Assembly (NCBI RefSeq): GCF_004118375.1
Contig: NZ_SDHX01000001.1
Coordinates: forward strand, 2,731,693-2,795,692
Reading direction: 5' to 3'
DNA length: 64,000 bases
Origin: Oleiharenicola lentus
GTDB lineage: Bacteria; Verrucomicrobiota; Verrucomicrobiia; Opitutales; Opitutaceae
The position numbers and the translations under genes are program-made. Shown one piece after another: positions 1 to 64,000 of the stretch. Below the pieces are notes generated by a model, which worked only from the letters and a program-made list of their open reading frames with translations, searched no databases and was not told where the DNA came from. Every line of letters starts with the position of its first letter. Within the stretch, counting starts at the first letter, position 1.

Positions 1-1
1 C

Positions 2-865
2 CTCCCCACCTGCCTGCTCCTGCTCTCCTCCGTCCTGACTGCTTTGCTCCGGGCGGCTGACGCCCCCGCCTGGCAACAGCTGCTCGATGCCCAACTCTCC
101 CGGTGGGAGGTCTGGATCGGCGTCCCCCACTCCAGCGTCACCGGCCTGCCGTCGGATACGCCGCAGTCGGACAACGTCACCAAGGGCACACCCCTCGGCC
201 TCAACCACGATCCCAAGAAAGTCTTCTCCGTCATCGAGCAGGACGGTCAGCTCGTCCTGAAGATCACCGGAGAAATCTACGGCGGTCTCACCACCCTCGC
301 CAGTTACGGCGACTATCACTTCTCCTGCCAGGTCCGCTGGGGTGAAAAGAAATGGCCGCCCCGCGAAAATCTCCGCCGCGACTCCGGCCTGCTCTACCAC
401 TGCACCGGCCCGCACGGCGCTTTCTGGAACGTCTGGAAACGGTGCGTCGAGTTTCAGGTTCAGGAAAAGGACTTCGGCGATCTCTTCATGCTCGCGGGCA
501 CCGGCGGCGACGTCCGCTACCGCGACCTTGAAGTGAAGGCCCAATACGACCCCAAGGGCATCTGGGATCCCACCCAGCCCCTCCGTCCCCTCGGCCGTGT
601 CCAACGCTCGGCTGACCACGAGAGCCCCCACGGCGAATGGAGCACGCTCGAGATCTACACCGTCGGCCACCGCGCCATCCACCTCGTCAACGGCCACGTC
701 GTCATGGCGATCGAAAATATCCGCGTGAACCAGTCAGGTTCGCTCTCCTCCGGCCAGATCCAGATCCAGTCCGAGGGCGCCGAGGTTTACTACCGCGACA
801 TCAAGCTCCGCCCCATCACCCGGTTTCCCGATAATCTGGCCCGAGCCGCTGGTTTTTCACCCTGA
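2..865 (+). CDS. DUF1080 (3-keto-disaccharide hydrolase type) protein, 5' partial
   Basis: The reading frame is already open at the left edge, so the true start lies outside the window. The first residues visible are a leucine-rich stretch ending A-L-L-R-A-A-D-A, which looks like the end of a Sec signal peptide; the in-frame TTG at 44 is probably not the start. The rest is a jelly-roll/LamG-like DUF1080 domain. Landmarks are RRDSGLLYH, the VEFQVQEKDFGDLF strand and the C-terminal EGAEVYYRDIKLRP. Some members of this family hydrolyse 3-keto-glycosides; the catalytic site is not well defined, so the activity is inferred. A second copy is at 3434 and a remnant at 11591. It is followed after 45 bases by a DUF1593 gene on the same strand. 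Confidence 0.8.
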   Translation, partial: LPTCLLLLSSVLTALLRAADAPAWQQLLDAQLSRWEVWIGVPHSSVTGLPSDTPQSDNVTKGTPLGLNHDPKKVFSVIEQDGQLVLKITGEIYGGLTTLASYGDYHFSCQVRWGEKKWPPRENLRRDSGLLYHCTGPHGAFWNVWKRCVEFQVQEKDFGDLFMLAGTGGDVRYRDLEVKAQYDPKGIWDPTQPLRPLGRVQRSADHESPHGEWSTLEIYTVGHRAIHLVNGHVVMAIENIRVNQSGSLSSGQIQIQSEGAEVYYRDIKLRPITRFPDNLARAAGFSP

Positions 866-910
866 GGCACACGCGCCTCGCTTGAAATCAGCCCCAAGCA
901 ACGCCTTCTC

Positions 911-1951
911 ATGAAATCCTCCTTCGTCCTGCTCGCCTCTGGACTCCTCCTGGCCGCCGCCACGACATTCGGCGACGTGCCCAAACCTGTTGTCTGGATC
1001 TACACCGACATGTCCGACAAAACCATCCCGGGCAAAAACCACATGGGCACCGTCAACGACCCGGACGACATCTCCGCCATGGCCGGCTACCTCCTGCTGG
1101 CGAACGAATTCGACACCCGCGCCATCATCGTCGCGAGCACCCATCGTCCCGAGCACGCCACCACGCCCGACCAGGCGGCGTGGGCCGATCGCTTCATCGG
1201 CGACGCCTATCGCGCCGAGGTCGCCAATCTCAACGCCAACCTCGGCGGCGGGTTTCCCGCCGACATCACCTTCACCCAATCCTCCATCAAGGAATCCGCC
1301 GAGCGCTACGACCCTGCCAGGACCTACGCTTCGCTCAACGCCTATCCCACCGTGCGCGCCCTCTTCGACGTGGCGGCGCGCGAACCCGCTGGCGGCCTGA
1401 TCAACGTCCTCATCTGGGGCTCGACCACCGAGCCCGCCATCCTCGTCAACCACTGCCTCGCCACCGGTCGCGCCGACGTGCTGAAAAAACTCCGCTTCAT
1501 CGCCCATTGGACCAATTCCCCCCTGCACCAGGGCACGCCGGAAAATCCCGAGCACGTCGCCAACTGCCGCGAGGACGCCGCCGCCTGCGCCTTCCTGAAG
1601 CAAACCGCCGCCGCCGGCCGGATCGACTACCGCGAATGCGGCGCCATCGGGCAGCACGGCATCGTCGGCGGCGCGCCGCGCGGCGCGGAATACTACGAGG
1701 CCTTCAAGGTCAGCCGCCTCGGCCGGATTTTCGCCGAGGGCAAGTTTGTCAACGGCAGCGTCGATCATTCCGACTCCGCGACCTACTGGGTCCTGCTCGG
1801 GACCATGGGAGTCACCCTCGCCGACATTCCCGCCGACGGCACCAACACCGCCGCCCGCGAGCAGGCCAACGAGGACAAGTTCCGCGCCCAGGCCCGCGCC
1901 CTCCACGAGGAACTACTCCGCCGCGCCCGCGCCGCTGACGGCCGGCGCTGA
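911..1951 (+). CDS. DUF1593 nucleoside-hydrolase-like exported protein
   Basis: This 346-residue protein has a clear signal peptide (about residues 1-21, ending TTFGD). The mature N-terminus carries TDMSD (32-36) and DPDD (50-53). This spaced acidic pattern resembles the calcium-binding DxDxxxDD motif of nucleoside hydrolases, as in the DUF1593 family. Family members are secreted and occur in polysaccharide-degrading Bacteroidetes and Verrucomicrobia. The reaction is not established, but hydrolysis of an N- or O-glycosidic bond is likely. The C-terminus (LGTMGVTLADIP, then a charged helix) is complete. It sits 45 bases after a DUF1080 gene and 38 bases before the aldose epimerase gene, which suggests co-transcription. 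Confidence 0.75.
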   Translation: MKSSFVLLASGLLLAAATTFGDVPKPVVWIYTDMSDKTIPGKNHMGTVNDPDDISAMAGYLLLANEFDTRAIIVASTHRPEHATTPDQAAWADRFIGDAYRAEVANLNANLGGGFPADITFTQSSIKESAERYDPARTYASLNAYPTVRALFDVAAREPAGGLINVLIWGSTTEPAILVNHCLATGRADVLKKLRFIAHWTNSPLHQGTPENPEHVANCREDAAACAFLKQTAAAGRIDYRECGAIGQHGIVGGAPRGAEYYEAFKVSRLGRIFAEGKFVNGSVDHSDSATYWVLLGTMGVTLADIPADGTNTAAREQANEDKFRAQARALHEELLRRARAADGRR

Positions 1952-1989
1952 TCGTCGCTTCAGGCAACTCCGCCCCTCCCCCAATACCC

Positions 1990-3135
1990 ATGAAACTCCG
2001 AATCTTCCTGCCGATCGCCTTGCTTGGTCTCACTGCGCTTCACGCGAACGCTGCCGCGCCGGCTGCGATCACCACCACGACGTTTGGGCGCCTGCCCGAC
2101 GGCCAAGAAGCCACCCTCTATTCGCTCGTCAATGCCCACGGCATCCGGGCCGACATCACCGACTACGGCGCGATCATCGTGCGCCTCTTCACACCTGATC
2201 GCGCCGGCCGGCTCGACGACGTGGTGCTCGGCTACAACTCGCTGGAAGACTACGTGAAGGCCACGCCCTATTTTGGCGCCATCGTCGGCCGCTACGGCAA
2301 CCGGATCGCCAACGGGAAATTTTCCCTCGACGGGCGCACCTACTCGCTAGCCACCAACAATGCTCCCGCGGACATTCCCTGCCACCTGCACGGCGGCAAG
2401 GTCGGCTTCGATAAGGTGCTCTGGTCCGCCACACCGGCCATCGCCGGAAACGTCCCGTCCCTCCGCCTGCGCTACCGCAGCGCCAACGGCGAGGAAGGCT
2501 ACCCCGGCAACCTCGAGGTCACCGTCACCTACACCCTCGGCAATGACAACACGCTGCGGATCGACTACCTGGCCACAACCGACGAGGCGACCCCGGTCAA
2601 TCTCACGCAGCACTCCTACTTCAATCTGAAGGGTGAGGGGCGCGGTGACATTCTCGGCCACGTTCTCACAATCAAGGCCGCACACACGACTTCAGTGAAC
2701 GCGGGATTGATCCCGACCGGCACGTTGGCGCCGGTCGCGGACACACCCTTCGATTTCACCACGCCCCACGCCATCGGCGAACGCATCGACCAGGCCGGAG
2801 ATGAACAGTTGAAATTCGGCGGAGGCTACGATCACAACTGGGTGCTCGATTCCCAGAATGGCGCCCTGGCCCTCGCCGCGACTGTGTTCGAGCCGCTCTC
2901 CGGCCGCACCCTCGAGGTCTGGACCGAGGAACCGGGCCTGCAATTCTACAGCGGCAACTTCCTCGACTCCTCCAAGGTCGGGAAGAGCGGCCGACCCTAT
3001 CACTATCGCAACGGCTTCTGCCTTGAGACCCAGCATTATCCCGATTCCCCGAATCAACCAACCTTCCCCTCCACCATCCTGCGGCCCGGCAAGGAGTATC
3101 GCACATCGACTCTCTACAAGTTCGGGACCCGCTGA
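1990..3135 (+). CDS. galM: Aldose 1-epimerase (mutarotase), exported
   Basis: This 381-residue protein interconverts alpha and beta anomers of free aldoses. It has a signal peptide (residues 1-22), so it probably acts in the periplasm on released sugars. The family landmarks are present in order: GRYGNRIA (100-107), HLHGG (132-136), QHSYFNL with the likely catalytic His208, GGYDHNWVL with Asp281, and FCLETQHYPD with the likely catalytic base Glu346. The length is normal for the family plus a leader. It follows the DUF1593 gene by 38 bases. The symbol is given by family; substrate preference (galactose, glucose or other) cannot be read from the sequence. Confidence 0.93.
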   Translation: MKLRIFLPIALLGLTALHANAAAPAAITTTTFGRLPDGQEATLYSLVNAHGIRADITDYGAIIVRLFTPDRAGRLDDVVLGYNSLEDYVKATPYFGAIVGRYGNRIANGKFSLDGRTYSLATNNAPADIPCHLHGGKVGFDKVLWSATPAIAGNVPSLRLRYRSANGEEGYPGNLEVTVTYTLGNDNTLRIDYLATTDEATPVNLTQHSYFNLKGEGRGDILGHVLTIKAAHTTSVNAGLIPTGTLAPVADTPFDFTTPHAIGERIDQAGDEQLKFGGGYDHNWVLDSQNGALALAATVFEPLSGRTLEVWTEEPGLQFYSGNFLDSSKVGKSGRPYHYRNGFCLETQHYPDSPNQPTFPSTILRPGKEYRTSTLYKFGTR

Positions 3136-3433
3136 ACCTCCCAGACCAGGGCGCCTGCATCGCCGCACAACTGGGGGTGCAACCAAGTCCGGCATGTCAT
3201 GATCCACCTCAGCCACGTCCTCCCGCACTCAAACGGCGCCGAACACGACGCCGGCACCCCGACCATCGAGGTGATGATCACGGACGGCTGCCAGATCGGC
3301 AACGACCACTGCCATGCCCCCCGCCGCGCCTGACTTCGGCGTGACGCTGAACGAGTCGCTGCTCAGCCAGGCCGAAACAGTCCTACTGATCTCCCGATTC
3401 CGGTCCTCAACAACCGTCCAACACAACCACCCC
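3136..3433. other. Intergenic region between galM and DUF1080 gene 2
   Basis: These 298 bases hold one short open frame (3198-3332) starting MIHLSHVLPHS and ending HAPRRA. It has no recognisable domain and no good ribosome site. The region may contain decayed coding sequence. No terminator hairpin or promoter could be assigned with confidence. Confidence 0.3.
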
Positions 3434-4210
3434 ATGAAACTTCCCATCCCACTCGCCGCACTCTGCCTCGCCCTCCTCCCCGCCGTCCGGGCCGAGCCCC
3501 AATCCCTCTTCAACGGCCATAACCTCAATGGGTGGAAAGTCGCCGTCGCCGACCAGGGCTTCCTCGACCAACAGGACATTTTCGTCGTCCACGACGGACT
3601 TATCCATGTGTATCCGACCCAGAAGCACGGTAGTAAACAGCCCTACGCGGGGCTCGTGACGGAGCAAACGTATAGTCACTACCGGCTGAGTATGGAATAC
3701 AAGTGGGGCGAGAACAAGTTTCACCCACGCTTCGACATGGTGCGCGATGCCGGCATCATGTTTCATCTCCACGGCCCCGTGACAATGTGGCCCGACAGCG
3801 TCGAATGCCAGATTCAGGAAGGCGATACCGGCGACCTCTGGATCGTCGGCGCCCAAGCCAGCTCCCCCGTGCAGGACGTCATCCGCAATCATTCCCCGCG
3901 CGGCAAAATCGAGACCCGCGGCGGCCGCCAGCCGCGCTTCGCCCGCTTCCACCGCGCCTATTGCTGGGAAACCCCTGGATGGAACACAGTGGTGGTCGAA
4001 GTTCGCGGCGATCAGGCCCGGTTCTTCGTCAACGGCCAGCTCGTCAACGAGGCACGCGACATGAGGCATTGGGACGAGGCCCGCAAGCAATGGGTTCCCC
4101 TCGACCGCGGTCCCATCCTGCTCCAGGCCGAAGGCGCCGAGCTGTTCTACCGAAACATCCGGATCGAAGAGCTCAGCCCGGACGCGCCGCGGGAGACACG
4201 CGGCAGCTGA
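3434..4210 (+). CDS. DUF1080 (3-keto-disaccharide hydrolase type) protein, exported
   Basis: The start at ATG 3434 is chosen because it begins a typical leader (MKLPIPLAALCLALL, cut after VRAEP); the frame is open further upstream without one. The mature 240 or so residues form a single DUF1080 concanavalin-like domain. It opens with SLFNGHNLNGWK, the common first strand of the family, and ends AEGAELFYRNIRIEEL. Middle landmarks are RDAGIMFHLHG and DSVECQIQEGDTGDLW, matching the first copy in this window (RRDSGLLYH, VEFQVQEKDFGD). Hydrolysis of 3-keto-glycosides is a family inference. The last 30 codons are nearly duplicated at 11591-11680. Confidence 0.85.
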   Translation: MKLPIPLAALCLALLPAVRAEPQSLFNGHNLNGWKVAVADQGFLDQQDIFVVHDGLIHVYPTQKHGSKQPYAGLVTEQTYSHYRLSMEYKWGENKFHPRFDMVRDAGIMFHLHGPVTMWPDSVECQIQEGDTGDLWIVGAQASSPVQDVIRNHSPRGKIETRGGRQPRFARFHRAYCWETPGWNTVVVEVRGDQARFFVNGQLVNEARDMRHWDEARKQWVPLDRGPILLQAEGAELFYRNIRIEELSPDAPRETRGS

Positions 4211-4678
4211 AAGACTGCGGCGTGCTGCGCTAACCGAGGGCGGCATGGGCATCAGGCCGCTGAAATTCCCCGCGCCATTCGCATTCTGCCGGACGGGGCA
4301 CTCGGCATTGCCAGCGGCGGACCGGATTGAGCGGCCGTAAGCGTCCCCATTGGCATTCACTGATTTCGTGCCAGCTCATTTTGTCTCAATAGCGCGCATG
4401 AGGCCAAAGCGTCCATCAGATGGCCTGGTAAACCTTCAGCAAGACGAGGGAGCCGAAGCATCAGCCGGGCCATGCACTCCGGTCATATTGCAATTATCCG
4501 GAGACCGGGGCATCCGCCAATGTTACGTCATACTTGGCCGGTGTTGTGCCGCTGACCACCGGTTTGTCACGCTGGAACATAGAGGTAGGACGCCGACCTC
4601 AGCCACGCCTGGGCATCTCCGACTGCTTCGGCCCACAGCGATACCTCATCGCTGGGGGTAATTTCGGCCCATATCCCC
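4211..4678. other. 468-base intergenic region, no feature recognised
   Basis: No supportable gene, RNA or repeat is seen between the DUF1080 gene and the DUF362 gene. Short open frames here have no family signature and no signal peptide. A promoter for the downstream pair (DUF362, GH2) may lie here, but no convincing -35/-10 pair could be picked. Confidence 0.4.
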
Positions 4679-6106
4679 ATGCACCGCAGCCTTCGCCTCC
4701 CTCCATCCATTCGGCGCCGCCTCTGTGGTCTCACCTTGGCGACTCTTATCGTTCCCTGCATCACCTGGGCGCAGTTGCCCGCCGAACGTCCTGGCCAAAA
4801 AGCCTTCCCGACGTATGCTCAGGTTTTCACTTCGCCCGAAGGCCCCAATCAACCCATGGGAATCGGCCGGGGGCTCTACCCCGGACGCGTTGTCTGGGCG
4901 CAGGATTTCAAGGCCACCAAATGGGACGGCGTCACGGGCAAATGGTGGGAAGCCCCCAACATCGACCAGCCCATCGTCGAGCGCATGCTCTCCGACACAC
5001 TGCGCACCCTCACCGGCGCGTCCACCGACACCGCCGCTTGGGAGCAACTGTTCCGCTACTACAACCGAACCCACGGTCGCGGGGATCGCGGATACCGGCC
5101 GGGCGAAATGGTCACGATCAAGGTCAACATGAATCCCGACGAAAAGCCGGGCGAGTGGACCAACGCCGGTTTTCCGAGCCCCCACATGACCTACGCCTTG
5201 ATGCAGCAGCTCATCGAGCACGCCGGCATCCCGGGTAACTGCATCGTCATCACTGATCCCTCCCGCCCCATCAAGGATATGCTCCTATCCCAGATCCGCG
5301 CGGACGTCCGACCCGACTACCAGGACATCGTCGTGGCCGACCGCGAAGGCACCACCGCACGCCGCATCCTGGCCGAGCCCGACTTGACCGTGCCCGTGAA
5401 CTTCCAGATTCCCCACGCCGACGGCACGATCGAAAAAACCGACCTCTATCTGCCCAAGGTCTACACGCAGGCCGATTACCTCATCGACTACTGCGTCGTG
5501 CGCCCCCACCGCGTATTTGGCCTCACCCTGTCATTCAAGAATCACTTCGGCTCCGTCTACAACGCCCAGCGCAAGCGCTTCACCCCTGACATCCTCCACA
5601 GCTTCGCCATCTGGGACTACCCGACACCTTACTCGCACGGCCACTACAACGGCCTCGTGCCGCTCCTCGGCCACAAGGACGTCGATGGCAAGACCATCCT
5701 CTATCTGGCCGAGGGCCTCTATACCTCGCCCAACCAGGGCACCATCACGACGGTTGTTCGATGGCAGACTCTCGGCAACCGCTGGTTTTCCAGCGTGCTC
5801 GCCTCCTGCGATCCCGTGGCGCTTGATTCGGTCGCCCTCGACCTGATCACCACCGAGCCCAACCTCACCATGCAGCCCGATGGCAAGCCCAACCCGAGCT
5901 TTAACGGCAACATCGACGGCTACCTGCACGAAGCCGCTCTCGCCGATCATCCGCCCTCCGGCGTCGTTTACGATCCCGAGGCCGACGGCATGCCTTTGAA
6001 TAGCCTCGGTGTCCATGAACATTGGAACAATCCGGTAGACAAACAATACTCCCGCAATCTCGGCAAGGACACCGGCGTCGAATTGGTGCGGTTGATCGCC
6101 AATTAA
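4679..6106 (+). CDS. DUF362 domain protein, exported
   Basis: This 475-residue protein starts with a positively charged leader and a hydrophobic core (LCGLTLATLIVPCITWAQ). The central part matches the DUF362 pattern: GEMVTIKVNMN near residue 140, then SPHMTYALMQQLIEHAG, VITDPSRPI, and a late SVLASCDPVALDSVALDL segment. DUF362 proteins often carry 4Fe-4S ferredoxin cysteines; none are present here, so this is the iron-sulfur-free secreted type common in Verrucomicrobia and Planctomycetes. The function is unknown. It ends 20 bases before the GH2 gene, so the two are probably co-transcribed, and it may act on the same glycan or on redox chemistry linked to it. Confidence 0.7.
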   Translation: MHRSLRLPPSIRRRLCGLTLATLIVPCITWAQLPAERPGQKAFPTYAQVFTSPEGPNQPMGIGRGLYPGRVVWAQDFKATKWDGVTGKWWEAPNIDQPIVERMLSDTLRTLTGASTDTAAWEQLFRYYNRTHGRGDRGYRPGEMVTIKVNMNPDEKPGEWTNAGFPSPHMTYALMQQLIEHAGIPGNCIVITDPSRPIKDMLLSQIRADVRPDYQDIVVADREGTTARRILAEPDLTVPVNFQIPHADGTIEKTDLYLPKVYTQADYLIDYCVVRPHRVFGLTLSFKNHFGSVYNAQRKRFTPDILHSFAIWDYPTPYSHGHYNGLVPLLGHKDVDGKTILYLAEGLYTSPNQGTITTVVRWQTLGNRWFSSVLASCDPVALDSVALDLITTEPNLTMQPDGKPNPSFNGNIDGYLHEAALADHPPSGVVYDPEADGMPLNSLGVHEHWNNPVDKQYSRNLGKDTGVELVRLIAN

Positions 6107-6126
6107 GCCTCTCCAGGGCAAACGCC

Positions 6127-8727
6127 ATGACTATCAACTCCCCGCTTCTTCACCCCGGCCGGCTGGCTCTTCTCGCCGGTCTGCTGTTTTTTCACTGTAT
6201 GGCCGCCAAAGCCGCATGGACCACCACCGAACTCTCGGCCGGTTGGCGGATAAAGTCGCTCGCTCCCGGCGGTGAGGTCCCCATCGCGCTGCTCACCGAA
6301 GCGGCCACCGGACAAGGCGCCGATTGGCTCTCCGTTAACCAGATGCCCCGCATGGTCCACGAAGTGTTGCTCGACCATAAGCAGATCGAAGCTCCCTGGC
6401 TGCCCGGTAAAACCGCTGCCTGCGCTTGGGTGGCTGAGCGCGATTGGGTCTACGCCACGCGCTTCACCGCTCCGGATCCAGCTTCGCCGGCGTATCTGCG
6501 CTTCGATGGCCTCGATACGATCGTGGCCATTTGGCTCAACGGCAAAAAAATCGCGGAGACCCAGAACATGTTTGTCGCCCACCGCCTCCCGTTGGCCGGT
6601 CACCTGCAAAAAGATAACACTCTCGTCCTACATTTCCGCTCGGTGTTCGCGCCCGCCGACGGCAAACTGAAGCCACTCAGCCAATATCGCGGCCAGCCGG
6701 TCCGCCGCTCGGATCAAAACTATCTCAACTATCTCGGCCCCGACCAACTCCTGTCGCGGGTCGGCGTGTTTGACCGCATCGCCTTGCAAACAACCGAAGG
6801 CTCCGAACTCTCTGAAACCATCGTCGCAGCCTCGGTGGACGAAACCCTCCAGCATGGACGTCTGACCGTCGACGTCAGTGGCGTGACTGGCGCCCGCCCC
6901 ACCCAAGTCACCACGCGCCTGCTCGATGCCAGTGGCCAAACGCTCGACACCCAATCAACTGCGATCACGGTCGATCCCGAGGGGAACTTCACCGTCCAGC
7001 TGCTGTTGTCCATTGCCCAGCCGCGATTGTGGTGGCCCCGCGGGTATGGCGACCAGCCGCTCTACACCGTGGAAACAGCTCTCGTCGTCGATGGGCACGA
7101 TCATCAAGTGGTGCGCAAGAAGGTCGGCTTCCGACGCATCACCCAATCCTCGCCCCTGCACTTCGTGGTGAACAACGTGCCGGTCCGCCTCTGGGGTGGC
7201 TGCTGGGTCACGCCCGATTGCCACACCGCCGTGTGGGATCCCACTCGCGCCGACCGCCTGTTCGCCCTCGCTGAGAACGCCCACTTTAATGCGTTCCGGG
7301 TTTGGGGAGTCGTCGAGCCGCCGCGAGATGAGTTCTACGAACTGGCCGACACCCGCGGCTTCCTGATCTGGCAAGATTTCCCCTCGCTGCCGCTCGGGCC
7401 CAGTCCGACCAACCGCGCCCAAAGCCTGGCTGATGCCGAGTTCATGCTCAAACGCCTCCAGCATCATCCGTCGATCCTCTCATGGTGTGGCGGCAACGAA
7501 AACGCCCTGTGGCATCACCCCGAATACAACGGCAAGCTTGAGGACCGCGGTCCTTGGCCCGGCCAGGCCACTGCCGAGGAGGTCGGGGAACTATGCCGAC
7601 GTCTCGATCCCGACCGCTATTTCCAGCCGACCTCGCCCTATGGCGGCATTGATCCCAACGACCCGCAGCAAATCAACACCCATGGCTATACAAATCTCTG
7701 GTACGTGCCTGGCTACGATTATCTGAACTTCGCGAGCGAGGACACGCGCATCGCCGCACCCACTCTCGCCACCGTCAAACGTATGATGCATCCCGCGGAC
7801 GTCTGGCCCGCCGGCTACTCTGCCCTCTTCAAGCCCGGCACCGTTTATCCCTTCCCGCAGGAGTGGCTGAAATATACCACCAGCTTTAGCTGGAAAAAAA
7901 CGGGACCCATCGAGCAATATTATGACGCCACCGACGCCGCCTCGCTCGTACACCGACTCGGCATGGCCGAATCGCAGTATTACACCGAGACCGTCGAACG
8001 CCAACGCCGGGGCCGCGCAGCCGACGACCCCACCGACCGGCGCCGATGCGGAGGCTACCTCGTCTGGAAATTCAACGACTCTTGGCCTCAGATCTACAGC
8101 GGCAAGGTCGACTACTTCCTCGAACCCTATCACGCTTATTATGGGCTGCGCCGCGCTTTCGCGCCCGTGATGCTGTCCTTCGAGATCGGCACTTACGTCT
8201 GGTTATGGGCCGTCAACGACAGTCCCTCACCCGTCAGCGGCACCATCAGCATCGAGCTCTTCCACCTCGAACAGAATCGGGTTCGTAAGACGATCACGCG
8301 CCCGGTGCAACTGGCGCCGGGCCGCTCCCAAGTCGTCGTGCGGCTCGACCAGGCCGGCATCGGTTCCTTTCGTCGCGAGCACATTTTGTCCGCCACTCTC
8401 ACCACGGCCGATGGGCGCGAACTCGCCCGCACCGTCGCGCTCGCTGATATCGAACGCAATGTCGCGTTCCCCGCCGCCACGCTTGAGATGCGCCTACTTC
8501 CCGATGGCTCGCTCGAACTCACGACCGACAAATTCGCCCGCTCCATTGAGCTCAGCGGCGACGCCGGGGGCGACGAGTTCGGCTGGTTTTTCGACGACAA
8601 TTATTTCGACCTCCTACCCGGTCAAACCAAGATCGTGCGCATTCTCGGCCGCCATCAGTCCGGCAAAATCACGGCGCGTCCCTGGTATTCGCCTCACGCG
8701 CGCACCATCGACTGGCGCGTGCCTTGA
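6127..8727 (+). CDS. GH2 family glycosidase, beta-mannosidase / exo-glucosaminidase type
   Basis: ATG 6127 is chosen because it begins a leader (hydrophobic LALLAGLLFFHCMAA, cut after AKAA); the frame is open upstream to 6022 without one. The 866-residue protein has the GH2 layout: an N-terminal sugar-binding sandwich with FDGLDTIVAIWLNG, an immunoglobulin-like domain ending PRLWWPRGYGDQPLY, and the TIM barrel. The catalytic acid/base is probably Glu458 (WCGGNEN) and the nucleophile Glu615 (GMAESQYY). WKFNDSWPQIYSG is typical of the mannosidase/glucosaminidase branch of GH2, which cleaves non-reducing beta-mannosyl or glucosaminyl residues. The leader puts it in the periplasm. It is convergent with the beta-helix gene at 8957. 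Confidence 0.88.
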   Translation: MTINSPLLHPGRLALLAGLLFFHCMAAKAAWTTTELSAGWRIKSLAPGGEVPIALLTEAATGQGADWLSVNQMPRMVHEVLLDHKQIEAPWLPGKTAACAWVAERDWVYATRFTAPDPASPAYLRFDGLDTIVAIWLNGKKIAETQNMFVAHRLPLAGHLQKDNTLVLHFRSVFAPADGKLKPLSQYRGQPVRRSDQNYLNYLGPDQLLSRVGVFDRIALQTTEGSELSETIVAASVDETLQHGRLTVDVSGVTGARPTQVTTRLLDASGQTLDTQSTAITVDPEGNFTVQLLLSIAQPRLWWPRGYGDQPLYTVETALVVDGHDHQVVRKKVGFRRITQSSPLHFVVNNVPVRLWGGCWVTPDCHTAVWDPTRADRLFALAENAHFNAFRVWGVVEPPRDEFYELADTRGFLIWQDFPSLPLGPSPTNRAQSLADAEFMLKRLQHHPSILSWCGGNENALWHHPEYNGKLEDRGPWPGQATAEEVGELCRRLDPDRYFQPTSPYGGIDPNDPQQINTHGYTNLWYVPGYDYLNFASEDTRIAAPTLATVKRMMHPADVWPAGYSALFKPGTVYPFPQEWLKYTTSFSWKKTGPIEQYYDATDAASLVHRLGMAESQYYTETVERQRRGRAADDPTDRRRCGGYLVWKFNDSWPQIYSGKVDYFLEPYHAYYGLRRAFAPVMLSFEIGTYVWLWAVNDSPSPVSGTISIELFHLEQNRVRKTITRPVQLAPGRSQVVVRLDQAGIGSFRREHILSATLTTADGRELARTVALADIERNVAFPAATLEMRLLPDGSLELTTDKFARSIELSGDAGGDEFGWFFDDNYFDLLPGQTKIVRILGRHQSGKITARPWYSPHARTIDWRVP

Positions 8728-8956
8728 GCCCCATCGCCTTAGGCTCAGGAGCTGAGTGGTTCGTCATTGGTCAGTACAGTGGGCCCATAGATGGGTTTAG
8801 CGAACGTCTTGAGCCTTTCGAAACGGATGAACTACTTTTCCTCCCACTAAGGCGGGAACCTCGCACTGACAGGCCATGATCCCGGCGCGCTTGCAATAAG
8901 CCCACCGGTAGCCGGTTCGGTCGGGGCGTATGTTCCCACCCGGTCCGCGAGGCGGC

Positions 8957-10345
8957 CTACTTGAACACAATGTTGCGCGTGGTCTCGGGATCGACCGCGA
9001 TCACGTCCGGATCAGCGCCCGCGAGCTTCTTCCCGCCCACGATCACGTTGTCGAAGGTAACGTCCGTGACCGGATGCTTCTCGTCGTGACCCATGATGAG
9101 ACTGGCGATACGCGGCGTGCCGTAGAACTCGATGTTGCGGAAGACCACCCGGCGAATCGCGCCTGCCTCCGGATTCCACTGGCCCCAGCGGTTGGGCTTT
9201 GTTATGATGCTGAACATCCGCCAGTCCGCGTTGTCGATGCGGATGTTCTCGAAGAGGTAATCGGACTTGGTGCCGCCGCCCCCGTGAATGGCGCAAAAGA
9301 CTGCTTCGTTCTCGTTGTCCCATTCTGATTCGACGCGGATGACATCGATATCCGACGCATGGTGCCCAGACCGGTCCTCCTCCCCGCCCCAGCCGAACTG
9401 AAATGGCGCCCCGTTCTCCATCTGCCAGATGACGCAGCGCCGGGCCGAGGTGTTGTTTTCATAGAGCATGATGGAGTCGTCGTTCACATGCATGAACGAG
9501 TCCTCGATCATACCGTCGGACCCGGTCGAGGCACCGTCGGTGCTGAAATGCCAGCCGAACAGCTTCACATTGCGGACCACATGGTCGCGCCCGGTCAGGC
9601 GGATGTTGTGGGTGGGCGGATGGATCAGCGTGATGCCCTCAACGAGCGCCTGCTCCACGTTGCGGAACGTGATCATGTAATGGGCCGTCCGCACGGGAAA
9701 TTGTTCCCCGGAGAGAATACCACGGCCGCGAATGGTGATCTTCTGCGCGTTCTCCGAGAAGAATTGACCTTTCACGTATGCCCCTCCGGCCAGATACACG
9801 GTTTGCCCGGAGGGAATCACGAATTTCTCTCCGATCTCGTGCACGCCCGGACCGAACCACGTGACGCGTGGGTCATCCGGCCGCGGCACGTCTACGTCGG
9901 GTGGATTGGCAAAGATGAACAGCGGATGCCGGATCCTCAGTCCCCGCTCGAACTCGACCGAAAACTGACCCGGCCGGTCCAGTTCAAATTCGACCGTGCG
10001 GCCCGCCAGGCGGACCGCAATGCCTCGCGAGCGCGGCAATACCTGGCAGAACCCGATGTCCTCCGTCAGTCGCGTAACCCGCACCGTGACCCGGCCCGTG
10101 AAGTCAAAGCCGGTGAACGAGGCGGTCTCACTCTTGTTTGTGTAGTGCTGCGCATGCATCAGATACACAAACGATTCCTGCATTCGGCCATTTTGGAGCA
10201 CCTCGACTTTGTATTGATGCGACGGCGCGATGAACTTGTCACCGGGATACACGTTGGGCGGGACAGGGTAAACCATGACGCCGGCGGCCGCGGCCGTGTA
10301 TCCACCCAGCATCAGTCCGAGAGTAAGCAGGGGAATTCGCGTCAT
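8957..10345 (-). CDS. Right-handed beta-helix glycosidase, GH28/GH49-like, exported (copy 1)
   Basis: This 462-residue protein has a signal peptide (MTRIPLLTLGLML, cut near AAAAG). An N-terminal beta-sandwich of about 150 residues is followed by a parallel beta-helix with repeated short hydrophobic turns. The active-site region reads WHFSTDGAS, HVNDDS, ENGAPFQFGWGG and ESEWDN. Spaced aspartates in this layout recall GH49 dextranases and GH28 polygalacturonases; the substrate is not known. The start codon overlaps the stop of the GH43-like gene by 4 bases (ATGA at 10342-10345), so translation is probably coupled. It is clearly related to the beta-helix protein at 25280, which has the same motifs in the same order and also follows a GH43-like gene. 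Confidence 0.75.
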   Translation of the reverse strand: MTRIPLLTLGLMLGGYTAAAAGVMVYPVPPNVYPGDKFIAPSHQYKVEVLQNGRMQESFVYLMHAQHYTNKSETASFTGFDFTGRVTVRVTRLTEDIGFCQVLPRSRGIAVRLAGRTVEFELDRPGQFSVEFERGLRIRHPLFIFANPPDVDVPRPDDPRVTWFGPGVHEIGEKFVIPSGQTVYLAGGAYVKGQFFSENAQKITIRGRGILSGEQFPVRTAHYMITFRNVEQALVEGITLIHPPTHNIRLTGRDHVVRNVKLFGWHFSTDGASTGSDGMIEDSFMHVNDDSIMLYENNTSARRCVIWQMENGAPFQFGWGGEEDRSGHHASDIDVIRVESEWDNENEAVFCAIHGGGGTKSDYLFENIRIDNADWRMFSIITKPNRWGQWNPEAGAIRRVVFRNIEFYGTPRIASLIMGHDEKHPVTDVTFDNVIVGGKKLAGADPDVIAVDPETTRNIVFK

Positions 10346-11418
10346 GGGAGGGAAACGCTGTGCTGGGGCTGCTTGGGCGCCGGAACCACCAGGCCACCGG
10401 CGCCGTCAAACTTGATTGGCTCAATGACCAGGTGCGGCTCGGAGTATTTCTCCGAGCTGTGATAGGCTAAGTAGTCCAGGCCGCCTGGTCCGCGGAATAT
10501 CTGGTGATGAAAGATCACCTGGGTCGGCGGGGCGAATGAGTATCCCGGCGGATATGGCATGCGGAGAGTCGAGTCCGCCTCACTCTCGATAAAGGTCAGC
10601 AGCGGTTCCGCAGCCATCGTCCAGGGGCCGTCGGCCGATGACGCTGTCAGGTAGCGCACCCGGATGATGTAACCAGCGTAGAAGGAAGAGGTGATCATGT
10701 AGTATCGTCCGTTCCGTTCCGTCACAAACGGCGCGTCCAGAAAGCGGAACTGTTTGCCCAGTGTAGCCGGTCCGAGGATTTCCCCTGGTTCCGTCTTCAG
10801 CGACCCCTTCTCGGGATCAAGCTCGGCGGAATAGATCCGTCCGTCGCGATCCCAATAGAGATGAATGCGGCCGTCCGGGGCGGCGAAGAGGTTGGTGTTG
10901 TTTCCCCAATAGAGCGGCCGGTCCGGCGTGAGGTTGCGGTAAGGTCCCTCTATATGGTCGGCCACAGCCAAACCGAAACCTGGCAGCCGGTAAGGCCGCT
11001 GCCGGTTGTTCCGGCAGTGAAAGAGCGCGAAATACTTGCCGTTGATCTGATGGATCTCCGGCGCCAGCCATTCGTCGCGATACCACGAATCCGCCGGAAT
11101 GGTCTCCCGGTCAAAAAGCAGCGACACCTCCCGCCAATGCACCAGGTCCGGAGAACGATAAAGTACTAGCCCACGCTTCTCCTGTGCTGGCACACGCATC
11201 TCCGTAGCCACCAGATACCAGTTGCCGGCGTCGGCCAGGATATGGACATCCTTCTGGCCGTAACGGTTGAGGCCGTCAGTGATTGGATTAGCCCAGGCAA
11301 AAACCCCCTCAACCGGCGCCCTGGTTTCAGCAGCGGCGGGCAGTTCACTCCCGGCGATGACCATACTCGTGGCCGAAACCAGCACACGACCTAAGGTGCT
11401 AACAGGTGTGGCTCGCAT
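10342..11418 (-). CDS. GH43-like five-bladed propeller glycosidase, exported (copy 1)
   Basis: The ATG at 11418 is preferred over the upstream in-frame start at 11499 because it leads into a leader (MRATPVSTLGRVLVSATSMV, cut near LPAAAE). The 358-residue product has the GH43/GH32 clan pattern. It has an early strand with Asp (QKDVHILADAG), a blade with DEWLAPEIHQINGKYF, a DAPFVTERNGRYYMIT segment and a DGPW turn. Typical activities are arabinofuranosidase, xylosidase or galactosidase; no finer assignment is possible. It is the first gene of a two-gene minus-strand unit, ending in an ATGA overlap with the beta-helix gene. The same pairing recurs at 24249-26848. Confidence 0.75.
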   Translation of the reverse strand: MRATPVSTLGRVLVSATSMVIAGSELPAAAETRAPVEGVFAWANPITDGLNRYGQKDVHILADAGNWYLVATEMRVPAQEKRGLVLYRSPDLVHWREVSLLFDRETIPADSWYRDEWLAPEIHQINGKYFALFHCRNNRQRPYRLPGFGLAVADHIEGPYRNLTPDRPLYWGNNTNLFAAPDGRIHLYWDRDGRIYSAELDPEKGSLKTEPGEILGPATLGKQFRFLDAPFVTERNGRYYMITSSFYAGYIIRVRYLTASSADGPWTMAAEPLLTFIESEADSTLRMPYPPGYSFAPPTQVIFHHQIFRGPGGLDYLAYHSSEKYSEPHLVIEPIKFDGAGGLVVPAPKQPQHSVSLP

Positions 11419-11590
11419 GGGAAAGAGGCTTGCGGGACAGTGCAGGCGACTCACGAACTTTATCATATCACCGTAACATGGGAATCCTTTCCATCTCAAA
11501 AGGACAGTCGACTAGTTGACCGCACACGCCGCGGTACCGTCCAAGCGGTCGGCCTGGATTTAGAAATCAGTCCAAGCATTCGCCCCCTAC

Positions 11591-11680
11591 GACCGCGGCC
11601 TCATCTTGCTCCTAGCCGAAGGCGCCGAGCTGTTCTACCGCAACATCCGGATCGAAGAGCTCACCCCCGGCGCCCCGTAA
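11591..11680 (+). pseudogene. C-terminal remnant of a DUF1080 gene
   Basis: Thirty codons, ending in TAA at 11678, translate to a peptide containing AEGAELFYRNIRIEEL followed by TPGAP. This matches the end of the DUF1080 gene at 3434-4210 (there AEGAELFYRNIRIEEL followed by SPDAP), and the DNA is also close, differing at about a dozen of 90 positions. A TAG at 11561 closes the frame upstream and no start or remaining domain is found. This is a truncated relic of a third DUF1080 copy or of a recombination event. Confidence 0.8.
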
Positions 11681-11796
11681 CCGCGCCACGCCGCTCCGGC
11701 CGGTCCCCGGACAACGTTACCGGAATCCTCTCTCAAGCCCGAACCATGCAGTTGGAAAGCGTTCCTGAGCGAAGAGGCTATCATGAGATCGATTGT

Positions 11797-11862
11797 AGGG
11801 CCGGCGCTTGTCGCCGGGCCGGTTTTCGCTCCTGAAATGGCCCGCCGACAAGCGGCGGCCCT
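11797..11862. repeat. Palindromic intergenic repeat (gattgtaggg family)
   Basis: Left arm 11797-11820 and right arm 11839-11862 are 24 bases each and pair at 22 positions, with an 18-base loop. The left arm is preceded by gattgtaggg, exactly as in the related palindrome at 58011-58083. It lies between a relic and the end of the hydroxylase gene and encodes nothing recognisable. Confidence 0.75.
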
Positions 11863-12071
11863 TCATTCAATTACATGGTTCCGGATCAAGAGGGGATCCA
11901 ATCAACCGATCTTAAAATTCCCTCTAGGAAGAGGGATGTCCGCAGGGCGGGGGGGTGGGGAATTGGGCGACATCCATTTCGATCAGCCGGAGCCGCATCC
12001 AGTAAATTTTGCGGCAGCGAAATCACCTTCGCGACAAAATCTGACCCGCTTCGAGGATTTGAAGACTCACT

Positions 12072-14246
12072 CTAAATCCGCAACGACGATACGGTGATGC
12101 CCGAAGCCTTCAGCGGCAGCTGACGAACCCGGATCCCCGTCGCGGCAAAGATGGCGTTGGTGATGGCCGGGGTCACGGCCGCGATGATCTCCCCGAGACC
12201 TGCCGGGCGTTCGACCCCCTGCAGGTAGGTGATCTCCACCTCCGGAGCCTGGTCGATGCGCAAGAGGGGATAATCGTGGAAATTGCTCTGCTGCGTCCGC
12301 CCTTCCGCGAAGGTTATCTCGCCCTGCGCGGCGCTGAGCGCATCCATCACGCAGCCTACGACCTGGTGATCCGCGCCGCTACGGTTGAGAATCGGTCCGA
12401 CGTCGATTCCGGCATAAACTTTCTCAACCTTGATCTGCCCCGGTCGGTCGCTCGAGACCTCCGCGACGTAGGTCATGTAGCCATCGTGATCGTAATGAAA
12501 CGCCACGCCCAGCCCGCGGCCGGCGCCAAGAGTGCGGCCCCAGCCGGCCAGCTTGCTCGCCGCCTTCAGGGTGTTGCGGGTGCGCTCGAGGTCCAGCGGG
12601 GGTTTGCCATAGGCCTGCTCGAGGAGTTGCAGCCGGAATTGCACGGGATCGAGCGCCGCGGCCTGGGCGAGCTCGTCGAAAAAACTCTGGTGGGCCCAAC
12701 AGTGGGCGGAGTGCCCGGGAGCACGCCAGGGGCCCGTGGGCACGGAGCAGGGAATCATCGACTGACGCAGACGGAAATTCGGGGTCAGGCTTGCCGGATA
12801 GTAATCCTTGGCGAACCATGCCGCGGGAGCGAGATTCCCTTCCCGGCTGAAGGTTACGAAGTGATGATCCCACGCGAGCAACCGGCCCTGTTGGTCGAGC
12901 CCCGCCTTGAAGTGATGCCACGCGGCGGGACGGTAGAAGTCGTGCTGGATGTCGTCCTCCCGCGTCCAATGCAACTGAACCGGCCGGCGAATTTTCTGGG
13001 TGATTGCCGCGGCTTCGACCATGTAATCAACGCTCAGGCGCCGGCCAAATCCGCCGCCCGACCGCGTGACATTGACCCGTATCCGATCGGCGGGAATCGC
13101 GAGGGTCTCGGCGATGAGCTTGCGGCCCTCCAGCGGATTCTGGGTCGGTGCCCACAGTTCCAGGTTGCCCGCACTGTCCAGATGCGCGGTGCAGTTTTGC
13201 GGCTCCATCGTCGCATGGGCGATGAACGGATAATGGTAGCTGCCCTCGACCACGCGATGCGCCCGCTCCAGCGTCCGCACGACATCGCCGTCCTCGCGCT
13301 GAAGCGTGCTTTGCGCCGCATCCTTCAGCGCGGCGGCCTGGTCGGCGTAGCCCGCGGATGAATCCTGATTCGGGCTGTCCCACGCGACGACCGCTTTTTG
13401 CCGCGCAGCCTCGGCCTGCCACCACGTGTCAGCCACAATGGCCACGCCGGGGAGCAGGCCCTTCAGATCACTCGTGCCCTCAACCACGAAGGCGTCGTGC
13501 ACGCCGCCCTCCCGCTTGAGCGCGTCGAGGTTTGCCGATCGCACCTTCCCGCCAAAAGCCGGGCATTTCAGGTAAACCGCGTAAAGCATCCCCGGGAGCC
13601 GAACGTCGCTCCCGTAGAGCGGCTGGCCGGTGAGGATTTTCGGATTGTCGATGCCGCGCACGAACTTCCCCAGCAGCTTGAATTCGTCGGGGCGGCTTTT
13701 CAGCCGGAGCGTGCCCACCTCGGGCACCGCCTGCTTCGCGGCGAGGCTCGCGAGCTCGCCGTAGCCCAGGCTGCGTCCCGAGCCGGAGTGAATGACCTGA
13801 CTGTTTTCCGCCGAACACTCGTTCACGGGCACTCCCCATTTTTCGGCGGCGGCGGCGATCAGCATCTGGCAAGCGGCGGTGCCGGCGACGCGCAGGTCGT
13901 CCCATCCATCCGGCGTCGATCCGCTGGCGGCGACCAGTTGGCGACCATAGCGATCATCCAACGGCGCCTGCTCGACCTGCACGGTGGTCCAATCGGCGTT
14001 GAGGCATTCCGCCACGATCATGGGCAGGGAGGTTTTGACTCCCTGTCCGGTCTCGGGATTCTTGCTCACGATGGTTATCCGGCCACTCGGGTCGATGCGG
14101 AGGTAGAGATTGGGCGTCCACGGCTGATCGGTGGCCGGCGCCTCGGCCCGGGCCTCGTGCGGAGCACCGAGACCGATGAGGAAGGCACCGGAGGCGAGCG
14201 AACTGACTTTGAGAAACGCGCGACGAGAGAGGGGCACGGGATTCAT
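12072..14246 (-). CDS. Molybdopterin-binding aldehyde/isoquinoline oxidoreductase large subunit (IorB type)
   Basis: The start at 14246 gives a twin-arginine leader ([11 protein letters not shown]) and an ATGA overlap with the small subunit gene; an upstream open frame to 14435 lies inside that gene. The 724-residue product belongs to the xanthine oxidase family that binds a molybdopterin cytosine dinucleotide cofactor. Landmarks are [66 protein letters not shown] and a C-terminal [17 protein letters not shown]. IorB-type enzymes oxidise aldehydes or N-heterocycles in the periplasm, passing electrons to a 2Fe-2S subunit and then usually to a cytochrome. No cytochrome subunit is adjacent. It is not fused or truncated. 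Confidence 0.9.
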
Positions 14247-14725
14247 GAGGCGGTCCCTCCCGCTGTCGCCGTGTAGTCGGCGGCCAGTTTGACGGCGCTG
14301 CGAATCCGCGGATAGGTGCCGCACCGGCAAATGTTCCCGGCCAGCGCGGCATCGATCGCGATATCGTCGGGCCGGGGGTTCTGTTTGAGCAACGAGGCCG
14401 CGCAAAGCATTTGTCCGCCTTGGCAGTAGCCGCACTGCGGCACGTCGAGTTCATGCCAGGCCCGTTGCACAGGATGTTGCCCGGCGGGATCAAGCCCCTC
14501 GATGGTGGTGATGCTCATCCCGGCGGCAGCGGCGGCCGGCAATGTGCAGGAACGCATCGCGACACCGTCGATCATGACCGTGCAGGTCCCGCACAGGCCC
14601 TTGCCGCACCCGAACTTCGTTCCCGTCAGGTCGAGCTTGTCGCGCAGCACCCACAGCAACGGCATGCTCTCCGGCATATCCACCGAGTAGGTGCGGCGGT
14701 TGATTTCGAGGACGATGGGTGTCAT
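14243..14725 (-). CDS. 2Fe-2S subunit of molybdopterin oxidoreductase (IorA type)
   Basis: The 160-residue product carries both iron-sulfur clusters of the family. A plant-type ferredoxin motif (CGKGLCGTC, with a further Cys in RSCTLP) is followed by the helical CGYCQGGQM ... CRC domain. It transfers electrons away from the molybdopterin subunit encoded immediately downstream, with a 4-base overlap. ATG 14725 is taken as the start; an in-frame GTG at 14740 would add five residues. It has no leader of its own. In this enzyme class the small subunit is commonly exported as a complex with the Tat-leader large subunit. The sulfatase gene upstream on the same strand is 266 bases away. Confidence 0.92.
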
Positions 14726-14991
14726 GGAGCACTGATTCACCGGAGCGGGTGGCGTTTGTCACGGCTGGCCTCCGGGCCGTCCATGAGCGGGGTGAAATCG
14801 ACCGAATGTGACTTGGTTCACTCGAACCGAAACCGCCTCGACTGATGACAGTAACACACCCGCTGCTCGCTACTGGCTCCCCGCACCATGGCACGAATGC
14901 GAAACCCAATTACGCGAAGACTGAGAAAGGGAAGTAGGGGGCTGCTCTGCGCGAATTGGGTATGAGCACTCTCCCGCACTCCCCCCTGCTC

Positions 14992-16614
14992 TCACCTCCC
15001 TTTGCCCGGCGGGCGAGCCGCTAGCCAACCGGCTTGCAGACGGGCGGCCATGGCCGCGGCTTGCGGGGCGTGGGCGGGGTCCTCGGCGAGGTTGATCTGT
15101 TCCAAGGGGTCTTTCCGCAGGTCGTAGAGTTCGCGGGCCACCGGCGCCGATTTCCCGGGCAGGCCCGTATCTTTGCGCCATTCGCTGTATCGCCAGCCGG
15201 GCGTCCGCACCATGCGGCCCAGGCCGCTGATCGGGATCGTGGCAAACACCGCTTCTTTCCAAGGCTGGGCGGGCTGCTGCACGAGCGGGGCGAAACTGTC
15301 GCCTTCCCAGCGCGGATCGCGGGGCAATCCCCACCACTCGGCCAGCGTGGGCAGCACGTCCACCAGCTCGACCATCGCGTCGGTGACCCGGCCGTTGCCG
15401 GCGGCGCCGGGCATCCGCACGATCAGCGGCACGCGCGAGGATTGCTCGAACAGGCTGAACTTGCTCCACATCCCATGCTCGCCGAGTTGGAATCCATGGT
15501 CGGAGAAGAACACCACGATCGTGTTGTCTGCCAGTCCCGCCGCCTCCAGCCCTTCGAGCACGAGACCGATCTGCGCGTCCACGTAGGTCGCACAGGCATA
15601 GTAGGCCGCCAGCGCCTCGCGCTCCCGTTCGGGCGTCTGGGCAAACTGCGGATACAGGCCGTTGAAAATATCGTAGTTGCGCCCCATGCGCCGCGCGACG
15701 GCGGGCACACCGACGTCCTTCTCCGGCTGCGCGGGCGACAGCTCCATCGCGGCGGGATCGTAGAGGTCCACATACTGCTTCGGCGCGAGCAGGGGTGTGT
15801 GCGTGGCGTAGAAGCCCACCGACAGGAAAAAGGGTTTCCCGTCTTGCCGGCGGGCGAGCTGACCGAGCAGGTCCACCGTGCGCCGGGCGATGCGGCCATC
15901 CTCCATCTCTTCCTCCGGTAGGCCCGAGTAACCGATCATCTCGGCATGATACTGCTGGAAGCGCTTGCGTAGCTCCCAGGTGTCTGCCTCGCCGGCGGCC
16001 TTGCGCGCCTCGCGCTCCGCCTGCAGTTCGCGCAACCGCGTGCCGTGCGGTTCGGGCAGCAACAGCGCCTCATCCTCCGCCCACACCGACACGCCGGGCG
16101 GAGCAGGCACCGGACGCTGCTCTCCGGCAAAGTTTTCCAGGATGTCGTAGTGGTGCGTGTATTCGTTGAGATCGAAACCCACCCCGAAGCGCTGTGCCTC
16201 GTCCCACCGGTGCACGAGCTTGCCAATGTTGCCCAGCCACGCGCCGTCGCGCGCCTTCAACACCCGCGCCAGCGAGGGTGCGTCGGCGGGCACGACTCGG
16301 TCCATCGCTTCGCCGTTGCCATAGACCCGGGTCGAGTCCGGCCGCAGCCCCGTCACCAGCGAGGCCCGTGAGGGGTTGCACACCGTGCCTTGGCAGTAAG
16401 CCCGGTCAAACCGCACGCCCTCTTTCGCCAGCCGGTCAATGTTGGGCGTCTGCACGACCGAATTGCCATACGCCCCAATCGCGAAGGCCGACCAATCCTC
16501 CACCATGATCATAAGGATGTTCATGTCGCGGCTGCCCTTTGCCGTCGGCGAGGCGATCCCCGGCACGATCAGCCCGGTAACTCCCAGTGAAATCAGGGAA
16601 ATGATGAAACGCAT
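14992..16614 (-). CDS. Sulfatase, iduronate-2-sulfatase-like (S1 family), exported
   Basis: This 540-residue protein has a signal peptide (MRFIISLISLGVTGLIVPG, cut near IASP). The metal-binding start of the fold is MVEDW (near residue 38) and the catalytic formylglycine site is Cys79 in CNPSR (79-83). The next substrate-site motif is GKLVH, the iduronate-sulfatase version of the GKxH element, and the late metal site is FFSDHGFQLGEHGMW. All key elements are present, so it should be active once the Cys is converted to formylglycine; no maturase gene is in the window. It is divergent from the DUF1592 operon at 16806 and upstream of the hydroxylase genes on the same strand. Confidence 0.92.
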   Translation of the reverse strand: MRFIISLISLGVTGLIVPGIASPTAKGSRDMNILMIMVEDWSAFAIGAYGNSVVQTPNIDRLAKEGVRFDRAYCQGTVCNPSRASLVTGLRPDSTRVYGNGEAMDRVVPADAPSLARVLKARDGAWLGNIGKLVHRWDEAQRFGVGFDLNEYTHHYDILENFAGEQRPVPAPPGVSVWAEDEALLLPEPHGTRLRELQAEREARKAAGEADTWELRKRFQQYHAEMIGYSGLPEEEMEDGRIARRTVDLLGQLARRQDGKPFFLSVGFYATHTPLLAPKQYVDLYDPAAMELSPAQPEKDVGVPAVARRMGRNYDIFNGLYPQFAQTPEREREALAAYYACATYVDAQIGLVLEGLEAAGLADNTIVVFFSDHGFQLGEHGMWSKFSLFEQSSRVPLIVRMPGAAGNGRVTDAMVELVDVLPTLAEWWGLPRDPRWEGDSFAPLVQQPAQPWKEAVFATIPISGLGRMVRTPGWRYSEWRKDTGLPGKSAPVARELYDLRKDPLEQINLAEDPAHAPQAAAMAARLQAGWLAARPPGKGR

Positions 16615-16805
16615 GCCCCGATCTTGGTCGCGATCCCCTCCCTGACAACCGCGTCCAAGCTAGGACGGTAACACATCCGGAATCTGCCCCTCATTCGTCT
16701 TCCTTCGTGCTTACCCCGGATCGCCGCCGGGAAAACCGGAGCCCCCGCGACGATCGGCCACTGCCATCCCCCTGCCGCGTTGTATTACGAAAACACGACC
16801 GGCGC

Positions 16806-19340
16806 ATGGAAACACCCACGCCGGTTGATTCTCTTATCTCACCCCTTTCGGCCCCCCCTCCGCCCCCTGTCGTGAACCCACGCTCCGCCCACGCCCTTCT
16901 GGCCGGCCTGTTGCTGTCCGTTTGTCTTCCGGCAGCGGCCGGCGCCAACGCGCCTTCAACCCCTGATCCGCTGGCTTACTCGCAGGTTATCCAGCCGTTC
17001 TTGGACAACTACTGCTTCGATTGCCACAACACCGACACGCGCAAGGGTGACATCAATCTGGAGGACCTTGTCGATGTCGGCCGCGCCGATCACGACGGCC
17101 GCCGGATCTGGGAACTGGTCCACCGCCAGCTCCGCGCCGGCGCGATGCCGCCCGATCGGGAGGACCAGCCCACCCCGGAAGAACGCGCCGAAGTTGTCTC
17201 GCATCTCAGGCAACGCCTGACCCACATCGATCTCTCCAAGCCGGTGGACAGCGGACGCGTCACCGCCCGCCGGTTCAACCGCACCGAATACGACAACACC
17301 ATTCACGATCTTTTCGGCATCAGGCTGTCGGTCGCCAACACCTTTCCAGGCGACGATGTGGGCTACGGCTTCGACAACATCGGCGACGTCCACAGTGTAT
17401 CGCCCCTGCGTCTCCAGCTCTTCCTCGAGGCCGCCGAAACCGTCAGCGACTTCCTGCTCAACACCGGCCGGCGCCTGGAAATGAATCGCAACGAGCAAGG
17501 CGTCTTCTTCGACCGCATCAAGGTCGTTAAAAGCAGCGATGCCGGCGTCGTGCTGGATCAAAAGGGCTGGATGTCCGTCGAGTATGAGACGCCGCTACCG
17601 GGCACCTACGAACTATCGATCCGCGCCTGGGGGCTCATGCCCGATTCGGTTTTCAAAGCCAGGCAGATCGACGAACTGAACGGCTGGCCCCAATTTCCCA
17701 ACGCCTTCCAGCCCGGCGACTCCGAGCCGATCGTGCCGCTCGAGGTCTGGGTGGATGGTCAGCTGGTGGACACCCTGCATATCGCCCAAGGTCTCAGTTC
17801 CACCGACTGGAAAACCTACACCACGAACCGGTTCCCCCTCGGTATGGGGCCGCATCAAGTGACCTTTAAGCTCGGCACCCCCGCCACCCTCACCGGCGAG
17901 GCACGCGATGCCTGGATTGCCGACCCGCCGCGGCTCGGCGTCAAGGAAGCTCGCATGACCGGACCCCATGCCGTTGACCGCTCCGCGCTCAGCCCGCTGC
18001 ACCGCCGCTTGATTGAAATCCGCCCCGGTCCGGACCGTCCGCCCGCCGCCGCCGCCCGGGAAATCTTGGCCGAACTGCTGCCGCGTGCTTTCCGTCGCCC
18101 CGCCGCCCCGGGTGAAATCGAATCGTTCGTGGGCCTGATGGAATCGCTCCTGGCCAACGGCGAGTCGTTCGAGTCGGCCCTCGACGGCGCCCTGCAGGCC
18201 ATCCTCGTCTCGCCGCATTTCCTCTACCGCCTTGAGCTTGGCCCCGATGCTACCGCCCCCGACCGCATTCGTCCCGTCGGCGACTACGCCCTCGCCTCGC
18301 GCCTCTCCTACTTCCTGTGGAATAGCATGCCGGACGACACGCTCTTTGCCCTCGCGGCCGAGGGCCGGCTGGACAACGACGATGTGCTTCGCGCCCAGGT
18401 CGCGCGCCTGCTCGCGGACCCGCGGGCCGTCGCCTTCAAGGAAGGCTTCTTCCGCCAGTGGCTCGACCTCCGCAAGCTCCGCACCCTGTCCATCGACAAG
18501 GCCCGCTTTCCCGTCTTCACCGAGGATCTTCGTGCCGACGTCGAGCAGGAGACACTCCTCTTCATCGGCTCCATCATCGCGGAGAACCGCAGCGTCCAAG
18601 ATCTCCTCCGCGCCGACCACACCTTCGTCAACGACGCGCTGGCCGAACTCTACGGCCTGCCTCTGGCCGAGGCTGAAAAGAAGGAAAAGGACCGCAGTTT
18701 CCGCCGCGTCTCCCTCGAGGGCCTGCCGCGCCGCGGGCTGCTGACCCAACCGAGCATCCTCATGCTCACCTCCTACCCAAACCGCACCTCGCCCACCAAG
18801 CGCGGCAACTGGATTCTTGAGGCGATCCTGGGCGACGAGCCACCTCCCCCGCCAGCCAACGTCCCGCAGCTGGAGGAAGCGGTCGCCAACAGCGCGGCCC
18901 TGCCTCTCCGCGAACAGCTCGAACTCCACCGCACCAACCAGACTTGCGCCTCCTGCCACGCCACCATGGACCCCATCGGTCTCGGCCTCGAGAACTTCGA
19001 CGCCATCGGCCGCTGGCGCACCACCGACGCGGGCGCACCGATCAACGCGAGCGGCGTTCTGCCCGACGGAAACAAGTTCGACGGCCCCTTGGAACTCCTC
19101 GGCCTGCTCCAGGAGCGCGACGAGGATTTCGTCCGGTGCTTCACCCAGAAGCTCCTGACCTTCGCGCTCGGCCGCGGCCTCGAATTCTACGACCGCGTCG
19201 CTGTCGACGAGATCCTCGCCCGCACCCAGGCCGGTGACCACCGCATCCTGGATATCGTGACCGAGGCTGTCCTTAGCCGTCCTTTCCGTCTCACCCGCGG
19301 TGATCCCGTGCATCCCCCCCTTACCGCCACCCACCCCTGA
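16806..19340 (+). CDS. DUF1592/DUF1588-type planctomycete cytochrome protein, exported
   Basis: The 844-residue product has the multi-domain layout seen in Planctomycetes and Verrucomicrobia. A cytochrome-c-like haem motif CFDCH (70-74) is followed by the DUF1587 segment (RFNRTEYDNTIHDLFG), a carbohydrate-binding-like domain in the middle, DUF1592 (SRLSYFLWNSMPDDTLF), DUF1588 (GLLTQPSILML) with a second CASCH near residue 714, and a DUF1585 end. The function is unknown; it is presumed to be a periplasmic redox or carbohydrate-linked protein. The start is uncertain: ATG 16806 puts about 28 residues before the hydrophobic leader, while GTG 16872 would give a more standard signal peptide. It ends 4 bases before its usual partner, a DUF1552 gene. 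Confidence 0.88.
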   Translation: METPTPVDSLISPLSAPPPPPVVNPRSAHALLAGLLLSVCLPAAAGANAPSTPDPLAYSQVIQPFLDNYCFDCHNTDTRKGDINLEDLVDVGRADHDGRRIWELVHRQLRAGAMPPDREDQPTPEERAEVVSHLRQRLTHIDLSKPVDSGRVTARRFNRTEYDNTIHDLFGIRLSVANTFPGDDVGYGFDNIGDVHSVSPLRLQLFLEAAETVSDFLLNTGRRLEMNRNEQGVFFDRIKVVKSSDAGVVLDQKGWMSVEYETPLPGTYELSIRAWGLMPDSVFKARQIDELNGWPQFPNAFQPGDSEPIVPLEVWVDGQLVDTLHIAQGLSSTDWKTYTTNRFPLGMGPHQVTFKLGTPATLTGEARDAWIADPPRLGVKEARMTGPHAVDRSALSPLHRRLIEIRPGPDRPPAAAAREILAELLPRAFRRPAAPGEIESFVGLMESLLANGESFESALDGALQAILVSPHFLYRLELGPDATAPDRIRPVGDYALASRLSYFLWNSMPDDTLFALAAEGRLDNDDVLRAQVARLLADPRAVAFKEGFFRQWLDLRKLRTLSIDKARFPVFTEDLRADVEQETLLFIGSIIAENRSVQDLLRADHTFVNDALAELYGLPLAEAEKKEKDRSFRRVSLEGLPRRGLLTQPSILMLTSYPNRTSPTKRGNWILEAILGDEPPPPPANVPQLEEAVANSAALPLREQLELHRTNQTCASCHATMDPIGLGLENFDAIGRWRTTDAGAPINASGVLPDGNKFDGPLELLGLLQERDEDFVRCFTQKLLTFALGRGLEFYDRVAVDEILARTQAGDHRILDIVTEAVLSRPFRLTRGDPVHPPLTATHP

Positions 19341-19344
19341 ACCC

Positions 19345-20700
19345 ATGAAACCCCTGTCCCGCCGCCATTTTCTCCGCAGCACTGGCGCCCTCATGGCGCT
19401 CCCGCTGCTCGAAGCCATGATCCCGACCGGCTTCGGCTCGGTCGCCCGCGCCGCCACCGCCGCCGCCCGCCGCCGCCCGGTGCGCCTGGGCTGGCTCTTC
19501 TATCCCAACGGCGTGGTCAAGGAGGGCTGGGAAATCTGCGGCACCGGCCGCGACTTCTCTCTCAACGTCTCCAACGCGCCCTTGCAGGCCGTGCGCGACG
19601 ACGTGCTCTTCGTCTCCAATCTCGCGCAGCGGGAAGCGGCCACGAAGGTCGAGGACGTCGCCGGAGCCCACGCGCGTGGCACTTCCAGCTTCCTTACAGC
19701 CGCATCCGCCCGCAAAACCAACGGCAACGACATCTACATCGGCGTCTCCGCCGATCAGGTCGCCGCCCGCCACATCGGCGCGGAAACCCGCCTGCCGTCG
19801 ATTGAGCTCGGCGTCGAAGAGGGCAAACAGGAAGGCCGCTGCGACAACGGCTACAGCTGCGTCTACCTCTCCAACATCTCCTGGCGCTCGCCGACCCAAC
19901 CCTGCGGTGTCGAGATCAACCCGCGCCGCGCCTTCGACCGCCTGTTCGGAGTCGCCGGTCCTGAAGGCGACGCTTTCCGCCAGCGCGCCGCCAAGCGCCA
20001 GAGCGTCCTCGATTTTGTCGGCACGGAGGCCAAGTCACTCCTCCGCACGGTCGGGTCCACCGACCGGCGCAAGCTCGACGAATATTTCACCAGCGTCCGC
20101 GAGGTGGAACTCTACATCGACAAGGTCGCCAACCTGCCCCCGATTCCGGTGCCGCTCTCCCTGCGTCCGCCCGGTGATCCCGAGAACGTGGTCCATCACA
20201 TGCGCATCATGTATGACCTGATGGCCCTCTCCTTCCAGACCGATGCGACCCGTGTGGCCACGCTGATGCTCGCCGACGGACAGACGAACCAGGTCTACGA
20301 ACACCTCGGCCTCACCTCCGGTCATCACCAGCTGACCCACAGCACGGGCCTGGAGGCGGACATCCAGAAGATCGACCGTTTCATGGCCGAGGAATTCGCC
20401 CGCTTCGTCGCCAAGCTCAAGGCCACACCCGACGGCGACGACGGCGCCTCGCTCCTCGACAACTGCCTCATCGCCTACGGCTCCGACGTGAGCGATGGTC
20501 GCAATCACAATCAGATGAACATGCCCTGTGTCGTCGCGGGCCACGGCGGCGGCGCCTTCCAACCCGGTCGCCATGTGTTCGCCGAAAAACACACGCCGCT
20601 GGCCAACGTCTATGTCTCCATGCTCCAGGCAGCCGGCTGCCCCGTGAAGGAATTCGGCGACAGCACCGGCCCCTTTGCCGGTGCCCTCGAATCCGCCTGA
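19345..20700 (+). CDS. DUF1552 protein with twin-arginine leader
   Basis: ATG 19345 starts a Tat-type leader (LSRRHFLRSTGALMALPLLE), so the folded protein is probably exported; the frame is open upstream to 19300 but inside the preceding gene. The 451-residue DUF1552 protein shows the family segments RLGWLFYPNGV, PSIELGVEEG, YLSNISW and a C-terminal DNCLIAYGSDVSDG. It has a distant resemblance to sulfatase/alkaline phosphatase-like DUF1501 proteins. No function is established. DUF1592 and DUF1552 genes are paired across Planctomycetes and Verrucomicrobia, which implies a shared role, and here they head a glycan-degradation operon. Confidence 0.9.
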   Translation: MKPLSRRHFLRSTGALMALPLLEAMIPTGFGSVARAATAAARRRPVRLGWLFYPNGVVKEGWEICGTGRDFSLNVSNAPLQAVRDDVLFVSNLAQREAATKVEDVAGAHARGTSSFLTAASARKTNGNDIYIGVSADQVAARHIGAETRLPSIELGVEEGKQEGRCDNGYSCVYLSNISWRSPTQPCGVEINPRRAFDRLFGVAGPEGDAFRQRAAKRQSVLDFVGTEAKSLLRTVGSTDRRKLDEYFTSVREVELYIDKVANLPPIPVPLSLRPPGDPENVVHHMRIMYDLMALSFQTDATRVATLMLADGQTNQVYEHLGLTSGHHQLTHSTGLEADIQKIDRFMAEEFARFVAKLKATPDGDDGASLLDNCLIAYGSDVSDGRNHNQMNMPCVVAGHGGGAFQPGRHVFAEKHTPLANVYVSMLQAAGCPVKEFGDSTGPFAGALESA

Positions 20701-20716
20701 CCGGTCCTCCCCAATC

Positions 20717-21592
20717 ATGAAACGTCTCACTTCCGCCCTCCTTCTGTTCCAAGCAGTCGCAATTTCCCTCCCGGCTTCTGCGACCGCATCTGAAGTCGTC
20801 CCCATTTGGACCGACGGCGCGCCGGGCACCGAGGGCAAACGCGACCGCCCCGAGAAAACCGTGCCGAGCCCAAAAAACGATTACCTGCGCGTCTCGCAGA
20901 TTCATCACCCTTCGCTCACCGTCCATCTTCCGCCCGCGGACCGCGCCACGGGCACCGGCGTGCTCATCCTGCCGGGCGGCGGCTACCAGTTTCTCTCCAT
21001 CGACCTCGAAGGCTCGGAAATCGCCTCATGGTTCAACGAGCGCGGAATTGCGGCCTTTGTCGTGAAATACCGTCTGCCCCGGGAGCCCGATTCCACCTAC
21101 ACCATGGACGACGCCCTCGCCGACACCCAACGTGCCATCCGCCTCGTGCGCAGCCGCGCTGCAGAATGGGGCCTCCGTCCCGATCGCATCGGCGTCCTTG
21201 GTTTCTCCGCCGGCGGACGCCTCGCTGCCGATGCCGGCCTGCGCTTCCAGGAAGGCCATCCGACCGCGACCGATCCCCTGCACCGCGTCAGCTCGCGCCC
21301 GGATTTCCAGGTCCTCGTCTACGGTTTCACCGCCCCCGATGCCATTCCCGCCAATGCGCCGCCGACCTTCCTGATCTGCACCACCGATGACGGCGACAAG
21401 CCGCGCCAGGCCATCGCCCTCTACAGCGCCTTGCTGACGAACAAGGTGCCGGCCGAGCTGCACCTCTACGGCCGGGGTGGACACGCCTACGGCATGCGAG
21501 ACCTGGGCCAGCCCGTGCATACCTGGAACCAGCGTCTCGCCGACTGGCTCGACAGCCTCGGATTGATGAAACCCACTCCCTCGGCCCGTTGA
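20717..21592 (+). CDS. Alpha/beta hydrolase, acetyl-xylan-esterase-like, exported
   Basis: ATG 20717 begins a leader (MKRLTSALLLFQAVAISL, cut near ASATA). The 291-residue protein has the hormone-sensitive-lipase/BD-FAE type fold. The oxyanion segment is LPGGGYQF, the nucleophile is Ser164 in GFSAGG, a likely acid Asp lies in TTDDGD, and the catalytic His is in GRGGHAYG. Proteins of this kind in polysaccharide loci remove acetyl or other acyl groups from sugars. It lies 16 bases after the DUF1552 gene and 59 before the isomerase-like gene, in the middle of the plus-strand operon. The ester substrate is inferred from context only. Confidence 0.85.
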   Translation: MKRLTSALLLFQAVAISLPASATASEVVPIWTDGAPGTEGKRDRPEKTVPSPKNDYLRVSQIHHPSLTVHLPPADRATGTGVLILPGGGYQFLSIDLEGSEIASWFNERGIAAFVVKYRLPREPDSTYTMDDALADTQRAIRLVRSRAAEWGLRPDRIGVLGFSAGGRLAADAGLRFQEGHPTATDPLHRVSSRPDFQVLVYGFTAPDAIPANAPPTFLICTTDDGDKPRQAIALYSALLTNKVPAELHLYGRGGHAYGMRDLGQPVHTWNQRLADWLDSLGLMKPTPSAR

Positions 21593-21651
21593 AAAATCCC
21601 CGCTGACCGTGTCCCTGCTCCGAATCGTCCCCCGCTCATTCCCGCCCTCCT

Positions 21652-22529
21652 TTGCCCATTGATTCCCCAACTTCGCAGCCGCGCCACGGGCTGGCCGCCC
21701 TCCTTGCCGCCGCCTTGGCCGTCCCCGCCTCCGCCACGCCGTTCTTCGCCATGAGCTACGGCTTCACGGAACTCACGCCTCCGGAACAGACGGCCTGGCT
21801 CGCGGAAGCGGGATACGAGGGCATCGCCGTCCACGTGTGGAACGACGATCTGTTCGCCCGGCTCGAAAAACTTTCGCCAGCGACGCCGTCGCCTCCCGCC
21901 GACTCCGCGTCTTCGGCGTCTATTTTCCCTACACCCTCACGAATCCCGCGCACCGCCCTCTCGCCTCGCGTATTCTCAGCCTGTGCCGGCCGCATGGCAC
22001 CCCGCTCTGGATCACCATGCAGGCTCCCGGCGCCAGCGATGAGAACGTCACGGCCCTCCTCCGCGAGCTCGCCGACGAGGCCGCCACCCATGGCCTCGAG
22101 GTCATCTACTATCCGCACGACAACCACCACTGCCTCGACGCCGAGCACGCCCACCGCCTGATCACGGCCGCGGACCGCCCCAATCTTTTCAACAGCCTCC
22201 ACCTGCACCAGGAACTCCGCGCCGGTCACGCCCACCGGCTCGCCGAGGTCGTCGCCCGCGTCATGCCGCGAGTCCGCCTCGTCTCGGTCAGCGGGGCGAA
22301 CCTTCCCGACCGGATCAACCGCGGGTCGAACGACTGGAGCGACGTCGTGCAGCCGCTCACCGGCAGCGCCTTTGATGTCGCCGGCTTCTACCGTCTGTTG
22401 GTGCAGTCCGGCTACACCGGCCCGGTCGGCGTGCAAAACTGGAAAATCCCCGGCGCCCCTCGCGAACACCACGCCGCCTCCCTCCGCCTGCTCCGCCAGT
22501 GGCGCGCCTCCTTCTCCCCCCATCCATGA
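21652..22529 (+). pseudogene. Sugar phosphate isomerase/epimerase-like TIM barrel, frameshifted
   Basis: Two open frames together make one protein of about 290 residues. The first (TTG 21652 onward) has a leader ending PASATPF and then MSYGFTELTPPEQTAWLAE and GYEGIAVHVW. Near 21866-21880 the homology moves to the -1 frame, which continues RRLRVFGVYFPYTL, GLEVIYYPHDNHH, LFNSLHLHQEL and GYTGPVGVQNWKIPG to the stop at 22529. This is the AP-endonuclease-2/xylose-isomerase-like TIM barrel family. The break lies at a run of five A's (cgaaaaac), so a single-base deletion, a sequencing error or slippage could explain it. The second frame ends in an ATGA overlap with the sulfatase gene, which suggests it is normally translated. 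The leader suggests a periplasmic rather than sugar-phosphate role. Confidence 0.75.
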
Positions 22530-24151
22530 AAGCCTTGCTCACCGCCCTATCCACCTGCGCCCTGCTCGGCGCATTCCTGACCGCCGCCGAATCTCCCTCC
22601 CGGCCCAACATCGTCCTGATCATGGCCGATGACATGGGTTACTCCGATATCGGCTGCTACGGCTCCGAAATCCCGACACCAAACCTGGATGCCCTTGCCG
22701 CCCACGGTCTGCGCTTTTCGCAATTCTACAACACCGCCCGCTGCTCCCCGACACGCGCCGCGCTGCTGACCGGACTGAATCCGCATCAAGCGGGCATGGG
22801 CACGCTCGCCGAGGACCCCGGCAAGCAGGCCAAACCCGACGCGGCTGCGGGCTATCAGGAATACCTCAACGACCGTTGCGTCACCCTGGCCGAGGCCCTC
22901 CGCCCAGCCGGCTACCGCACGCTCATGAGCGGCAAATGGCACCTCGGCTACCACGGCGAAAACAAATGGCCCCTGGCGCGGGGCTTCGACCGGTTCTACG
23001 GGATCATCTCCGGCGCCAGCTCCTACTTCAGTCCGAAGGGAGCGCGTGGTCTCACGCTCGACAACACGCCGCTGCCCACCCCCGCCGACCCCACCTACTA
23101 CACCACGGACGCATTCACCGACCATGCGCTCCAGTTCCTGCGCGAATCCCCCGCCGACCGCCCGTTTTTTCTCTATCTCGCCTTCACCGCACCGCACTGG
23201 CCCCTTCATGCCCGCGCTGAAGACATCGAAAAGTTCCGTGGAAAATATCGCGGCGGCTGGGACAACCTCCGCGCCGCGCGCTTTGAGCGGCAGAAACAAC
23301 TGGGATTGATTCCCACCGACACGGTCCTATCACCGCGGGATGATGGCGCCCGCGCGTGGAACGAACTCTCCATCGAGCAGCAGGAACAGCTTGATTACCG
23401 CATGGCCGTTTATGCCGCCCAGGTGCATCGCATGGATCACAACATCGGCCGCCTCGTCGAGCATCTGCGCACCACCGGGAAACTCGAAAACACGGTCATC
23501 CTATTCCTGTCCGACAACGGCGGCTGCGCCGAGCCCTACACCGACCTCGGCGGCGGCGCCTTCAGCGCGATCAATAAGCCCTCCGCCGGTGGCCCCGGCA
23601 ACAAAAACGCCGAAGGCGATGGCGGCTCCGCCTACGGCACCGGCTGGGCGAATGCGTCCAACACCCCCTTCCGCCGCTACAAGTCCCGCCTCCACGAGGG
23701 CGGCATCTCCACGCCGCTCATCGTCCACTGGCCCGCCGGCCTGAAAGCCAAACCCGGCTCCATCAATTCCGCCCCCGGCTACCTCACCGACATCATGCCC
23801 ACCGCGCTCGAACTCGCTCGCGCCACGTATCCCGCCAAAACCCGCTCCGGCGAAGCGCCCTACGCCCTCGTTGGCCGCAGCCTCTGCCCGGCCATTGCAG
23901 CTCAACCCTTCCCCGACCAGACTCGCTGGCTCTTCTGGGAACAATACAACAACAAGGCCGTCCGCCACGGAGACTGGAAGGCAGTTCAGCCGGCCGAAAG
24001 CAACGGTCCCTGGGAACTTTACGATCTGTCCCGGGACCGCACGGAACTGCATGACCTGGCGATCAGCGAGCCAGCCCGAATCGCCAAGATGACCGCCGCT
24101 TGGCAACAATGGGCGGAGACGCACCAAGTCCTGCCCAAGAAAAGACCCTGA
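22526..24151 (+). CDS. Sulfatase, arylsulfatase A type (S1 family), exported
   Basis: ATG 22526 overlaps the preceding stop by 4 bases and begins a leader (MKALLTALSTCALLGAFL, cut near TAAES). All S1 sulfatase elements are present in the 541-residue protein. These are the metal site MADDMGYSD (34-41), formylglycine Cys73 in CSPTR (73-77), SGKWHLGYHG with Lys137 and His139, FTAPHWPLHA, and the FLSDNGG metal site followed by the FRRYKSRLHEGGISTPLIVHWP segment. It removes sulfate esters from a glycan in the periplasm after formylglycine maturation. The substrate position is not predictable. A 97-base gap with small hairpins separates it from the next gene. Confidence 0.93.
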   Translation: MKALLTALSTCALLGAFLTAAESPSRPNIVLIMADDMGYSDIGCYGSEIPTPNLDALAAHGLRFSQFYNTARCSPTRAALLTGLNPHQAGMGTLAEDPGKQAKPDAAAGYQEYLNDRCVTLAEALRPAGYRTLMSGKWHLGYHGENKWPLARGFDRFYGIISGASSYFSPKGARGLTLDNTPLPTPADPTYYTTDAFTDHALQFLRESPADRPFFLYLAFTAPHWPLHARAEDIEKFRGKYRGGWDNLRAARFERQKQLGLIPTDTVLSPRDDGARAWNELSIEQQEQLDYRMAVYAAQVHRMDHNIGRLVEHLRTTGKLENTVILFLSDNGGCAEPYTDLGGGAFSAINKPSAGGPGNKNAEGDGGSAYGTGWANASNTPFRRYKSRLHEGGISTPLIVHWPAGLKAKPGSINSAPGYLTDIMPTALELARATYPAKTRSGEAPYALVGRSLCPAIAAQPFPDQTRWLFWEQYNNKAVRHGDWKAVQPAESNGPWELYDLSRDRTELHDLAISEPARIAKMTAAWQQWAETHQVLPKKRP

Positions 24152-24248
24152 AACGCGAACCCGCGCGTCGACAAGATGCGAGTTCCTGAGTGACGGACCA
24201 GCACCGACCCACTCGCACGGGCGATTTCGCTCGCCATGCTCCCTCAGC

Positions 24249-25283
24249 ATGACGCGTTGGCTCTCTACCCCGCCCCGTTGGTTTCATGGCTGCCTGCTCG
24301 CCCTGGTCCTAGTCACACCTCTGATCGTGCAGGGATCACCCGCACGACCCGAGGCCTACCTCTTCGCCCACATGACGAAGGAGGACTACGGCCGCCTCTA
24401 TTACTCCGTCTCCACCGATGGCCGTCACTGGACCCTGCTCAACGGCGGCCAGCGGGTGATGGGCGACGACTACCTCGGCCATCCGGAAATCACCCGCGCG
24501 CCCGACGGCACGTATTGGCTCGTCGGCGTGCGCCCGCGCGACAACCCGGGCGTGGTCTTCTGGCAATCGCGCGACCTCATCGGTTGGACCCGCGGCCCCG
24601 AAATCGATGGCCCGCGTTTCGACGTGGGTGACCGCAAGGGTGGCCCGCCCTACTTGGGCGCGCCGAAGCTGTTCCACGATGACATCTCCGGGCTCTACTA
24701 CCTCACCTGGCACGCCGCGCGCCGCGATCTGCCGCCGAACATCGTCCACGGCGTCAACGAGGCCCGCTGGTCCGACATGCGCACCTTTGTCATGACCTCG
24801 CCCGACCTACGGACCTGGTCGGAGGCCCGCCCGCTTTTCCAGTATGATCTGGCTACCATCGATGTGATCATCCGTCGCGAGGGTGATCGGTATTATGCGA
24901 TCATCAAGGACGAGCGCTATCCCACCTTCGATCATCCCACGGGCAAGAGCATCCGACTCGCCCACGCCAAGCATCCGCTCGGTCCATGGAGCGAACCGGG
25001 GCAACCTGTATCGCCCAACTACCACGAAGCGCCCACCCTCATTCCCCGGGCCGATGGTCCGGGCTGGCTGCTGTATCACGAGCAATACCCCGGCATCCAA
25101 TACAAGATCTCCACGGCCCGCACCCTCGCGGGGCCCTGGTATCAGGAATGGATCAACACCTACCAAGTTCCGCCGGTGGCCCGGCACGGCGTCATGATGC
25201 CGATCTCGCGAGCGGAGCACGATGCCCTGATCGCGGCCTTCCCACCGGCTCAAGCCGACAAGCCCGCTTCAGCCAAACCATGA
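24249..25283 (+). CDS. GH43-like five-bladed propeller glycosidase, exported (copy 2)
   Basis: The 344-residue protein has a leader (FHGCLLALVLVTPLIVQG, cut near SPARP). It has repeated propeller-blade elements: STDGRHWTLL, GHPEITRAPDGTYWLVG, a GAPKLFHDD strand, TSPDLRTWSEARPL, and YHEAPTLIPRADGPGWLLYHE. This is the GH43/GH32/GH117 superfamily fold; the catalytic acids are not assignable with certainty. The last four bases overlap the start of the next gene (ATGA at 25280-25283), the same arrangement as the related pair at 10342-10345. It probably removes a side-chain or terminal sugar from the glycan attacked by the neighbouring sulfatases. Confidence 0.72.
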   Translation: MTRWLSTPPRWFHGCLLALVLVTPLIVQGSPARPEAYLFAHMTKEDYGRLYYSVSTDGRHWTLLNGGQRVMGDDYLGHPEITRAPDGTYWLVGVRPRDNPGVVFWQSRDLIGWTRGPEIDGPRFDVGDRKGGPPYLGAPKLFHDDISGLYYLTWHAARRDLPPNIVHGVNEARWSDMRTFVMTSPDLRTWSEARPLFQYDLATIDVIIRREGDRYYAIIKDERYPTFDHPTGKSIRLAHAKHPLGPWSEPGQPVSPNYHEAPTLIPRADGPGWLLYHEQYPGIQYKISTARTLAGPWYQEWINTYQVPPVARHGVMMPISRAEHDALIAAFPPAQADKPASAKP

Positions 25284-26848
25284 AGTCCATCTCCCTGCTG
25301 GCGATCATTCTGACGGTGGCCGGCCCTCTTGCCGCCGGCCTGACCCGCTTCACCCCCGTGCCCGATACCGCCGCCTACCCGCGCGGCGTGGCGGCGTCCC
25401 CGCGCTATCGCGTGCTCGTCCAACCCGCGGCGAAAACCGAATCCTGGGACCGGGCCCGCGACACCACCGCCACCTACAAGCTCTGGCCCGACTACGTGGA
25501 TCCCGAGACCCTGCCGGCCAAGCACGCACGCACCGCCGTGCATGTCGCGCAGGCCGACAGCAACGTGCGCGTCCGCGTGCGCGTCGAGCTCACCGATGGC
25601 TCCGCGATTCGCACTCTCGCCCTGAAGCCCTCCCGCTTGGCTGAACTCGCGGCCACCGTCCGCCGCGGTGAGACCTGGGTCGAGTTCGAGGTCGAGCCCT
25701 ACCGCTATACCCGCACGGTGCTCGTTGAGATCAACGCCCCGGCACACGATGCCGAGGCGCTGCAGGACGGCCTGCTGTTCTTCCTCAACCCGCCGTCGGA
25801 GATGCCGGCCGGCAACGTGCTGGTGCTGCCACCCGGCGTCATCAACGAACACTCCCCCCACCTCGACTCCCTCAATCGCCTCCTCATCGGGCCCGACAGC
25901 CCCTACGACGCGCTCTACATCCCGCAGGACACGATCATCGACGGGCGAGTGGACATCCGCAAACCCAGCTTCACGGTCGCGGGCCGGGGCATGATTATCG
26001 GTTCCCGCTGGCCCTTCGCCAAGACCACGCCCGACTGGCGCAAACGCTACCCCGCCTGGATCAGCCCCGACGGTGAATGGGTGCGCCCGCTGCTTTCGAT
26101 GAAGCTGCCCGGCGACCGCGACGATACTTCCGGCCGCTTCGAGGGCGTGCTGGTGGCCCACCCCTACCACTTCTGCGTCGGCTGGGCCTGGTATAACGAA
26201 AACCTCAAGACCTTTGGCTGGCGCTTCTCGAGTGATGGCATCCACGGCCCGCACAAGCGCGGCTCGTTCATGCGCGTGAACGACGACGCCACCTACGCCA
26301 ACGAGGGCACGATCGAGGACTGCACCTACTGGGGCATGGTCAACGGCGCGGTGTTCCAGCTCGGCTGGGGCCTCAACCGCGACAACAACGCCTTGGTCCA
26401 CGTGCGACGGGTGGACGTGGTGCGCGGCGAGTGGGACAACATCCCCAATCCCGGCGTGGACCGCATCGGCGCACCGGCCGACGCCCCTCCGGCCGACCGC
26501 CGCAACGCCTCCGCCAACCGCGGCGTCTTCGCGGGCACCTTCCGCTCCGGGCGGGCGTTCACCGTGCGGAACAAAACCTTCGAGGACATCCGCGTCGACA
26601 CCCAGGTGAACCGCCTGTTCTATTTCGGATCGCGCACGGGCGAGGTGGACTATGATAATTTTGTCCTCAAGGACATCTGGTTCTCCCGGGAGCCGCACTA
26701 CGAGGAGGTCCAAAACGTGCTGAGCGGCCGCACCGGCGTCCGCGGTTTCGTTTTCGACAACTTCACCGTGGGCGGCCGGAAGGCCAGCACGCTTGAGGAC
26801 TTTGCGCCACTCGAACAACGGAATGTCGAGAACCCCGTTTTCCGATGA
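25280..26848 (+). CDS. Right-handed beta-helix glycosidase, GH28/GH49-like, exported (copy 2)
   Basis: ATG 25280 begins a leader (MKSISLLAIILTVAGPLAAG); the frame is open upstream only inside the preceding gene. This 522-residue protein has an N-terminal sandwich domain of about 150 residues and a beta-helix. The active-site landmarks WRFSSDGI, RVNDDA, NGAVFQLGWG and RGEWDN match those of the protein at 8957-10345. The extra 60 residues lie partly in the helix turns (for example the PADAPPADRRN loop). GH49-like hydrolysis of an internal or terminal glycosidic bond is inferred. It is followed after 40 bases by a sugar transporter gene. Confidence 0.75.
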   Translation: MKSISLLAIILTVAGPLAAGLTRFTPVPDTAAYPRGVAASPRYRVLVQPAAKTESWDRARDTTATYKLWPDYVDPETLPAKHARTAVHVAQADSNVRVRVRVELTDGSAIRTLALKPSRLAELAATVRRGETWVEFEVEPYRYTRTVLVEINAPAHDAEALQDGLLFFLNPPSEMPAGNVLVLPPGVINEHSPHLDSLNRLLIGPDSPYDALYIPQDTIIDGRVDIRKPSFTVAGRGMIIGSRWPFAKTTPDWRKRYPAWISPDGEWVRPLLSMKLPGDRDDTSGRFEGVLVAHPYHFCVGWAWYNENLKTFGWRFSSDGIHGPHKRGSFMRVNDDATYANEGTIEDCTYWGMVNGAVFQLGWGLNRDNNALVHVRRVDVVRGEWDNIPNPGVDRIGAPADAPPADRRNASANRGVFAGTFRSGRAFTVRNKTFEDIRVDTQVNRLFYFGSRTGEVDYDNFVLKDIWFSREPHYEEVQNVLSGRTGVRGFVFDNFTVGGRKASTLEDFAPLEQRNVENPVFR

Positions 26849-26888
26849 GCCGCGCTTCCCGTCCACCGGCCCGCGCCCGGCCCCGCCG

Positions 26889-28223
26889 ATGAGAGACTCC
26901 GACGCTCCCCACGCCCCCACGACCAGCGAGGTGCCACGCGCCGGCGCCGGCCGCATCCTCATCTTCGCGCTGATCTTCTTCGGCCTCGGCGTGACCGAGG
27001 AGGTCAGCAACAACGTGCTGCCGCTCACGCTCCAGCGCATGACCGCGGACTTCAGCTGGAGCGTGGACCTGCCCTTCCGCCTTCCCGGCCTCGCGCCGGA
27101 CGGCGTGTTCACCATGGGCAGCGCGCTGGTCATCGGCCTGGTGCTGGCTCTCAATCCGCTCTTCGGTTTCATCGCCCAGCCCTTGGTCGGCGTCCTCAGC
27201 GACCGCGTATGGACACGTGTCGGTCGGCGCGCCTTCTTCCTGATCACCGGTGCCCCGGTCGTGGCGGTCTGCCTCTTCCTCGTGCCCTGGGCCTCGGCCC
27301 TCTGGCAGCTCGTCGTCTTGGTCGTCATCTACCAGTTTTTCCAGGACGTGCTCTGGGGCAGCGACCACCCGCTGCTGGCCGATCTGTTTCCCTCCCGCCA
27401 GCGCGGCATCGTCGGCGCCGCCATCGGGGTCGCCTACCAGCTGGGCGCGGTGTTCGTCACGCGCGCCGGCCTGGCTTGGACCGCGGCACACGAGCGCACC
27501 CACGGCGGCGATCTCTTCGGCGCGCCGATCTACTGGGCCGCCGCCGCCATTCAGGTGGGGTTGGTCATGGGTCTCGCGTTCTTCCTGTGGGAACGCCGCC
27601 TGCCCGTGATGAAGCGCCCCCGGCTCACCCCGGGCCAATATGTGCGCGATTTTCGCGCTCAACCCGGCCTCGTGCGACTTGGCTGGGTCAATTTTCTGCG
27701 TGCCTTCATGGTCACGGCCGGCACCGGCTATCTGGTGCTCTTCGGCACCGTAACCCTCGCCGCCGACAAGGCGGACTATGCCCGCGCAATGGGCTGGCTG
27801 CCCCTGCTGGCTCTCGTCTTCGTTTGGCCGGCCGGCCTCCTCACCGACCGCTTGGCCCGGGATCGCGTGCTCATGGCCGCGTTTCTGCTTTCCGCCGTTG
27901 GCTACGCAGTCGGCTGGATGGCCGACTCCCTGGCCTGGCTGTCCGTGGCGTTCGTGATCACGCGTCTGGCCTGGGTCAACATCGAGATCGGCTACAAGTC
28001 ACTGGTCAGCGATTTCTATCCCGTCCATCAGGTCGGCCAGCTGGCCGGGGCCATCAATATTTTCTACGCCTCCGGTCGCACCCTGGCCTTGGTCTCCGTC
28101 GGTGCCCTGATCGGGGCCTTCGGCAACGACTACCGCCTGGCCTGGCCTGTCGCAATCGCCGCAGCCCTCGTCAGTATCTGGGTCCTGCGCGGCGTGCGCG
28201 ACCCACGCTCCCCTTCTCCCTGA
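26889..28223 (+). CDS. MFS sugar transporter, SLC45/GPH-like
   Basis: The start at 26889 is chosen because it follows the preceding stop by 40 bases; an upstream start at 26793 would overlap the previous gene. The 444-residue protein has about 12 membrane segments. A signature loop after the second or third helix reads AQPLVGVLSDRVWTRVGRR, very like the D-R-x-x-x-R-x-G-R-R loop of sucrose/maltose SLC45 and GPH sugar carriers. It is likely to import mono- or oligosaccharides released by the exported enzymes of the same operon, by proton or sodium symport. Only 5 bases separate it from the following sulfatase gene. Confidence 0.85.
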   Translation: MRDSDAPHAPTTSEVPRAGAGRILIFALIFFGLGVTEEVSNNVLPLTLQRMTADFSWSVDLPFRLPGLAPDGVFTMGSALVIGLVLALNPLFGFIAQPLVGVLSDRVWTRVGRRAFFLITGAPVVAVCLFLVPWASALWQLVVLVVIYQFFQDVLWGSDHPLLADLFPSRQRGIVGAAIGVAYQLGAVFVTRAGLAWTAAHERTHGGDLFGAPIYWAAAAIQVGLVMGLAFFLWERRLPVMKRPRLTPGQYVRDFRAQPGLVRLGWVNFLRAFMVTAGTGYLVLFGTVTLAADKADYARAMGWLPLLALVFVWPAGLLTDRLARDRVLMAAFLLSAVGYAVGWMADSLAWLSVAFVITRLAWVNIEIGYKSLVSDFYPVHQVGQLAGAINIFYASGRTLALVSVGALIGAFGNDYRLAWPVAIAAALVSIWVLRGVRDPRSPSP

Positions 28224-28228
28224 AATAT

Positions 28229-29626
28229 ATGCGTCCAATCCTGCTGCTCCTCGTCCTCACCGGCTGGCTCCGGGCCGTGCCGCCCAACATCGTTTTCATG
28301 GTCTCTGACGACCACAGTGTGCCGCACATCGGCGCCTATGGGTTTCCCGTCCGGACGCCTAACCTCGACCGCCTCGCCGCCCAAGGCGTGTTGTTCGACC
28401 GGATGTTCACCACCGCGCCGCAATGCGCGCCCTCCCGCGCGAGCTTCGCCACCGGCCGCTCGGCCGTGGCCGCCCGCGTTACCCGCTTCTCCTCGCCGCT
28501 GCCCCGCGACATCGAGACGTTCCCCGAGATCCTCCGGCGCGAGGCCGGCTACTTCACCGGCATCTGCCGGCGCTCGCACCACCTCGATGGCTGGACCGAT
28601 TCCGCCAACGAACTGTCCCCGGCCATCTGGAAGAAGCACGACATGCTGTCCGTGCCCGCCCGTTTTGACTACGTCAACATGACTGGCGACCGCACCTCGA
28701 CTCCGGGCATCGTGCGCGAATTTCTCGACCGGGTGCCGGCCGCCAAACCGTTTTTCCTGTGGATTAATTTCAATGATCCGCACCACCCATGGAACGCCCC
28801 TAAAGTGCATGAGCCGTCCTCGCTCCCAATGCCAGCCGACTGGCCGGATCTACCCGAGTTGCGTGGTGACTTCGCCCGCTACCTCGATGAGATCTCCCGT
28901 CTCGATGAAGAGGTCCAGTGGGTGCTGGATGAACTCGAACGTCGTGGCCTGGCCCAAAACACCATCGTCGTCTTCGTCGGGGACAACGGTTCGCCCCTGC
29001 CTAGGGGCAAGGGTGCCCTTCACGAGCGCGGCGTAAACGTGCCCTTGATCGTGCGCTGGCCCGCCGGCGCACCTGCCGGGCGCCGCACGCCCGCGCTCGT
29101 CTCGGGGGAGGATTTCGCCCCGACCTTCCTCGAGGCCACCGGGCTCCAACCGCCCCGCGTAATGACCGGCCGCAGCTTTCTGCCGCTACTACGCAACGAC
29201 GACGCCTACCGCCCGCGCGAGCATCTCTTCGCAATGCGCGGCGTCCACGGGGCATCCATCTTCAACGAGTCCACGCCCTCCAGCGGCTTCGATCTCGGTC
29301 GGATGGTGCGGGAAGACCGCTACAAGCTCATCATTAACTATACGCCCTGGATGCCCTACGCACCCACGGACAGCCGGATTGAACCCGGCTGGCATCGCAT
29401 CGCGGCCCTGCACGGCACCGGCAAGCTTGACCCCCGCTTCTCCGCCATGTGGTTCCGCCTGCCCCGTCCCATCGTCGAACTCTACGACATGGAAGAAGAC
29501 CCGGCCGAGATGAACAACCTGGCCGGCAAGCCCGAGGTCGCCGCCATCGAGTATCGCCTAAAGACCGCCTTGCAGGAGAAAATGATCACCGAATACGACT
29601 ACTTACCCCTGCCCCTGCGCGAATAG
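28229..29626 (+). CDS. Sulfatase, sulfamidase/heparan-N-sulfatase-like, exported, unusual active-site segment
   Basis: ATG 28229 begins a short leader (MRPILLLLVLTGWLRA); a longer open frame upstream is a shadow of the transporter gene. The 465-residue protein has the metal site MVSDDHS (24-30), formylglycine Cys66 in CAPSR (66-70) and the late site FVGDNGSPLPRGKG. It is short and resembles the SGSH (sulfamidase) branch. The GKxH element expected about 45 residues after the Cys is not found; the matching position reads GICRRSHHLDG (111-121), with Arg in place of Lys. Either the binding site differs or the Lys is replaced. It is the last gene of the plus-strand operon. Confidence 0.88.
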   Translation: MRPILLLLVLTGWLRAVPPNIVFMVSDDHSVPHIGAYGFPVRTPNLDRLAAQGVLFDRMFTTAPQCAPSRASFATGRSAVAARVTRFSSPLPRDIETFPEILRREAGYFTGICRRSHHLDGWTDSANELSPAIWKKHDMLSVPARFDYVNMTGDRTSTPGIVREFLDRVPAAKPFFLWINFNDPHHPWNAPKVHEPSSLPMPADWPDLPELRGDFARYLDEISRLDEEVQWVLDELERRGLAQNTIVVFVGDNGSPLPRGKGALHERGVNVPLIVRWPAGAPAGRRTPALVSGEDFAPTFLEATGLQPPRVMTGRSFLPLLRNDDAYRPREHLFAMRGVHGASIFNESTPSSGFDLGRMVREDRYKLIINYTPWMPYAPTDSRIEPGWHRIAALHGTGKLDPRFSAMWFRLPRPIVELYDMEEDPAEMNNLAGKPEVAAIEYRLKTALQEKMITEYDYLPLPLRE

Positions 29627-29963
29627 AACTCTCCGGAGTCAATTAGCCCAGCCCACCGCCCCTCTTCCACCCCGGATCATTCATCAGCTCAGGCGACCAC
29701 CTTGCACCAATCCGCCCCGGGCCATTTCCGGCATTTCAGGGGAATGAAGAACAGGAGCGCTACAACCGCCTCAAGTGACTGTTAATCACCTGGCCAATGG
29801 CTCGATCCCAGCCCGGGCAGCCATTCCCATCAAGGGGATGATGGGTTTCCTGGATTTACCCGAAAAACCATTGACCGGTTAACGTCCGACTTCGCAAACC
29901 CTCCATACGGCTCAGGTTTTATGGAGTGGCGCCTTTAGACACATTTAGTGAAAAGTTAGGTGC
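29627..29963. other. 337-base intergenic region after the sulfatase operon
   Basis: No gene is recognised. One small hairpin (cccatcaaggggatgatggg, about 29827-29846) is present, without a following T-run, so terminator function is doubtful. Base composition falls from this point, marking the left edge of the atypical segment. Confidence 0.4.
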
Positions 29964-31550
29964 ATGTTCGAAGACCATAATAAGGAGGGAAAGAAGTTCG
30001 TTCCGAAGTTCGGGCAGGACTGGAGCCGCGTGGATTTCGTTGAGGTAATCTTCCCAGAAATTGTTTGGATCGGATTCGTGCTGCAACGGCACGGTAGTAA
30101 AAAGGGAATTGCGCTGGCGACCGCGCTTATTGAAGCCGCCTTCCATGCGGCGACGAAACACCCCCAACCCGAATTTTCTTTCATTAGCGCCCATCGAGAA
30201 CTGACCGACGAGGCGAAAGCAGCCGTGCGCGAAAGGCTGCGGTCCGCGGGTCAACTGGACGAACTACGGGAGGCGCTGGAGCCATTTGTCCGCTGCTATC
30301 ACAACGACAATCCCCTGACATATCTCTGGGATGCCGCGCTCCCTTGCCATTCAGACGCTGATGTCGAAACGGCGCGCAAAGTGGTTGGCCCACGCCTTAA
30401 CCGCTGGTCACCCGAGGGCACACTGATGCAAGCCGTCGTGCTGTATGGCGAGCACTGCACCGGCCGGTTACACTACACAGAAAACGTCAAACCACCGAAT
30501 CTCGAAGCAATCGTTAGCGATTTCGATTCGCCGGAAGGAAAACGCGCCAGTTCGCATGCACGCACATCGACGTCGGCGATATATGCCCACTACAAGGATC
30601 GCCTAGGCAATGCCTGGGCCGAGTATTTCTGGCGGCGAGGACTGGAACTCGATCCGTTGCGAGGGCACATCCGGTTACCTGATGAGGCACCCGCGGGCGG
30701 GAATCCGGTTGTGAGGTTCAGACAGGGCTTCCATCATTTAGCCGCGGCCTTGGTGAAAGAGGTCTCCGAACAGGTCATCTTAAACACTGTTTCGGAGGAG
30801 GAACACACGGTCATTAATGCTTTGCTCGCGCGTCAAGCGACGTTGGCCGTAGCGTTGGCCGACAATTTCGAAGTCTGGAACTGGGACATCGGGCCTCTAT
30901 ACCTGCGGGCGATGACAGACTGCTACATCACGCTAGCATGGATTTTGGGGAAACCAGACGAACGCAGCCGACTCTACATCGTGCACGGCTTGGGCCAGGA
31001 GAAGCTATGGATGGCGCACTACGAACGGCTGGCGGACGAGGCGGAGGACGAAGGGGAGAAGGAAGGGTATCGTCAAATGATCGAAGCGAGTCGCGCCTGG
31101 GTAGAAAGCCAGAGCTTCTTGTTCTTCGTTACAGTCAACCTCGGGAACTGGACCGGAAAGAATACGCGCGAAATGGCTCTCGATGCCGATTGCATCGATC
31201 TGTATAATTTCGCATACACGCCTTACAGTTTCTCAGCGCACAATACTTGGAATCATTTGGGGAAGTTCAATGCGGTGCCCTCTCCCAGTCCGCTGCACAA
31301 GAACATGCGGATGCCGAACATCCCACATTTTGCTGGGGAGCCGAGCATCATGATGAATGCAGCGAAGTATTTGGACAAATCGATCAATGCTGTAGCGAAA
31401 CATTATGGCCTAACAACACAGGTCGAAGCTGCCTATCCGTGGAGCGGTGCTCGAATCAGTGATGTGTGCGAGTTCCTTTATGAGCAGTTCGAAGGAACAA
31501 AGAAGCGCTCGAAAATGCCGTCCGAAAAGACAGATACCTCTGCCGAGTGA
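29964..31550 (+). CDS. DUF5677-like protein of unknown function
   Basis: This 528-residue protein has no leader and no membrane helix. The central region (near residue 310) contains VWNWDIGPLYLRAMTDCYITLAWILG, here cited by its ends VWNWDIG and ITLAWILG, which resembles the helical core of DUF5677 proteins. A charged helix with LADEAEDEGEKEGY follows. The C-terminus is Ser/Lys rich. Codon use is less GC-biased than in flanking genes, which suggests recent acquisition. It stands alone between long spacers and ends 332 bases from tRNA-Cys. DUF5677 proteins turn up in accessory regions, sometimes near defence genes, but no function is assigned and no partner is seen here. Confidence 0.6.
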   Translation: MFEDHNKEGKKFVPKFGQDWSRVDFVEVIFPEIVWIGFVLQRHGSKKGIALATALIEAAFHAATKHPQPEFSFISAHRELTDEAKAAVRERLRSAGQLDELREALEPFVRCYHNDNPLTYLWDAALPCHSDADVETARKVVGPRLNRWSPEGTLMQAVVLYGEHCTGRLHYTENVKPPNLEAIVSDFDSPEGKRASSHARTSTSAIYAHYKDRLGNAWAEYFWRRGLELDPLRGHIRLPDEAPAGGNPVVRFRQGFHHLAAALVKEVSEQVILNTVSEEEHTVINALLARQATLAVALADNFEVWNWDIGPLYLRAMTDCYITLAWILGKPDERSRLYIVHGLGQEKLWMAHYERLADEAEDEGEKEGYRQMIEASRAWVESQSFLFFVTVNLGNWTGKNTREMALDADCIDLYNFAYTPYSFSAHNTWNHLGKFNAVPSPSPLHKNMRMPNIPHFAGEPSIMMNAAKYLDKSINAVAKHYGLTTQVEAAYPWSGARISDVCEFLYEQFEGTKKRSKMPSEKTDTSAE

Positions 31551-31882
31551 TTTTTCTTCGTTATCTTGTGCCAGCCGGCAACTGACAGGTCGCGAAATTG
31601 AGAATAACGAAGCCACTTTGGCTCCGCAAAAAGCTTACCGTTTCGCTGGGTCCCATTCCTCGGCCGGCAAGAATACATCCCCACTTACTTCCCGCACGCA
31701 GGTAGGCTGCTGCGATGGGATCGGATGCGAGGCTGGGCACCCCCAGTAGTAACAACAGATCGCTCCGATTTTTTGATACCCCCCTCCGGTCGGCGGTTTT
31801 CCGATTCTCCTGCGGCGGCCTGACGGTCATACTCCCGCCGGTAGTGACTTCGCCAACCGCTTGTGGCGCAACGGCCTTTAAG
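31551..31882. other. 332-base spacer between DUF5677-like gene and tRNA-Cys
   Basis: No recognised gene. Several short open frames overlap on both strands without family features. If an island ends at tRNA-Cys, an attachment site would be expected here; no duplicate of the tRNA 3' end was found by eye. Confidence 0.35.
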
Positions 31883-31957
31883 TGGAGGTGCGGGGCGGAA
31901 TCGAACCGCCGAATAGAGCTTTTGCAGAGCTCGGCCTTACCACTTGGCTACCGCACC
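31883..31957 (-). tRNA. tRNA-Cys (GCA)
   Basis: Read on the minus strand, the acceptor stem GGTGCGG pairs with CCGCACC. This is followed by T and an encoded CCA end (31883-31885). The anticodon loop CTGCAAA carries GCA, and the T-loop reads GGTTCGATTCC. At 75 bases with CCA it is a normal class I tRNA. It stands alone at the edge of the atypical segment. Confidence 0.95.
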
Positions 31958-32524
31958 GGACCAAACGAGCGCGCATACTTGGGCCAATTTTCTGCCTTCC
32001 GCAAGAACTGAAATTCAGAGGATGAATCCGGGCAAATGGTCACGGATTACACTGATCTGCACGGAATAGTTCCTCTCTGATTCGTGTCCCTGCCCGCCAT
32101 CCATCGTGTCAACTAGTCGAACCACCAAGCAGGGGTGATAACAGAGGAGGACAAAGTCAGGGGCGGCGAGGAGCACGTTGAGCGCCTCCAGCATTTTGCG
32201 CCTGAGAGCCACGAAGTCGGTCGGCTTGAGGTTACCGGTGGCCACCGACCGCGCGGATCAGGCGGCGAGCCTGGGATTGTGACGGACGGCAACTACGGTG
32301 GCCATGGAGAGGACCTGTCGCACGTTGTTCTCGGGGCGGGCAAGATGGCAGTGGCCTGCTGTTGCGCGCTCGATGGGCGCGAAGCCATCAAGGCCGAGAG
32401 TGGCACCGGCTCAATCTAGTCGAGATCGAGCACATGGGCAGGGTTGTCGCGATGAACAGCGAGCCGACGCTCTGGAGCCCGGGTTGTGACCCGGATGCGG
32501 AATCCGGAATGATGACCGAGCAGC
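31958..32524. other. 567-base region, decayed-looking, with a cacggattacactgat word
   Basis: No gene with a recognisable family is found on either strand. The segment 32040-32085 contains cacggattacactgatctgcacgg and gattcgtgtccctg, which resemble the short-word intergenic repeats at 54480 and 58105 (tccgtgctcatctgtgtcat). The rest may be eroded coding sequence. Confidence 0.4.
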
Positions 32525-33100
32525 TTGGCGGCCAGACACTTGACACCTTTTGTCACTGTCGCCATGCAGACCACAATTCCCATGGCAGCAAGCATCTCGA
32601 TGGCCCGGACCCGCGCACTCTGCGCCGCACCTAAAGGCATTGCCCCGAGTGAATTCTTTCGCGCCCTCTGCCTTGATGTAGCCGGCGATCTCGATGTCGA
32701 TCAGGTGAGCGTCTGGACGTTCGAGCACGATCAAAATCAAATCAACTGCCTGTGCGCCTATGACGCTCTTTCGCAGCACTTCTCGAGCGGGCAATCACTC
32801 AAGCGATCATCCTGTCCGCTCTACTTTGAGCAGATCGTCGAGCAGAACATCGTTGCGGCAGATGACGTCACCCAAAACTCCGCCACCAAGGAGTTCCTCG
32901 ATAGCTATTTCAAGCCACACGGCATCAAGTCCCTTCTGGATTTCATCATGCACCAGGACATGGAACCATACGGGATCATCTGCTGTGAGAACCGACGGGC
33001 TGTTCGAAAATGGCGCGACACTGACCGCAGCTACCTGCGTTCGATTGCCGCACTGACCTCTTTCCTGTTCTTGCCTACCGCCCGAAAGACGACGGATTAA
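32525..33100 (+). CDS. GAF-domain protein
   Basis: The product of up to 191 residues is almost entirely one GAF sensor domain. Landmarks are LDVDQVSVWTFEHD, SSGQSLKRSSCPLYFE, GIKSLLDFIMHQDM, YGIICCENRR and KWRDTDRSYLRSIAALTSF, which is the usual order. No kinase, cyclase or DNA-binding domain follows; the stop comes right after the last helix. GAF domains bind small ligands such as cyclic nucleotides or haem, or mediate dimers. The first 25 or so residues are not GAF-like and the start is uncertain (ATG 32564 or 32582 are alternatives). It may be a free-standing sensor or the relic of a larger signalling protein. It ends 67 bases before the parA gene. Confidence 0.65.
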   Translation: MAARHLTPFVTVAMQTTIPMAASISMARTRALCAAPKGIAPSEFFRALCLDVAGDLDVDQVSVWTFEHDQNQINCLCAYDALSQHFSSGQSLKRSSCPLYFEQIVEQNIVAADDVTQNSATKEFLDSYFKPHGIKSLLDFIMHQDMEPYGIICCENRRAVRKWRDTDRSYLRSIAALTSFLFLPTARKTTD

Positions 33101-33167
33101 GCGAACTCGACGAGCCCGGACGCACTTCGCGCTAGACTCCCCAGTCCGCTTTCCGGTTAATCGCCTT

Positions 33168-33959
33168 ATGGGCTGCACTGTATTCACCATCGCCAACCAG
33201 AAGGGCGGCGTCGGCAAGACCACCACCGCCGTCAACCTCGCGGCGGCCCTCGCCGAGCGCAAGATCCACACCCTCGTGGTGGACCTCGACCCGCAGGCCA
33301 ACGCGACCAGCGCCCTCGGCGTCGAGAAACAGGAGGGCAAGAGCCTCTACGGTCCCCTCCACGGTGAAGGCAGTGCCTTCGAGATGCTCACGCCCACCGC
33401 CTGGCCGCACCTCGCGCTCATCCCCTCGGAGCAGGACCTTGCCGCCATTGAGATCGAACTGGCCCAGCAGCAGAACTACCTCATGCGCCTGCGCTCCGTG
33501 CTCGAGCCCCTGCGCAACTCCGGCGGCTACCGCGCCATCATCATCGACTGCCCGCCCGCCCTCGGCATGCTCTCGATGAACTCCCTCGCCGCCGCCGACC
33601 ATCTCCTCATCGCCCTGCAGTGCGAATACATGGCCCTCGAGGGCCTCGGCCAGATCCTTAAGGTTGTCGAGCGCCTCAAGCAGGCCGGCGTCAACCCCAC
33701 TCTCGACGTGGGCGGCATCGTCATGACGATGTTCGACAGCCGCATCAACCTGGCCAAGCAGGTCGTTGAGGAAGTGCGCCAGCACCTGCCCGACAAGATT
33801 TTCCAGACGCTCATCCCACGCACCGTCCGCCTGAGCGAGGCCCCGAGCTTCGGCAAACCGATCTTCGCCTACGATGCGAACAGCCCCGGCGCCAAGGCCT
33901 ACCGCGATCTCGCCAAGGAGGTCGCCGAGCGGTTCAACCTGAAGGAAGCCACGGTGTGA
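33168..33959 (+). CDS. ParA-family ATPase (Soj-like)
   Basis: The 263-residue product has the deviant Walker A KGGVGKTT (12-19) with both lysines, the switch segment VVDLDPQANAT, Walker B-like AIIIDCPPALGMLS and the late PRTVRLSEAPSFGKP loop typical of chromosomal ParA/Soj. It would bind ATP and non-specific DNA to position the chromosome with ParB. No parB is visible within several kilobases on either side, although the two usually sit together. The downstream 284 bases are filled with palindromic repeats. It could also be a ParA-like protein that positions another cargo. Confidence 0.92.
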   Translation: MGCTVFTIANQKGGVGKTTTAVNLAAALAERKIHTLVVDLDPQANATSALGVEKQEGKSLYGPLHGEGSAFEMLTPTAWPHLALIPSEQDLAAIEIELAQQQNYLMRLRSVLEPLRNSGGYRAIIIDCPPALGMLSMNSLAAADHLLIALQCEYMALEGLGQILKVVERLKQAGVNPTLDVGGIVMTMFDSRINLAKQVVEEVRQHLPDKIFQTLIPRTVRLSEAPSFGKPIFAYDANSPGAKAYRDLAKEVAERFNLKEATV

Positions 33960-33960
33960 G

Positions 33961-34165
33961 GTGGAGCCCGCGCTCCGCGCGGGCTGGCTTGGGCATGTTG
34001 TGTTGCCTGGCGGAGGGCTCAGCTCCAGCTGAGCCGTTTCACGGAACCGATAACGCGTTCGCGGCCGTGCTGGAGCTGGGCCCTCCATGTAAGAGTCATG
34101 ACCCGGCGGGTGCGGAGACCCGCCCTCCAAGGGAACCCGGCTCGCCGGGACGCGAGCCCTCCCCG
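33961..34165. repeat. Mosaic palindromic repeat cluster after parA
   Basis: Four hairpins lie in tandem. They are agcccgcg/cgcgggct at 33965-33985; ggctcagct/agctgagcc near 34017-34036; a larger pair ggagggctcagctcc (34012-34026) with ggagctgggccctcc (34072-34086); and ggcgggt/acccgcc at 34105-34124. The segment 33961-33989 recurs at 57981-58009 with one mismatch in 29. The module with tgcggagac recurs in inverse orientation at 55135 and 57951. Confidence 0.85.
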
Positions 34166-34243
34166 ACAGCTGGCTTGCGATTTGCCCCTTCGTCCTCTGA
34201 CTGCTGACTTCTTCCCTCTTTCTTCCTCCATCCGCCTTTAGTA

Positions 34244-35056
34244 ATGCTCGCCACGCTCAACAAATACCGGGTGACCTTCCTGGTCGGCCTGCAAAGCAAC
34301 CTGATCTACCGGGTGAACTTTGCCGTGCGCGGCTTCTTTTCGTTCTTCCACCTGATCGTGGTATTCATCCTCTGGGGCGCCGCTTACGCGGGCAGCCCGC
34401 TGATCGGGGGCTTCAACTTCGCGCAGACCTTCACCTACTTCGTCGCCCTGCTCGTGGCGCAGTTCATGATCGGGGCCTTCAACGAGGACTACCAGATCAG
34501 CGAGGAAATTCGCGGCGGCATGATCAACCAGTTTCTCCTGAAACCGGTGAACTACTTCGCCTACCGCTTCAGCATCTACGTGGCGGCGCGGCTGGTCACC
34601 GGTCTGCTCATTTTGCTGCCGCTCATCGTGAGCCTGCCGCTCATCGGCGAACACCTCGTGCTGCCGGCCGACCCATGGCGCCTGGCCGTCGGCCTGCCGG
34701 CGCTGTTCCTGTCGGCGATCATCCAGTTTGGCATCGCCTACTGCTTCGGCCTGCTGAGCTTCTGGTTCCTGGAGATCCAGGGCTTCGTGATCCTCTCGAT
34801 GGCGCTGGAATCGGTGCTCGGCGGACAAATCTTCCCGCTCGACCTGATGCCCGAGTGGCTCTTCCGCGTCTCGCAGTTCCTGCCTTACTATTACCAGATG
34901 TATTTCCCCGTCGCGATTTTCACCGGCCGGCTCAACGACCCCTCGGCCGCGCTGGTCGGCCTCGGCATCCAGGCTTGCTGGGCCGTCATCATCCTTGGGA
35001 TCGGCGCTATGCTCTGGCGCCGCGGCCTCCGCCTGCACACGGCGGTCGGCGGCTGA
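34244..35056 (+). CDS. ABC-2 type transporter permease, subunit 1
   Basis: This 270-residue protein has six or so membrane segments and no leader. The family pattern of paired ABC-2 permeases (DUF990-like) is visible: FFSFFHLIVVFILWGAAY, then the short amphipathic EEIRGGMINQFLLKPVNYFAYR, QIFPLDLMPEWLFRVSQFLPYYY and a final hydrophobic helix. Such pairs need an ATP-binding subunit, and export substrates such as drugs or polysaccharide are known in the family. No ATPase gene is adjacent on either side in the window. The second permease follows after 129 bases that contain a word-repeat hairpin. Confidence 0.85.
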   Translation: MLATLNKYRVTFLVGLQSNLIYRVNFAVRGFFSFFHLIVVFILWGAAYAGSPLIGGFNFAQTFTYFVALLVAQFMIGAFNEDYQISEEIRGGMINQFLLKPVNYFAYRFSIYVAARLVTGLLILLPLIVSLPLIGEHLVLPADPWRLAVGLPALFLSAIIQFGIAYCFGLLSFWFLEIQGFVILSMALESVLGGQIFPLDLMPEWLFRVSQFLPYYYQMYFPVAIFTGRLNDPSAALVGLGIQACWAVIILGIGAMLWRRGLRLHTAVGG

Positions 35057-35062
35057 GGGATT

Positions 35063-35185
35063 TATGAATTACGACTTACGAATTACGATTGTGACACGCT
35101 CGCGAATTCACGCTCCGCCTCATGACAATTGTTCGCTCCCGATTCGGGGAAATCGTAAACCGTCCATCGTAAATCTGAAATCATA
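35063..35185. repeat. Word-repeat inverted element between permease genes (aattacga words)
   Basis: The left arm (35063-35091) is gaattacga, cttacga and aattacgat in a row. The right arm (about 35148-35182) is aaatcgtaaac, catcgtaaat and ctgaaatcat. The right arm is close to the reverse complement of the left (aatcgtaattcgtaagtcgtaa). The centre (35092-35147) is ordinary GC-rich sequence. It ends 3 bases before the next start codon. Confidence 0.7.
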
Positions 35186-35974
35186 ATGAGTCACTACGCC
35201 CGCCTCTGGCTGACTTCCGCCCGCTACTGCATCATGCGGATGATGATGTTCCGCGGCGACTTCTTCGTGTGGGCGCTGGTCGAGCTGTTCTGGATGACGG
35301 TGAACCTGCTCATGGTCTCGGTCATCTACCGGCACACCGACACCGTCGCAGGCTGGACCAAGTACGAGATGATGCTGCTCGTCGGCACCTCGCTCCTGAT
35401 CCAGCGTTTCCTGATGGGCTTTTTCTGGAGCAGCATCTTCGAGATGGGACGCAACATCCGCAGCGGGCATTTCGACTTCTTCGTGGCTCAGCCGGGCAAC
35501 GTGATGTTCACCGCCACGACCCGGAAGATCGACCCCGACAGCCTGATCAACTCTCTCGTGGCGCTCGGTGTGGTCATCTATTCGGCCCGGCAGCTTGGCC
35601 TGCAACCCGACTGGATCGATATCCTGGCCTACGGGCTGATGGTGGCCTGCGGCGTGATCATCCACTACAGCATGCTCGTGCTGTGCATTGCGCCGGCCTT
35701 CTGGATCACCAGCGTGCAGGGCATCGAAGGGAGTTACTTCACCCTGAGCGAATTCTCCCGCCTGCCCCGGGCCGCCTTCGTCGGCCTGGCCAAGGTCGCG
35801 TTCGTGTGGGTGCTTCCGGTGGTGGTCGTCAGCAACACCCCGGCCAGCACCCTCCTTCACGGCTTGAACGGGCAACTGGCTGCGGGCCTCGTCGCCATCA
35901 CCGTCCTCTGGTTCGGCCTGGCGGTTTTCGTCTTCCACCGCGGCCTGCGCCGCTACTCGAGCGCGAGTTCGTGA
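35186..35974 (+). CDS. ABC-2 type transporter permease, subunit 2
   Basis: This 262-residue protein is the partner of the permease at 34244. It has about six membrane segments and the DUF990 landmarks: FRGDFFVWALVELFWMTVNL, a GRNIRSGHFDFFVAQPGNV amphipathic segment equivalent to EEIRGGM in subunit 1, SVQGIEGSYFTLSEF and a final VLWFGLAVFVFHRGLRRY. Two such subunits normally form one transporter with a separately encoded ATPase, which is missing here. The ATG at 35186 follows the word repeat directly, without a clear ribosome site. The next gene is rnc, after another word repeat. Confidence 0.85.
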   Translation: MSHYARLWLTSARYCIMRMMMFRGDFFVWALVELFWMTVNLLMVSVIYRHTDTVAGWTKYEMMLLVGTSLLIQRFLMGFFWSSIFEMGRNIRSGHFDFFVAQPGNVMFTATTRKIDPDSLINSLVALGVVIYSARQLGLQPDWIDILAYGLMVACGVIIHYSMLVLCIAPAFWITSVQGIEGSYFTLSEFSRLPRAAFVGLAKVAFVWVLPVVVVSNTPASTLLHGLNGQLAAGLVAITVLWFGLAVFVFHRGLRRYSSASS

Positions 35975-35988
35975 ACGAACAGGTGACA

Positions 35989-36073
35989 AGTATCAGGGAT
36001 CAAGTAACAAGAGGGTTATCCATGACCGTGGCTTCCGCTTCACCTGATACCTGGAACCTGATACTTGTTACTT
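35989..36073. repeat. Word-repeat inverted element upstream of rnc (aagtatcagg words)
   Basis: The left arm (35989-36011) reads caggtgacaagtatcaggg then atcaagtaacaag. The right arm (36040-36073) reads cacctgatacc, tggaacctgatac, ttgttacttcac. The right arm is largely the reverse complement of the left. The element ends 3 bases before the rnc start codon. The words differ from those at 35063 but the layout is the same. Confidence 0.75.
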
Positions 36074-36076
36074 CAC

Positions 36077-36787
36077 ATGGGCTCTTCTGATCAAACTGTC
36101 GCCGCCCTGCAGAAGACCATCGGCTACAGCTTTCGCAATGAGTCCCTCCTGATTGAGGCCCTCACCCACCCCTCTTTTCTCCAGGACAACGCGCAGGCGG
36201 GGGCTCACAACCAGCGGCTCGAGTTCCTCGGCGACTCGGTGCTCCAGTTTATCCTCACCGACGCACTCTACCGCACATTCCCCGAGGACCGCGAGGGCGT
36301 GATGAGCCGCCGCCGGGCCGTGTTGTCGAAGGGCGGATTCCTCACACAGATGGCGCGGGACCTCGGCCTCGACGCCAGTCTGCGCCTCAACAAGAGCGAA
36401 GAAGACTCCGGTGGACGCAAACGCGCCTCGATCCTTGAGGATGCCTTCGAGGCGCTCGTCGGCGCAGTCTATCTCGACAGTGACCTGGCCACCACCCAGC
36501 GGCTGGTGCTCGCGTGGTATGGCCCGCTCGCCGAACGACTGGCCGTATCCGAGGACGCCGAGAACCCGAAGGGCCGGCTGCAGGAGCTGATCCAGCCGGA
36601 ACACGGCAACAACGCCCTGAATTACCTCGTCAGTGCCACCACCGGCCCGCGCCACGCCCAGGTTTACGAGGTCGAGGTCTTCCTGAAGGACCGCAAGATC
36701 GGCAGTGGCACCGGTTCCTCCAAGAAAGCCGCCGAGGAAGCCGCCGCCCGGGTCGCGCTCGTAACGTTGCGCACGACATCCCAGTAG
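36077..36787 (+). CDS. rnc: Ribonuclease III
   Basis: The 236-residue product cuts double-stranded RNA, including ribosomal RNA precursors. The catalytic signature RLEFLGDSVL (47-56) is complete, with the second acidic site EDAFEALVGAVYLD near residue 120. The C-terminal double-stranded-RNA-binding domain (QELIQPEHGNNALNYLV ... GSGTGSSKKAAEEAAARVAL) is present. ATG 36077 gives a family-length protein; an earlier in-frame start at 36065 lies in the word-repeat arm. It is followed after 87 bases of a REP-like element by mfd. Confidence 0.96.
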   Translation: MGSSDQTVAALQKTIGYSFRNESLLIEALTHPSFLQDNAQAGAHNQRLEFLGDSVLQFILTDALYRTFPEDREGVMSRRRAVLSKGGFLTQMARDLGLDASLRLNKSEEDSGGRKRASILEDAFEALVGAVYLDSDLATTQRLVLAWYGPLAERLAVSEDAENPKGRLQELIQPEHGNNALNYLVSATTGPRHAQVYEVEVFLKDRKIGSGTGSSKKAAEEAAARVALVTLRTTSQ

Positions 36788-36797
36788 CCCGAAGCTT

Positions 36798-36879
36798 GTC
36801 ATCCTGAGCGCAGCGAAGGATCCAAGGGACTCGGCGCCCGTGATTATCGTGCTGGATTCTTCCCTGCGTTCAGAATGAC
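36798..36879. repeat. REP-like inverted repeat (gtcatcctgagcg family) before mfd
   Basis: The left arm is 36798-36824 (gtcatcctgagcgcagcg, then aaggatcca). The right arm is 36853-36879 (tggattcttccctgcg, then ttcagaatgac). They pair at about 22 of 27 positions. The possible ATG start of mfd (36875) is inside the right arm. Relatives are at 53537 and, in part, at 47542. Confidence 0.8.
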
Positions 36880-39800
36880 ATGGAGCGCTCGTTTGGTGAC
36901 AGGTCAGCCTACAGCTCCACGCCACAAGCTCACCGGAATTTGTCCGGCAGCGCACCCCCATGCCCTCGCGGAACTGGTCCGCACACACCCTGCCCCGGTC
37001 TGGCTGGTGATCCACGAGGAGGCCGCGCGCACCGATTCACTGGCCGAGGACATCGCGCTGTTTTGCCAAGCCGGCGGCGGACCCGTTCTCGACGTCCTCG
37101 CCTTCCCCGAAGCCCAGACCGACAACCGCGAGCTGCGCGAGGCCTTCAACGCCGCCAGCGACCGTCTCGCCGTGCTGAGCAGGCTGCGCGCCCGCGATAG
37201 ATCTCAAAACCCGGATCCGAAATCCGCGCCCCAGGATCCGAGACCCCAAAACCAGCTGCTGGTTTTGACCACCCCCGCCGCGTTGCTCCAGCCCGTGCCG
37301 CCCCCGGAGGACTTCTCTTCGCGCGAAACGAACCTGCATCGCGGTGAAGCCCGTCCGTTTCAGGCCCTCCTCGATCTGCTCCGCGCCTACGATTACGACA
37401 GCGAAGCGGTCTGCGAGGCCCCCGGGCAATACGCGGTGCGCGGTGGCATCGTGGACGTTTACCCGATCACGGCGCACCAACCCTACCGGCTGGATTTCTT
37501 CGGCGACACGCTGGAAGAGATCAAGGCGCTCGACCCGGTCACGCAGCGCTCGGGCGAAGCAGTCGAGCGCATCACCCTGACCGCCGCCGCCCGCGTCCAC
37601 ACCGGCGGGGCGCAGGCCAGCCTGCTCGACTACCTCGGTTCCGCCGCGCACGCCGCCATCATCGAGCCCAAGGCCGTCGAGGAGCTGTTTGATTTGGGCG
37701 GCCGGGCGGACACGCCACCGCCCGCCGATGGAGCGGCAGCGTTGAAGGGTCTTACCGTCCTGTCTGGAACGTGCGCCCGCCTCTTCGGGCTCAGCGATCT
37801 CGACCTGGCCAGCGAACTCTTCGACGGCGCTGGAGAGGAGGAGACTTGGGACACCGAATCACTCGCCCATCACCGCTCCTACCCCGAGGAGCGCCAGCTC
37901 GCCCATGAACGCCTGCAAGCCGAGGACGAAGCCCGCCGCGAGTTTCTCGAGAAAGTGCTGGCCTGGCAGCAGGCGGGCTACGCCGTGGACTTCGTGGTGA
38001 CCAAGGAAGGCGAAGAACAACGCGTGCGCGAGCTGTTGGAGGAGGACAAAGAACTGCGCGCCCTGAAGCCGCGTTTTCTGCGCGGCGCGCTGAGTGAAGG
38101 TTTTCGCGTGACCGCGCGGCCGAGCGGGAGCTCGGCGATCCAGGCCAAGGTCTCCCCGCCGAAGGAGGGCCAAGCTCCGGCGCGGCCGGGTTCGAAAGGC
38201 CTCGTCGTCGTCTCCGAAACCGAGATCTTCGGCCGCAAGCGCCAGCGTCGCTCCCTAACGAAGCGCGCCATCGCCGCGCAGTCGGCCGTGGACCAGCTGC
38301 TCGACTTTTCCGAGCTGGTCGAAGGCGACTTCGTCGTCCACCTCCAGCACGGCATCGCCCAGTTCCGCGGCCTGACCAAGCTCGAAAGCGCCGACGGCGT
38401 GCGCGAGGTCATTTCGCTGGAGTTCGACGACCACGTGACCCTGCACGTGCCGTTGCAAGAGTCGCACCTCATCAGCCGCTACGTCGGGCTGTCCAAGGCC
38501 AAGCCCCAGCTCGGGCGCGTCGGCTCGGGTCGTTGGGAAAAGGCGCGGCAGGCCGCCGAGCGCGCCACCCTCGACCTCGCCGCGGAACTGCTCGCGATCC
38601 AGGCCAAACGCGAAGCGCAGCCGGGCCACGCCTTCGCCGAGGACAACGTCTGGCAGCGCGAGTTCGAGGCCGCCTTCCCCTTCACCGAGACGCCCGACCA
38701 GATGAAGGCCATCGTGGACGTGAAGGCCGACATGGAGCGCACGCGTCCGATGGACCGGCTCGTGTGCGGCGACGTGGGCTTCGGCAAGACCGAGGTGGCG
38801 ATCCGCGCCGCGTTCAAGGCCGTCCTGGGCGGCCGGCAGGTCGCCGTGCTCGTGCCGACGACCGTGCTCGCGCAGCAGCATTTGAACAGTTTCCGCGAGC
38901 GCATGGCCGGCTACCCGATCGCGATCGAGATGCTCAGCCGCTTCCGCACACGCAAGGAGCAGGAGGGCATCCTCGCCGCGCTCGCCGCGGGCAAGATCGA
39001 TGTGGTGGTCGGCACGCACCGGCTCGTGCAGGACGACGTGAAGTTCAAGGACCTCGGTCTCGTGATCGTGGACGAGGAGCAGCGCTTCGGCGTGAAGCAC
39101 AAGGAGGTTTTCAAGCGTTGGCGCGCCCATGTGGACATGCTCGCGATGAGCGCCACGCCCATTCCACGCACGCTTTATCTGGCGCTCACCGGTGCGCGGG
39201 ACCTCAGCACGATCGAAACCGCGCCGACCAACCGCCTGCCCATCCAGACCATCGTCAAAAGCTACGACGAGAAACTCGTCGTCGAAGCCATCCAGCACGA
39301 GCTGCGGCGCGGCGGCCAGGTGTTTTACCTGCACAACCGGGTGCAGACCATCGACCTCGTCGCCGCGCGTCTCGGGCAGCTTTTGCCCGGTGTCACCGTG
39401 GGCGTGGGCCACGGCAAGATGGGCTCCGACGGCCTCGAGCGCGTGATGACCGAGTTCGTCGCCGGGCGTTACCAAGTGCTCGTCTGCACGACGATCATCG
39501 AGAGCGGCCTCGACATCCCGAACTGCAACACGCTGATCATCGAGGGCGCCGACCGTTTCGGGTTGTCGCAGCTCTACCAGCTCCGCGGGCGCGTCGGTCG
39601 TTTCAAGCACCAGGCCTACGCCTATCTGCTGTTGCACCGCCACGCCCGGGTGTTGGACCTCGCCCGCCAGCGCCTGACGGCCATCCGCCAGCACAACCAG
39701 CTCGGCGCGGGCTTCCGCATCGCCATGCGCGACCTCGAGCTGCGCGGCGCGGGCAACCTGCTCGGCGCGGAACAGAGCGGCCATATCGTCGGCGTGGGCT

Positions 39801-40369
39801 TTGAGCTCTACTGCCAGCTCCTCCGCCAAAGCGTGGCCCGCCTGAAGGGTGAGAAGCAGGCCGCCCATGTCCGCGCCAACGTGAAGCTCGACTTCGTGTT
39901 CGTTGGCGAAGGTGCCGACACCGAGGCTCCACACGCCGAGGTCACCGGGAGTTTCAGCGCACTCCGTCAGGCCGAGCGCAGCGAGGGAGAGATCGACCGC
40001 ATCCAGGCCCGCCTGCCGTCGGCCTACATTGCCGAGACCCGGCTGCGCATCGACTTTTACCGGAAACTGGCGCTGGCCGAGACGACCAAACAGTTGAAGG
40101 ACCTCGAACAGGAACTGCGCGACCGCTTTGGGCGCTTTGGCGAACCGGTCCGCGCGTTGCTCCTCGTCACCGAAATCCGGGTGCGCGCGGAACAAAAAGG
40201 CGTCCTGTCCGTCGAAACCGACGGCAACCGCTTGAAGTGCCTGCGCCACTCGGGCCGCCGCGATGATTTCATCCAGCTCAGCAGTCGCTTTCCCCGCTTG
40301 ACCGCCCCCACCCCCCTTGCAAGGTTGAAAGAAATAATCACCTTTCTGCACAATCTCCCCGCTAAATGA
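36875..40369 (+). CDS. mfd: Transcription-repair coupling factor Mfd, with two apparent insertions
   Basis: The 1164-residue ATP-dependent translocase removes stalled RNA polymerase at lesions and recruits UvrA. The order is a UvrB-like N-terminal module (PGQYAVRGGIVDVYP), the polymerase-interacting CarD-like domain (GDFVVHLQHGIAQFRGL, near 481-540), Walker A GDVGFGKT (about 631-638), Walker B DEEQRFG (about 732), helicase motifs SATPIPRTL and QLRGRVGR, and a TRCF C-terminus (ELRDRFGRFGEPV). Two stretches do not look like family sequence: residues about 107-131 (RDRSQNPDPKSAPQDP) and about 413-440 (RPSGSSAIQAKVSPPKEG, then QAPARPG). Both coincide with repeat-like DNA. The start is uncertain, because ATG 36875 lies in a REP arm; GTG 36896 is possible. 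Confidence 0.95.
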   Translation: MTWSARLVTGQPTAPRHKLTGICPAAHPHALAELVRTHPAPVWLVIHEEAARTDSLAEDIALFCQAGGGPVLDVLAFPEAQTDNRELREAFNAASDRLAVLSRLRARDRSQNPDPKSAPQDPRPQNQLLVLTTPAALLQPVPPPEDFSSRETNLHRGEARPFQALLDLLRAYDYDSEAVCEAPGQYAVRGGIVDVYPITAHQPYRLDFFGDTLEEIKALDPVTQRSGEAVERITLTAAARVHTGGAQASLLDYLGSAAHAAIIEPKAVEELFDLGGRADTPPPADGAAALKGLTVLSGTCARLFGLSDLDLASELFDGAGEEETWDTESLAHHRSYPEERQLAHERLQAEDEARREFLEKVLAWQQAGYAVDFVVTKEGEEQRVRELLEEDKELRALKPRFLRGALSEGFRVTARPSGSSAIQAKVSPPKEGQAPARPGSKGLVVVSETEIFGRKRQRRSLTKRAIAAQSAVDQLLDFSELVEGDFVVHLQHGIAQFRGLTKLESADGVREVISLEFDDHVTLHVPLQESHLISRYVGLSKAKPQLGRVGSGRWEKARQAAERATLDLAAELLAIQAKREAQPGHAFAEDNVWQREFEAAFPFTETPDQMKAIVDVKADMERTRPMDRLVCGDVGFGKTEVAIRAAFKAVLGGRQVAVLVPTTVLAQQHLNSFRERMAGYPIAIEMLSRFRTRKEQEGILAALAAGKIDVVVGTHRLVQDDVKFKDLGLVIVDEEQRFGVKHKEVFKRWRAHVDMLAMSATPIPRTLYLALTGARDLSTIETAPTNRLPIQTIVKSYDEKLVVEAIQHELRRGGQVFYLHNRVQTIDLVAARLGQLLPGVTVGVGHGKMGSDGLERVMTEFVAGRYQVLVCTTIIESGLDIPNCNTLIIEGADRFGLSQLYQLRGRVGRFKHQAYAYLLLHRHARVLDLARQRLTAIRQHNQLGAGFRIAMRDLELRGAGNLLGAEQSGHIVGVGFELYCQLLRQSVARLKGEKQAAHVRANVKLDFVFVGEGADTEAPHAEVTGSFSALRQAERSEGEIDRIQARLPSAYIAETRLRIDFYRKLALAETTKQLKDLEQELRDRFGRFGEPVRALLLVTEIRVRAEQKGVLSVETDGNRLKCLRHSGRRDDFIQLSSRFPRLTAPTPLARLKEIITFLHNLPAK
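37196..37267. repeat. Low-complexity word insert within mfd
   Basis: The DNA reads as repeated words (ggatccgaaatccg, aggatccgagacc) and ends in a perfect 9-base hairpin (caaaaccag/ctggttttg, 37247-37267). It keeps the mfd reading frame and encodes a Pro/Asp/Gln-rich stretch between conserved N-terminal segments. Confidence 0.6.
38114..38186. repeat. Palindromic element inserted in frame within mfd
   Basis: The DNA contains gccgagcgggagctcggc (a 7-base stem hairpin) and ggagggccaagctcc at 38164-38178. The latter is one base from the ggagggcccagctcc module of the repeat after parA (34072-34086, reverse strand). It lies between the conserved GFRV and LVVVSETEIFG segments of Mfd, which are normally close together. 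Confidence 0.65.
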
Positions 40370-41364
40370 TGAGTCTCCGCCGCTTCCGCCTCACGATCCT
40401 GACCCTCGCCGCCGGTGTTGTCGGTATCGCGCAAGCCCAGCAGGCTCCCGCCGACAACCTCAACCTGCGCTATGCCAACGGCATAGTCGCGATCGCCGAG
40501 GACAAGATCATCACCGTGGACGATGTGCGCCGCGAAATCGGACCACTCATCGGTGAGCTCCAAAAGCAGGCCCGCAACGAGCAGGAATTCAACGAAAAGC
40601 TCGAAGGCCTGCAGAACGAAGTGATTCAAAACCTGATCGACCGCGTGCTCATCGTTAAGGAATTCTACAAGGACGAGAAGCGCCGCGTGCCCGCCAGCTA
40701 CATCGACAACCAGCTGGCCGAGACGATCATCACCCAGTTCGAGGGCGACCGCAGCAAATACCTCGCCTATCTCCGTTCCCGCGGCATCTCGCAAAAGGAA
40801 TACCGCCGGGAGATCGAAGAGGACATGATCTACAATTTCATGCGCCAGCAACAGGCCAAGTCCGGCAGCACGGTCAGCCCGGTCCGCATCGAGGATTACT
40901 ACAACGAGAACAAGGAACGTTTCTTCCAGGAAGACAGCGTGCACCTGCGCCTCATCCAGATCAACCGCACCCCCGAAGACACCGACGACACCCTCCGCGC
41001 CAAGGCCGACGCCGTCATCGCCGAGATGGATGGCGGCGCCACGTTCCCCGATGTGGCCCGCAAATACAGCAACGATCCCCGCAAGAGCCGCGGTGGCGAT
41101 TGGGGCTGGCAGCGCCGCCCCGACCTGCGCAAGGAATTCAGCGATGTGATCTTCGAGCTCAAGAAGGGCGAGCGCAGCAAGCCGCTCATCACCGCCGAAG
41201 GCGCCTTCATCTTCTACGCCGAGGACCGCAAATACGCCGGCAACATGCCGATCGACGACGTGCGACCCGACATCGAGCGCGCCCTCGTCCAGCAGGGCTC
41301 CCGCCGCGCCACCGAGCGCTGGCTGGAAAAACTCAGGCGCAACGCCTACGTGAAGCACTTCTGA
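40366..41364 (+). CDS. SurA/PpiC-type peptidyl-prolyl isomerase, exported
   Basis: ATG 40366 overlaps the mfd stop by 4 bases (a second ATG follows at 40369), so translation is coupled to mfd. The 332-residue protein has a leader (FRLTILTLAAGVVGIAQAQ) and a SurA-like N-terminal helical chaperone region (VAIAEDKIITVDDVRREI, then VIQNLIDRVLIVKEF). A parvulin domain follows (VHLRLIQIN ... ADAVIAEMDGGATFPDVARKYSNDP ... RGGDWGWQRR). It probably assists folding of outer-membrane or secreted proteins in the periplasm, which fits an organism with a large exported enzyme set. Only one parvulin domain is present, while E. coli SurA has two. Confidence 0.88.
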   Translation: MMSLRRFRLTILTLAAGVVGIAQAQQAPADNLNLRYANGIVAIAEDKIITVDDVRREIGPLIGELQKQARNEQEFNEKLEGLQNEVIQNLIDRVLIVKEFYKDEKRRVPASYIDNQLAETIITQFEGDRSKYLAYLRSRGISQKEYRREIEEDMIYNFMRQQQAKSGSTVSPVRIEDYYNENKERFFQEDSVHLRLIQINRTPEDTDDTLRAKADAVIAEMDGGATFPDVARKYSNDPRKSRGGDWGWQRRPDLRKEFSDVIFELKKGERSKPLITAEGAFIFYAEDRKYAGNMPIDDVRPDIERALVQQGSRRATERWLEKLRRNAYVKHF

Positions 41365-41404
41365 GTGCACCGCCCGTGGGCCAGCGGGTGACACACCCCG
41401 GCCC

Positions 41405-42130
41405 ATGAATCCATCTCCCCCCGCCTACCCGGCTCCCCGCGTCCAGGATCTCGCCGTCGGCGAACGGCCGCAGGAGCGCCTCGAAAAGCTCGGCCCCGGC
41501 GCCCTCAGCGACTCCGAACTGCTCGCCATGCTGCTGCGCAGCGGCCGGAAAGGCCACAGCGTGCTGAGCATCAGCCGGCAGTTGGTCACCGAAGCCGGTT
41601 CGCTGGCCGCACTCACCCGCTGGCGTGAGGCGGATTTCCGCAAAGTGGGCGGCATCGGGCGCGTGAAGGCGCTCCAGCTCATCACGGTCATGGAAATCGC
41701 CCGCCGCGTCGCCGCCTCTGACCAGGGCGAACGCCCCTTGCTCAACCGCCCGGAACTCGTCTTTGCCCACTACCGGGCCCAGACGGCCGGACTGAGCGTG
41801 GAGAAATTCTGGGTGCTCTGCCTGAACCGGAAGAACCGGCTCATCCGGCAGGTCGAGCTTACCTCCGGTACCGCCACCAGCAGCCTGGCCCATCCGCGCG
41901 AGGTGTTTCGCGAGGCCGTGCACCACGGCGCCACTTCGGTCATCTGCGTCCACAACCACCCCAGCGGCGACCCGGCGCCCAGCGCGGCCGACGTGCAGGT
42001 CACGCGCCAGCTGCGCGAAGCCGCGAAGGCCCTCGACATCGCGCTGCTCGACCACGTCATCATCGGCCAGGCTGGCGCCGACCCGCAGGGACGCGGTTTT
42101 TACAGCTTCCGTGAGGCGGGCGTGCTCTGA
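41405..42130 (+). CDS. radC: RadC family JAB/JAMM protein
   Basis: This 241-residue protein has an N-terminal UPF0758 helix-hairpin-helix-like region (RLEKLGPGALSDSELLAMLLRSG, cited by its ends, and KVGGIGRVKALQL). A JAMM metalloprotease-like domain follows, with VHNHPSGDPAPSAADVQVT carrying the H-x-H ... D zinc ligands. Its length and domain order are normal. RadC was once linked to DNA repair, but its true role is unclear; in some bacteria relatives serve competence or mobile elements. It follows the PPIase gene by 40 bases and precedes tRNA-Tyr. Confidence 0.95.
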   Translation: MNPSPPAYPAPRVQDLAVGERPQERLEKLGPGALSDSELLAMLLRSGRKGHSVLSISRQLVTEAGSLAALTRWREADFRKVGGIGRVKALQLITVMEIARRVAASDQGERPLLNRPELVFAHYRAQTAGLSVEKFWVLCLNRKNRLIRQVELTSGTATSSLAHPREVFREAVHHGATSVICVHNHPSGDPAPSAADVQVTRQLREAAKALDIALLDHVIIGQAGADPQGRGFYSFREAGVL

Positions 42131-42163
42131 TTTCGCCGAATCGGGGTTTCGGGAAAAAACCTC

Positions 42164-42191
42164 TTGGCAAAGCTCGAAACGCTCCCATACC
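42164..42191 (+). promoter_or_regulatory. Probable sigma-70 promoter of tRNA-Tyr
   Basis: TTGGCA at 42164-42169 and CATACC at 42186-42191 are separated by 16 bases, and the tRNA begins 21 bases after the second box. The match to -10 is moderate. Confidence 0.4.
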
Positions 42192-42212
42192 TTCACCGTT
42201 CGTTCATTTGAT

Positions 42213-42300
42213 GGTGGAGTATCCAAGTGGCCAAAGGACGTTGACTGTAAATCAATTCGGCTCTTGCCGTTCACTGGTTCGACTCCAGTCTCCACCACCA
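42213..42300 (+). tRNA. tRNA-Tyr (GTA)
   Basis: The acceptor stem GGTGGAG pairs with CTCCACC, followed by A and an encoded CCA (42298-42300). The anticodon loop CTGTAAA carries GTA. The long variable arm (CGGCTCTTGCCG region) makes it a class II tRNA, 88 bases with CCA, as expected for bacterial tyrosine tRNA. A strong terminator follows directly. Confidence 0.96.
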
Positions 42301-42307
42301 CTTTGAG

Positions 42308-42342
42308 AAAGCCCGCATCCCCCGAGGGATGCGGGCTTTTGT
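42308..42342 (+). terminator. Intrinsic terminator after tRNA-Tyr
   Basis: The arms aaagcccgcatccc and gggatgcgggcttt are perfect, with a 4-base loop, and are followed by a T-rich run (ttttgttt). It ends the tRNA transcript before the cardiolipin synthase gene. Confidence 0.92.
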
Positions 42343-42384
42343 TTGCCCGCAGCGGCCTTGCCAAGCCCGGTCCGGCCGCCGACG

Positions 42385-43842
42385 ATGCAAATCATGGATG
42401 AGGTCGATCAGGCCCTAGAAAGCATGGCCGCGCACCCGGTGGCGAGCGGCCTTCTCTCGCACCTGCTGACCGTCATCGGCTTCCTGCTCGCGGTCTTTGC
42501 CATCGCCCGGCTCATGAGTCAGCGGAAGCAGCCCGGCAACACGTTCGCCTGGTTGCTGGCCATCGCCTTCATCCCCTACCTCGGCGTGCCGCTCTACCTG
42601 CTGCTCGGCGGACGCAAAATCCGCAAACTCGCCGAACGCAAGGCCCGGCTCTGTCCCACCAGCCAGGGCGCGGTCACCGTGCCCGACAACGCCGGCTTTG
42701 CCGCCCGGGTTTTCACCCGGGACGGCGCCTGCCCGCCAATCGGCGGCAACCGGGTGCGCTTCCTCACCACGGGCGAGGATTCGTTTGCCACGCTGGAGAA
42801 AGGCATCCTCGAGGCGAAGGAGAGCATCCACCTCATGACCTTCATCCTCGGCCACGACGAGGTTGGCCGGAGGATCGTGCAGCTCCTCGCCCGGCGCGCC
42901 CGCGCCGGCGTGAAGGTCCGTCTGCTGCTCGATGCGTTGGGCTGCTTCCGCACCAGCGGCCGCTTCTGCGATCCGATCCGCGAGGCCGGCGGCGAGGTGG
43001 TGAAGTTCATGCCGGTGTTTCCGCTCCAAACCCGCGGCTCGGCCAACCTGAGAAACCACCGGAAAATCGCGATCATCGACCATCAGTTTGCCGCGGTGGG
43101 CGGCCGCAATCTGGCGCTCGAATACATGGGCCCGCAGCCGCTGCGCCGGCGGTGGCGCGACCTCGGGGCCGTCATCCAGGGCCCGGCCGTGCGCCAGATC
43201 GAGGAGATCTTCCTGGCCGACTGGGCCTACGCCAGCGGCGACTCGCTGCTTTCCCTGCAACGGGATCTCCCGCCCGAGTGGCCGCGCCCGGCCGGCAATG
43301 CCAGCCTCCAGGTCGTGGCCAGCGGACCGGACGTAACGGGTGATCCGCTCTACGAGGGCATCCTGTCCCTCGTGCAGCAGGCGCAGCGCAGCGTGTGGAT
43401 CGTCACGCCCTATTTCATCCCCGACGAGGTGCTGCAGCGTTCGCTGATGGTGCAGGCCCGCGCCGGACTCGACGTGCGCATCGTGGTCCCCGCCCGCTCC
43501 AATCACCGCATCACCGACCTCGCCCGTCGCCACCACCTGCGCGAACTCCAGAAGGCCGGCGTCAAAGTCCTGCTTTACCAGTCTGGCATGAACCACGCGA
43601 AACTGCTCTTCGTGGACGGCGAAACCACGCTCTTCGGCTCGGCCAACATGGATCTGCGCAGTCTGTTCGTGAACTTCGAGATCGGCCTGGTGGCTTACTC
43701 CGCGGAAGAGGCCTCCGTCGTGCGCAGCTGGTGCGAGGAAGTCTTCGCCCAGAGCCGCCCGCTGCCGGAAAAACCGCGCGCCCGCCGCTTCTTCCCCGCC
43801 ATCGGGGAGGAAATCGCCCGCCTGCTGGCGCCGCTGCTCTGA
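42385..43842 (+). CDS. cls: Cardiolipin synthase (phospholipase D family)
   Basis: This protein of about 485 residues makes cardiolipin from phosphatidylglycerol at the inner membrane. Two N-terminal membrane segments (LTVIGFLLAVFAIARLM and FAWLLAIAFIPYLGVPLYLLLG) precede two HKD motifs: NHRKIAIIDHQFAAVGG and NHAKLLFVDGETTLFGSANMD. Both His, Lys and Asp residues are intact. ATG 42385 is used; ATG 42394 would remove three residues. Its own promoter must lie after the tRNA terminator, in the 40 or so bases before the start, or transcription reads through. Confidence 0.93.
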   Translation: MQIMDEVDQALESMAAHPVASGLLSHLLTVIGFLLAVFAIARLMSQRKQPGNTFAWLLAIAFIPYLGVPLYLLLGGRKIRKLAERKARLCPTSQGAVTVPDNAGFAARVFTRDGACPPIGGNRVRFLTTGEDSFATLEKGILEAKESIHLMTFILGHDEVGRRIVQLLARRARAGVKVRLLLDALGCFRTSGRFCDPIREAGGEVVKFMPVFPLQTRGSANLRNHRKIAIIDHQFAAVGGRNLALEYMGPQPLRRRWRDLGAVIQGPAVRQIEEIFLADWAYASGDSLLSLQRDLPPEWPRPAGNASLQVVASGPDVTGDPLYEGILSLVQQAQRSVWIVTPYFIPDEVLQRSLMVQARAGLDVRIVVPARSNHRITDLARRHHLRELQKAGVKVLLYQSGMNHAKLLFVDGETTLFGSANMDLRSLFVNFEIGLVAYSAEEASVVRSWCEEVFAQSRPLPEKPRARRFFPAIGEEIARLLAPLL

Positions 43843-44026
43843 GCGGCCGCGGGCTCTTTCCGTGCGTGCCGGACTGCGGTCCGGTCAGATCGGGGAACTC
43901 AGCTCGAAATGCAGCCGCGCTGGAGCGGAGCGACAGCGTGGTTCTACCGCGGCCACGCTTTCGTCCCACGGATGCGGGACGCATATGGGTCTCCGGGTTC
44001 GTTGAACCAGCCGTCGAATTGCGCCC

Positions 44027-44060
44027 ACAAAAAGGCGGGGCTGAACCGGCCCCGCCTCTC
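44027..44060 (-). terminator. Intrinsic terminator of the desaturase gene
   Basis: The stem aggcgggg.../...ccccgcct surrounds ctgaaccgg. Read on the minus strand it is followed by TTTTT (44029-44033). It lies 20 bases beyond the stop of the desaturase gene. Confidence 0.85.
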
Positions 44061-44079
44061 TCGAAAAATGACCTGGGAC

Positions 44080-45228
44080 TCAGGCCGCCGCGGACGCGTG
44101 TCTGAGCAGGCGGGTCGCCTGGCGGACTTCGCGGCGCATTTCCTCCAAAGCATGGCGCGCCTCATCGAACTGGGCCTGGGCGCGGTCGGAGTATTCGGTG
44201 CGGAGGGCACTGGCCTTGCCGGCGTATTCGGCCTTGAGCGCTTCCCAGCGCTGGCCGAGTTCGTGCAGCTTCACGTCGGAAGCCTTCAGCAGGTCGTGCA
44301 GCCGGGCGTTGGCGGTGACCTTCGGACAGGCGATCTGCTCGCCGAGGCGGCGGCGGGTGTCGGTGAGTTGGGCGAGCAGGATCTTGTCCTCGGAAACCCG
44401 GCGCAGCCCGCGCACGAGACGGAGCTTTTCGAGGGTCCAGATGGTCCACTTGGTCGGATCCCACTGCCACCACTTCACGCCGTTGCGGTAGTCGTGCTGA
44501 AACTCGTGGTGGTAGTTGTGATAGCCCTCGCCGAAGGTGAAAATCGCCATGAGCCAGCTGTCGCGCGCGCTGCACTTGTTGGAATACGGCTGGTTGCCGA
44601 TGGTGTGGCAGAGCGAGTTGATGAAAAACGTCATGTGCTGGACCGCGGTCACGCGCGCGACGCCGCCGATGAGAAAGCCGCCCAGCGCCCCGATCCAGCC
44701 GTTGTGCCACCAACCGAGGGCCGCCGGCAGGGCGAAGCCCACCAGCACAGCCACCGGCACGTAGAACCGCTGCTGGAGCATCACCAGCCGGTCCTTGCGG
44801 AGGTCGGCGACGTTGTCCCACGGCGGAGCCGGATCGAGCTTGAAGAGGATCCAGCCGATGTGGGCGTGCCAGAATCCCTTGGAGATGTCGTAGGGATCGT
44901 CGTCGTGATCCACATGCTTGTGGTGCCGCCGGTGGTCGGAGACCCAGGCCAGGGCGCAGTTCTCAAAGGCCGCGGCGCCGAAGACAAGCGTCGCGAGCCG
45001 CACGGGCCAGCTGGCCTGAAACGCGACATGGGCGAACAGCCGGTGGTAGCCGAGCGTGATGCTCAGACCGGTCGCAATAAAAAATCCGAAGAACAGGGCC
45101 ACCTGAAAGGCATCCATGCCGTAGTGCCAAAGGTAGAGCGGCACCACCGTGCAGGTCACCAGCGCCGTGCCGATGAGGAAGGAGCTGTTGACCCAGTTGA
45201 TGCGCTCGGTGGGAAGATTGAGTTTCAC
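44080..45228 (-). CDS. Delta-9 type acyl desaturase with C-terminal coiled coil
   Basis: GTG 45228 is preferred because it gives the family-like start KLNLPTERINWVNSS; a TTG at 45270 is possible. The membrane di-iron desaturase has the three His boxes: HRLFAH (about 62-67), HRRHH (about 99-103) and GEGYHNYHHEF. It inserts a double bond into acyl chains and so controls membrane fluidity. It has four or so membrane segments. After the last box come about 110 extra residues predicted to be a long charged helix (RVSEDKILLAQLTDTRRRL ... SDRAQAQFDEARHALEEM), which is unusual for the family. A terminator lies downstream. The substrate could be acyl-CoA or a phospholipid chain. Confidence 0.88.
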   Translation of the reverse strand: MKLNLPTERINWVNSSFLIGTALVTCTVVPLYLWHYGMDAFQVALFFGFFIATGLSITLGYHRLFAHVAFQASWPVRLATLVFGAAAFENCALAWVSDHRRHHKHVDHDDDPYDISKGFWHAHIGWILFKLDPAPPWDNVADLRKDRLVMLQQRFYVPVAVLVGFALPAALGWWHNGWIGALGGFLIGGVARVTAVQHMTFFINSLCHTIGNQPYSNKCSARDSWLMAIFTFGEGYHNYHHEFQHDYRNGVKWWQWDPTKWTIWTLEKLRLVRGLRRVSEDKILLAQLTDTRRRLGEQIACPKVTANARLHDLLKASDVKLHELGQRWEALKAEYAGKASALRTEYSDRAQAQFDEARHALEEMRREVRQATRLLRHASAAA

Positions 45229-45312
45229 GGGGCGTGAGCGTGGGTGTCTTGTCCTCGGTAGCGAGGGCAATCGCGGAAAAATTAACGTCTCCGCCTTCGC
45301 TCTTTTTGAACG

Positions 45313-46056
45313 TTACCCGGTGTGCCTCCCCACCCGGCCGGCCAGCGGCCAGACGATCCGGCGCCGGCCAACACCCCACAGGGGAACCAGTTCCATCTCC
45401 AGAGCCGTCACCGGGTCTTCGCCGCTCTCCCGCGTGTAGCGGACCACCGACGACCACGTCCGCAGGTAGGCGGCGAGTTCGGCCAGGGTCCACGCGTGCT
45501 CCATCGTGCTGGCGGGGAATGGGATCTCCTCAAAGGGAAAGTCGAAATCCCGGTAGCCGGCCTCCACATGCCGTCGTTCAGGCGGCCAGCACGGCCAGAT
45601 CGCGCCGCGGTAGAAGCGTTGCAACACCTCATCGATCGCCGGGGTGATGAGACACAGTTCGTAGGACCAGATGGCCAGCACGCCGCCAGGGCGCAGCACG
45701 CGTTTGGTCTCGGCATAGAAACTCGCGCGATCAAACCAATGCACCGCCTGCGCCACGGTCACCAAATCAACCGAGGCGGATTCGAGCATCGGAGCCGTCT
45801 CGGCCGAAAGATGGTATTCCACCCGCGGGTGCGCGACGGCCTGCGCGAGTTGGGCCCGGCTCGGCTCGGTCGCCACGACACGCTCAAAATGGGCGGACAG
45901 CGCCACCGCGGCCTGACCATTGCCCGTGCCCGCATCCCAAGCGCACCGGTGCGCCGGAGCCAGCCGGACGAGATGCGCAAACAACTCCGACGGATAAACC
46001 GGCCGCGCCTTGGCGTAACCGCGAGCCTGCGTCGAGAAATGATCCTGAAAGCTCAC
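45313..46056 (-). CDS. Class I SAM-dependent methyltransferase
   Basis: This 247-residue protein opens FQDHFSTQARGYAKARPVYP, a start typical of a UbiE-like methyltransferase family found in many bacteria and yeasts (trans-aconitate methyltransferase-like). The SAM motif I is WDAGTGNGQAAVAL, motif II VVATEPS, post-II LVTVAQAVHWFD and motif III LRPGGVLAIWSYE. The substrate is unknown. It is a single gene with 84 bases to the desaturase start and about 110 to thrC, both on the same strand. Confidence 0.9.
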   Translation of the reverse strand: MSFQDHFSTQARGYAKARPVYPSELFAHLVRLAPAHRCAWDAGTGNGQAAVALSAHFERVVATEPSRAQLAQAVAHPRVEYHLSAETAPMLESASVDLVTVAQAVHWFDRASFYAETKRVLRPGGVLAIWSYELCLITPAIDEVLQRFYRGAIWPCWPPERRHVEAGYRDFDFPFEEIPFPASTMEHAWTLAELAAYLRTWSSVVRYTRESGEDPVTALEMELVPLWGVGRRRIVWPLAGRVGRHTG

Positions 46057-46170
46057 GTTCTTCGGTTTCCCACTTCCCGGGCGAAAGCGCGAGAGCTTCT
46101 CCGGTCGGGTGCCGGGTTTGCAGCCCGGATAATAAAATCCAGTGCGACCCCTTAAGCGCCCGTTATGGCC

Positions 46171-47529
46171 TCACACCGCCCGCTGCGTGATGAACGCCTT
46201 GATCGCCTCGGCGTCGGCGGGCAGGCGGTGCTTCACGATCGGGCGCGACTTCAGCTCATCCAGCGCCGGAGCCGTGGGCTCCTGGCCGATGGCAGCGTGG
46301 ATGGCGGCGGGAAACTTGGCCGGATGCGCGGTGGACAACACCACGCTCACGCGCTGCGGGTTGAGGTCCTTGAAGGCGCAGGCCGTGTGCGGGTCCACGA
46401 TGTAGCGGTAACGCTCATACACGCGCTTGATCAGCGCCGCGATGTCCTCGTCGCTGGCGGCGGAGGAGCTGAACACCGACTTGTTGAGCAGGTCGAAGCG
46501 GTAGGAACCGGTCGCCTTGATCTGCGCGAGCACGGCGTTGACGCGGGTCGGGCTTTCATCGAGCGCGTAGTAGAGGAACCGCTCGAAGTTCGACGCCACC
46601 TGGATGTCCATGGAGGGAGCGAGACTCGGATGCACCTCGCCGCTGCGATACTCGGCCGTGGTGAACAGCCGGTGCAGGATGTCGTTCCGGTTCGTGGCCA
46701 CCTTGAAGCCAAGGATGGGCACGCCCATCTGCTGGAGCAGCCAGCCGGCAAAGACGTTGCCGAAGTTGCCCGTGGGCACGACAAACTCTACCTTCTCGCG
46801 GTCGGCCTCGGGCAGCCGCAGCCACGCGTAGAGGTAATAAACCGACTGTGCCAGCACGCGGGCAATGTTGATCGAGTTCACCGCCGAGAGGTTGTGCTGC
46901 GTGGCGAAGCTCTTGTTGGCGAAGATGTCCTTCAGCACGCGCTGCGCGTCGTCGAAGCTGCCGTCGATGGCGATCGCGTGGACGTTGGCCGCGCCGGTGC
47001 AGGTCATCTGCCGCTCCTGGAGCGGCGACACGCGGCCCTCGGGATAGAGAATGAAGATCGCGGTGAGCGGCTTGCCGAGCAGGCCGTGGATGGCGGCGGC
47101 GCCGGTGTCGCCCGAGGTGGCGCCGAGCACGTTGATGCTGCGATTTTTCTGCGCGCACTGCCAGCCGTAGAGGTTGCCGAGAAACTGCAGGGCAAAGTCC
47201 TTGAACGCGAGCGTCGGTCCGTGGAACAGCTCCAGCACGTAGAGTTTAGGGTCGATCTTGCGCAGCGGCGCGATGTCGGGATGCGTGAACGTGCCGTAGG
47301 AACGGTGCACGATCTGCTCCAGCACGTCCGCCGGGATGTCGGTCGCAAAGATCGACAGGAACTCCGTGCAAAGCTCGGCGTAGCTGAGGTTCTTCCAGGC
47401 CGGCAGCCGCGGGCTGATGTCGGGCAGGCTTTCCGGCAGAAACAACCCGCCATCCGGGGCGAGCCCGATGGCCACCGCTTCGTTGAAGGAAACGGGATCG
47501 GTCAGGCCGCGGGTGGAGACGTATTTCAT
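46171..47529 (-). CDS. thrC: Threonine synthase
   Basis: The 452-residue PLP enzyme converts O-phosphohomoserine to threonine, the last step of the pathway. The start MKYVSTRG and GLAPDGGLFLP are typical of the long (type I) bacterial form. The PLP lysine is Lys110 in TLAFKDFALQF. The phosphate-binding loop ATSGDTGAAA and the SVNSINIARVLAQSVYY-like segment (here AVNSINIARVL) are intact. It lies downstream of lysC on the same strand, after a 111-base gap containing hairpins, so the two may form an amino-acid unit with internal regulation. Confidence 0.96.
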   Translation of the reverse strand: MKYVSTRGLTDPVSFNEAVAIGLAPDGGLFLPESLPDISPRLPAWKNLSYAELCTEFLSIFATDIPADVLEQIVHRSYGTFTHPDIAPLRKIDPKLYVLELFHGPTLAFKDFALQFLGNLYGWQCAQKNRSINVLGATSGDTGAAAIHGLLGKPLTAIFILYPEGRVSPLQERQMTCTGAANVHAIAIDGSFDDAQRVLKDIFANKSFATQHNLSAVNSINIARVLAQSVYYLYAWLRLPEADREKVEFVVPTGNFGNVFAGWLLQQMGVPILGFKVATNRNDILHRLFTTAEYRSGEVHPSLAPSMDIQVASNFERFLYYALDESPTRVNAVLAQIKATGSYRFDLLNKSVFSSSAASDEDIAALIKRVYERYRYIVDPHTACAFKDLNPQRVSVVLSTAHPAKFPAAIHAAIGQEPTAPALDELKSRPIVKHRLPADAEAIKAFITQRAV

Positions 47530-47640
47530 CGTTCGGTGCGAGTCATTCTGAGCGAAGCGAATATTCCAGGGGCATGCACGTCATTTTCGGGATCCTGCGC
47601 CCTCTGCGCGGGCGCAGGAAGACGCGACGACAGCGTCGCG
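47530..47640. repeat. Hairpins and REP half-element between lysC and thrC
   Basis: The region holds gtcattctgagcgaagcga (47542-47560), related to the left arm of the REP-like elements at 36798 and 53537. It also has two GC hairpins: cctgcgccc/gggcgcagg near 47594-47620 and cgcgacg/cgtcgcg near 47623-47640. Read on the minus strand they follow the lysC stop directly. No T-run follows, so termination is doubtful, but they could stabilise or attenuate the transcript. Confidence 0.6.
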
Positions 47641-48855
47641 TCACTTCTCCAGCCCGAACGCCGCGTGGGCGGCGCGCACGGCCTCGTCGGCCTTGGCGCG
47701 GTCCACGGCGACGGTGATCTTGATCTCCGAGGTGCTGATGAGCTGGAGATTGATGCCCTTCTCGCCCAGCGCGGTGAAGAGCGTGGCGGCCACACCGGCG
47801 TGCGTGCGCATGCCGACGCCGACCACGGAGAGCTTGGCGATGTTGTCGAAAGCCTTGATCTCGCCACCGCCGAGCTTCTTGAGCACGGCCGGCAGCACGC
47901 GCACGGCGTTCTGGGCCTCGTCGCGCTGCACGGTGAAGGTGATGTCGGCCACGCCGGTGTGCGCGGCGTTCTGCACGATCATGTCCACGTTGATGGTGGC
48001 CTCGGCGAGCGCCGTGAAGATGGTCGCGGCGGCGGACGGCTTGTCCGGCAGGCCGGTGATGACGACCTTGGCCTGGTCCTTGTCCACGGCGACGCCGCGG
48101 ACGACTACTTTTTCCATGGAGGCGACTTCTTCTTTCACGATGGTTCCCGGGTTGTGGTTGAAACTGGAGCGGACCTCGAACACGACGCCGTATTTCTTGG
48201 CGAACTCGACGGAGCGCGACTGCATGACCTTGGAGCCGAGGCTGGCGAGTTCGAGCATCTCGTCGTAGCTGATCTCCTGGATTTTCTTCGCCTCCTTCAC
48301 GATGCGCGGGTCGGTCGTATAGACGCCGTCCACATCGGTGTAGATCTCGCACTTGTCGGCCTTGCAGGCGGCGGCGAGCGCGATGGCGGTGAGGTCGGAG
48401 CCGCCGCGGCCGAGCGTGGTGATCTGCCCGTGCTCGTTGATGCCCTGGAAGCCGGCGACGATGCACACCTTGCCGGCCTTGAGGTCCGCCATGATGCCCT
48501 TCGGGGCGATCTGCTTGATTTTGGCCTTGGTGAAAACCTGGTCGGTGACGATGCCCGCCTGCGCGCCGGTGTAGGAAACGGCCGGGATGCCGATGGCGTG
48601 CAGCGCCATGGCGGTCAGGGCGATGGTCTCCTGCTCGCCGATGGCCAACAGCATGTCCATCTCGCGCGTGTCGGGCCGGTCGGTGATGGCTTTGGCCTTG
48701 GCGATCAGCTCGTTCGTGACGCCGGAACGGGCCGAGACGACGACCACGAGGCTGTGTCCCTCGTCACGGGACTTCTTGATGCGCTGGGCGACGTTCTTGA
48801 TCCGGTCGATGTCGCCGACCGAGGTGCCGCCGTATTTCTGGACGATGAGAGCCAT
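47641..48855 (-). CDS. lysC: Aspartate kinase, monofunctional with ACT domains
   Basis: ATG 48855 gives the family start MALIVQKYGGTSV. The 404-residue enzyme phosphorylates aspartate, the first step to lysine, threonine, methionine and diaminopimelate. The kinase part has KYGGTSV, TLGRGGSDLTA and TDVDGVYTTDPR. The C-terminal third has two ACT domains (VVITGLPDKPSAAATIF and LSVVGVGMRTHAGVAATLF), which bind lysine and/or threonine for feedback control. No homoserine dehydrogenase is fused or adjacent. The leader region upstream (48856-49010) shows a small hairpin but not a recognisable lysine riboswitch. Confidence 0.96.
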   Translation of the reverse strand: MALIVQKYGGTSVGDIDRIKNVAQRIKKSRDEGHSLVVVVSARSGVTNELIAKAKAITDRPDTREMDMLLAIGEQETIALTAMALHAIGIPAVSYTGAQAGIVTDQVFTKAKIKQIAPKGIMADLKAGKVCIVAGFQGINEHGQITTLGRGGSDLTAIALAAACKADKCEIYTDVDGVYTTDPRIVKEAKKIQEISYDEMLELASLGSKVMQSRSVEFAKKYGVVFEVRSSFNHNPGTIVKEEVASMEKVVVRGVAVDKDQAKVVITGLPDKPSAAATIFTALAEATINVDMIVQNAAHTGVADITFTVQRDEAQNAVRVLPAVLKKLGGGEIKAFDNIAKLSVVGVGMRTHAGVAATLFTALGEKGINLQLISTSEIKITVAVDRAKADEAVRAAHAAFGLEK

Positions 48856-49010
48856 TGTCGTAAACCCAACTAAATGGCGCGCCCCCCCGCGCCTTGGCAA
48901 GGCGGGATTGGCACCCTCACGTCATATCACAAGCGCCGAACTGTCTGTGTGTTTACGGTTTGCGCCGGAAAGCAGTGGCACTCGTTCACTTCTGAACGAT
49001 GCGTGCCTCG

Positions 49011-49790
49011 TCAGGGAGTTCCACCTGAGACAAGCATCTGCTTAATGATAAAGGCCGAGGGATTCGTTCCGTATAACACACCGTTCGGGTAGAAGATCCA
49101 TTTCCCGTTCAGGTTACGTGCAAACAGGTAGGATTTCGGCTCAAGCCTGAAGTCCCCGCTATCCAACCTGACCAACCACGCCTGGTCAGTCTTAAGCTTG
49201 CTCGTATCGGGCATCACCATTGCGAAATATGCTCCGAATACTACCCGCATCGCATCAGGCTCAATGCTGCTTCGATGCAGCCACTGTCTCTCCCGGTAAA
49301 CGCCCGGAGGGAAAACCGTCGATGTGATTTGAGGATCACCTTCAAATATTTGGGCAAACGCGGCGCGATCTCCAATGGTCAATGCTCGGTTTATCTTGCT
49401 GGAGATCGCCAATAGAAACGGGCCTGCATCGTTGTTTCTGCCTAACGGACTAAAGTCTCGCTCAGAGAAAACGCTGCGTCCGTAAATTGAGAACTGTCCA
49501 CTTGGGGAGATTGCCACGGCATCCCCGCTGATAGCATTCAGCAATGAGATCGAGTAGTCTCCGGGTCCGCTCTGGTGCAGAGCATTTATACCGCTCTTCA
49601 ACGGAAAGTCGGATACTGTGCTCCGAAAATTGCCATTCGCAAAGAAGGCGGGTTCGCCGTTGATCCACACCTCTGTCGTTCCAGCCCCTTTCCCTTCTGC
49701 GATCAAAACGGCTGGCTGTTCACCTTTCGGTCGAACCTCAGCCGCCGCAACACACAGCAGGCAGCAAAAAAGAGCCAGTTTCCCGTTCAT
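49011..49790 (-). CDS. Exported protein of unknown function
   Basis: This 259-residue protein has a Cys-rich leader (LALFCCLLCVAAAEV). The mature part begins with a short beta domain (AVLIAEGKGAGTTEVWINGEP, cited by its ends AVLIAEG and VWINGEP, then FFANGNF). It ends KSYLFARNLNGKWIFYPNGVLYG. No family is recognised. The codon use is less GC-rich than in the flanking genes. It sits between plsY and lysC on the same strand but 30 bases after plsY and 155 before lysC, and is not obviously part of either pathway. It may be a lineage-specific insertion. Expression level and function are unknown. Confidence 0.7.
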   Translation of the reverse strand: MNGKLALFCCLLCVAAAEVRPKGEQPAVLIAEGKGAGTTEVWINGEPAFFANGNFRSTVSDFPLKSGINALHQSGPGDYSISLLNAISGDAVAISPSGQFSIYGRSVFSERDFSPLGRNNDAGPFLLAISSKINRALTIGDRAAFAQIFEGDPQITSTVFPPGVYRERQWLHRSSIEPDAMRVVFGAYFAMVMPDTSKLKTDQAWLVRLDSGDFRLEPKSYLFARNLNGKWIFYPNGVLYGTNPSAFIIKQMLVSGGTP

Positions 49791-49820
49791 AGTAGTTGAT
49801 ATGCGAGAGTCGAAAATGAC

Positions 49821-50516
49821 TCACTGCGTCGGAGCCGTCTTCTTCGCAAACTTGCTCTCTGTGCCGGCCATCAGGCGCTTGATGTTCTCCCGGTGGCGAA
49901 TGATGACGAAAAGGCCCAGCGCGGTGACGACGACGTTGAGGTAAACCGGGTTGCCGCGCAACCAACTGGCCACAGGCACGGCGACGGCGGCGAGAATCGA
50001 GCCGAGGGAGACGTAGCGCGTGGCGTAGAACGTGACCACCCACACGGCGGCGCCGATCAGGCAGGAAACGGGGACGAGCACCAGGACGCCGCCGGCGGCG
50101 GTGGCGACGCCCTTGCCGCCCTTGAACTTGGTGAAAATCGAGAACGAGTGCCCGAGCACCGCGGCCACGGCACCGGTCAAACCGATGAGGCGCCAGTCGG
50201 CACCCGCGAGGTGTCCGGCGGTGTCGATTCCCCACCTGTCGATGGTGTAGTTCACCGTGCCGCCGGTCCGCTCCAGCAGCGCCCAGGCGGCCGCCAGCGC
50301 GCCTTTCAGCACATCGAGCGCGAACACCAGGTTGCCCGCGCGCTTGCCCTTGGCGCCGAACTTCTCGCCGAGCACGCGCTTGACGTTCGTGGCGCCGGGG
50401 TTGCCGCTGCCTTCCTTGAAGATATCGACGCCGTGCGCCCGGGCCACGATCGCCCCGAAAGGCAAGGCCCCGAGAAAGTATCCGATGATGGCGGCGACGA
50501 GGAGTCCGAGGAGCAT
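49821..50516 (-). CDS. plsY: Glycerol-3-phosphate acyltransferase PlsY
   Basis: This 231-residue inner-membrane protein transfers an acyl group from acyl-phosphate to glycerol-3-phosphate, the first step of phospholipid synthesis. Landmarks are the first membrane segment ending YFLGALPFGAIVAR, the substrate loop EGSGNPGATNVKRVLG and the second conserved loop FTKFKGGKGVATAAGG. Five or so membrane helices are seen. The start codon overlaps the serA stop by one base (TGATG), so the two genes are translationally coupled. It is slightly longer than usual because of an insertion (ERTGGTVNYTIDRWG) between helices. Confidence 0.95.
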   Translation of the reverse strand: MLLGLLVAAIIGYFLGALPFGAIVARAHGVDIFKEGSGNPGATNVKRVLGEKFGAKGKRAGNLVFALDVLKGALAAAWALLERTGGTVNYTIDRWGIDTAGHLAGADWRLIGLTGAVAAVLGHSFSIFTKFKGGKGVATAAGGVLVLVPVSCLIGAAVWVVTFYATRYVSLGSILAAVAVPVASWLRGNPVYLNVVVTALGLFVIIRHRENIKRLMAGTESKFAKKTAPTQ

Positions 50517-52105
50517 CAGAGATTGACGACCTGAGCCTGTTTGATGGCCCGATGGCTGGTCAACTCCTTAACCGTCGCTTCCGTGGGAACGCTGTCGAGA
50601 TTGAGCACGCAGAGCGCGGTGCCGCCGGCGTTGTTACGGCTCAGCGACATGGCGGCGATGTTCACCTTCTCGCGGCCGAGCAGGGTGCCGACCATGCCGA
50701 TGATGCCCGGCTCGTCGTGGTTCACATAGACGAGCAACGCGCCCTTCGGCTCGGCCTCGATCTCGCGGCCGTTGAGGGCCACGATGCGCGGGCTGTTGCC
50801 CTTGCCGAGGAGCGTGCCGGCGGCCGAGAAAACCTCGCCACCTGCGGTGACCGCCTCGACCAGCATCAGCTCGGTGTAGTCGGTCTCGGCGTTGGACTTC
50901 ACGACCTCGGCCTGCACGCCGAGGCGCTCGAGCACCACGGGGGCGTTGATGAAGTTCAGGCTCTCGCTGCTGATGCGGCTGAGGAAGCCGCGCTGCACGG
51001 CGCGCGTGACGGGGTTGGCGTCGAGCTCGACGATCTTGCCAAAGTAGGTGATGCGGAGCTTCTCGACGCGGTCGGTGGCCAGCTGCTGCACCAGCGTGCC
51101 GAGCTTGCCGCCAAGTTCGAGGTAAGGCCCGATGAGCTTGAGGGTCGCGGCGTCGAGCGAGGGCATGTTGACGGCGTTGCGGATGACGCCGCCGGCGAGC
51201 ACGTCGGCGATCTGCTCGGCGACCTCCACGCCCACGGCGTCCTGCGCTTCGGCGGTCGAGGCACCGAGGTGCGGCGTGAGGGAAACGTTGGGGAACTTGC
51301 GCAGCTCGTGGTCGGCAGCAAGCGGCTCCTCCTCGAACACATCGAGGCCGGCGGCGGCGACGTGGCCGGACTTGAGCGCGGCCACAAGGGCGGCCTCCTT
51401 GATGATGCCGCCGCGGGCGCAGTTGAAGAGGCGAACGCCCTTCTTGCACTTTGCCAAGGCGGCCTCGTCGATCATGTATTGGGTCTGCTCGGTCAGCGGC
51501 ATATGGACCGTGATGTAGTCCGCCTGCTTGAGCAGGTCGTCGAGCGATACGGCCTCGATCTGCATGGCCTTGGCGCGACTCGGGGCGAGATAGGGATCAT
51601 AGGCCACAACGGTCATGCCGAAGGCCTGCGCGCGCTTGGCGACCTCGGCGCCGATGCGGCCGAGACCGATGACACCGAGCGTCTTCTTGAACAGCTCGAT
51701 GCCCGAGAAGCTCTTGCGGTCCCACTTGCCGTCGCGCATGGACTGCGCGGCCTGGGGCACCGGACGGGCGCCGCACAGGATGTGGGTGAAGGTCAGCTCG
51801 GCGGTGGCAATCGTGTTGCCCGAGGGCGTGTTCATCACGATCACGCCACGCTCGGTGGCGGCATCGACGTCCACGTTGTCCACGCCCACGCCGGCGCGGC
51901 CCACGACCTTCAGCAGCGGCGCGGCGGCGATGACCTCGGCCGTGATCTTGGTCTCCGAGCGGACCGCGATCGCCTGCACATCCTTCACCAACTCCAGCAC
52001 CTTGGCCGGGGAAGAGCCGTATGCCTCGACTACTTCAAAGCCTTTCTGCGCACGCAGGAAGGCAACGCCCTTGGGTGAGATCTTGTCGGCAACGAGGATT
52101 TTCAT
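50516..52105 (-). CDS. serA: D-3-phosphoglycerate dehydrogenase, long form
   Basis: The 529-residue enzyme oxidises 3-phosphoglycerate at the start of serine synthesis. The NAD-binding motif GLGRIG is at 147-152, the substrate site RAGVGVDNVD at 70-79, and catalytic Arg in FNCARGGII, then Glu and His (PHLGAST) follow. An intervening ASB domain (LDAATLKLIGPYLELGGKLG, cited by its ends) and a C-terminal ACT domain (HDEPGIIGMVGTLLG) make this the type regulated by serine in many bacteria. It is coupled to plsY by a one-base overlap. The upstream leader (52106-52343) is 238 bases and shows no recognised riboswitch. Confidence 0.97.
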   Translation of the reverse strand: MKILVADKISPKGVAFLRAQKGFEVVEAYGSSPAKVLELVKDVQAIAVRSETKITAEVIAAAPLLKVVGRAGVGVDNVDVDAATERGVIVMNTPSGNTIATAELTFTHILCGARPVPQAAQSMRDGKWDRKSFSGIELFKKTLGVIGLGRIGAEVAKRAQAFGMTVVAYDPYLAPSRAKAMQIEAVSLDDLLKQADYITVHMPLTEQTQYMIDEAALAKCKKGVRLFNCARGGIIKEAALVAALKSGHVAAAGLDVFEEEPLAADHELRKFPNVSLTPHLGASTAEAQDAVGVEVAEQIADVLAGGVIRNAVNMPSLDAATLKLIGPYLELGGKLGTLVQQLATDRVEKLRITYFGKIVELDANPVTRAVQRGFLSRISSESLNFINAPVVLERLGVQAEVVKSNAETDYTELMLVEAVTAGGEVFSAAGTLLGKGNSPRIVALNGREIEAEPKGALLVYVNHDEPGIIGMVGTLLGREKVNIAAMSLSRNNAGGTALCVLNLDSVPTEATVKELTSHRAIKQAQVVNL

Positions 52106-52343
52106 GGGAAAGGGTCAGGTAAGCAGACCCCCCGCCCAAAATGCAACCTTCCAGACAATCCAGACAGTTAGCCTCCGGGGGTTATGACGCGGCCCCCAAC
52201 AGGAAACGCGGGGAGACCAGTTCACTGCCACTGAGGATAATTGTCGCGGTGAACCCATGGGCAACCCGCTTGCAGGCGCACTCCTTGAAGAGCGCCCACA
52301 CACTGCTGTGCATCTGGTTGCAATACCCCGGCTTGGACGCCTC

Positions 52344-53399
52344 TCAGGCCGCCAATGTCGGATAGTCGGTGTAACCCCGCGCAGTGCCGCCGTAAAACGT
52401 GCCGTTATCCGGCTCGTTCAAGGGTGCGCCGATCTTCAGGCGATGCGGCAGATCGGGGTTGGCGATGAACAATTTGCCCCAAGCCACGGCATCCGCCTCT
52501 CCCGCCGCGAGCACCTGCGCTGCCGTTGCGGCAGTTAAACCCTGGTTCGCGATGTAAACCCCACCAAAAGCACGCTTCAGTCCCGGACCCAGACGCGGCA
52601 AATCGAGCGATTCGCGGGCACACAGGAAGGCGATCTTGCGCCGCCCGAGTTCACGCGCGAGGTAGCCGAACGTCGCGGCCGGGTCGCTGTCGCCCATGTC
52701 ATGCGAGTCGCCGCGCGGGGCGAGATGATACCCCACCCTATCCGCCCCCCATACGCTGATCGCGGCGTCGGTGACCTCGAGCGCGAGACGCGCACGATTC
52801 TCGACGGGGCCGCCGTAGTCATCCGTGCGATGGTTCGTGCGGTCCTGCAGGAACTGGTCGAGCAGGTAGCCGTTGGCCCCGTGGATCTCGACGCCGTCGA
52901 AGCCGGCGCGCAGGGCATTATCCGCTCCGCGCCGGTAAGCCGCCACGATGCCCGCGAGTTCGGACAACTCCAGCGCCCGCGGGGTGACATACGGCTTGAT
53001 TGGCCGGACCTGGCTGACGTGTCCGGAAGGCGCAATCGCGCTCGGAGCGACGGGCAACGCACCATTCAAATAGATCGGGTCCGAGATCCGGCCGACGTGC
53101 CACAATTGAAGCAGGATGCGTCCACCCGCCTCATGCACCGCCGCCGTGACTTTCTTCCAACCCGCCAACTGTTCCTCCGACCAGATGCCCGGCGTGTCGG
53201 GATAACCCACGCCCATCGGATCCACCGCGGTCGCCTCGCTCAGGATGAAACCGGCCGACGCGCGCTGGACGTAGTATTCGGCCATAAGCTCGGTGGGCAC
53301 CCGTCCGGCACCCGCGCGGCAGCGGGTGAGCGGGGCCATGATAACGCGATTCGGCAGCGACCATGCGCCGACCTTCAAGGGCTGATGCAGAAGTGACAT
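52344..53399 (-). CDS. Old Yellow Enzyme family alkene reductase
   Basis: This 351-residue FMN enzyme reduces activated C=C bonds, nitro esters or quinones with NAD(P)H. The start FHxPL-like LLHQPLKVGAWSLPNRVIMAPLTRCRA (cited in part as LPNRVIMAPLTRCRA), the GGRILLQLWHVGR strand, the active-site pair in EIHGANGYLLDQF and the DDYGGPVENRARL loop are all typical. The FMN-phosphate segment near the end reads ANPDLPHRL. It resembles NemA/YqjM-class classical OYEs; the symbol is withheld as function varies. It stands alone, divergent from the SGNH hydrolase gene, with no adjacent TetR-type repressor. Confidence 0.93.
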   Translation of the reverse strand: MSLLHQPLKVGAWSLPNRVIMAPLTRCRAGAGRVPTELMAEYYVQRASAGFILSEATAVDPMGVGYPDTPGIWSEEQLAGWKKVTAAVHEAGGRILLQLWHVGRISDPIYLNGALPVAPSAIAPSGHVSQVRPIKPYVTPRALELSELAGIVAAYRRGADNALRAGFDGVEIHGANGYLLDQFLQDRTNHRTDDYGGPVENRARLALEVTDAAISVWGADRVGYHLAPRGDSHDMGDSDPAATFGYLARELGRRKIAFLCARESLDLPRLGPGLKRAFGGVYIANQGLTAATAAQVLAAGEADAVAWGKLFIANPDLPHRLKIGAPLNEPDNGTFYGGTARGYTDYPTLAA

Positions 53400-53536
53400 G
53401 CGGGCGATGTAACCAGACCGACAGGTTTCGCAAACGGAGCGGAAGAACCAGGATGCGATTTTAGTCTGATTCGCCCAAGAAGATGAGGACTCGAACGGAA
53501 CTTACCAAGGTGCGGTTGTCATCGAACGTCCCTACC

Positions 53537-53614
53537 GTCATCCTGAGCCGCGCGAAGGATCCAGCTGCATAACCGTCACCAGACATTATCTTGGATCACT
53601 TCGTTCAGGATGAC
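53537..53614. repeat. REP-like inverted repeat (gtcatcctgagc family)
   Basis: The left arm is 53537-53563 (gtcatcctgagccgcgcg, then aaggatcca). The right arm is 53592-53614 (tggatcacttcgttcaggat, then gac). It is the same family as the element before mfd. It lies in the divergent gap between the OYE and SGNH genes. Confidence 0.8.
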
Positions 53615-53729
53615 AATTTCGAGGATTTAAGGGGTCTGAAGTCACACCCCAATGCGTAGCGGCGTCTTCTCCGACCTTCTGCGCTGCTCCCCGGTTGCAC
53701 CCACGCGATTCTGGTATTTGCTGACAGCC

Positions 53730-54404
53730 GTGAAACACCCCGTCCTGCCCCGCCTGCTTCTCCACTTCACGCTGCTCTCCACTTTGCTCGCCCTGTTCGC
53801 GTCCGCCGCGCCCGAGGCCTGGCTCAAGGAAATCGACGCGCTCACCGCCCACGACGCCACCCAGCCTCCGGCCAAGGGCGGCGTCGTCTTTGTGGGCAGT
53901 TCGTCCATCCGTCTGTGGAAAACACTGGCCGAGGATTTTCCCGGCGTCCCGGTGATCAATCGCGGGTTTGGCGGGTCCGAGTTGGCCGACAGCGTTTTCT
54001 ACCTCGATCGCGTCGTGCTGCCCTACCAGCCGCGACGTGTGGTCGTGTTCGCCGGGACTAATGACCTCAAGAACGGCAGGACGCCCGAGGCGGTCGCCGC
54101 CGACTTCAAGGCTTTCCGCACCAGGCTGCACGCCGCGCTGCCCGAGGCGAAGCTGCTCTACCTTTCCATCACGCTCGCGCCCTCACGGGCCAATATCCAT
54201 GACGCCATGCGCAAGGCCAACCGGCTCATCGCCGCCGACTGCGCCACCGACCCGCGCTGCACCTTCGTGGACATCAACACGCCAATGGCCGGCGACAAAC
54301 CCGCCCCCGGTCCGGAACTGTTCGTCGAGGACCAGCTGCACCTCAACCCCGCCGGCTACGCCATCTGGACCAAGGTCCTCGCGCCGCATATCACGGCCAA
54401 GTAA
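53730..54404 (+). CDS. SGNH/GDSL-type hydrolase, exported
   Basis: GTG 53730 is preferred because it gives a leader (LLLHFTLLSTLLALFAS, cut near AAPEA); ATG 53652 is also in frame and would add 26 residues before it. The protein of about 224 residues has the SGNH blocks: GSSSIRLW with the Ser nucleophile, NRGFGGSEL with Gly, FAGTNDLKNG with Asn, and DQLHLNPAGY with the Asp-x-x-His pair. Such enzymes are acyl or acetyl esterases acting on sugars or lipids; the exact substrate is unknown. The 3' side leads into a low-complexity pyrimidine tract. Confidence 0.88.
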   Translation: MKHPVLPRLLLHFTLLSTLLALFASAAPEAWLKEIDALTAHDATQPPAKGGVVFVGSSSIRLWKTLAEDFPGVPVINRGFGGSELADSVFYLDRVVLPYQPRRVVVFAGTNDLKNGRTPEAVAADFKAFRTRLHAALPEAKLLYLSITLAPSRANIHDAMRKANRLIAADCATDPRCTFVDINTPMAGDKPAPGPELFVEDQLHLNPAGYAIWTKVLAPHITAK

Positions 54405-54410
54405 GTGTTA

Positions 54411-54507
54411 GGTCGGAAGAGCTTCTTCTGCTTCTCTGACTTCTTCTTTCCTCCTTCTTAATTCTTCCTTTCCCCGGTTTCCGTGTCTTCTGTGTTTTCC
54501 GTGGGCA
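54411..54507. repeat. Low-complexity word tract before the HD hydrolase gene
   Basis: Two word types occur in turn. First come cttcttctgcttctctgacttcttctttcctcc and similar pyrimidine words. Then comes ttccgtgtcttctgtgttttccgtgggcaac, in which a g-t-g-t word recurs. The putative GTG starts of the next gene (54483, 54492, 54501) all lie inside the second word set. Confidence 0.6.
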
Positions 54508-55127
54508 ACCCATCATCCCTCTCCCCCGCCGAACGTTTCCGCCGTCAGATCGCCTTCATCACCGAAGTGGACAAGCTGAAGGAGATTTTTCGGCAGACCA
54601 TCCTCACGCAGAGCCGCCGCGCCGAAAACAGCGCCGAACACTCCTGGCACTTCGCGCTCATGATCATCGTGCTCGCGGAGCATTCCAACCACCAGCCGCT
54701 CGACGTGCTGCGCATCCTCAAGATGGTGCTCATCCACGACCTCGTGGAAATCGACGCCGGTGACACCTTTGCCTACGACACGAAAAACATGGCCGACCAG
54801 CACGCGCGCGAGGCCCGCGCCGCCGACCGGATCTTCGGCCTGCTGCCGCCGGACCAAACCGCGGAGTTTCGCGCGTTGTGGGACGAGTTTGAAGCGCGGG
54901 CGACTCCCGAGGCACGCTTCGCCGCCGCCTGCGACCGGTTTCACCCGATGCTGCTCAACTGCCTCACCGACGGCCACGCTTGGCAGAAGCACGGCGTCAC
55001 CCACGACCGCGTCCGCGCCCGCAACGCCCACGTCGCCGAAGGTTCTACCGCGATCTGGGAATACGCCGTGAAGATGATCGACGACGCCGTCGCCAAGGGC
55101 CACCTCGCCCCGGGTCCGAAATCTTGA
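54483..55127 (+). CDS. HD-domain phosphohydrolase (HDDC2/YfbR-like)
   Basis: The product of about 214 residues has an HD fold with metal ligands in ENSAEHSWHFALM, HDLVEIDAGD (His-Asp pair near residue 87) and a downstream AACDRFHPMLLN. This is the HDDC2/YfbR family of 5'-deoxynucleotidases, which hydrolyse nucleoside monophosphates. No ATG precedes the conserved SLSPAERFRRQ region; the available starts are GTG codons inside the upstream repeat tract, so the first 9 or so residues may be repeat-derived. It is a single gene between the SGNH and GH2 genes. Confidence 0.88.
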   Translation: MSSVFSVGNPSSLSPAERFRRQIAFITEVDKLKEIFRQTILTQSRRAENSAEHSWHFALMIIVLAEHSNHQPLDVLRILKMVLIHDLVEIDAGDTFAYDTKNMADQHAREARAADRIFGLLPPDQTAEFRALWDEFEARATPEARFAAACDRFHPMLLNCLTDGHAWQKHGVTHDRVRARNAHVAEGSTAIWEYAVKMIDDAVAKGHLAPGPKS

Positions 55128-55130
55128 GGT

Positions 55131-55180
55131 GGAGGGTCGGTCTCCGCACCGACCGCGGCTGGCCCGGCAGCCAGCCCTCC
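55131..55180. repeat. Palindromic repeat (ggtctccgcaccgacc module)
   Basis: ggtcggt/accgacc forms a 7-base stem at 55135-55154. It is followed by ggctggc...gccagcc at 55157-55175 and ccctcc. The first module recurs at 57951 and, reversed, at 34105. Confidence 0.8.
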
Positions 55181-55286
55181 TGAAATTCCCCGCAAAATCC
55201 GGGCAGCAAAAGCCAGCGGACGGCATGCCGGTGGCCTCGCCACTTCGCTCCCACGCGGCCAGACTTGGAGCATCCCCCTCCCCGCC

Positions 55287-57944
55287 ATGCGCACGCCCCT
55301 GATCCTCGTCGCCCTGTTCGCCCTGATTTCGCTCCGTGTTATCGCCGCCAGCCCTGAGCCTGTCGAACGGGCCGACGCCCCGCCCCGTGAGCGCGTCTCC
55401 TTTAACGACGGCTGGCTCTTCAGCCGCACCGACGCCGAATGGGTGCTCGGTCAGCTCGACTACGCCTACTCCAAACCTTGGCTCCTCGCCTCCGCGGCCG
55501 ATCTCTTCGGTCCCACCAGCCCGCGGATCACTCAGCCCCGCGGCAACTTCGGCGGACACTTCACGCACACCCAGCCCGGTTTCGACGACAGCGACTGGCG
55601 CAAACTCAACCTCCCGCACGACTGGGGCATCGAGGGCGCCTTCAAGCAGGAATACCCCGGCGACACCGGCAAGCTCCCGTGGTGGGGTGTCGCGTGGTAT
55701 CGCAAGCACTTCGACGTGCCCGCCAGCGATGCAGGCCGCCGGCTCGTTCTCGAGATTGACGGCGCCATGGCCCACTCGCTCGTCTGGCTCAACGGGCACT
55801 TCGTCGGCGGCTGGCCCTACGGCTACACCTCCTACCAGCTCGACCTCACCCCGTTCGTTAAACCCGGCGAAAAAAACGTCATCGCCATCCGCCTCGACAA
55901 CCCGACCGAATCCTCGCGCTGGTATCCCGGCGGTGGCCTCTACCGCAACGTCTGGCTCACCAAGACCGGCCCCATCCACGTCGCCCATTGGGGCACCGTC
56001 GTCACCACTCCTAAGATCACAGCCGACGCCGCACACGTGAGCGTGCAGGTCATCACCGACAACGACTCCGCGGCGAAGGCCAGCCTGAGCATCGCCACCG
56101 AAGTCTTCGCCCTCGATGCCAGCGACCGCAAATCCTCCGCCCCAGCCGCCACTGGCGCTCCGGTTTCGGTCGGCATCGAACCCGGCCGACAGGCCTCGGC
56201 CACGCAGTCGCTGGTCGTGACGCAACCCAAGCTCTGGAGCGTGAGCGCACCACACCGCTACGTCGCCGTTACCACCATCAGCCAGGACGGCCGCGTTGTG
56301 GACCGTATCGAGACGCCCTTCGGCATCCGCAGCATCGCCTTCGACGCCGACCGCGGCTTGCTGCTCAACGGCGAGGTCGTGCCGATCCGCGGCGTATGCA
56401 ATCACCACGACCTCGGCGCGCTCGGCACCGCGATCAACGTCCGCGCGCTGGAGCGCCAGCTGGAGATTCTCCGTGCCATGGGTTGCAACGCCATCCGCAC
56501 CAGCCACAACCCGCCCGCACCCGAGCTGCTCGACCTGTGCGACAAGCTAGGCTTCCTCGTGATGGACGAAGCCTTCGACTGCTGGGGCAAGGGCAAGAAC
56601 CGTCAGGACTACCACGTCCAGTTCCCCGACTGGCACGAAGCCGACCTCCGCGCGCTCGTGCGCCGGGACCGCAACCACCCGAGCGTCATCCTCTGGAGCA
56701 TCGGCAACGAAGTGATCGAGCAGTGGTGGGCCGACGGCCAGGAAGGCTGGAAACTTGCCGCCCGCCTCGCCGGCATCATGCGCGAGGAGGACCGCACGCG
56801 CCCCGTCAGCGCCGGCTTCAACGGCGAGATCAGCGGCTACAACGGCTTCCAGCATGTGCTCGACGCCATCGGCTACAACTACCGCATCAACGAATACGCC
56901 CGCTTCAGACAGATCAACCCGACCGTCCCGCTCTTCGGCGCCGAGACCGCGTCCGCCCTGAGCTCGCGCGGCGTGTACTTCTTCCCGATCAGCGACAACA
57001 AGATCGACCCCGCCAGCCGCGCCGACTTCCAGGTGAGCAGCTACGATCTCTACGCGGCACCCTGGGCCACGCCGCCCGATGTCGAGTGGCGCGCGGCCGA
57101 CGCCGTGCCCGGCTACGCGGGCGAGTTCGTGTGGACCGGCTTCGACTACCTCGGCGAACCGACCCCCTACAACGCTGACCTCACCAACCTGCTCAACTTC
57201 TCCGACCCCGCCGAAAAGGAACGCCAGAAGAAGCAACTGGAGGAGCTCGGCCGCATCCCGACGCCGTCGCGCAGTTCCTACTTCGGCATCGTGGACCTCG
57301 CCGGCTTCCCGAAGGACCGCTACTACTTCTACCAAGCCCGCTGGCGCCCCGACCTGCCGATGGCCCACCTGCTCCCACACTGGACCTGGCCCGAGCGCGT
57401 CGGCCATGTCACGCCGGTCCACGCCTACACCTCGGGCGACGAGGCCGAGCTCTGGGTCAACGGTCAGTCGCTCGGCCGCAAGAAACTCGCGAAGGGCGAA
57501 TACCGGCTGCGCTGGGACGACGTGAAATACGCCCCTGGTGAAGTCCGGCTGGTCGCCTACAAGGCCGGCGCCAAATGGGCCGAAACCGTGCAACGCACCG
57601 CCGGTCCCGCCGCGAGGCTGAAGCTCATGCCTGACCGCCGCGAGATCACCGCCGACGGTAAGGACCTCTCATTCGTCACCGTGCGTATCGAGGACGCCGA
57701 CGGCGTGCTCGCCCCGCGCGCGGCCAACCGCGTGGCTTTTGCGGTCAGCGGCCCGGCCGAGATCATCGCCACCGACAACGGTGACCCGACGAGCTTTGAG
57801 TCGTTCCAGTCCAAGGAGCGCGCCGCCTTCAACGGCCTGGTGCTGGTCGTGATCCGCACCAAGACCGGCGAGTTCGGCCCGATCACCCTCCGCGCCACTT
57901 CCCCCGGCCTCGCCCCAACCGAAGTCAGCCTCACCGCGAAGTAG
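55287..57944 (+). CDS. GH2 beta-galactosidase, exported
   Basis: The 885-residue protein has a leader (LILVALFALISLRVIAAS). GH2 landmarks follow: LNLPHDWGIEGAF and VFLNG-like LVWLNGHFVGGWPYGYT in the sugar-binding domain, GVCNHHDLGALGTAIN at the barrel entry, and RTSHNPPAPELLDLCD. The acid/base is Glu475 (WSIGNEV) and the nucleophile Glu553 (FGAETAS). C-terminal domains resemble DUF4982 and Big-type modules (NGQSLGRKKLAKGEYRLRW). It cleaves terminal beta-galactosyl residues in the periplasm. The SPEPVERADAP stretch after the leader is encoded by cctgagcctgtcgaa, a core shared with the element at 63904. It is not next to other glycan genes. Confidence 0.92.
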   Translation: MRTPLILVALFALISLRVIAASPEPVERADAPPRERVSFNDGWLFSRTDAEWVLGQLDYAYSKPWLLASAADLFGPTSPRITQPRGNFGGHFTHTQPGFDDSDWRKLNLPHDWGIEGAFKQEYPGDTGKLPWWGVAWYRKHFDVPASDAGRRLVLEIDGAMAHSLVWLNGHFVGGWPYGYTSYQLDLTPFVKPGEKNVIAIRLDNPTESSRWYPGGGLYRNVWLTKTGPIHVAHWGTVVTTPKITADAAHVSVQVITDNDSAAKASLSIATEVFALDASDRKSSAPAATGAPVSVGIEPGRQASATQSLVVTQPKLWSVSAPHRYVAVTTISQDGRVVDRIETPFGIRSIAFDADRGLLLNGEVVPIRGVCNHHDLGALGTAINVRALERQLEILRAMGCNAIRTSHNPPAPELLDLCDKLGFLVMDEAFDCWGKGKNRQDYHVQFPDWHEADLRALVRRDRNHPSVILWSIGNEVIEQWWADGQEGWKLAARLAGIMREEDRTRPVSAGFNGEISGYNGFQHVLDAIGYNYRINEYARFRQINPTVPLFGAETASALSSRGVYFFPISDNKIDPASRADFQVSSYDLYAAPWATPPDVEWRAADAVPGYAGEFVWTGFDYLGEPTPYNADLTNLLNFSDPAEKERQKKQLEELGRIPTPSRSSYFGIVDLAGFPKDRYYFYQARWRPDLPMAHLLPHWTWPERVGHVTPVHAYTSGDEAELWVNGQSLGRKKLAKGEYRLRWDDVKYAPGEVRLVAYKAGAKWAETVQRTAGPAARLKLMPDRREITADGKDLSFVTVRIEDADGVLAPRAANRVAFAVSGPAEIIATDNGDPTSFESFQSKERAAFNGLVLVVIRTKTGEFGPITLRATSPGLAPTEVSLTAK

Positions 57945-57948
57945 AGGG

Positions 57949-58083
57949 GTTCGGTCTCCGCACCGACCGACTCCCAAATGGTGGAGCCCGCGCTCTGCGC
58001 GGGCTGGCTCGATTGTAGGGTCTGCGCTTGCGCCGACCTCGGTCGCGATTGCCGAGCCAGGTCGTCGCAAGCAACGACCCTAC
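57949..58083. repeat. Composite palindromic repeat array
   Basis: Three modules lie in a row. They are tcggtctccgcaccga (57951-57966); gtggagcccgcgctctgcgcgggctggct (57981-58009, one mismatch from 33961-33989); and gattgtagggtctgcgcttg (58011-58030) whose arm pairs with caagcaacgaccctac (58068-58083). The third module is related to the element at 11791-11862. Confidence 0.88.
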
Positions 58084-58097
58084 GAAGAAGAGACTGC

Positions 58098-58244
58098 CCC
58101 GTTCCAATCCGTGCTCATCTGTGTCATCGATGGTCAACCCTGACTTGGATTTCGTGCCCCTTCGTGTATTTCGAGTCCGTCGCTGCCCTTCTCAATCTTC
58201 AGGTTTCAGGTCTCAAGTTTCAGGTTTTTCTTCCCTTTCCTCCC
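58098..58244. repeat. Word-repeat tract before the GNAT gene
   Basis: Word set 1 is ccgtgctcatctgtgtcatcgatggtcaac (58106-58137). Word set 2 is ccttcgtgtatttcgagtccgtcg. Word set 3 is caggtttcaggtctcaagtttcagg (58200-58224). The tract ends in ttttcttccctttcctccc directly before the ATG at 58245. Confidence 0.6.
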
Positions 58245-58730
58245 ATGCTCCGCGCCGCCACTTCTGCCGATGCCGCCGCCATTGCGGCGATCTACAATCA
58301 CTACGTCCTGCACACCATCGTGACCTTCGAGGAGGAGGCCGTGACCACCGACGAGATTGTCTCCCGCATCCGCGAAGTGCAGGGCGCCGGCATCCCGTGG
58401 CTGGTGTGGGAGGATAACGGCCGCGTGCTAGGCTACACCTACGCCAGCAAATGGAAGTCGCGCTGCTCGTTCCGCTACTCGCTCGAGACGACGGTCTATC
58501 TCGACCAGGACGCCACCGGCCGCGGTCTCGGTCGCAAGCTCTACACCGCCCTGATCGAGGCCCTGCGCGCCCAGAAATACCACGCCCTCATCGGCGGCAT
58601 CTCCATCCCCAACCCCGGCAGCATCGCCCTGCACGAGAAACTCGGCTTCCAAAAAATCGGCCACTTCAAGGAAGTCGGCTGGAAGTTCAACCAGTGGATC
58701 GACGTCGGATATTGGGAGCTGGTGCTGTGA
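58245..58730 (+). CDS. GNAT N-acetyltransferase, phosphinothricin-acetyltransferase-like
   Basis: ATG 58245 is the start (MLRAATSADAAAIAAIYNHYV); the frame is open through upstream repeats without coding character. This 161-residue protein is a typical Pat/YncA-type GNAT. The landmarks are IYNHYVLHTIVTFEEE, GYTYASKWKSRCSFRYSLE, the acetyl-CoA loop DATGRGLGRKLYTALIEAL (cited in part) and the C-terminal GFQKIGHFKEVGWKF. Enzymes of this branch acetylate methionine sulfoximine, phosphinothricin or amino-acid-like substrates. The natural substrate here is unknown. It is a single gene. Confidence 0.92.
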   Translation: MLRAATSADAAAIAAIYNHYVLHTIVTFEEEAVTTDEIVSRIREVQGAGIPWLVWEDNGRVLGYTYASKWKSRCSFRYSLETTVYLDQDATGRGLGRKLYTALIEALRAQKYHALIGGISIPNPGSIALHEKLGFQKIGHFKEVGWKFNQWIDVGYWELVL

Positions 58731-58805
58731 GTCCCAAGAGATAAATGGCGTTGCCGGCCGCTCGAACCCCCGCTTGGCTGGGCTGACAAGCGGGCCGCTT
58801 ACCTC

Positions 58806-60119
58806 ATGCAAAAACACGTTCGTTGGCTCATGACCGAGATCGACCGCTGGGAGGCGGAGGGTGTTGTGTCCGTCGAACAGGCCGGAAAGCTCCGTGCCCG
58901 CTACGCCTCCACTGCTCCTGCAGTTCCGTGGGGACTTTTGGTCTTCGCCACGGCTGGCGCAATCGTCGTCGGCCTTGGGGTGATTCTCCTCTTCGCCTAC
59001 AACTGGGATGAAATTTCCAAGTTCGGCAAGCTGGCCCTCGTCCTCGGCTCGGTGATCGCCGCGCACACGTTCGGCATCCGGCTGCTCGCGCGTGCGGGCT
59101 GGCAGGCGAAACTGGGCGAGGCGCTGACTGTGCTCGGCACCATGCTCTACGGCGCCGGCATCTGGCTGGTCGCACAGATCTACCACATCGACGAACACTA
59201 CCCCAACGGCTTCCTCTTCTGGGCGCTCGGCGCACTCGCCATGGCCTGGGCGCTTCGCTCGACGGCTCAGGGGCTGATGGCCACGGTGCTGATCTTGATC
59301 TGGGGCTGTAGTGAGACGTTTGGCTTCAACAACGCCCAATACTGGGCCGTGCTGCTGGTCGTCGGTGGCATCGTGCCACTGGCGTGGCGGCAGCGCTCCG
59401 CCCTCCTGCTCGCCGCCGCTCTGGCCGTCATCCAGTTCCTCATCGCCGTCAACGCCACCTACTGGGGTGGCGAAGCTCACTCGCTGACTACCAGCCTCGC
59501 GCTCGGCGTGCTGCTGCTGGCCGCCGCCCGTTGGTGCACAATCTATCGGCCCGACTTTGGCGGCGGTGCCAGCGTGATGGCTTTCTTCGGCTGGGGCGCG
59601 TTTCTCGTGTGCGCCTACGTGCTATCGTTTCATGAGGCGGCCGACGACCTGCTCGACTGGTCGAATAGCAACGGTTCCGATGTCTTTCTTGCCGCGGGCT
59701 TCGGCTGGAGCCTCTTTGCCGCCGGTCTGATCGCCTGGGTGCTGCTGGCCCGGCGCGCCCTCGTGTTGAAAAGCATCTCGGTCCCGGTCGAGGACTGGCT
59801 GCTGCCCATCGCGCTGGTCTATTGCTTCGGTCTGGCGGTGATCGGCGTGCAGGCGCTGGAGCTTTTCGTCGCCTGGTCATTCAATCTGATGCTGCTCGGC
59901 GTGGCCATCATGTGGATGTGGCGCGGTTGTCGCGAGAGCCTGCTACGACCGACGGTGCTCGGCTCGGTGCTGCTGAGCTTCGTGGTGTTTGCCCGTTACT
60001 TCGACCTCTTTGAGAGCATGGCCTCGCGCGGCGTGGCCTTCATCATCCTCGGCGGCATCTTCTTCGCCGAGGCGATGTATTACCGAAAAGTTCGGCGCGA
60101 AACAGGAGGCGGCGCATGA
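58806..60119 (+). CDS. DUF2157 membrane protein
   Basis: This 437-residue protein has an N-terminal soluble DUF2157 segment (MTEIDRWEAEGVVSVEQAGKL, cited by its ends TEIDRW and VEQAGKL). This is followed by about ten or more hydrophobic helices beginning LLVFATAGAIVVGLGVILLFAYN and ending FIILGGIFFAEAMYY. In many bacteria a DUF2157 gene is followed by DUF4401 and GDYXXLXY genes. Here a GDYXXLXY gene follows with a 4-base ATGA overlap, and no separate DUF4401 gene is present. The extra membrane segments may hold that domain. The function is unknown; it is an inner-membrane protein of a conserved unit. Confidence 0.8.
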   Translation: MQKHVRWLMTEIDRWEAEGVVSVEQAGKLRARYASTAPAVPWGLLVFATAGAIVVGLGVILLFAYNWDEISKFGKLALVLGSVIAAHTFGIRLLARAGWQAKLGEALTVLGTMLYGAGIWLVAQIYHIDEHYPNGFLFWALGALAMAWALRSTAQGLMATVLILIWGCSETFGFNNAQYWAVLLVVGGIVPLAWRQRSALLLAAALAVIQFLIAVNATYWGGEAHSLTTSLALGVLLLAAARWCTIYRPDFGGGASVMAFFGWGAFLVCAYVLSFHEAADDLLDWSNSNGSDVFLAAGFGWSLFAAGLIAWVLLARRALVLKSISVPVEDWLLPIALVYCFGLAVIGVQALELFVAWSFNLMLLGVAIMWMWRGCRESLLRPTVLGSVLLSFVVFARYFDLFESMASRGVAFIILGGIFFAEAMYYRKVRRETGGGA

Positions 60120-61180
60120 AATTGAAACTCGTCATCACCGTCGCCGTCCTGCAGGTGCTCGTGCTCGCCTTCATGGCCGGGCAGCGCGAGTGGATCATGC
60201 ACACCGGCACGCCGCTCACGCTGCGCACCGCCCCCATCGATCCCAACGACCCGATGCGCGGCGCCTACGTGCGACTCAATTACGACATCAGCGTCGTGCC
60301 CGCCGCGCTCTGCCGGGGCGAGACGGCCAAATGGGTCAAGTTCACCGGCGACTGGCGACAGCAGCGCCGGCTGCATGACCGCGTGGTCTATGCCGCCCTG
60401 AAGATCAACGAGCACGGCATCGCCGAGTTGGTCGCGCTCAGCGACCAACCGCCCGCAAGCGGCCCGTTCCTGCGCGGCCGCGTGGTAAGCGTGGACCATG
60501 ACGACATCCGCGTGCGCTACGGCATCGAGGCGATGTTCATGTCGAAGGAAGCCGCGTTGCGCACCGAATCCATGGCCATCAAGGAAAGGGCCGGCGCCCC
60601 GATGGCCGTCTCGGTTGCCGTCGGCGGCAATGGCACCGCCGTGCTGAAGAACTTCGCTTGGGAACCGCTCGGCCTGACCATCACGCTGCAGCGGCCGCCG
60701 ACGGAATCGCGCGACCCGACCCGCCCGTCGCAACAAATCCAGCGTCCGATCAACGCCGTCATCGCCACGCTGCACAACTACGGCGACAAGAACCTCGCCA
60801 TCGTGGATCTCCCCGGCGGCCGCTCCTTCCGCCTCGTGCCCAATGCGCTCATGAACCACAACCGCTTCGTGTGGGCGCCGCCCGCGGACTTTGCGGTGCC
60901 GGCCCCCCGGGCGGAGAACATCATCGTGCTCAAACCCGGCGAGAGCCTTGCCATCCAGATCGATCTCACGGATCGGGATTGGTGGATTCGAGACATCACC
61001 AAACCGGAAATCCCCCCTGCCGCTATGTCGCAAAGGGATAACTGGGATTGGAACGCCAGCTTTCGCCTCGAATACGTCCCGCCCTCTGCCGATGCCGTCC
61101 GCGGCCTCACCAACGCCGACCTCATCCGCCACGCGCCACTGCGCTCACGGGCGTTCAGTGCGATGCAGGGGATAGACTGA
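60116..61180 (+). CDS. GDYXXLXY-motif protein, long form
   Basis: This 354-residue protein starts in an ATGA overlap with the DUF2157 gene. It has one N-terminal membrane anchor (LVITVAVLQVLVLAFMAG). The family motif appears as PMRGAYVRLNY (G-x-Y-x-x-L-x-Y; the Asp is Ala here). Usual members are about 170-200 residues; this one has an extra 150 or so C-terminal residues (from PAPRAENIIVLKPGESLAIQID, cited by its ends). The function is unknown, but it is a reliable partner of DUF2157. It ends 2 bases before the alpha/beta hydrolase gene, so the three genes are probably one unit. Confidence 0.78.
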   Translation: MKLKLVITVAVLQVLVLAFMAGQREWIMHTGTPLTLRTAPIDPNDPMRGAYVRLNYDISVVPAALCRGETAKWVKFTGDWRQQRRLHDRVVYAALKINEHGIAELVALSDQPPASGPFLRGRVVSVDHDDIRVRYGIEAMFMSKEAALRTESMAIKERAGAPMAVSVAVGGNGTAVLKNFAWEPLGLTITLQRPPTESRDPTRPSQQIQRPINAVIATLHNYGDKNLAIVDLPGGRSFRLVPNALMNHNRFVWAPPADFAVPAPRAENIIVLKPGESLAIQIDLTDRDWWIRDITKPEIPPAAMSQRDNWDWNASFRLEYVPPSADAVRGLTNADLIRHAPLRSRAFSAMQGID

Positions 61181-61182
61181 GT

Positions 61183-61785
61183 ATGATCTATGTTCTTCCC
61201 GGTATGGGTGCCGACCGGCGTATGTATCCAGCACCGTGGGACACTCTGCCTGATTGCTCCTTCCTTAACTGGCCCGACTACTCGGGCGAACAATCATTGA
61301 GCGAAATAGCGGAGAGCGTCGTTCGCCGTCATTCGATCGAAGAGGGTGCATGGCTGGCCGGTTCTTCACTCGGTGGCATGGTAGCGACCGAAATAGCGAT
61401 GATGGTGCCGCTCAGGGGAATTATACTGATTGGCAGCGCTCGGTCACCAGACGAAGTCAGCACTTTGCTGCGCGCAGTTTCGCCGTTGATCGACCTCGCC
61501 CCGTTGCCATTCATTCAGCAACTCGCAGGCAAAGCTCCGATGGATTTGATGCAGATGTTCAAAGACAGCGACCCCGACTTCATTCGTGCTATGTGTCGGG
61601 CCATCGTGAACTGGAAAGGCATCGAAAAATACGTGCCAATCCACCGCATCCATGGCCGGCACGACTTGGTCATACCACTGCCAAAGCATGTCGAGCATGT
61701 GATCGACGGTGGCCACTTGATTGCCATGACCCACGCCGCGGATTGCGTGACTGCTGTGAAGAACCTCCTCAGCTCAAATCCCTGA
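61183..61785 (+). CDS. Small alpha/beta hydrolase
   Basis: The 200-residue product has the alpha/beta hydrolase elements: a start MIYVLPGMGAD, nucleophile Ser62 in GSSLGG, HGRHDLVIP with the acid Asp, and GGHLIAM with the catalytic His. There is no leader, so it is cytoplasmic. The fold is compact, without a lid domain, and the substrate is unknown. It follows the GDYXXLXY gene by 2 bases. The last 17 bases overlap the 3' end of the convergent dgt gene (61769-61785), so the two stops cross. Composition is less GC-rich than in the flanking genes. Confidence 0.85.
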   Translation: MIYVLPGMGADRRMYPAPWDTLPDCSFLNWPDYSGEQSLSEIAESVVRRHSIEEGAWLAGSSLGGMVATEIAMMVPLRGIILIGSARSPDEVSTLLRAVSPLIDLAPLPFIQQLAGKAPMDLMQMFKDSDPDFIRAMCRAIVNWKGIEKYVPIHRIHGRHDLVIPLPKHVEHVIDGGHLIAMTHAADCVTAVKNLLSSNP

Positions 61786-63040
61786 AACTCCCAAACTCCG
61801 GATCAAACAGCCGCCGGTAGGTCCGCACGATCATGCCGTCGGTCTGGCCGGCGATGAAGTCGCAGATGCGGCGAGCTTTGCCGTCCTGGGTCTTCTCCGC
61901 CTCGATCAGGCGGCTGACGTTGCCGGGAAGGATGCGGATGATGCGCTCGTTGCGCTGGACGTAGTTTTCCCAGATGGCGTTGAAGAGGGCGTTGATGATG
62001 ACGCGCGCCTTGTGCTCCAGCTGCTCGAGCTGCGGGCTCTCGAAGATGATGTCGTTGGCCATCTTCTTGAAGAACTCCGCCTCGCCGCGCGCCGTCTCCT
62101 CAATGATGAGGTCGTATTTGTAGCGATTCGTCTTCTCGGCCATGAAGTTGTCGCGCGTCTTCAGGCGACAGGCCTGGATGAAGTGGCCGATCTTCTTGGA
62201 AAAGGTGTTTTCGAGCCGGTCCTTGCGTACGGCGTCAAAGAACGAGTCAAGGTGCTTCTGTTCGATCGCGCCGATGGCCTCGCCGGCGGCCCAGCGCTCG
62301 ACGCGCTCGACCGTGAGGAAGCCCGCACGCACGCCGTCCACGATGTCGTTGAGTGAGTAAGCCGCGTCGTCGGCCCAGTCCATGATCTGGCACTCGACGC
62401 TCTTGAAGTCATTCAGCGCCTCGCCGCGCATGAGCGGTCCGGGGATGCGGGCGCCGGCGAAGACCCAGTCGCGGATGCCGCCCTGGCCGTCGTAGATGAA
62501 GTGGTTGAGCGGCGGGGTGGCGAACTCGGTGTAGAGCTTCTTGTATTTCAGCACGCCGTCGAGGAGCGCGCGCGTGGGCTGCATGCCCTTCACGCCGCTC
62601 TCGTTCTGGTAGATGGTCTCGCAGAGGAGGTGCAGCGTCTGCGCGTTGCCCTCGAAGCCGCCGCGGCGCTTCATCAGCTCCTGCAGCGTGCGCTCGCCGC
62701 TGTGGCCGAACGGCGGATGCCCCATGTCGTGCGACAGGCAGCTCGCCTCGACGAGGTCGGCGTCGATGTAGAAGTCATCCGACAACGGGTCGCCGCGGCT
62801 GAGCAGGTAGCTGCAGATGGAGCGGCCGATCTGGGCGACCTCCATCGAATGCGTGAGGCGCGTGCGGTAGAAGTCGTATTCGCCGCTGAGGAACACCTGG
62901 GTCTTCGACTGGAGCTTGCGGAAGGCGTGCGCGTGGATGATGCGGTCGCGATCGATCTGGAACGGTGTGCGGTAGTCGGGCTTCCGGCTGGAGCTCCAGC
63001 ATTGGGTGTCGAACTCGTTATAGAACCGGTTTGTCGGCAT
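61769..63040 (-). CDS. dgt: Deoxyguanosinetriphosphate triphosphohydrolase-like (dNTPase)
   Basis: This 423-residue HD-domain enzyme hydrolyses dNTPs to the nucleoside and triphosphate. The HD metal ligands are His64 (RLTHSMEVAQIGR), His104-Asp105 (CLSHDMGHPPFGHSGE) and a late Asp in DWADDAAYSLND. The start reads FYNEFDTQCWSSSRKPDYRTPFQIDRDRI (the last part cited as FQIDRDRI), typical of the family, and the length is normal. It balances dNTP pools and may limit phage replication. It is convergent with the hydrolase gene (17-base overlap). Its start lies next to a large word-repeat palindrome (63107-63245), which it shares as upstream region with ogt. Confidence 0.93.
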   Translation of the reverse strand: MPTNRFYNEFDTQCWSSSRKPDYRTPFQIDRDRIIHAHAFRKLQSKTQVFLSGEYDFYRTRLTHSMEVAQIGRSICSYLLSRGDPLSDDFYIDADLVEASCLSHDMGHPPFGHSGERTLQELMKRRGGFEGNAQTLHLLCETIYQNESGVKGMQPTRALLDGVLKYKKLYTEFATPPLNHFIYDGQGGIRDWVFAGARIPGPLMRGEALNDFKSVECQIMDWADDAAYSLNDIVDGVRAGFLTVERVERWAAGEAIGAIEQKHLDSFFDAVRKDRLENTFSKKIGHFIQACRLKTRDNFMAEKTNRYKYDLIIEETARGEAEFFKKMANDIIFESPQLEQLEHKARVIINALFNAIWENYVQRNERIIRILPGNVSRLIEAEKTQDGKARRICDFIAGQTDGMIVRTYRRLFDPEFGSFRDLS

Positions 63041-63106
63041 GGCGGTGAACGCGGACGAAAACAGGCCGCCGCCGCCGAGGCGAGCGGAATGGCAGTGAGG
63101 CGGAGC

Positions 63107-63245
63107 GTGACCACGGACAACGGACCATAGACCACGGACCTGAACCCGCCCTTGCAGCCGAACCGTCCATGCCAGCCCAACGAAGTCACAATCATCCCGG
63201 TTCCGGGCCGGGTCCGTTGTCTGTAGTCAGTGGTCTGTGGTCCGT
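63107..63245. repeat. Word-repeat palindrome between dgt and ogt (accacggac words)
   Basis: Left arm 63107-63140 reads gaccacgg, acaacggacc, atagaccacggacc. Right arm 63211-63245 reads ggtccgttgtc, tgtagtcagt, ggtctgtggtccgt. The right arm is largely the reverse complement of the left (acggaccacagaccactgactacagacaacggacc). A 70-base centre lies between them. It is the clearest example of the word-repeat class in the window. Confidence 0.85.
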
Positions 63246-63317
63246 AGCACCGTCCTTGGCCGATCGGCCACCCGGCGGAGGCTTGCACGCCTGAACGCGC
63301 CCCCTAGCCTGCCGACC

Positions 63318-63842
63318 ATGCCTCACACGCTTTTCCCCACGGCCTTCGGCACCTGTGGCATTGCGTGGAACGACACCGGGCTCACGGGCTTCCAACTGCC
63401 CGAGGCAACCGAGGAACTGACCGACCAGCATATCGCCGCGAAGGACCGCCTCACCGGCGAGTCCGGCCCCACCCCCGACTGGGTGCAGGCGCTCATCACC
63501 CGCGTGCAGCAGCACCTCGACGGCAAGCTGCAGGACTTCGAGCAGGCGCGTCTCGACTGGTCCCGGGTGAGCGATTTTCAGCAGGCCGTCTATCGCCACG
63601 CGCTGGCCATCAAGCCCGGCTACAAGAAGAGCTACGGCGAGATCGCGAAGCTCATGGCCCTCGGCAACGAAGCGGCGCGCGCCGTCGGTGTGGCCCTCGC
63701 CACCAATCCCTGGCCTCTGATCGTGCCCTGTCACCGCGTGGTGTCGGCCAGCGACAAGATGACCGGCTTCTCCGCCCCCGGCGGCGTGCGCACGAAGACC
63801 CGTCTGCTCGTGCTCGAAGGCGCGGAGCTGTTGTCGGAATGA
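63318..63842 (+). CDS. ogt: Methylated-DNA--protein-cysteine methyltransferase (Ogt type)
   Basis: ATG 63318 starts a 174-residue protein; upstream in-frame sequence lies in the repeat. The active-site Cys138 is in VPCHRVV, preceded by the DNA-binding helix region FQQAVYRHALAIKPGYKKSYGEIA (cited in part) and the arginine-finger ARAVGVALATNP. It removes alkyl groups from O6-alkylguanine in one irreversible step, repairing DNA. There is no N-terminal Ada domain. It is divergent from dgt, both starts facing the shared word-repeat palindrome. Confidence 0.95.
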   Translation: MPHTLFPTAFGTCGIAWNDTGLTGFQLPEATEELTDQHIAAKDRLTGESGPTPDWVQALITRVQQHLDGKLQDFEQARLDWSRVSDFQQAVYRHALAIKPGYKKSYGEIAKLMALGNEAARAVGVALATNPWPLIVPCHRVVSASDKMTGFSAPGGVRTKTRLLVLEGAELLSE

Positions 63843-63847
63843 ATCCT

Positions 63848-63960
63848 GTCATGGCGAGGAGCGACACGACGAAGCAATCCAGCTGTTTCGACAAGCTCAA
63901 GGTCCCGAGCCTGTCGAGGGACTGGATCGCCACGGGCGGCTTTGCCGCCCTCGCGATGAC
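63848..63960. repeat. Nested REP-like palindrome after ogt
   Basis: The outer arms start gtcatggcgagg (63848) and end ccctcgcgatgac (63960). Inside is a second palindrome: ttcgacaagctc with gagcctgtcgagg (about 63887-63920). One element thus seems to sit inside another. The core gagcctgtcga also occurs at 55356 within the GH2 galactosidase gene. Confidence 0.75.
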
Positions 63961-63969
63961 AATTAAGCC

Positions 63970-64000
63970 ATGAGGCAACGTTTCCAGTTTGATCCTGTCG
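63970..64000 (+). CDS. Possible start of a gene cut by the window edge
   Basis: An ATG at 63970 opens a frame (MRQRFQFDPV) to the window end, directly after the repeat. Too little is visible for recognition; it may be chance. Confidence 0.2.
   Translation, partial: MRQRFQFDPV

Follow-up and report, generated by a model that had tools for sequence, protein, structure and literature searches.

The 64,000-nucleotide stretch of Oleiharenicola lentus DNA analysed here (contig NZ_SDHX01000001.1; hereafter the window) holds a long palindrome between two divergent genes, and the question it raises is what kind of element has arms built of short words and how it comes to stand in such a gap. The palindrome described in the initial annotation is real. 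Its inverted arms, 63109-63140 and 63211-63242, are 81% complementary over 32 aligned nt and are separated by 70 nt (63141-63210). The gap extends from 63041 to 63317. On one side lies a minus-strand gene of 423 aa (61769-63040) with relatives in Opitutae, called dgt-like after the initial annotation, and on the other a plus-strand ogt-like gene (63318-63842, frame beginning MPHTLFPTAFGT), also named from the earlier work. The left arm, on the plus strand, consists of four and a half heptamers (GACCACG, GACAACG, GACCATA, GACCACG and GACC) of a family written here as GACNANN, and the right arm (63211-63245, minus strand) carries the same word reversed, as judged from the arm alignment and the family pattern. 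The arms also match in shifted registers (63120-63139 with 63226-63245 at 90%, and 63108-63126 with 63211-63229 at 89%), which shows an internal period of 7 nt. The words had been described as 7 to 10 bases long; we found a single period of 7 instead. Folding of the plus strand is better than that of dinucleotide shuffles (z -3.5, 0 of 200 shuffles as good), as is folding of the minus strand (z -2.5, 1 of 200).

Two companion loci in the window were said to have the same architecture with different words, and both the loci and the common architecture were confirmed. In gap A, the left arm of a TTACGAN-family element (35059-35090, plus strand) lies 2 nt past the stop of the upstream gene, and its right arm (35151-35182, minus strand) stops 3 nt short of the following start codon. 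In gap B, alignment of the arms placed the left arm of a CAAGNNN-family element at 35983-36009 (plus strand) and its right arm at 36045-36071 (minus strand), before the start, at 36077, of an rnc-like gene.

We then asked how far a period of 7 exceeds chance. The sample comprised the window and 40 stretches of 20 kb whose positions were fixed beforehand, 864 kb in total. Tracts matching themselves at lag 7 (at least 20 of 28 positions) numbered 34, against 1 in a Markov control. At the same cut, lags 4, 5, 8, 10, 11 and 13 gave 0 to 3 tracts each, and lag 14, twice seven, gave 9. Lags 6, 9, 12 and 15 gave 28, 23, 22 and 15 tracts, the counts being raised at multiples of three, as codon structure in coding sequence would produce. 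At a laxer cut, an inverted partner was present within 250 nt for 18 of 67 lag-7 tracts and for 0 of 25 in the Markov control. Lag-9 tracts were paired in 9 of 151 cases, eight of them in five elements of a nonamer family and one in a GC-rich stretch of another kind. A GC-rich background and nothing more might be held to produce such words, a reading to which we give next to no credence, since the Markov controls and the reversed-pattern controls given below are near zero. Chance is excluded as the origin of the paired period-7 arms.

The words had also been taken to be specific to each locus. Genome-wide pattern matches reject this, with 0 or 1 match in the reversed controls: each word is a family with tens of copies in the genome. 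The GAC family, which includes the focal element, gave 123 windows at no more than 1 mismatch, overlapping windows of one array being counted separately, and its reversed control gave 0. The CAAG, GATT and TTACGA cores were found 61, 46 and 20 times in the whole genome at no more than 2 mismatches, with 1, 0 and 1 in the reversed controls. The CAAGNNN, GATTNNN, TTACGAN and CTGANNN families have the 7-nt layout in common with GACNANN. Anchored unit profiles have the look of four constant bases and then three loose ones in CAAGNNN, GATTNNN and CTGANNN, and of GACNANN in the GAC family; anchoring inflates the anchor positions, and the evidence lies only in the looseness of the other three. The CAAG core is lineage-specific. 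At no more than 1 mismatch it occurs 25 times in the genome of the window (G000) and once in 102 other genomes drawn from the order, one congener included; the close relative G020, which lies outside that draw, has 7 copies at this cut and 18 at no more than 2 mismatches. Distant Opitutae gave 3 lag-7 tracts in 57 loci (378 kb), and 40 kb of the congener G013 gave none at the cut used. Long chains of heptamer arrays, with several words in succession in one direction, were seen in the window's own genome at L006 (C2:180187) and L008 (C2:1141846).

We next examined where the elements lie relative to genes, with gene positions taken from a codon-usage caller rather than from annotation. By the initial annotation's own standard its observation would fail if such structures were not enriched upstream of genes, and no such lack of enrichment near genes was seen. 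Lag-7 tracts (at least 16 of 21 positions) are mostly intergenic, 33 of 38, in sequence that is 88% coding, and 51 of 73 arms have an outer edge no more than 20 nt from a stop or start codon, with 7 inside a gene call and 15 farther away. Among 33 pairs found by pattern in three families, tandem genes flank 27, convergent genes 5 and divergent genes 0, and 1 is inside a gene call. In the sampled sequence a lag-7 tract is present in 41 gaps, of which 31 are tandem, 6 divergent and 4 convergent; 17 of the 41 contain a pair (13 tandem, 2 convergent and 2 divergent, one of the latter being the focal gap). Divergent gaps are thus not the usual place for heptamer pairs, and the placement of the focal element is atypical. 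When the element is subtracted, 12 of the 17 sampled gaps leave no more than 40 nt of other spacer; gaps of that size hold 2.7% of element-free intergenic bases (p 8e-16) and make up 35% of element-free spacers (p 0.003). These data show that many copies fill otherwise tight stop-start junctions of tandem genes.

The anatomy of the elements was studied in 73 distinct arms of three families (80 loci reduced by position), which gave the 33 distinct paired elements. Left arms were found by pattern (no more than 2 mismatches) and their partners by match score, both arms of one element being counted when both matched the pattern; the score thresholds, at least 12 for the 73-arm set and at least 11 for the sampled gaps, were chosen after inspection of the data. 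An inverted partner lay inward of 44 of the 73 arms and outward of 1 (at equal score), direct copies numbered 1 and 2, and 29 arms had no partner at the threshold. Loops of the 33 paired elements range from 0 to 357 nt, with 28 between 8 and 111 nt. Between paralogs, arm identity is 0.69-0.90, and mean loop identity is 0.52-0.59 against 0.45-0.57 for shuffled loops (loops of 12-160 nt); for individual loop pairs, short loops among them, the highest values are 0.81, 0.92 and 0.67. The likeness of paralogous arms is partly a matter of construction, because arms were found by pattern and match score, and the unlikeness of the loops is free of that effect.

We also asked whether an arm fits its own partner better than the partners of other copies. 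Among arms more than 450 nt apart (28, 21 and 13 in the three families, of which 22, 11 and 8 elements were judged), the complementarity of the own partner stood at percentiles of 0.43, 0.31 and 0.36 relative to other copies' partners (Wilcoxon p 0.34, 0.05 and 0.20), a trend slightly in the wrong direction for a stem. Since arms match their own partners no better than partners in trans, the result argues against a selected stem, and a stem kept by compensatory change was rejected for want of covariation in cis. Each arm thus resembles a separate copy of the family consensus, and the pair does not look like a co-evolving stem.

Local slippage might produce arms of this kind: heptamer simple-sequence repeats would grow in unconstrained gaps, 7 being a favoured slip length, and hairpins would template the inverted pairs. 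Heptameric over-representation and the slippage idea are both in print (PMC4692102), and the left arm between dgt and ogt, 32 nt in G000, is one unit longer in G020 (39 nt); the chained arrays of several words at L006 and L008 also fit growth in place. Templating by hairpins, however, predicts a better match in cis than in trans, contrary to the percentiles above. Slippage likewise does not account for an identical order of heptamers at unlinked loci (AAGGATCAAGTAACAAG is found at 14 exact places), for a polarity of 44 inward to 1 outward, or for arms that abut genes. We regard it as possible but doubtful.

The closeness of arms to gene boundaries speaks for another reading, in which a regulatory RNA stem-loop between co-transcribed genes, acting in processing, in ribosome stalling after the stop or in insulation, is selected together with its gene pair. 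The preponderance of tandem gaps and the lack of divergent ones among the 33 pattern-found pairs are as this reading expects, and RNA folding is strong, with a median MFE z of -4.4 in 24 tandem elements (24 of the 33, those above 200 nt and the non-tandem ones having been dropped). A REP that lies no more than 15 nt from a stop codon can reduce translation (PMC12306157). The same 24 elements show no sense-strand preference in folding, the sense strand being the better in 9 (p 0.13), and an RNA on one strand was rejected for that reason. Together with the missing covariation of arms and the position of the focal copy in a divergent gap, this makes a selected RNA stem-loop unlikely, and the comparison of related genomes bears on it further.

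At junction A (35057-35185) we compared 21 genomes, with words labelled by eye. The same two genes flank it in all of them, which speaks against an integron attC site, a parallel weighed by analogy only. Paired arms of five word types are present in 12 genomes, 7 are empty, and 2 (G001, G022) hold something else. The arms are of the TTACGAN family in G000, of GATT in G020, G009, G011, G015 and G023, of GAATTAA in G003 and G012, of a looser TTCTC word of six or seven bases in G007, G017 and G019, and of a nonamer in G024. The right array of G009 and G015 runs into the start codon (GAAAATGAAC). Empty junctions read TGA-CCC-ATG or TGA-CCCC-ATG in G004, G010, G013 and G018, and measure 16 nt in G006, G008 and G014. 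Words differ between the sister pairs G000/G020 (support 1.0), G012/G007 (0.993) and G011/G017 (0.999), the deeper branches of the tree of relatives being weakly supported. Some of the words are alike (GATT, GAWTTAC, GAATTAA, GAGAAN), so that a word may have drifted locally.

For junction B, before rnc, 20 of the 21 genomes were examined, again with words labelled by eye. It is empty, with 4-5 nt, in G015, G019, G013, G018, G007, G006, G008, G014 and G001. CAAG arms occupy it in G000 and G011, CCAAA/TTTGGC words in G020, G003, G004, G012 and G017, and a single recognisable CCAAA/TTTGGC arm in G009 and G024. An unrelated inverted element of TGTCATTCTGA type is found in G010, and one is nested between the arms in G012. 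The 53-nt spacer of G022 (L150) carries a lone heptamer-like array, AAAATGC AAAATGG ATAATGT AGAATG, up to the start. The sisters G013 and G004 differ, one empty and the other filled (support 0.999). Both junctions are most simply explained by repeated gain where genes lie close together; a precise loss that restores a neat short spacer is possible and less likely. A stem-loop selected with its gene pair is hard to reconcile with the same junction being empty or differently worded in congeners.

Conservation of the arms was measured in five orthologous pairs of CAAG elements from G000 and G020. Identical positions numbered 296 of 318 in arms and 73 of 112 in loops (p 1e-11). G020 copies had been found by the core pattern, so that left arms are ascertained; right arms alone gave 143 of 157 (p 3e-7), the right arm also having matched the pattern at 2 of the 5 loci. 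The five were used out of seven ortholog pairs, the others being a single arm in coding sequence and a locus with another word in G020, and 1 partial ortholog was left out as well. At the locus with the other word, G020 has a different array and, by eye, a different C-terminus of the gene. The single arm lies within open coding sequence in both species (L230, C1:892115 in the window's own genome, and L316 in G020). Conserved CAAG arms are a further point in favour of the RNA stem-loop.

Short GC hairpins often abut CAAG arms (L249, L241, L254, L246, L229, L238, L239), and in several the hairpin loop contains the stop or start codon. When all 33 elements are taken together, stems of at least 6 bp were present in 13 of 66 element flanks and in 7 of 330 control stretches (p 8e-7). 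In the orthologs L244 and L315 both flanking stems are retained, with one loop base changed in each. These hairpins may be a second recognition part.

The gap between dgt and ogt was compared in the same relative, as had been proposed, and it shows conserved flanks and a changed loop. The dgt-side flank (63041-63108), which may hold the 5' signals of dgt, is identical to G020 in 57 of 68 aligned columns, and the ogt-side flank (63246-63317) in 63 of 73; the loop is unconserved (48 of 118). GAC arms are present in G020 with the word retained, the order of units altered and the loop replaced. Their identity, 28 of 39 and 28 of 44 columns, is below that of the flanks, unlike that of the CAAG ortholog arms.

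The palindrome had been said to sit where both divergent promoters should be. The gap is indeed divergent, but the element stands in the middle of it, with 68 nt separating it from dgt and 72-75 nt from ogt, and in G020 the flanks expected to carry the promoters are conserved and the loop is not. A search of 62900-63450 gave no sigma-70-like site, and a promoter reading was rejected on that ground. An intrinsic terminator was rejected because no T-run follows the stem of the arms; the same interval holds two weak terminator-like hits against 0.3 expected, one at the border of loop and right arm and one in the dgt-side flank. A known RNA family was rejected as well, Rfam at gathering score giving one tRNA only in the whole window. 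Most likely, the focal element is a passenger between two conserved promoter-side flanks.

REPINs are inverted pairs, and a REPIN/RAYT system of the usual kind would produce two inverted arms with a variable loop, dispersed, intergenic and lineage-specific, as here. Matches to Y1_Tnp occur in the genome of the window and in 24 others of 38 searched. They are absent from the small congeners G002, G006, G008, G014 and G019, and of these G006, G008 and G014 have neither junction A nor junction B filled, but the absence is confounded by genomes that are small and partly incomplete, and G019 has 3 lag-7 tracts in 27 kb despite having no Y1_Tnp match. None of the four Y1_Tnp (RAYT-type) loci in the window's own genome adjoins a heptamer pair in the 3.5-4 kb examined at each, so that a RAYT neighbourhood was rejected; one of the four has a lone lag-7 tract with no partner above noise. 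The likeness to REPs and REPINs as short extragenic repeats, some near stop codons, includes the share of REPs that lies within 15-20 nt past the stop (PMC12306157). The arm of a REPIN is a tagged short hairpin (PMC3733652), whereas the heptamer elements have arms of tandem heptamers and no tagged hairpin. A REPIN/RAYT system of the usual kind is therefore very unlikely.

MITEs and foldback transposons are dispersed and non-coding with inverted terminal arms, those of foldback elements being built of short repeats. The heptamer elements are like them in their inverted terminal arms, dispersal and lack of coding capacity, and differ from MITEs in that internal sequence is not shared between copies, mean loop identity being near that of shuffled loops. 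A measure of target-site duplication came to 3.67 nt, slightly above the comparison value of 3.34 (sd 0.16), with no clear duplication. We found no autonomous partner in a search limited to about 1.5 kb around orphan arms. The paired-heptamer repeats behave like REPINs or MITEs yet do not qualify as either.

We tentatively favour, at a little short of even confidence, the reading that the focal palindrome is one copy of non-autonomous, mobile-like dispersed repeats with paired heptamer arms. Such an element would consist of two arms, each an array of degenerate heptamers with about four fixed and three variable bases, set head to head around a free loop. An enzyme or complex supplied in trans would recognise, in each of the two arms, the fixed bases that recur at 7-nt intervals, and would help copies to appear at new junctions. 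RAYT enzymes are thought to act likewise for REPINs. Under such recognition arms would keep close to their family's consensus and alter in steps of a whole 7-nt unit, and loops would drift or take other insertions; we observed the contrast between arms and loops in one family, and its cause is what we infer. Dispersal within the lineage, fixed polarity, freedom of the loop, conserved arms in the orthologs of one family, lack of covariation in cis, preference for junctions and replacement of words are all seen directly. Jumping of whole units should yield common loops in recent copies, and the unshared loops count against our preferred reading.

Convergent heptamer pairs are already known from Xanthomonas, so the Opitutaceae set is a variant of them, and a named relative exists where the initial annotation knew of no named repeat class. 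In Rehm et al. 2015 (PMC4692102), arrays of GGGAATC, or (GGGANTN)n, are read as quadruplex formers, and convergent pairs of one word number 70 in X. campestris and 75 in X. axonopodis. The Opitutaceae elements agree in the tandem 7-nt unit, in the few units per array and in two nearby arrays being convergent and mostly intergenic (33 of 38 tracts here), and the unit GGGANTN resembles our profiles of four steady and three loose bases (PMC4692102). They differ from the one word described there, a G-quadruplex former, in that one genome here has many words, most without G-tracts, that one word takes the place of another between sister species, and that some junctions are empty. The CAAGNNN, GATTNNN and CTGANNN profiles have no quadruplex-capable G-tracts and the focal arms no GGG; some other GAC arrays carry GGGAC units. 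TAACTGA heptamer repeats of Beggiatoaceae, Cyanobacteria and Bacteroidetes, described in MacGregor 2015 (PMC4679880), are similarly intergenic arrays, most of them few nt upstream of a start codon, but are direct arrays of one word, with one inverted case in 170 sets. The STRR heptamers of cyanobacteria, with three words in Calothrix, are like our elements in having tandem heptamers of several words in a single genome. Further heptamer words are known among cyanobacterial STRRs; we know of neither inverted pairing nor junction filling for them.

A search of the open PMC literature turned up no description of paired heptamers with many words, and none of comparable repeats in Opitutaceae. The one-word version is known in Xanthomonas; what looks new is the version with many words and the turnover it shows at the same gaps. 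The genus is a natural experiment, in which a single layout comes in many words and an orthologous junction may be vacant, occupied or reoccupied by a different word; the value of the finding lies in these comparisons, which put direct constraints on any mechanism. The layout does not need quadruplex potential, arms rather than loops are conserved in one family, and the arms lack stem covariation. Heptamer repeats shift the spacing of tandem genes by about 100 nt. A broader proposal, speculative and improbable as it stands, is a class of mobile DNA with nothing constant but its grammar, in which a fixed tetranucleotide would recur at 7-nt steps, the two arms would face inward, the word would be free, and insertion would be aimed at tight stop-start junctions. 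Word families would compete for junctions, the heptamers of Xanthomonas, Nostoc and Beggiatoaceae would be other branches, and the quadruplex would be incidental.

Two further inverted structures were observed. A second class of inverted element, with TGTCATTCTGAGCG..AGCGAAGAATCC arms, lies in gaps at 36797-36880, about 47541-47640 and 63847-63962, the last, after ogt, being a TGTCATGGCGAGGAGCG variant; in relatives this class replaces heptamer elements or nests in them. The period-9 family (CACGAAATA / CACACGAAA) has a like plan of inverted arms at several loci (L009 2150-2220, L015 6726-6808, L019 11413-11563, L027 16917-17063 and L046 19294-19488).
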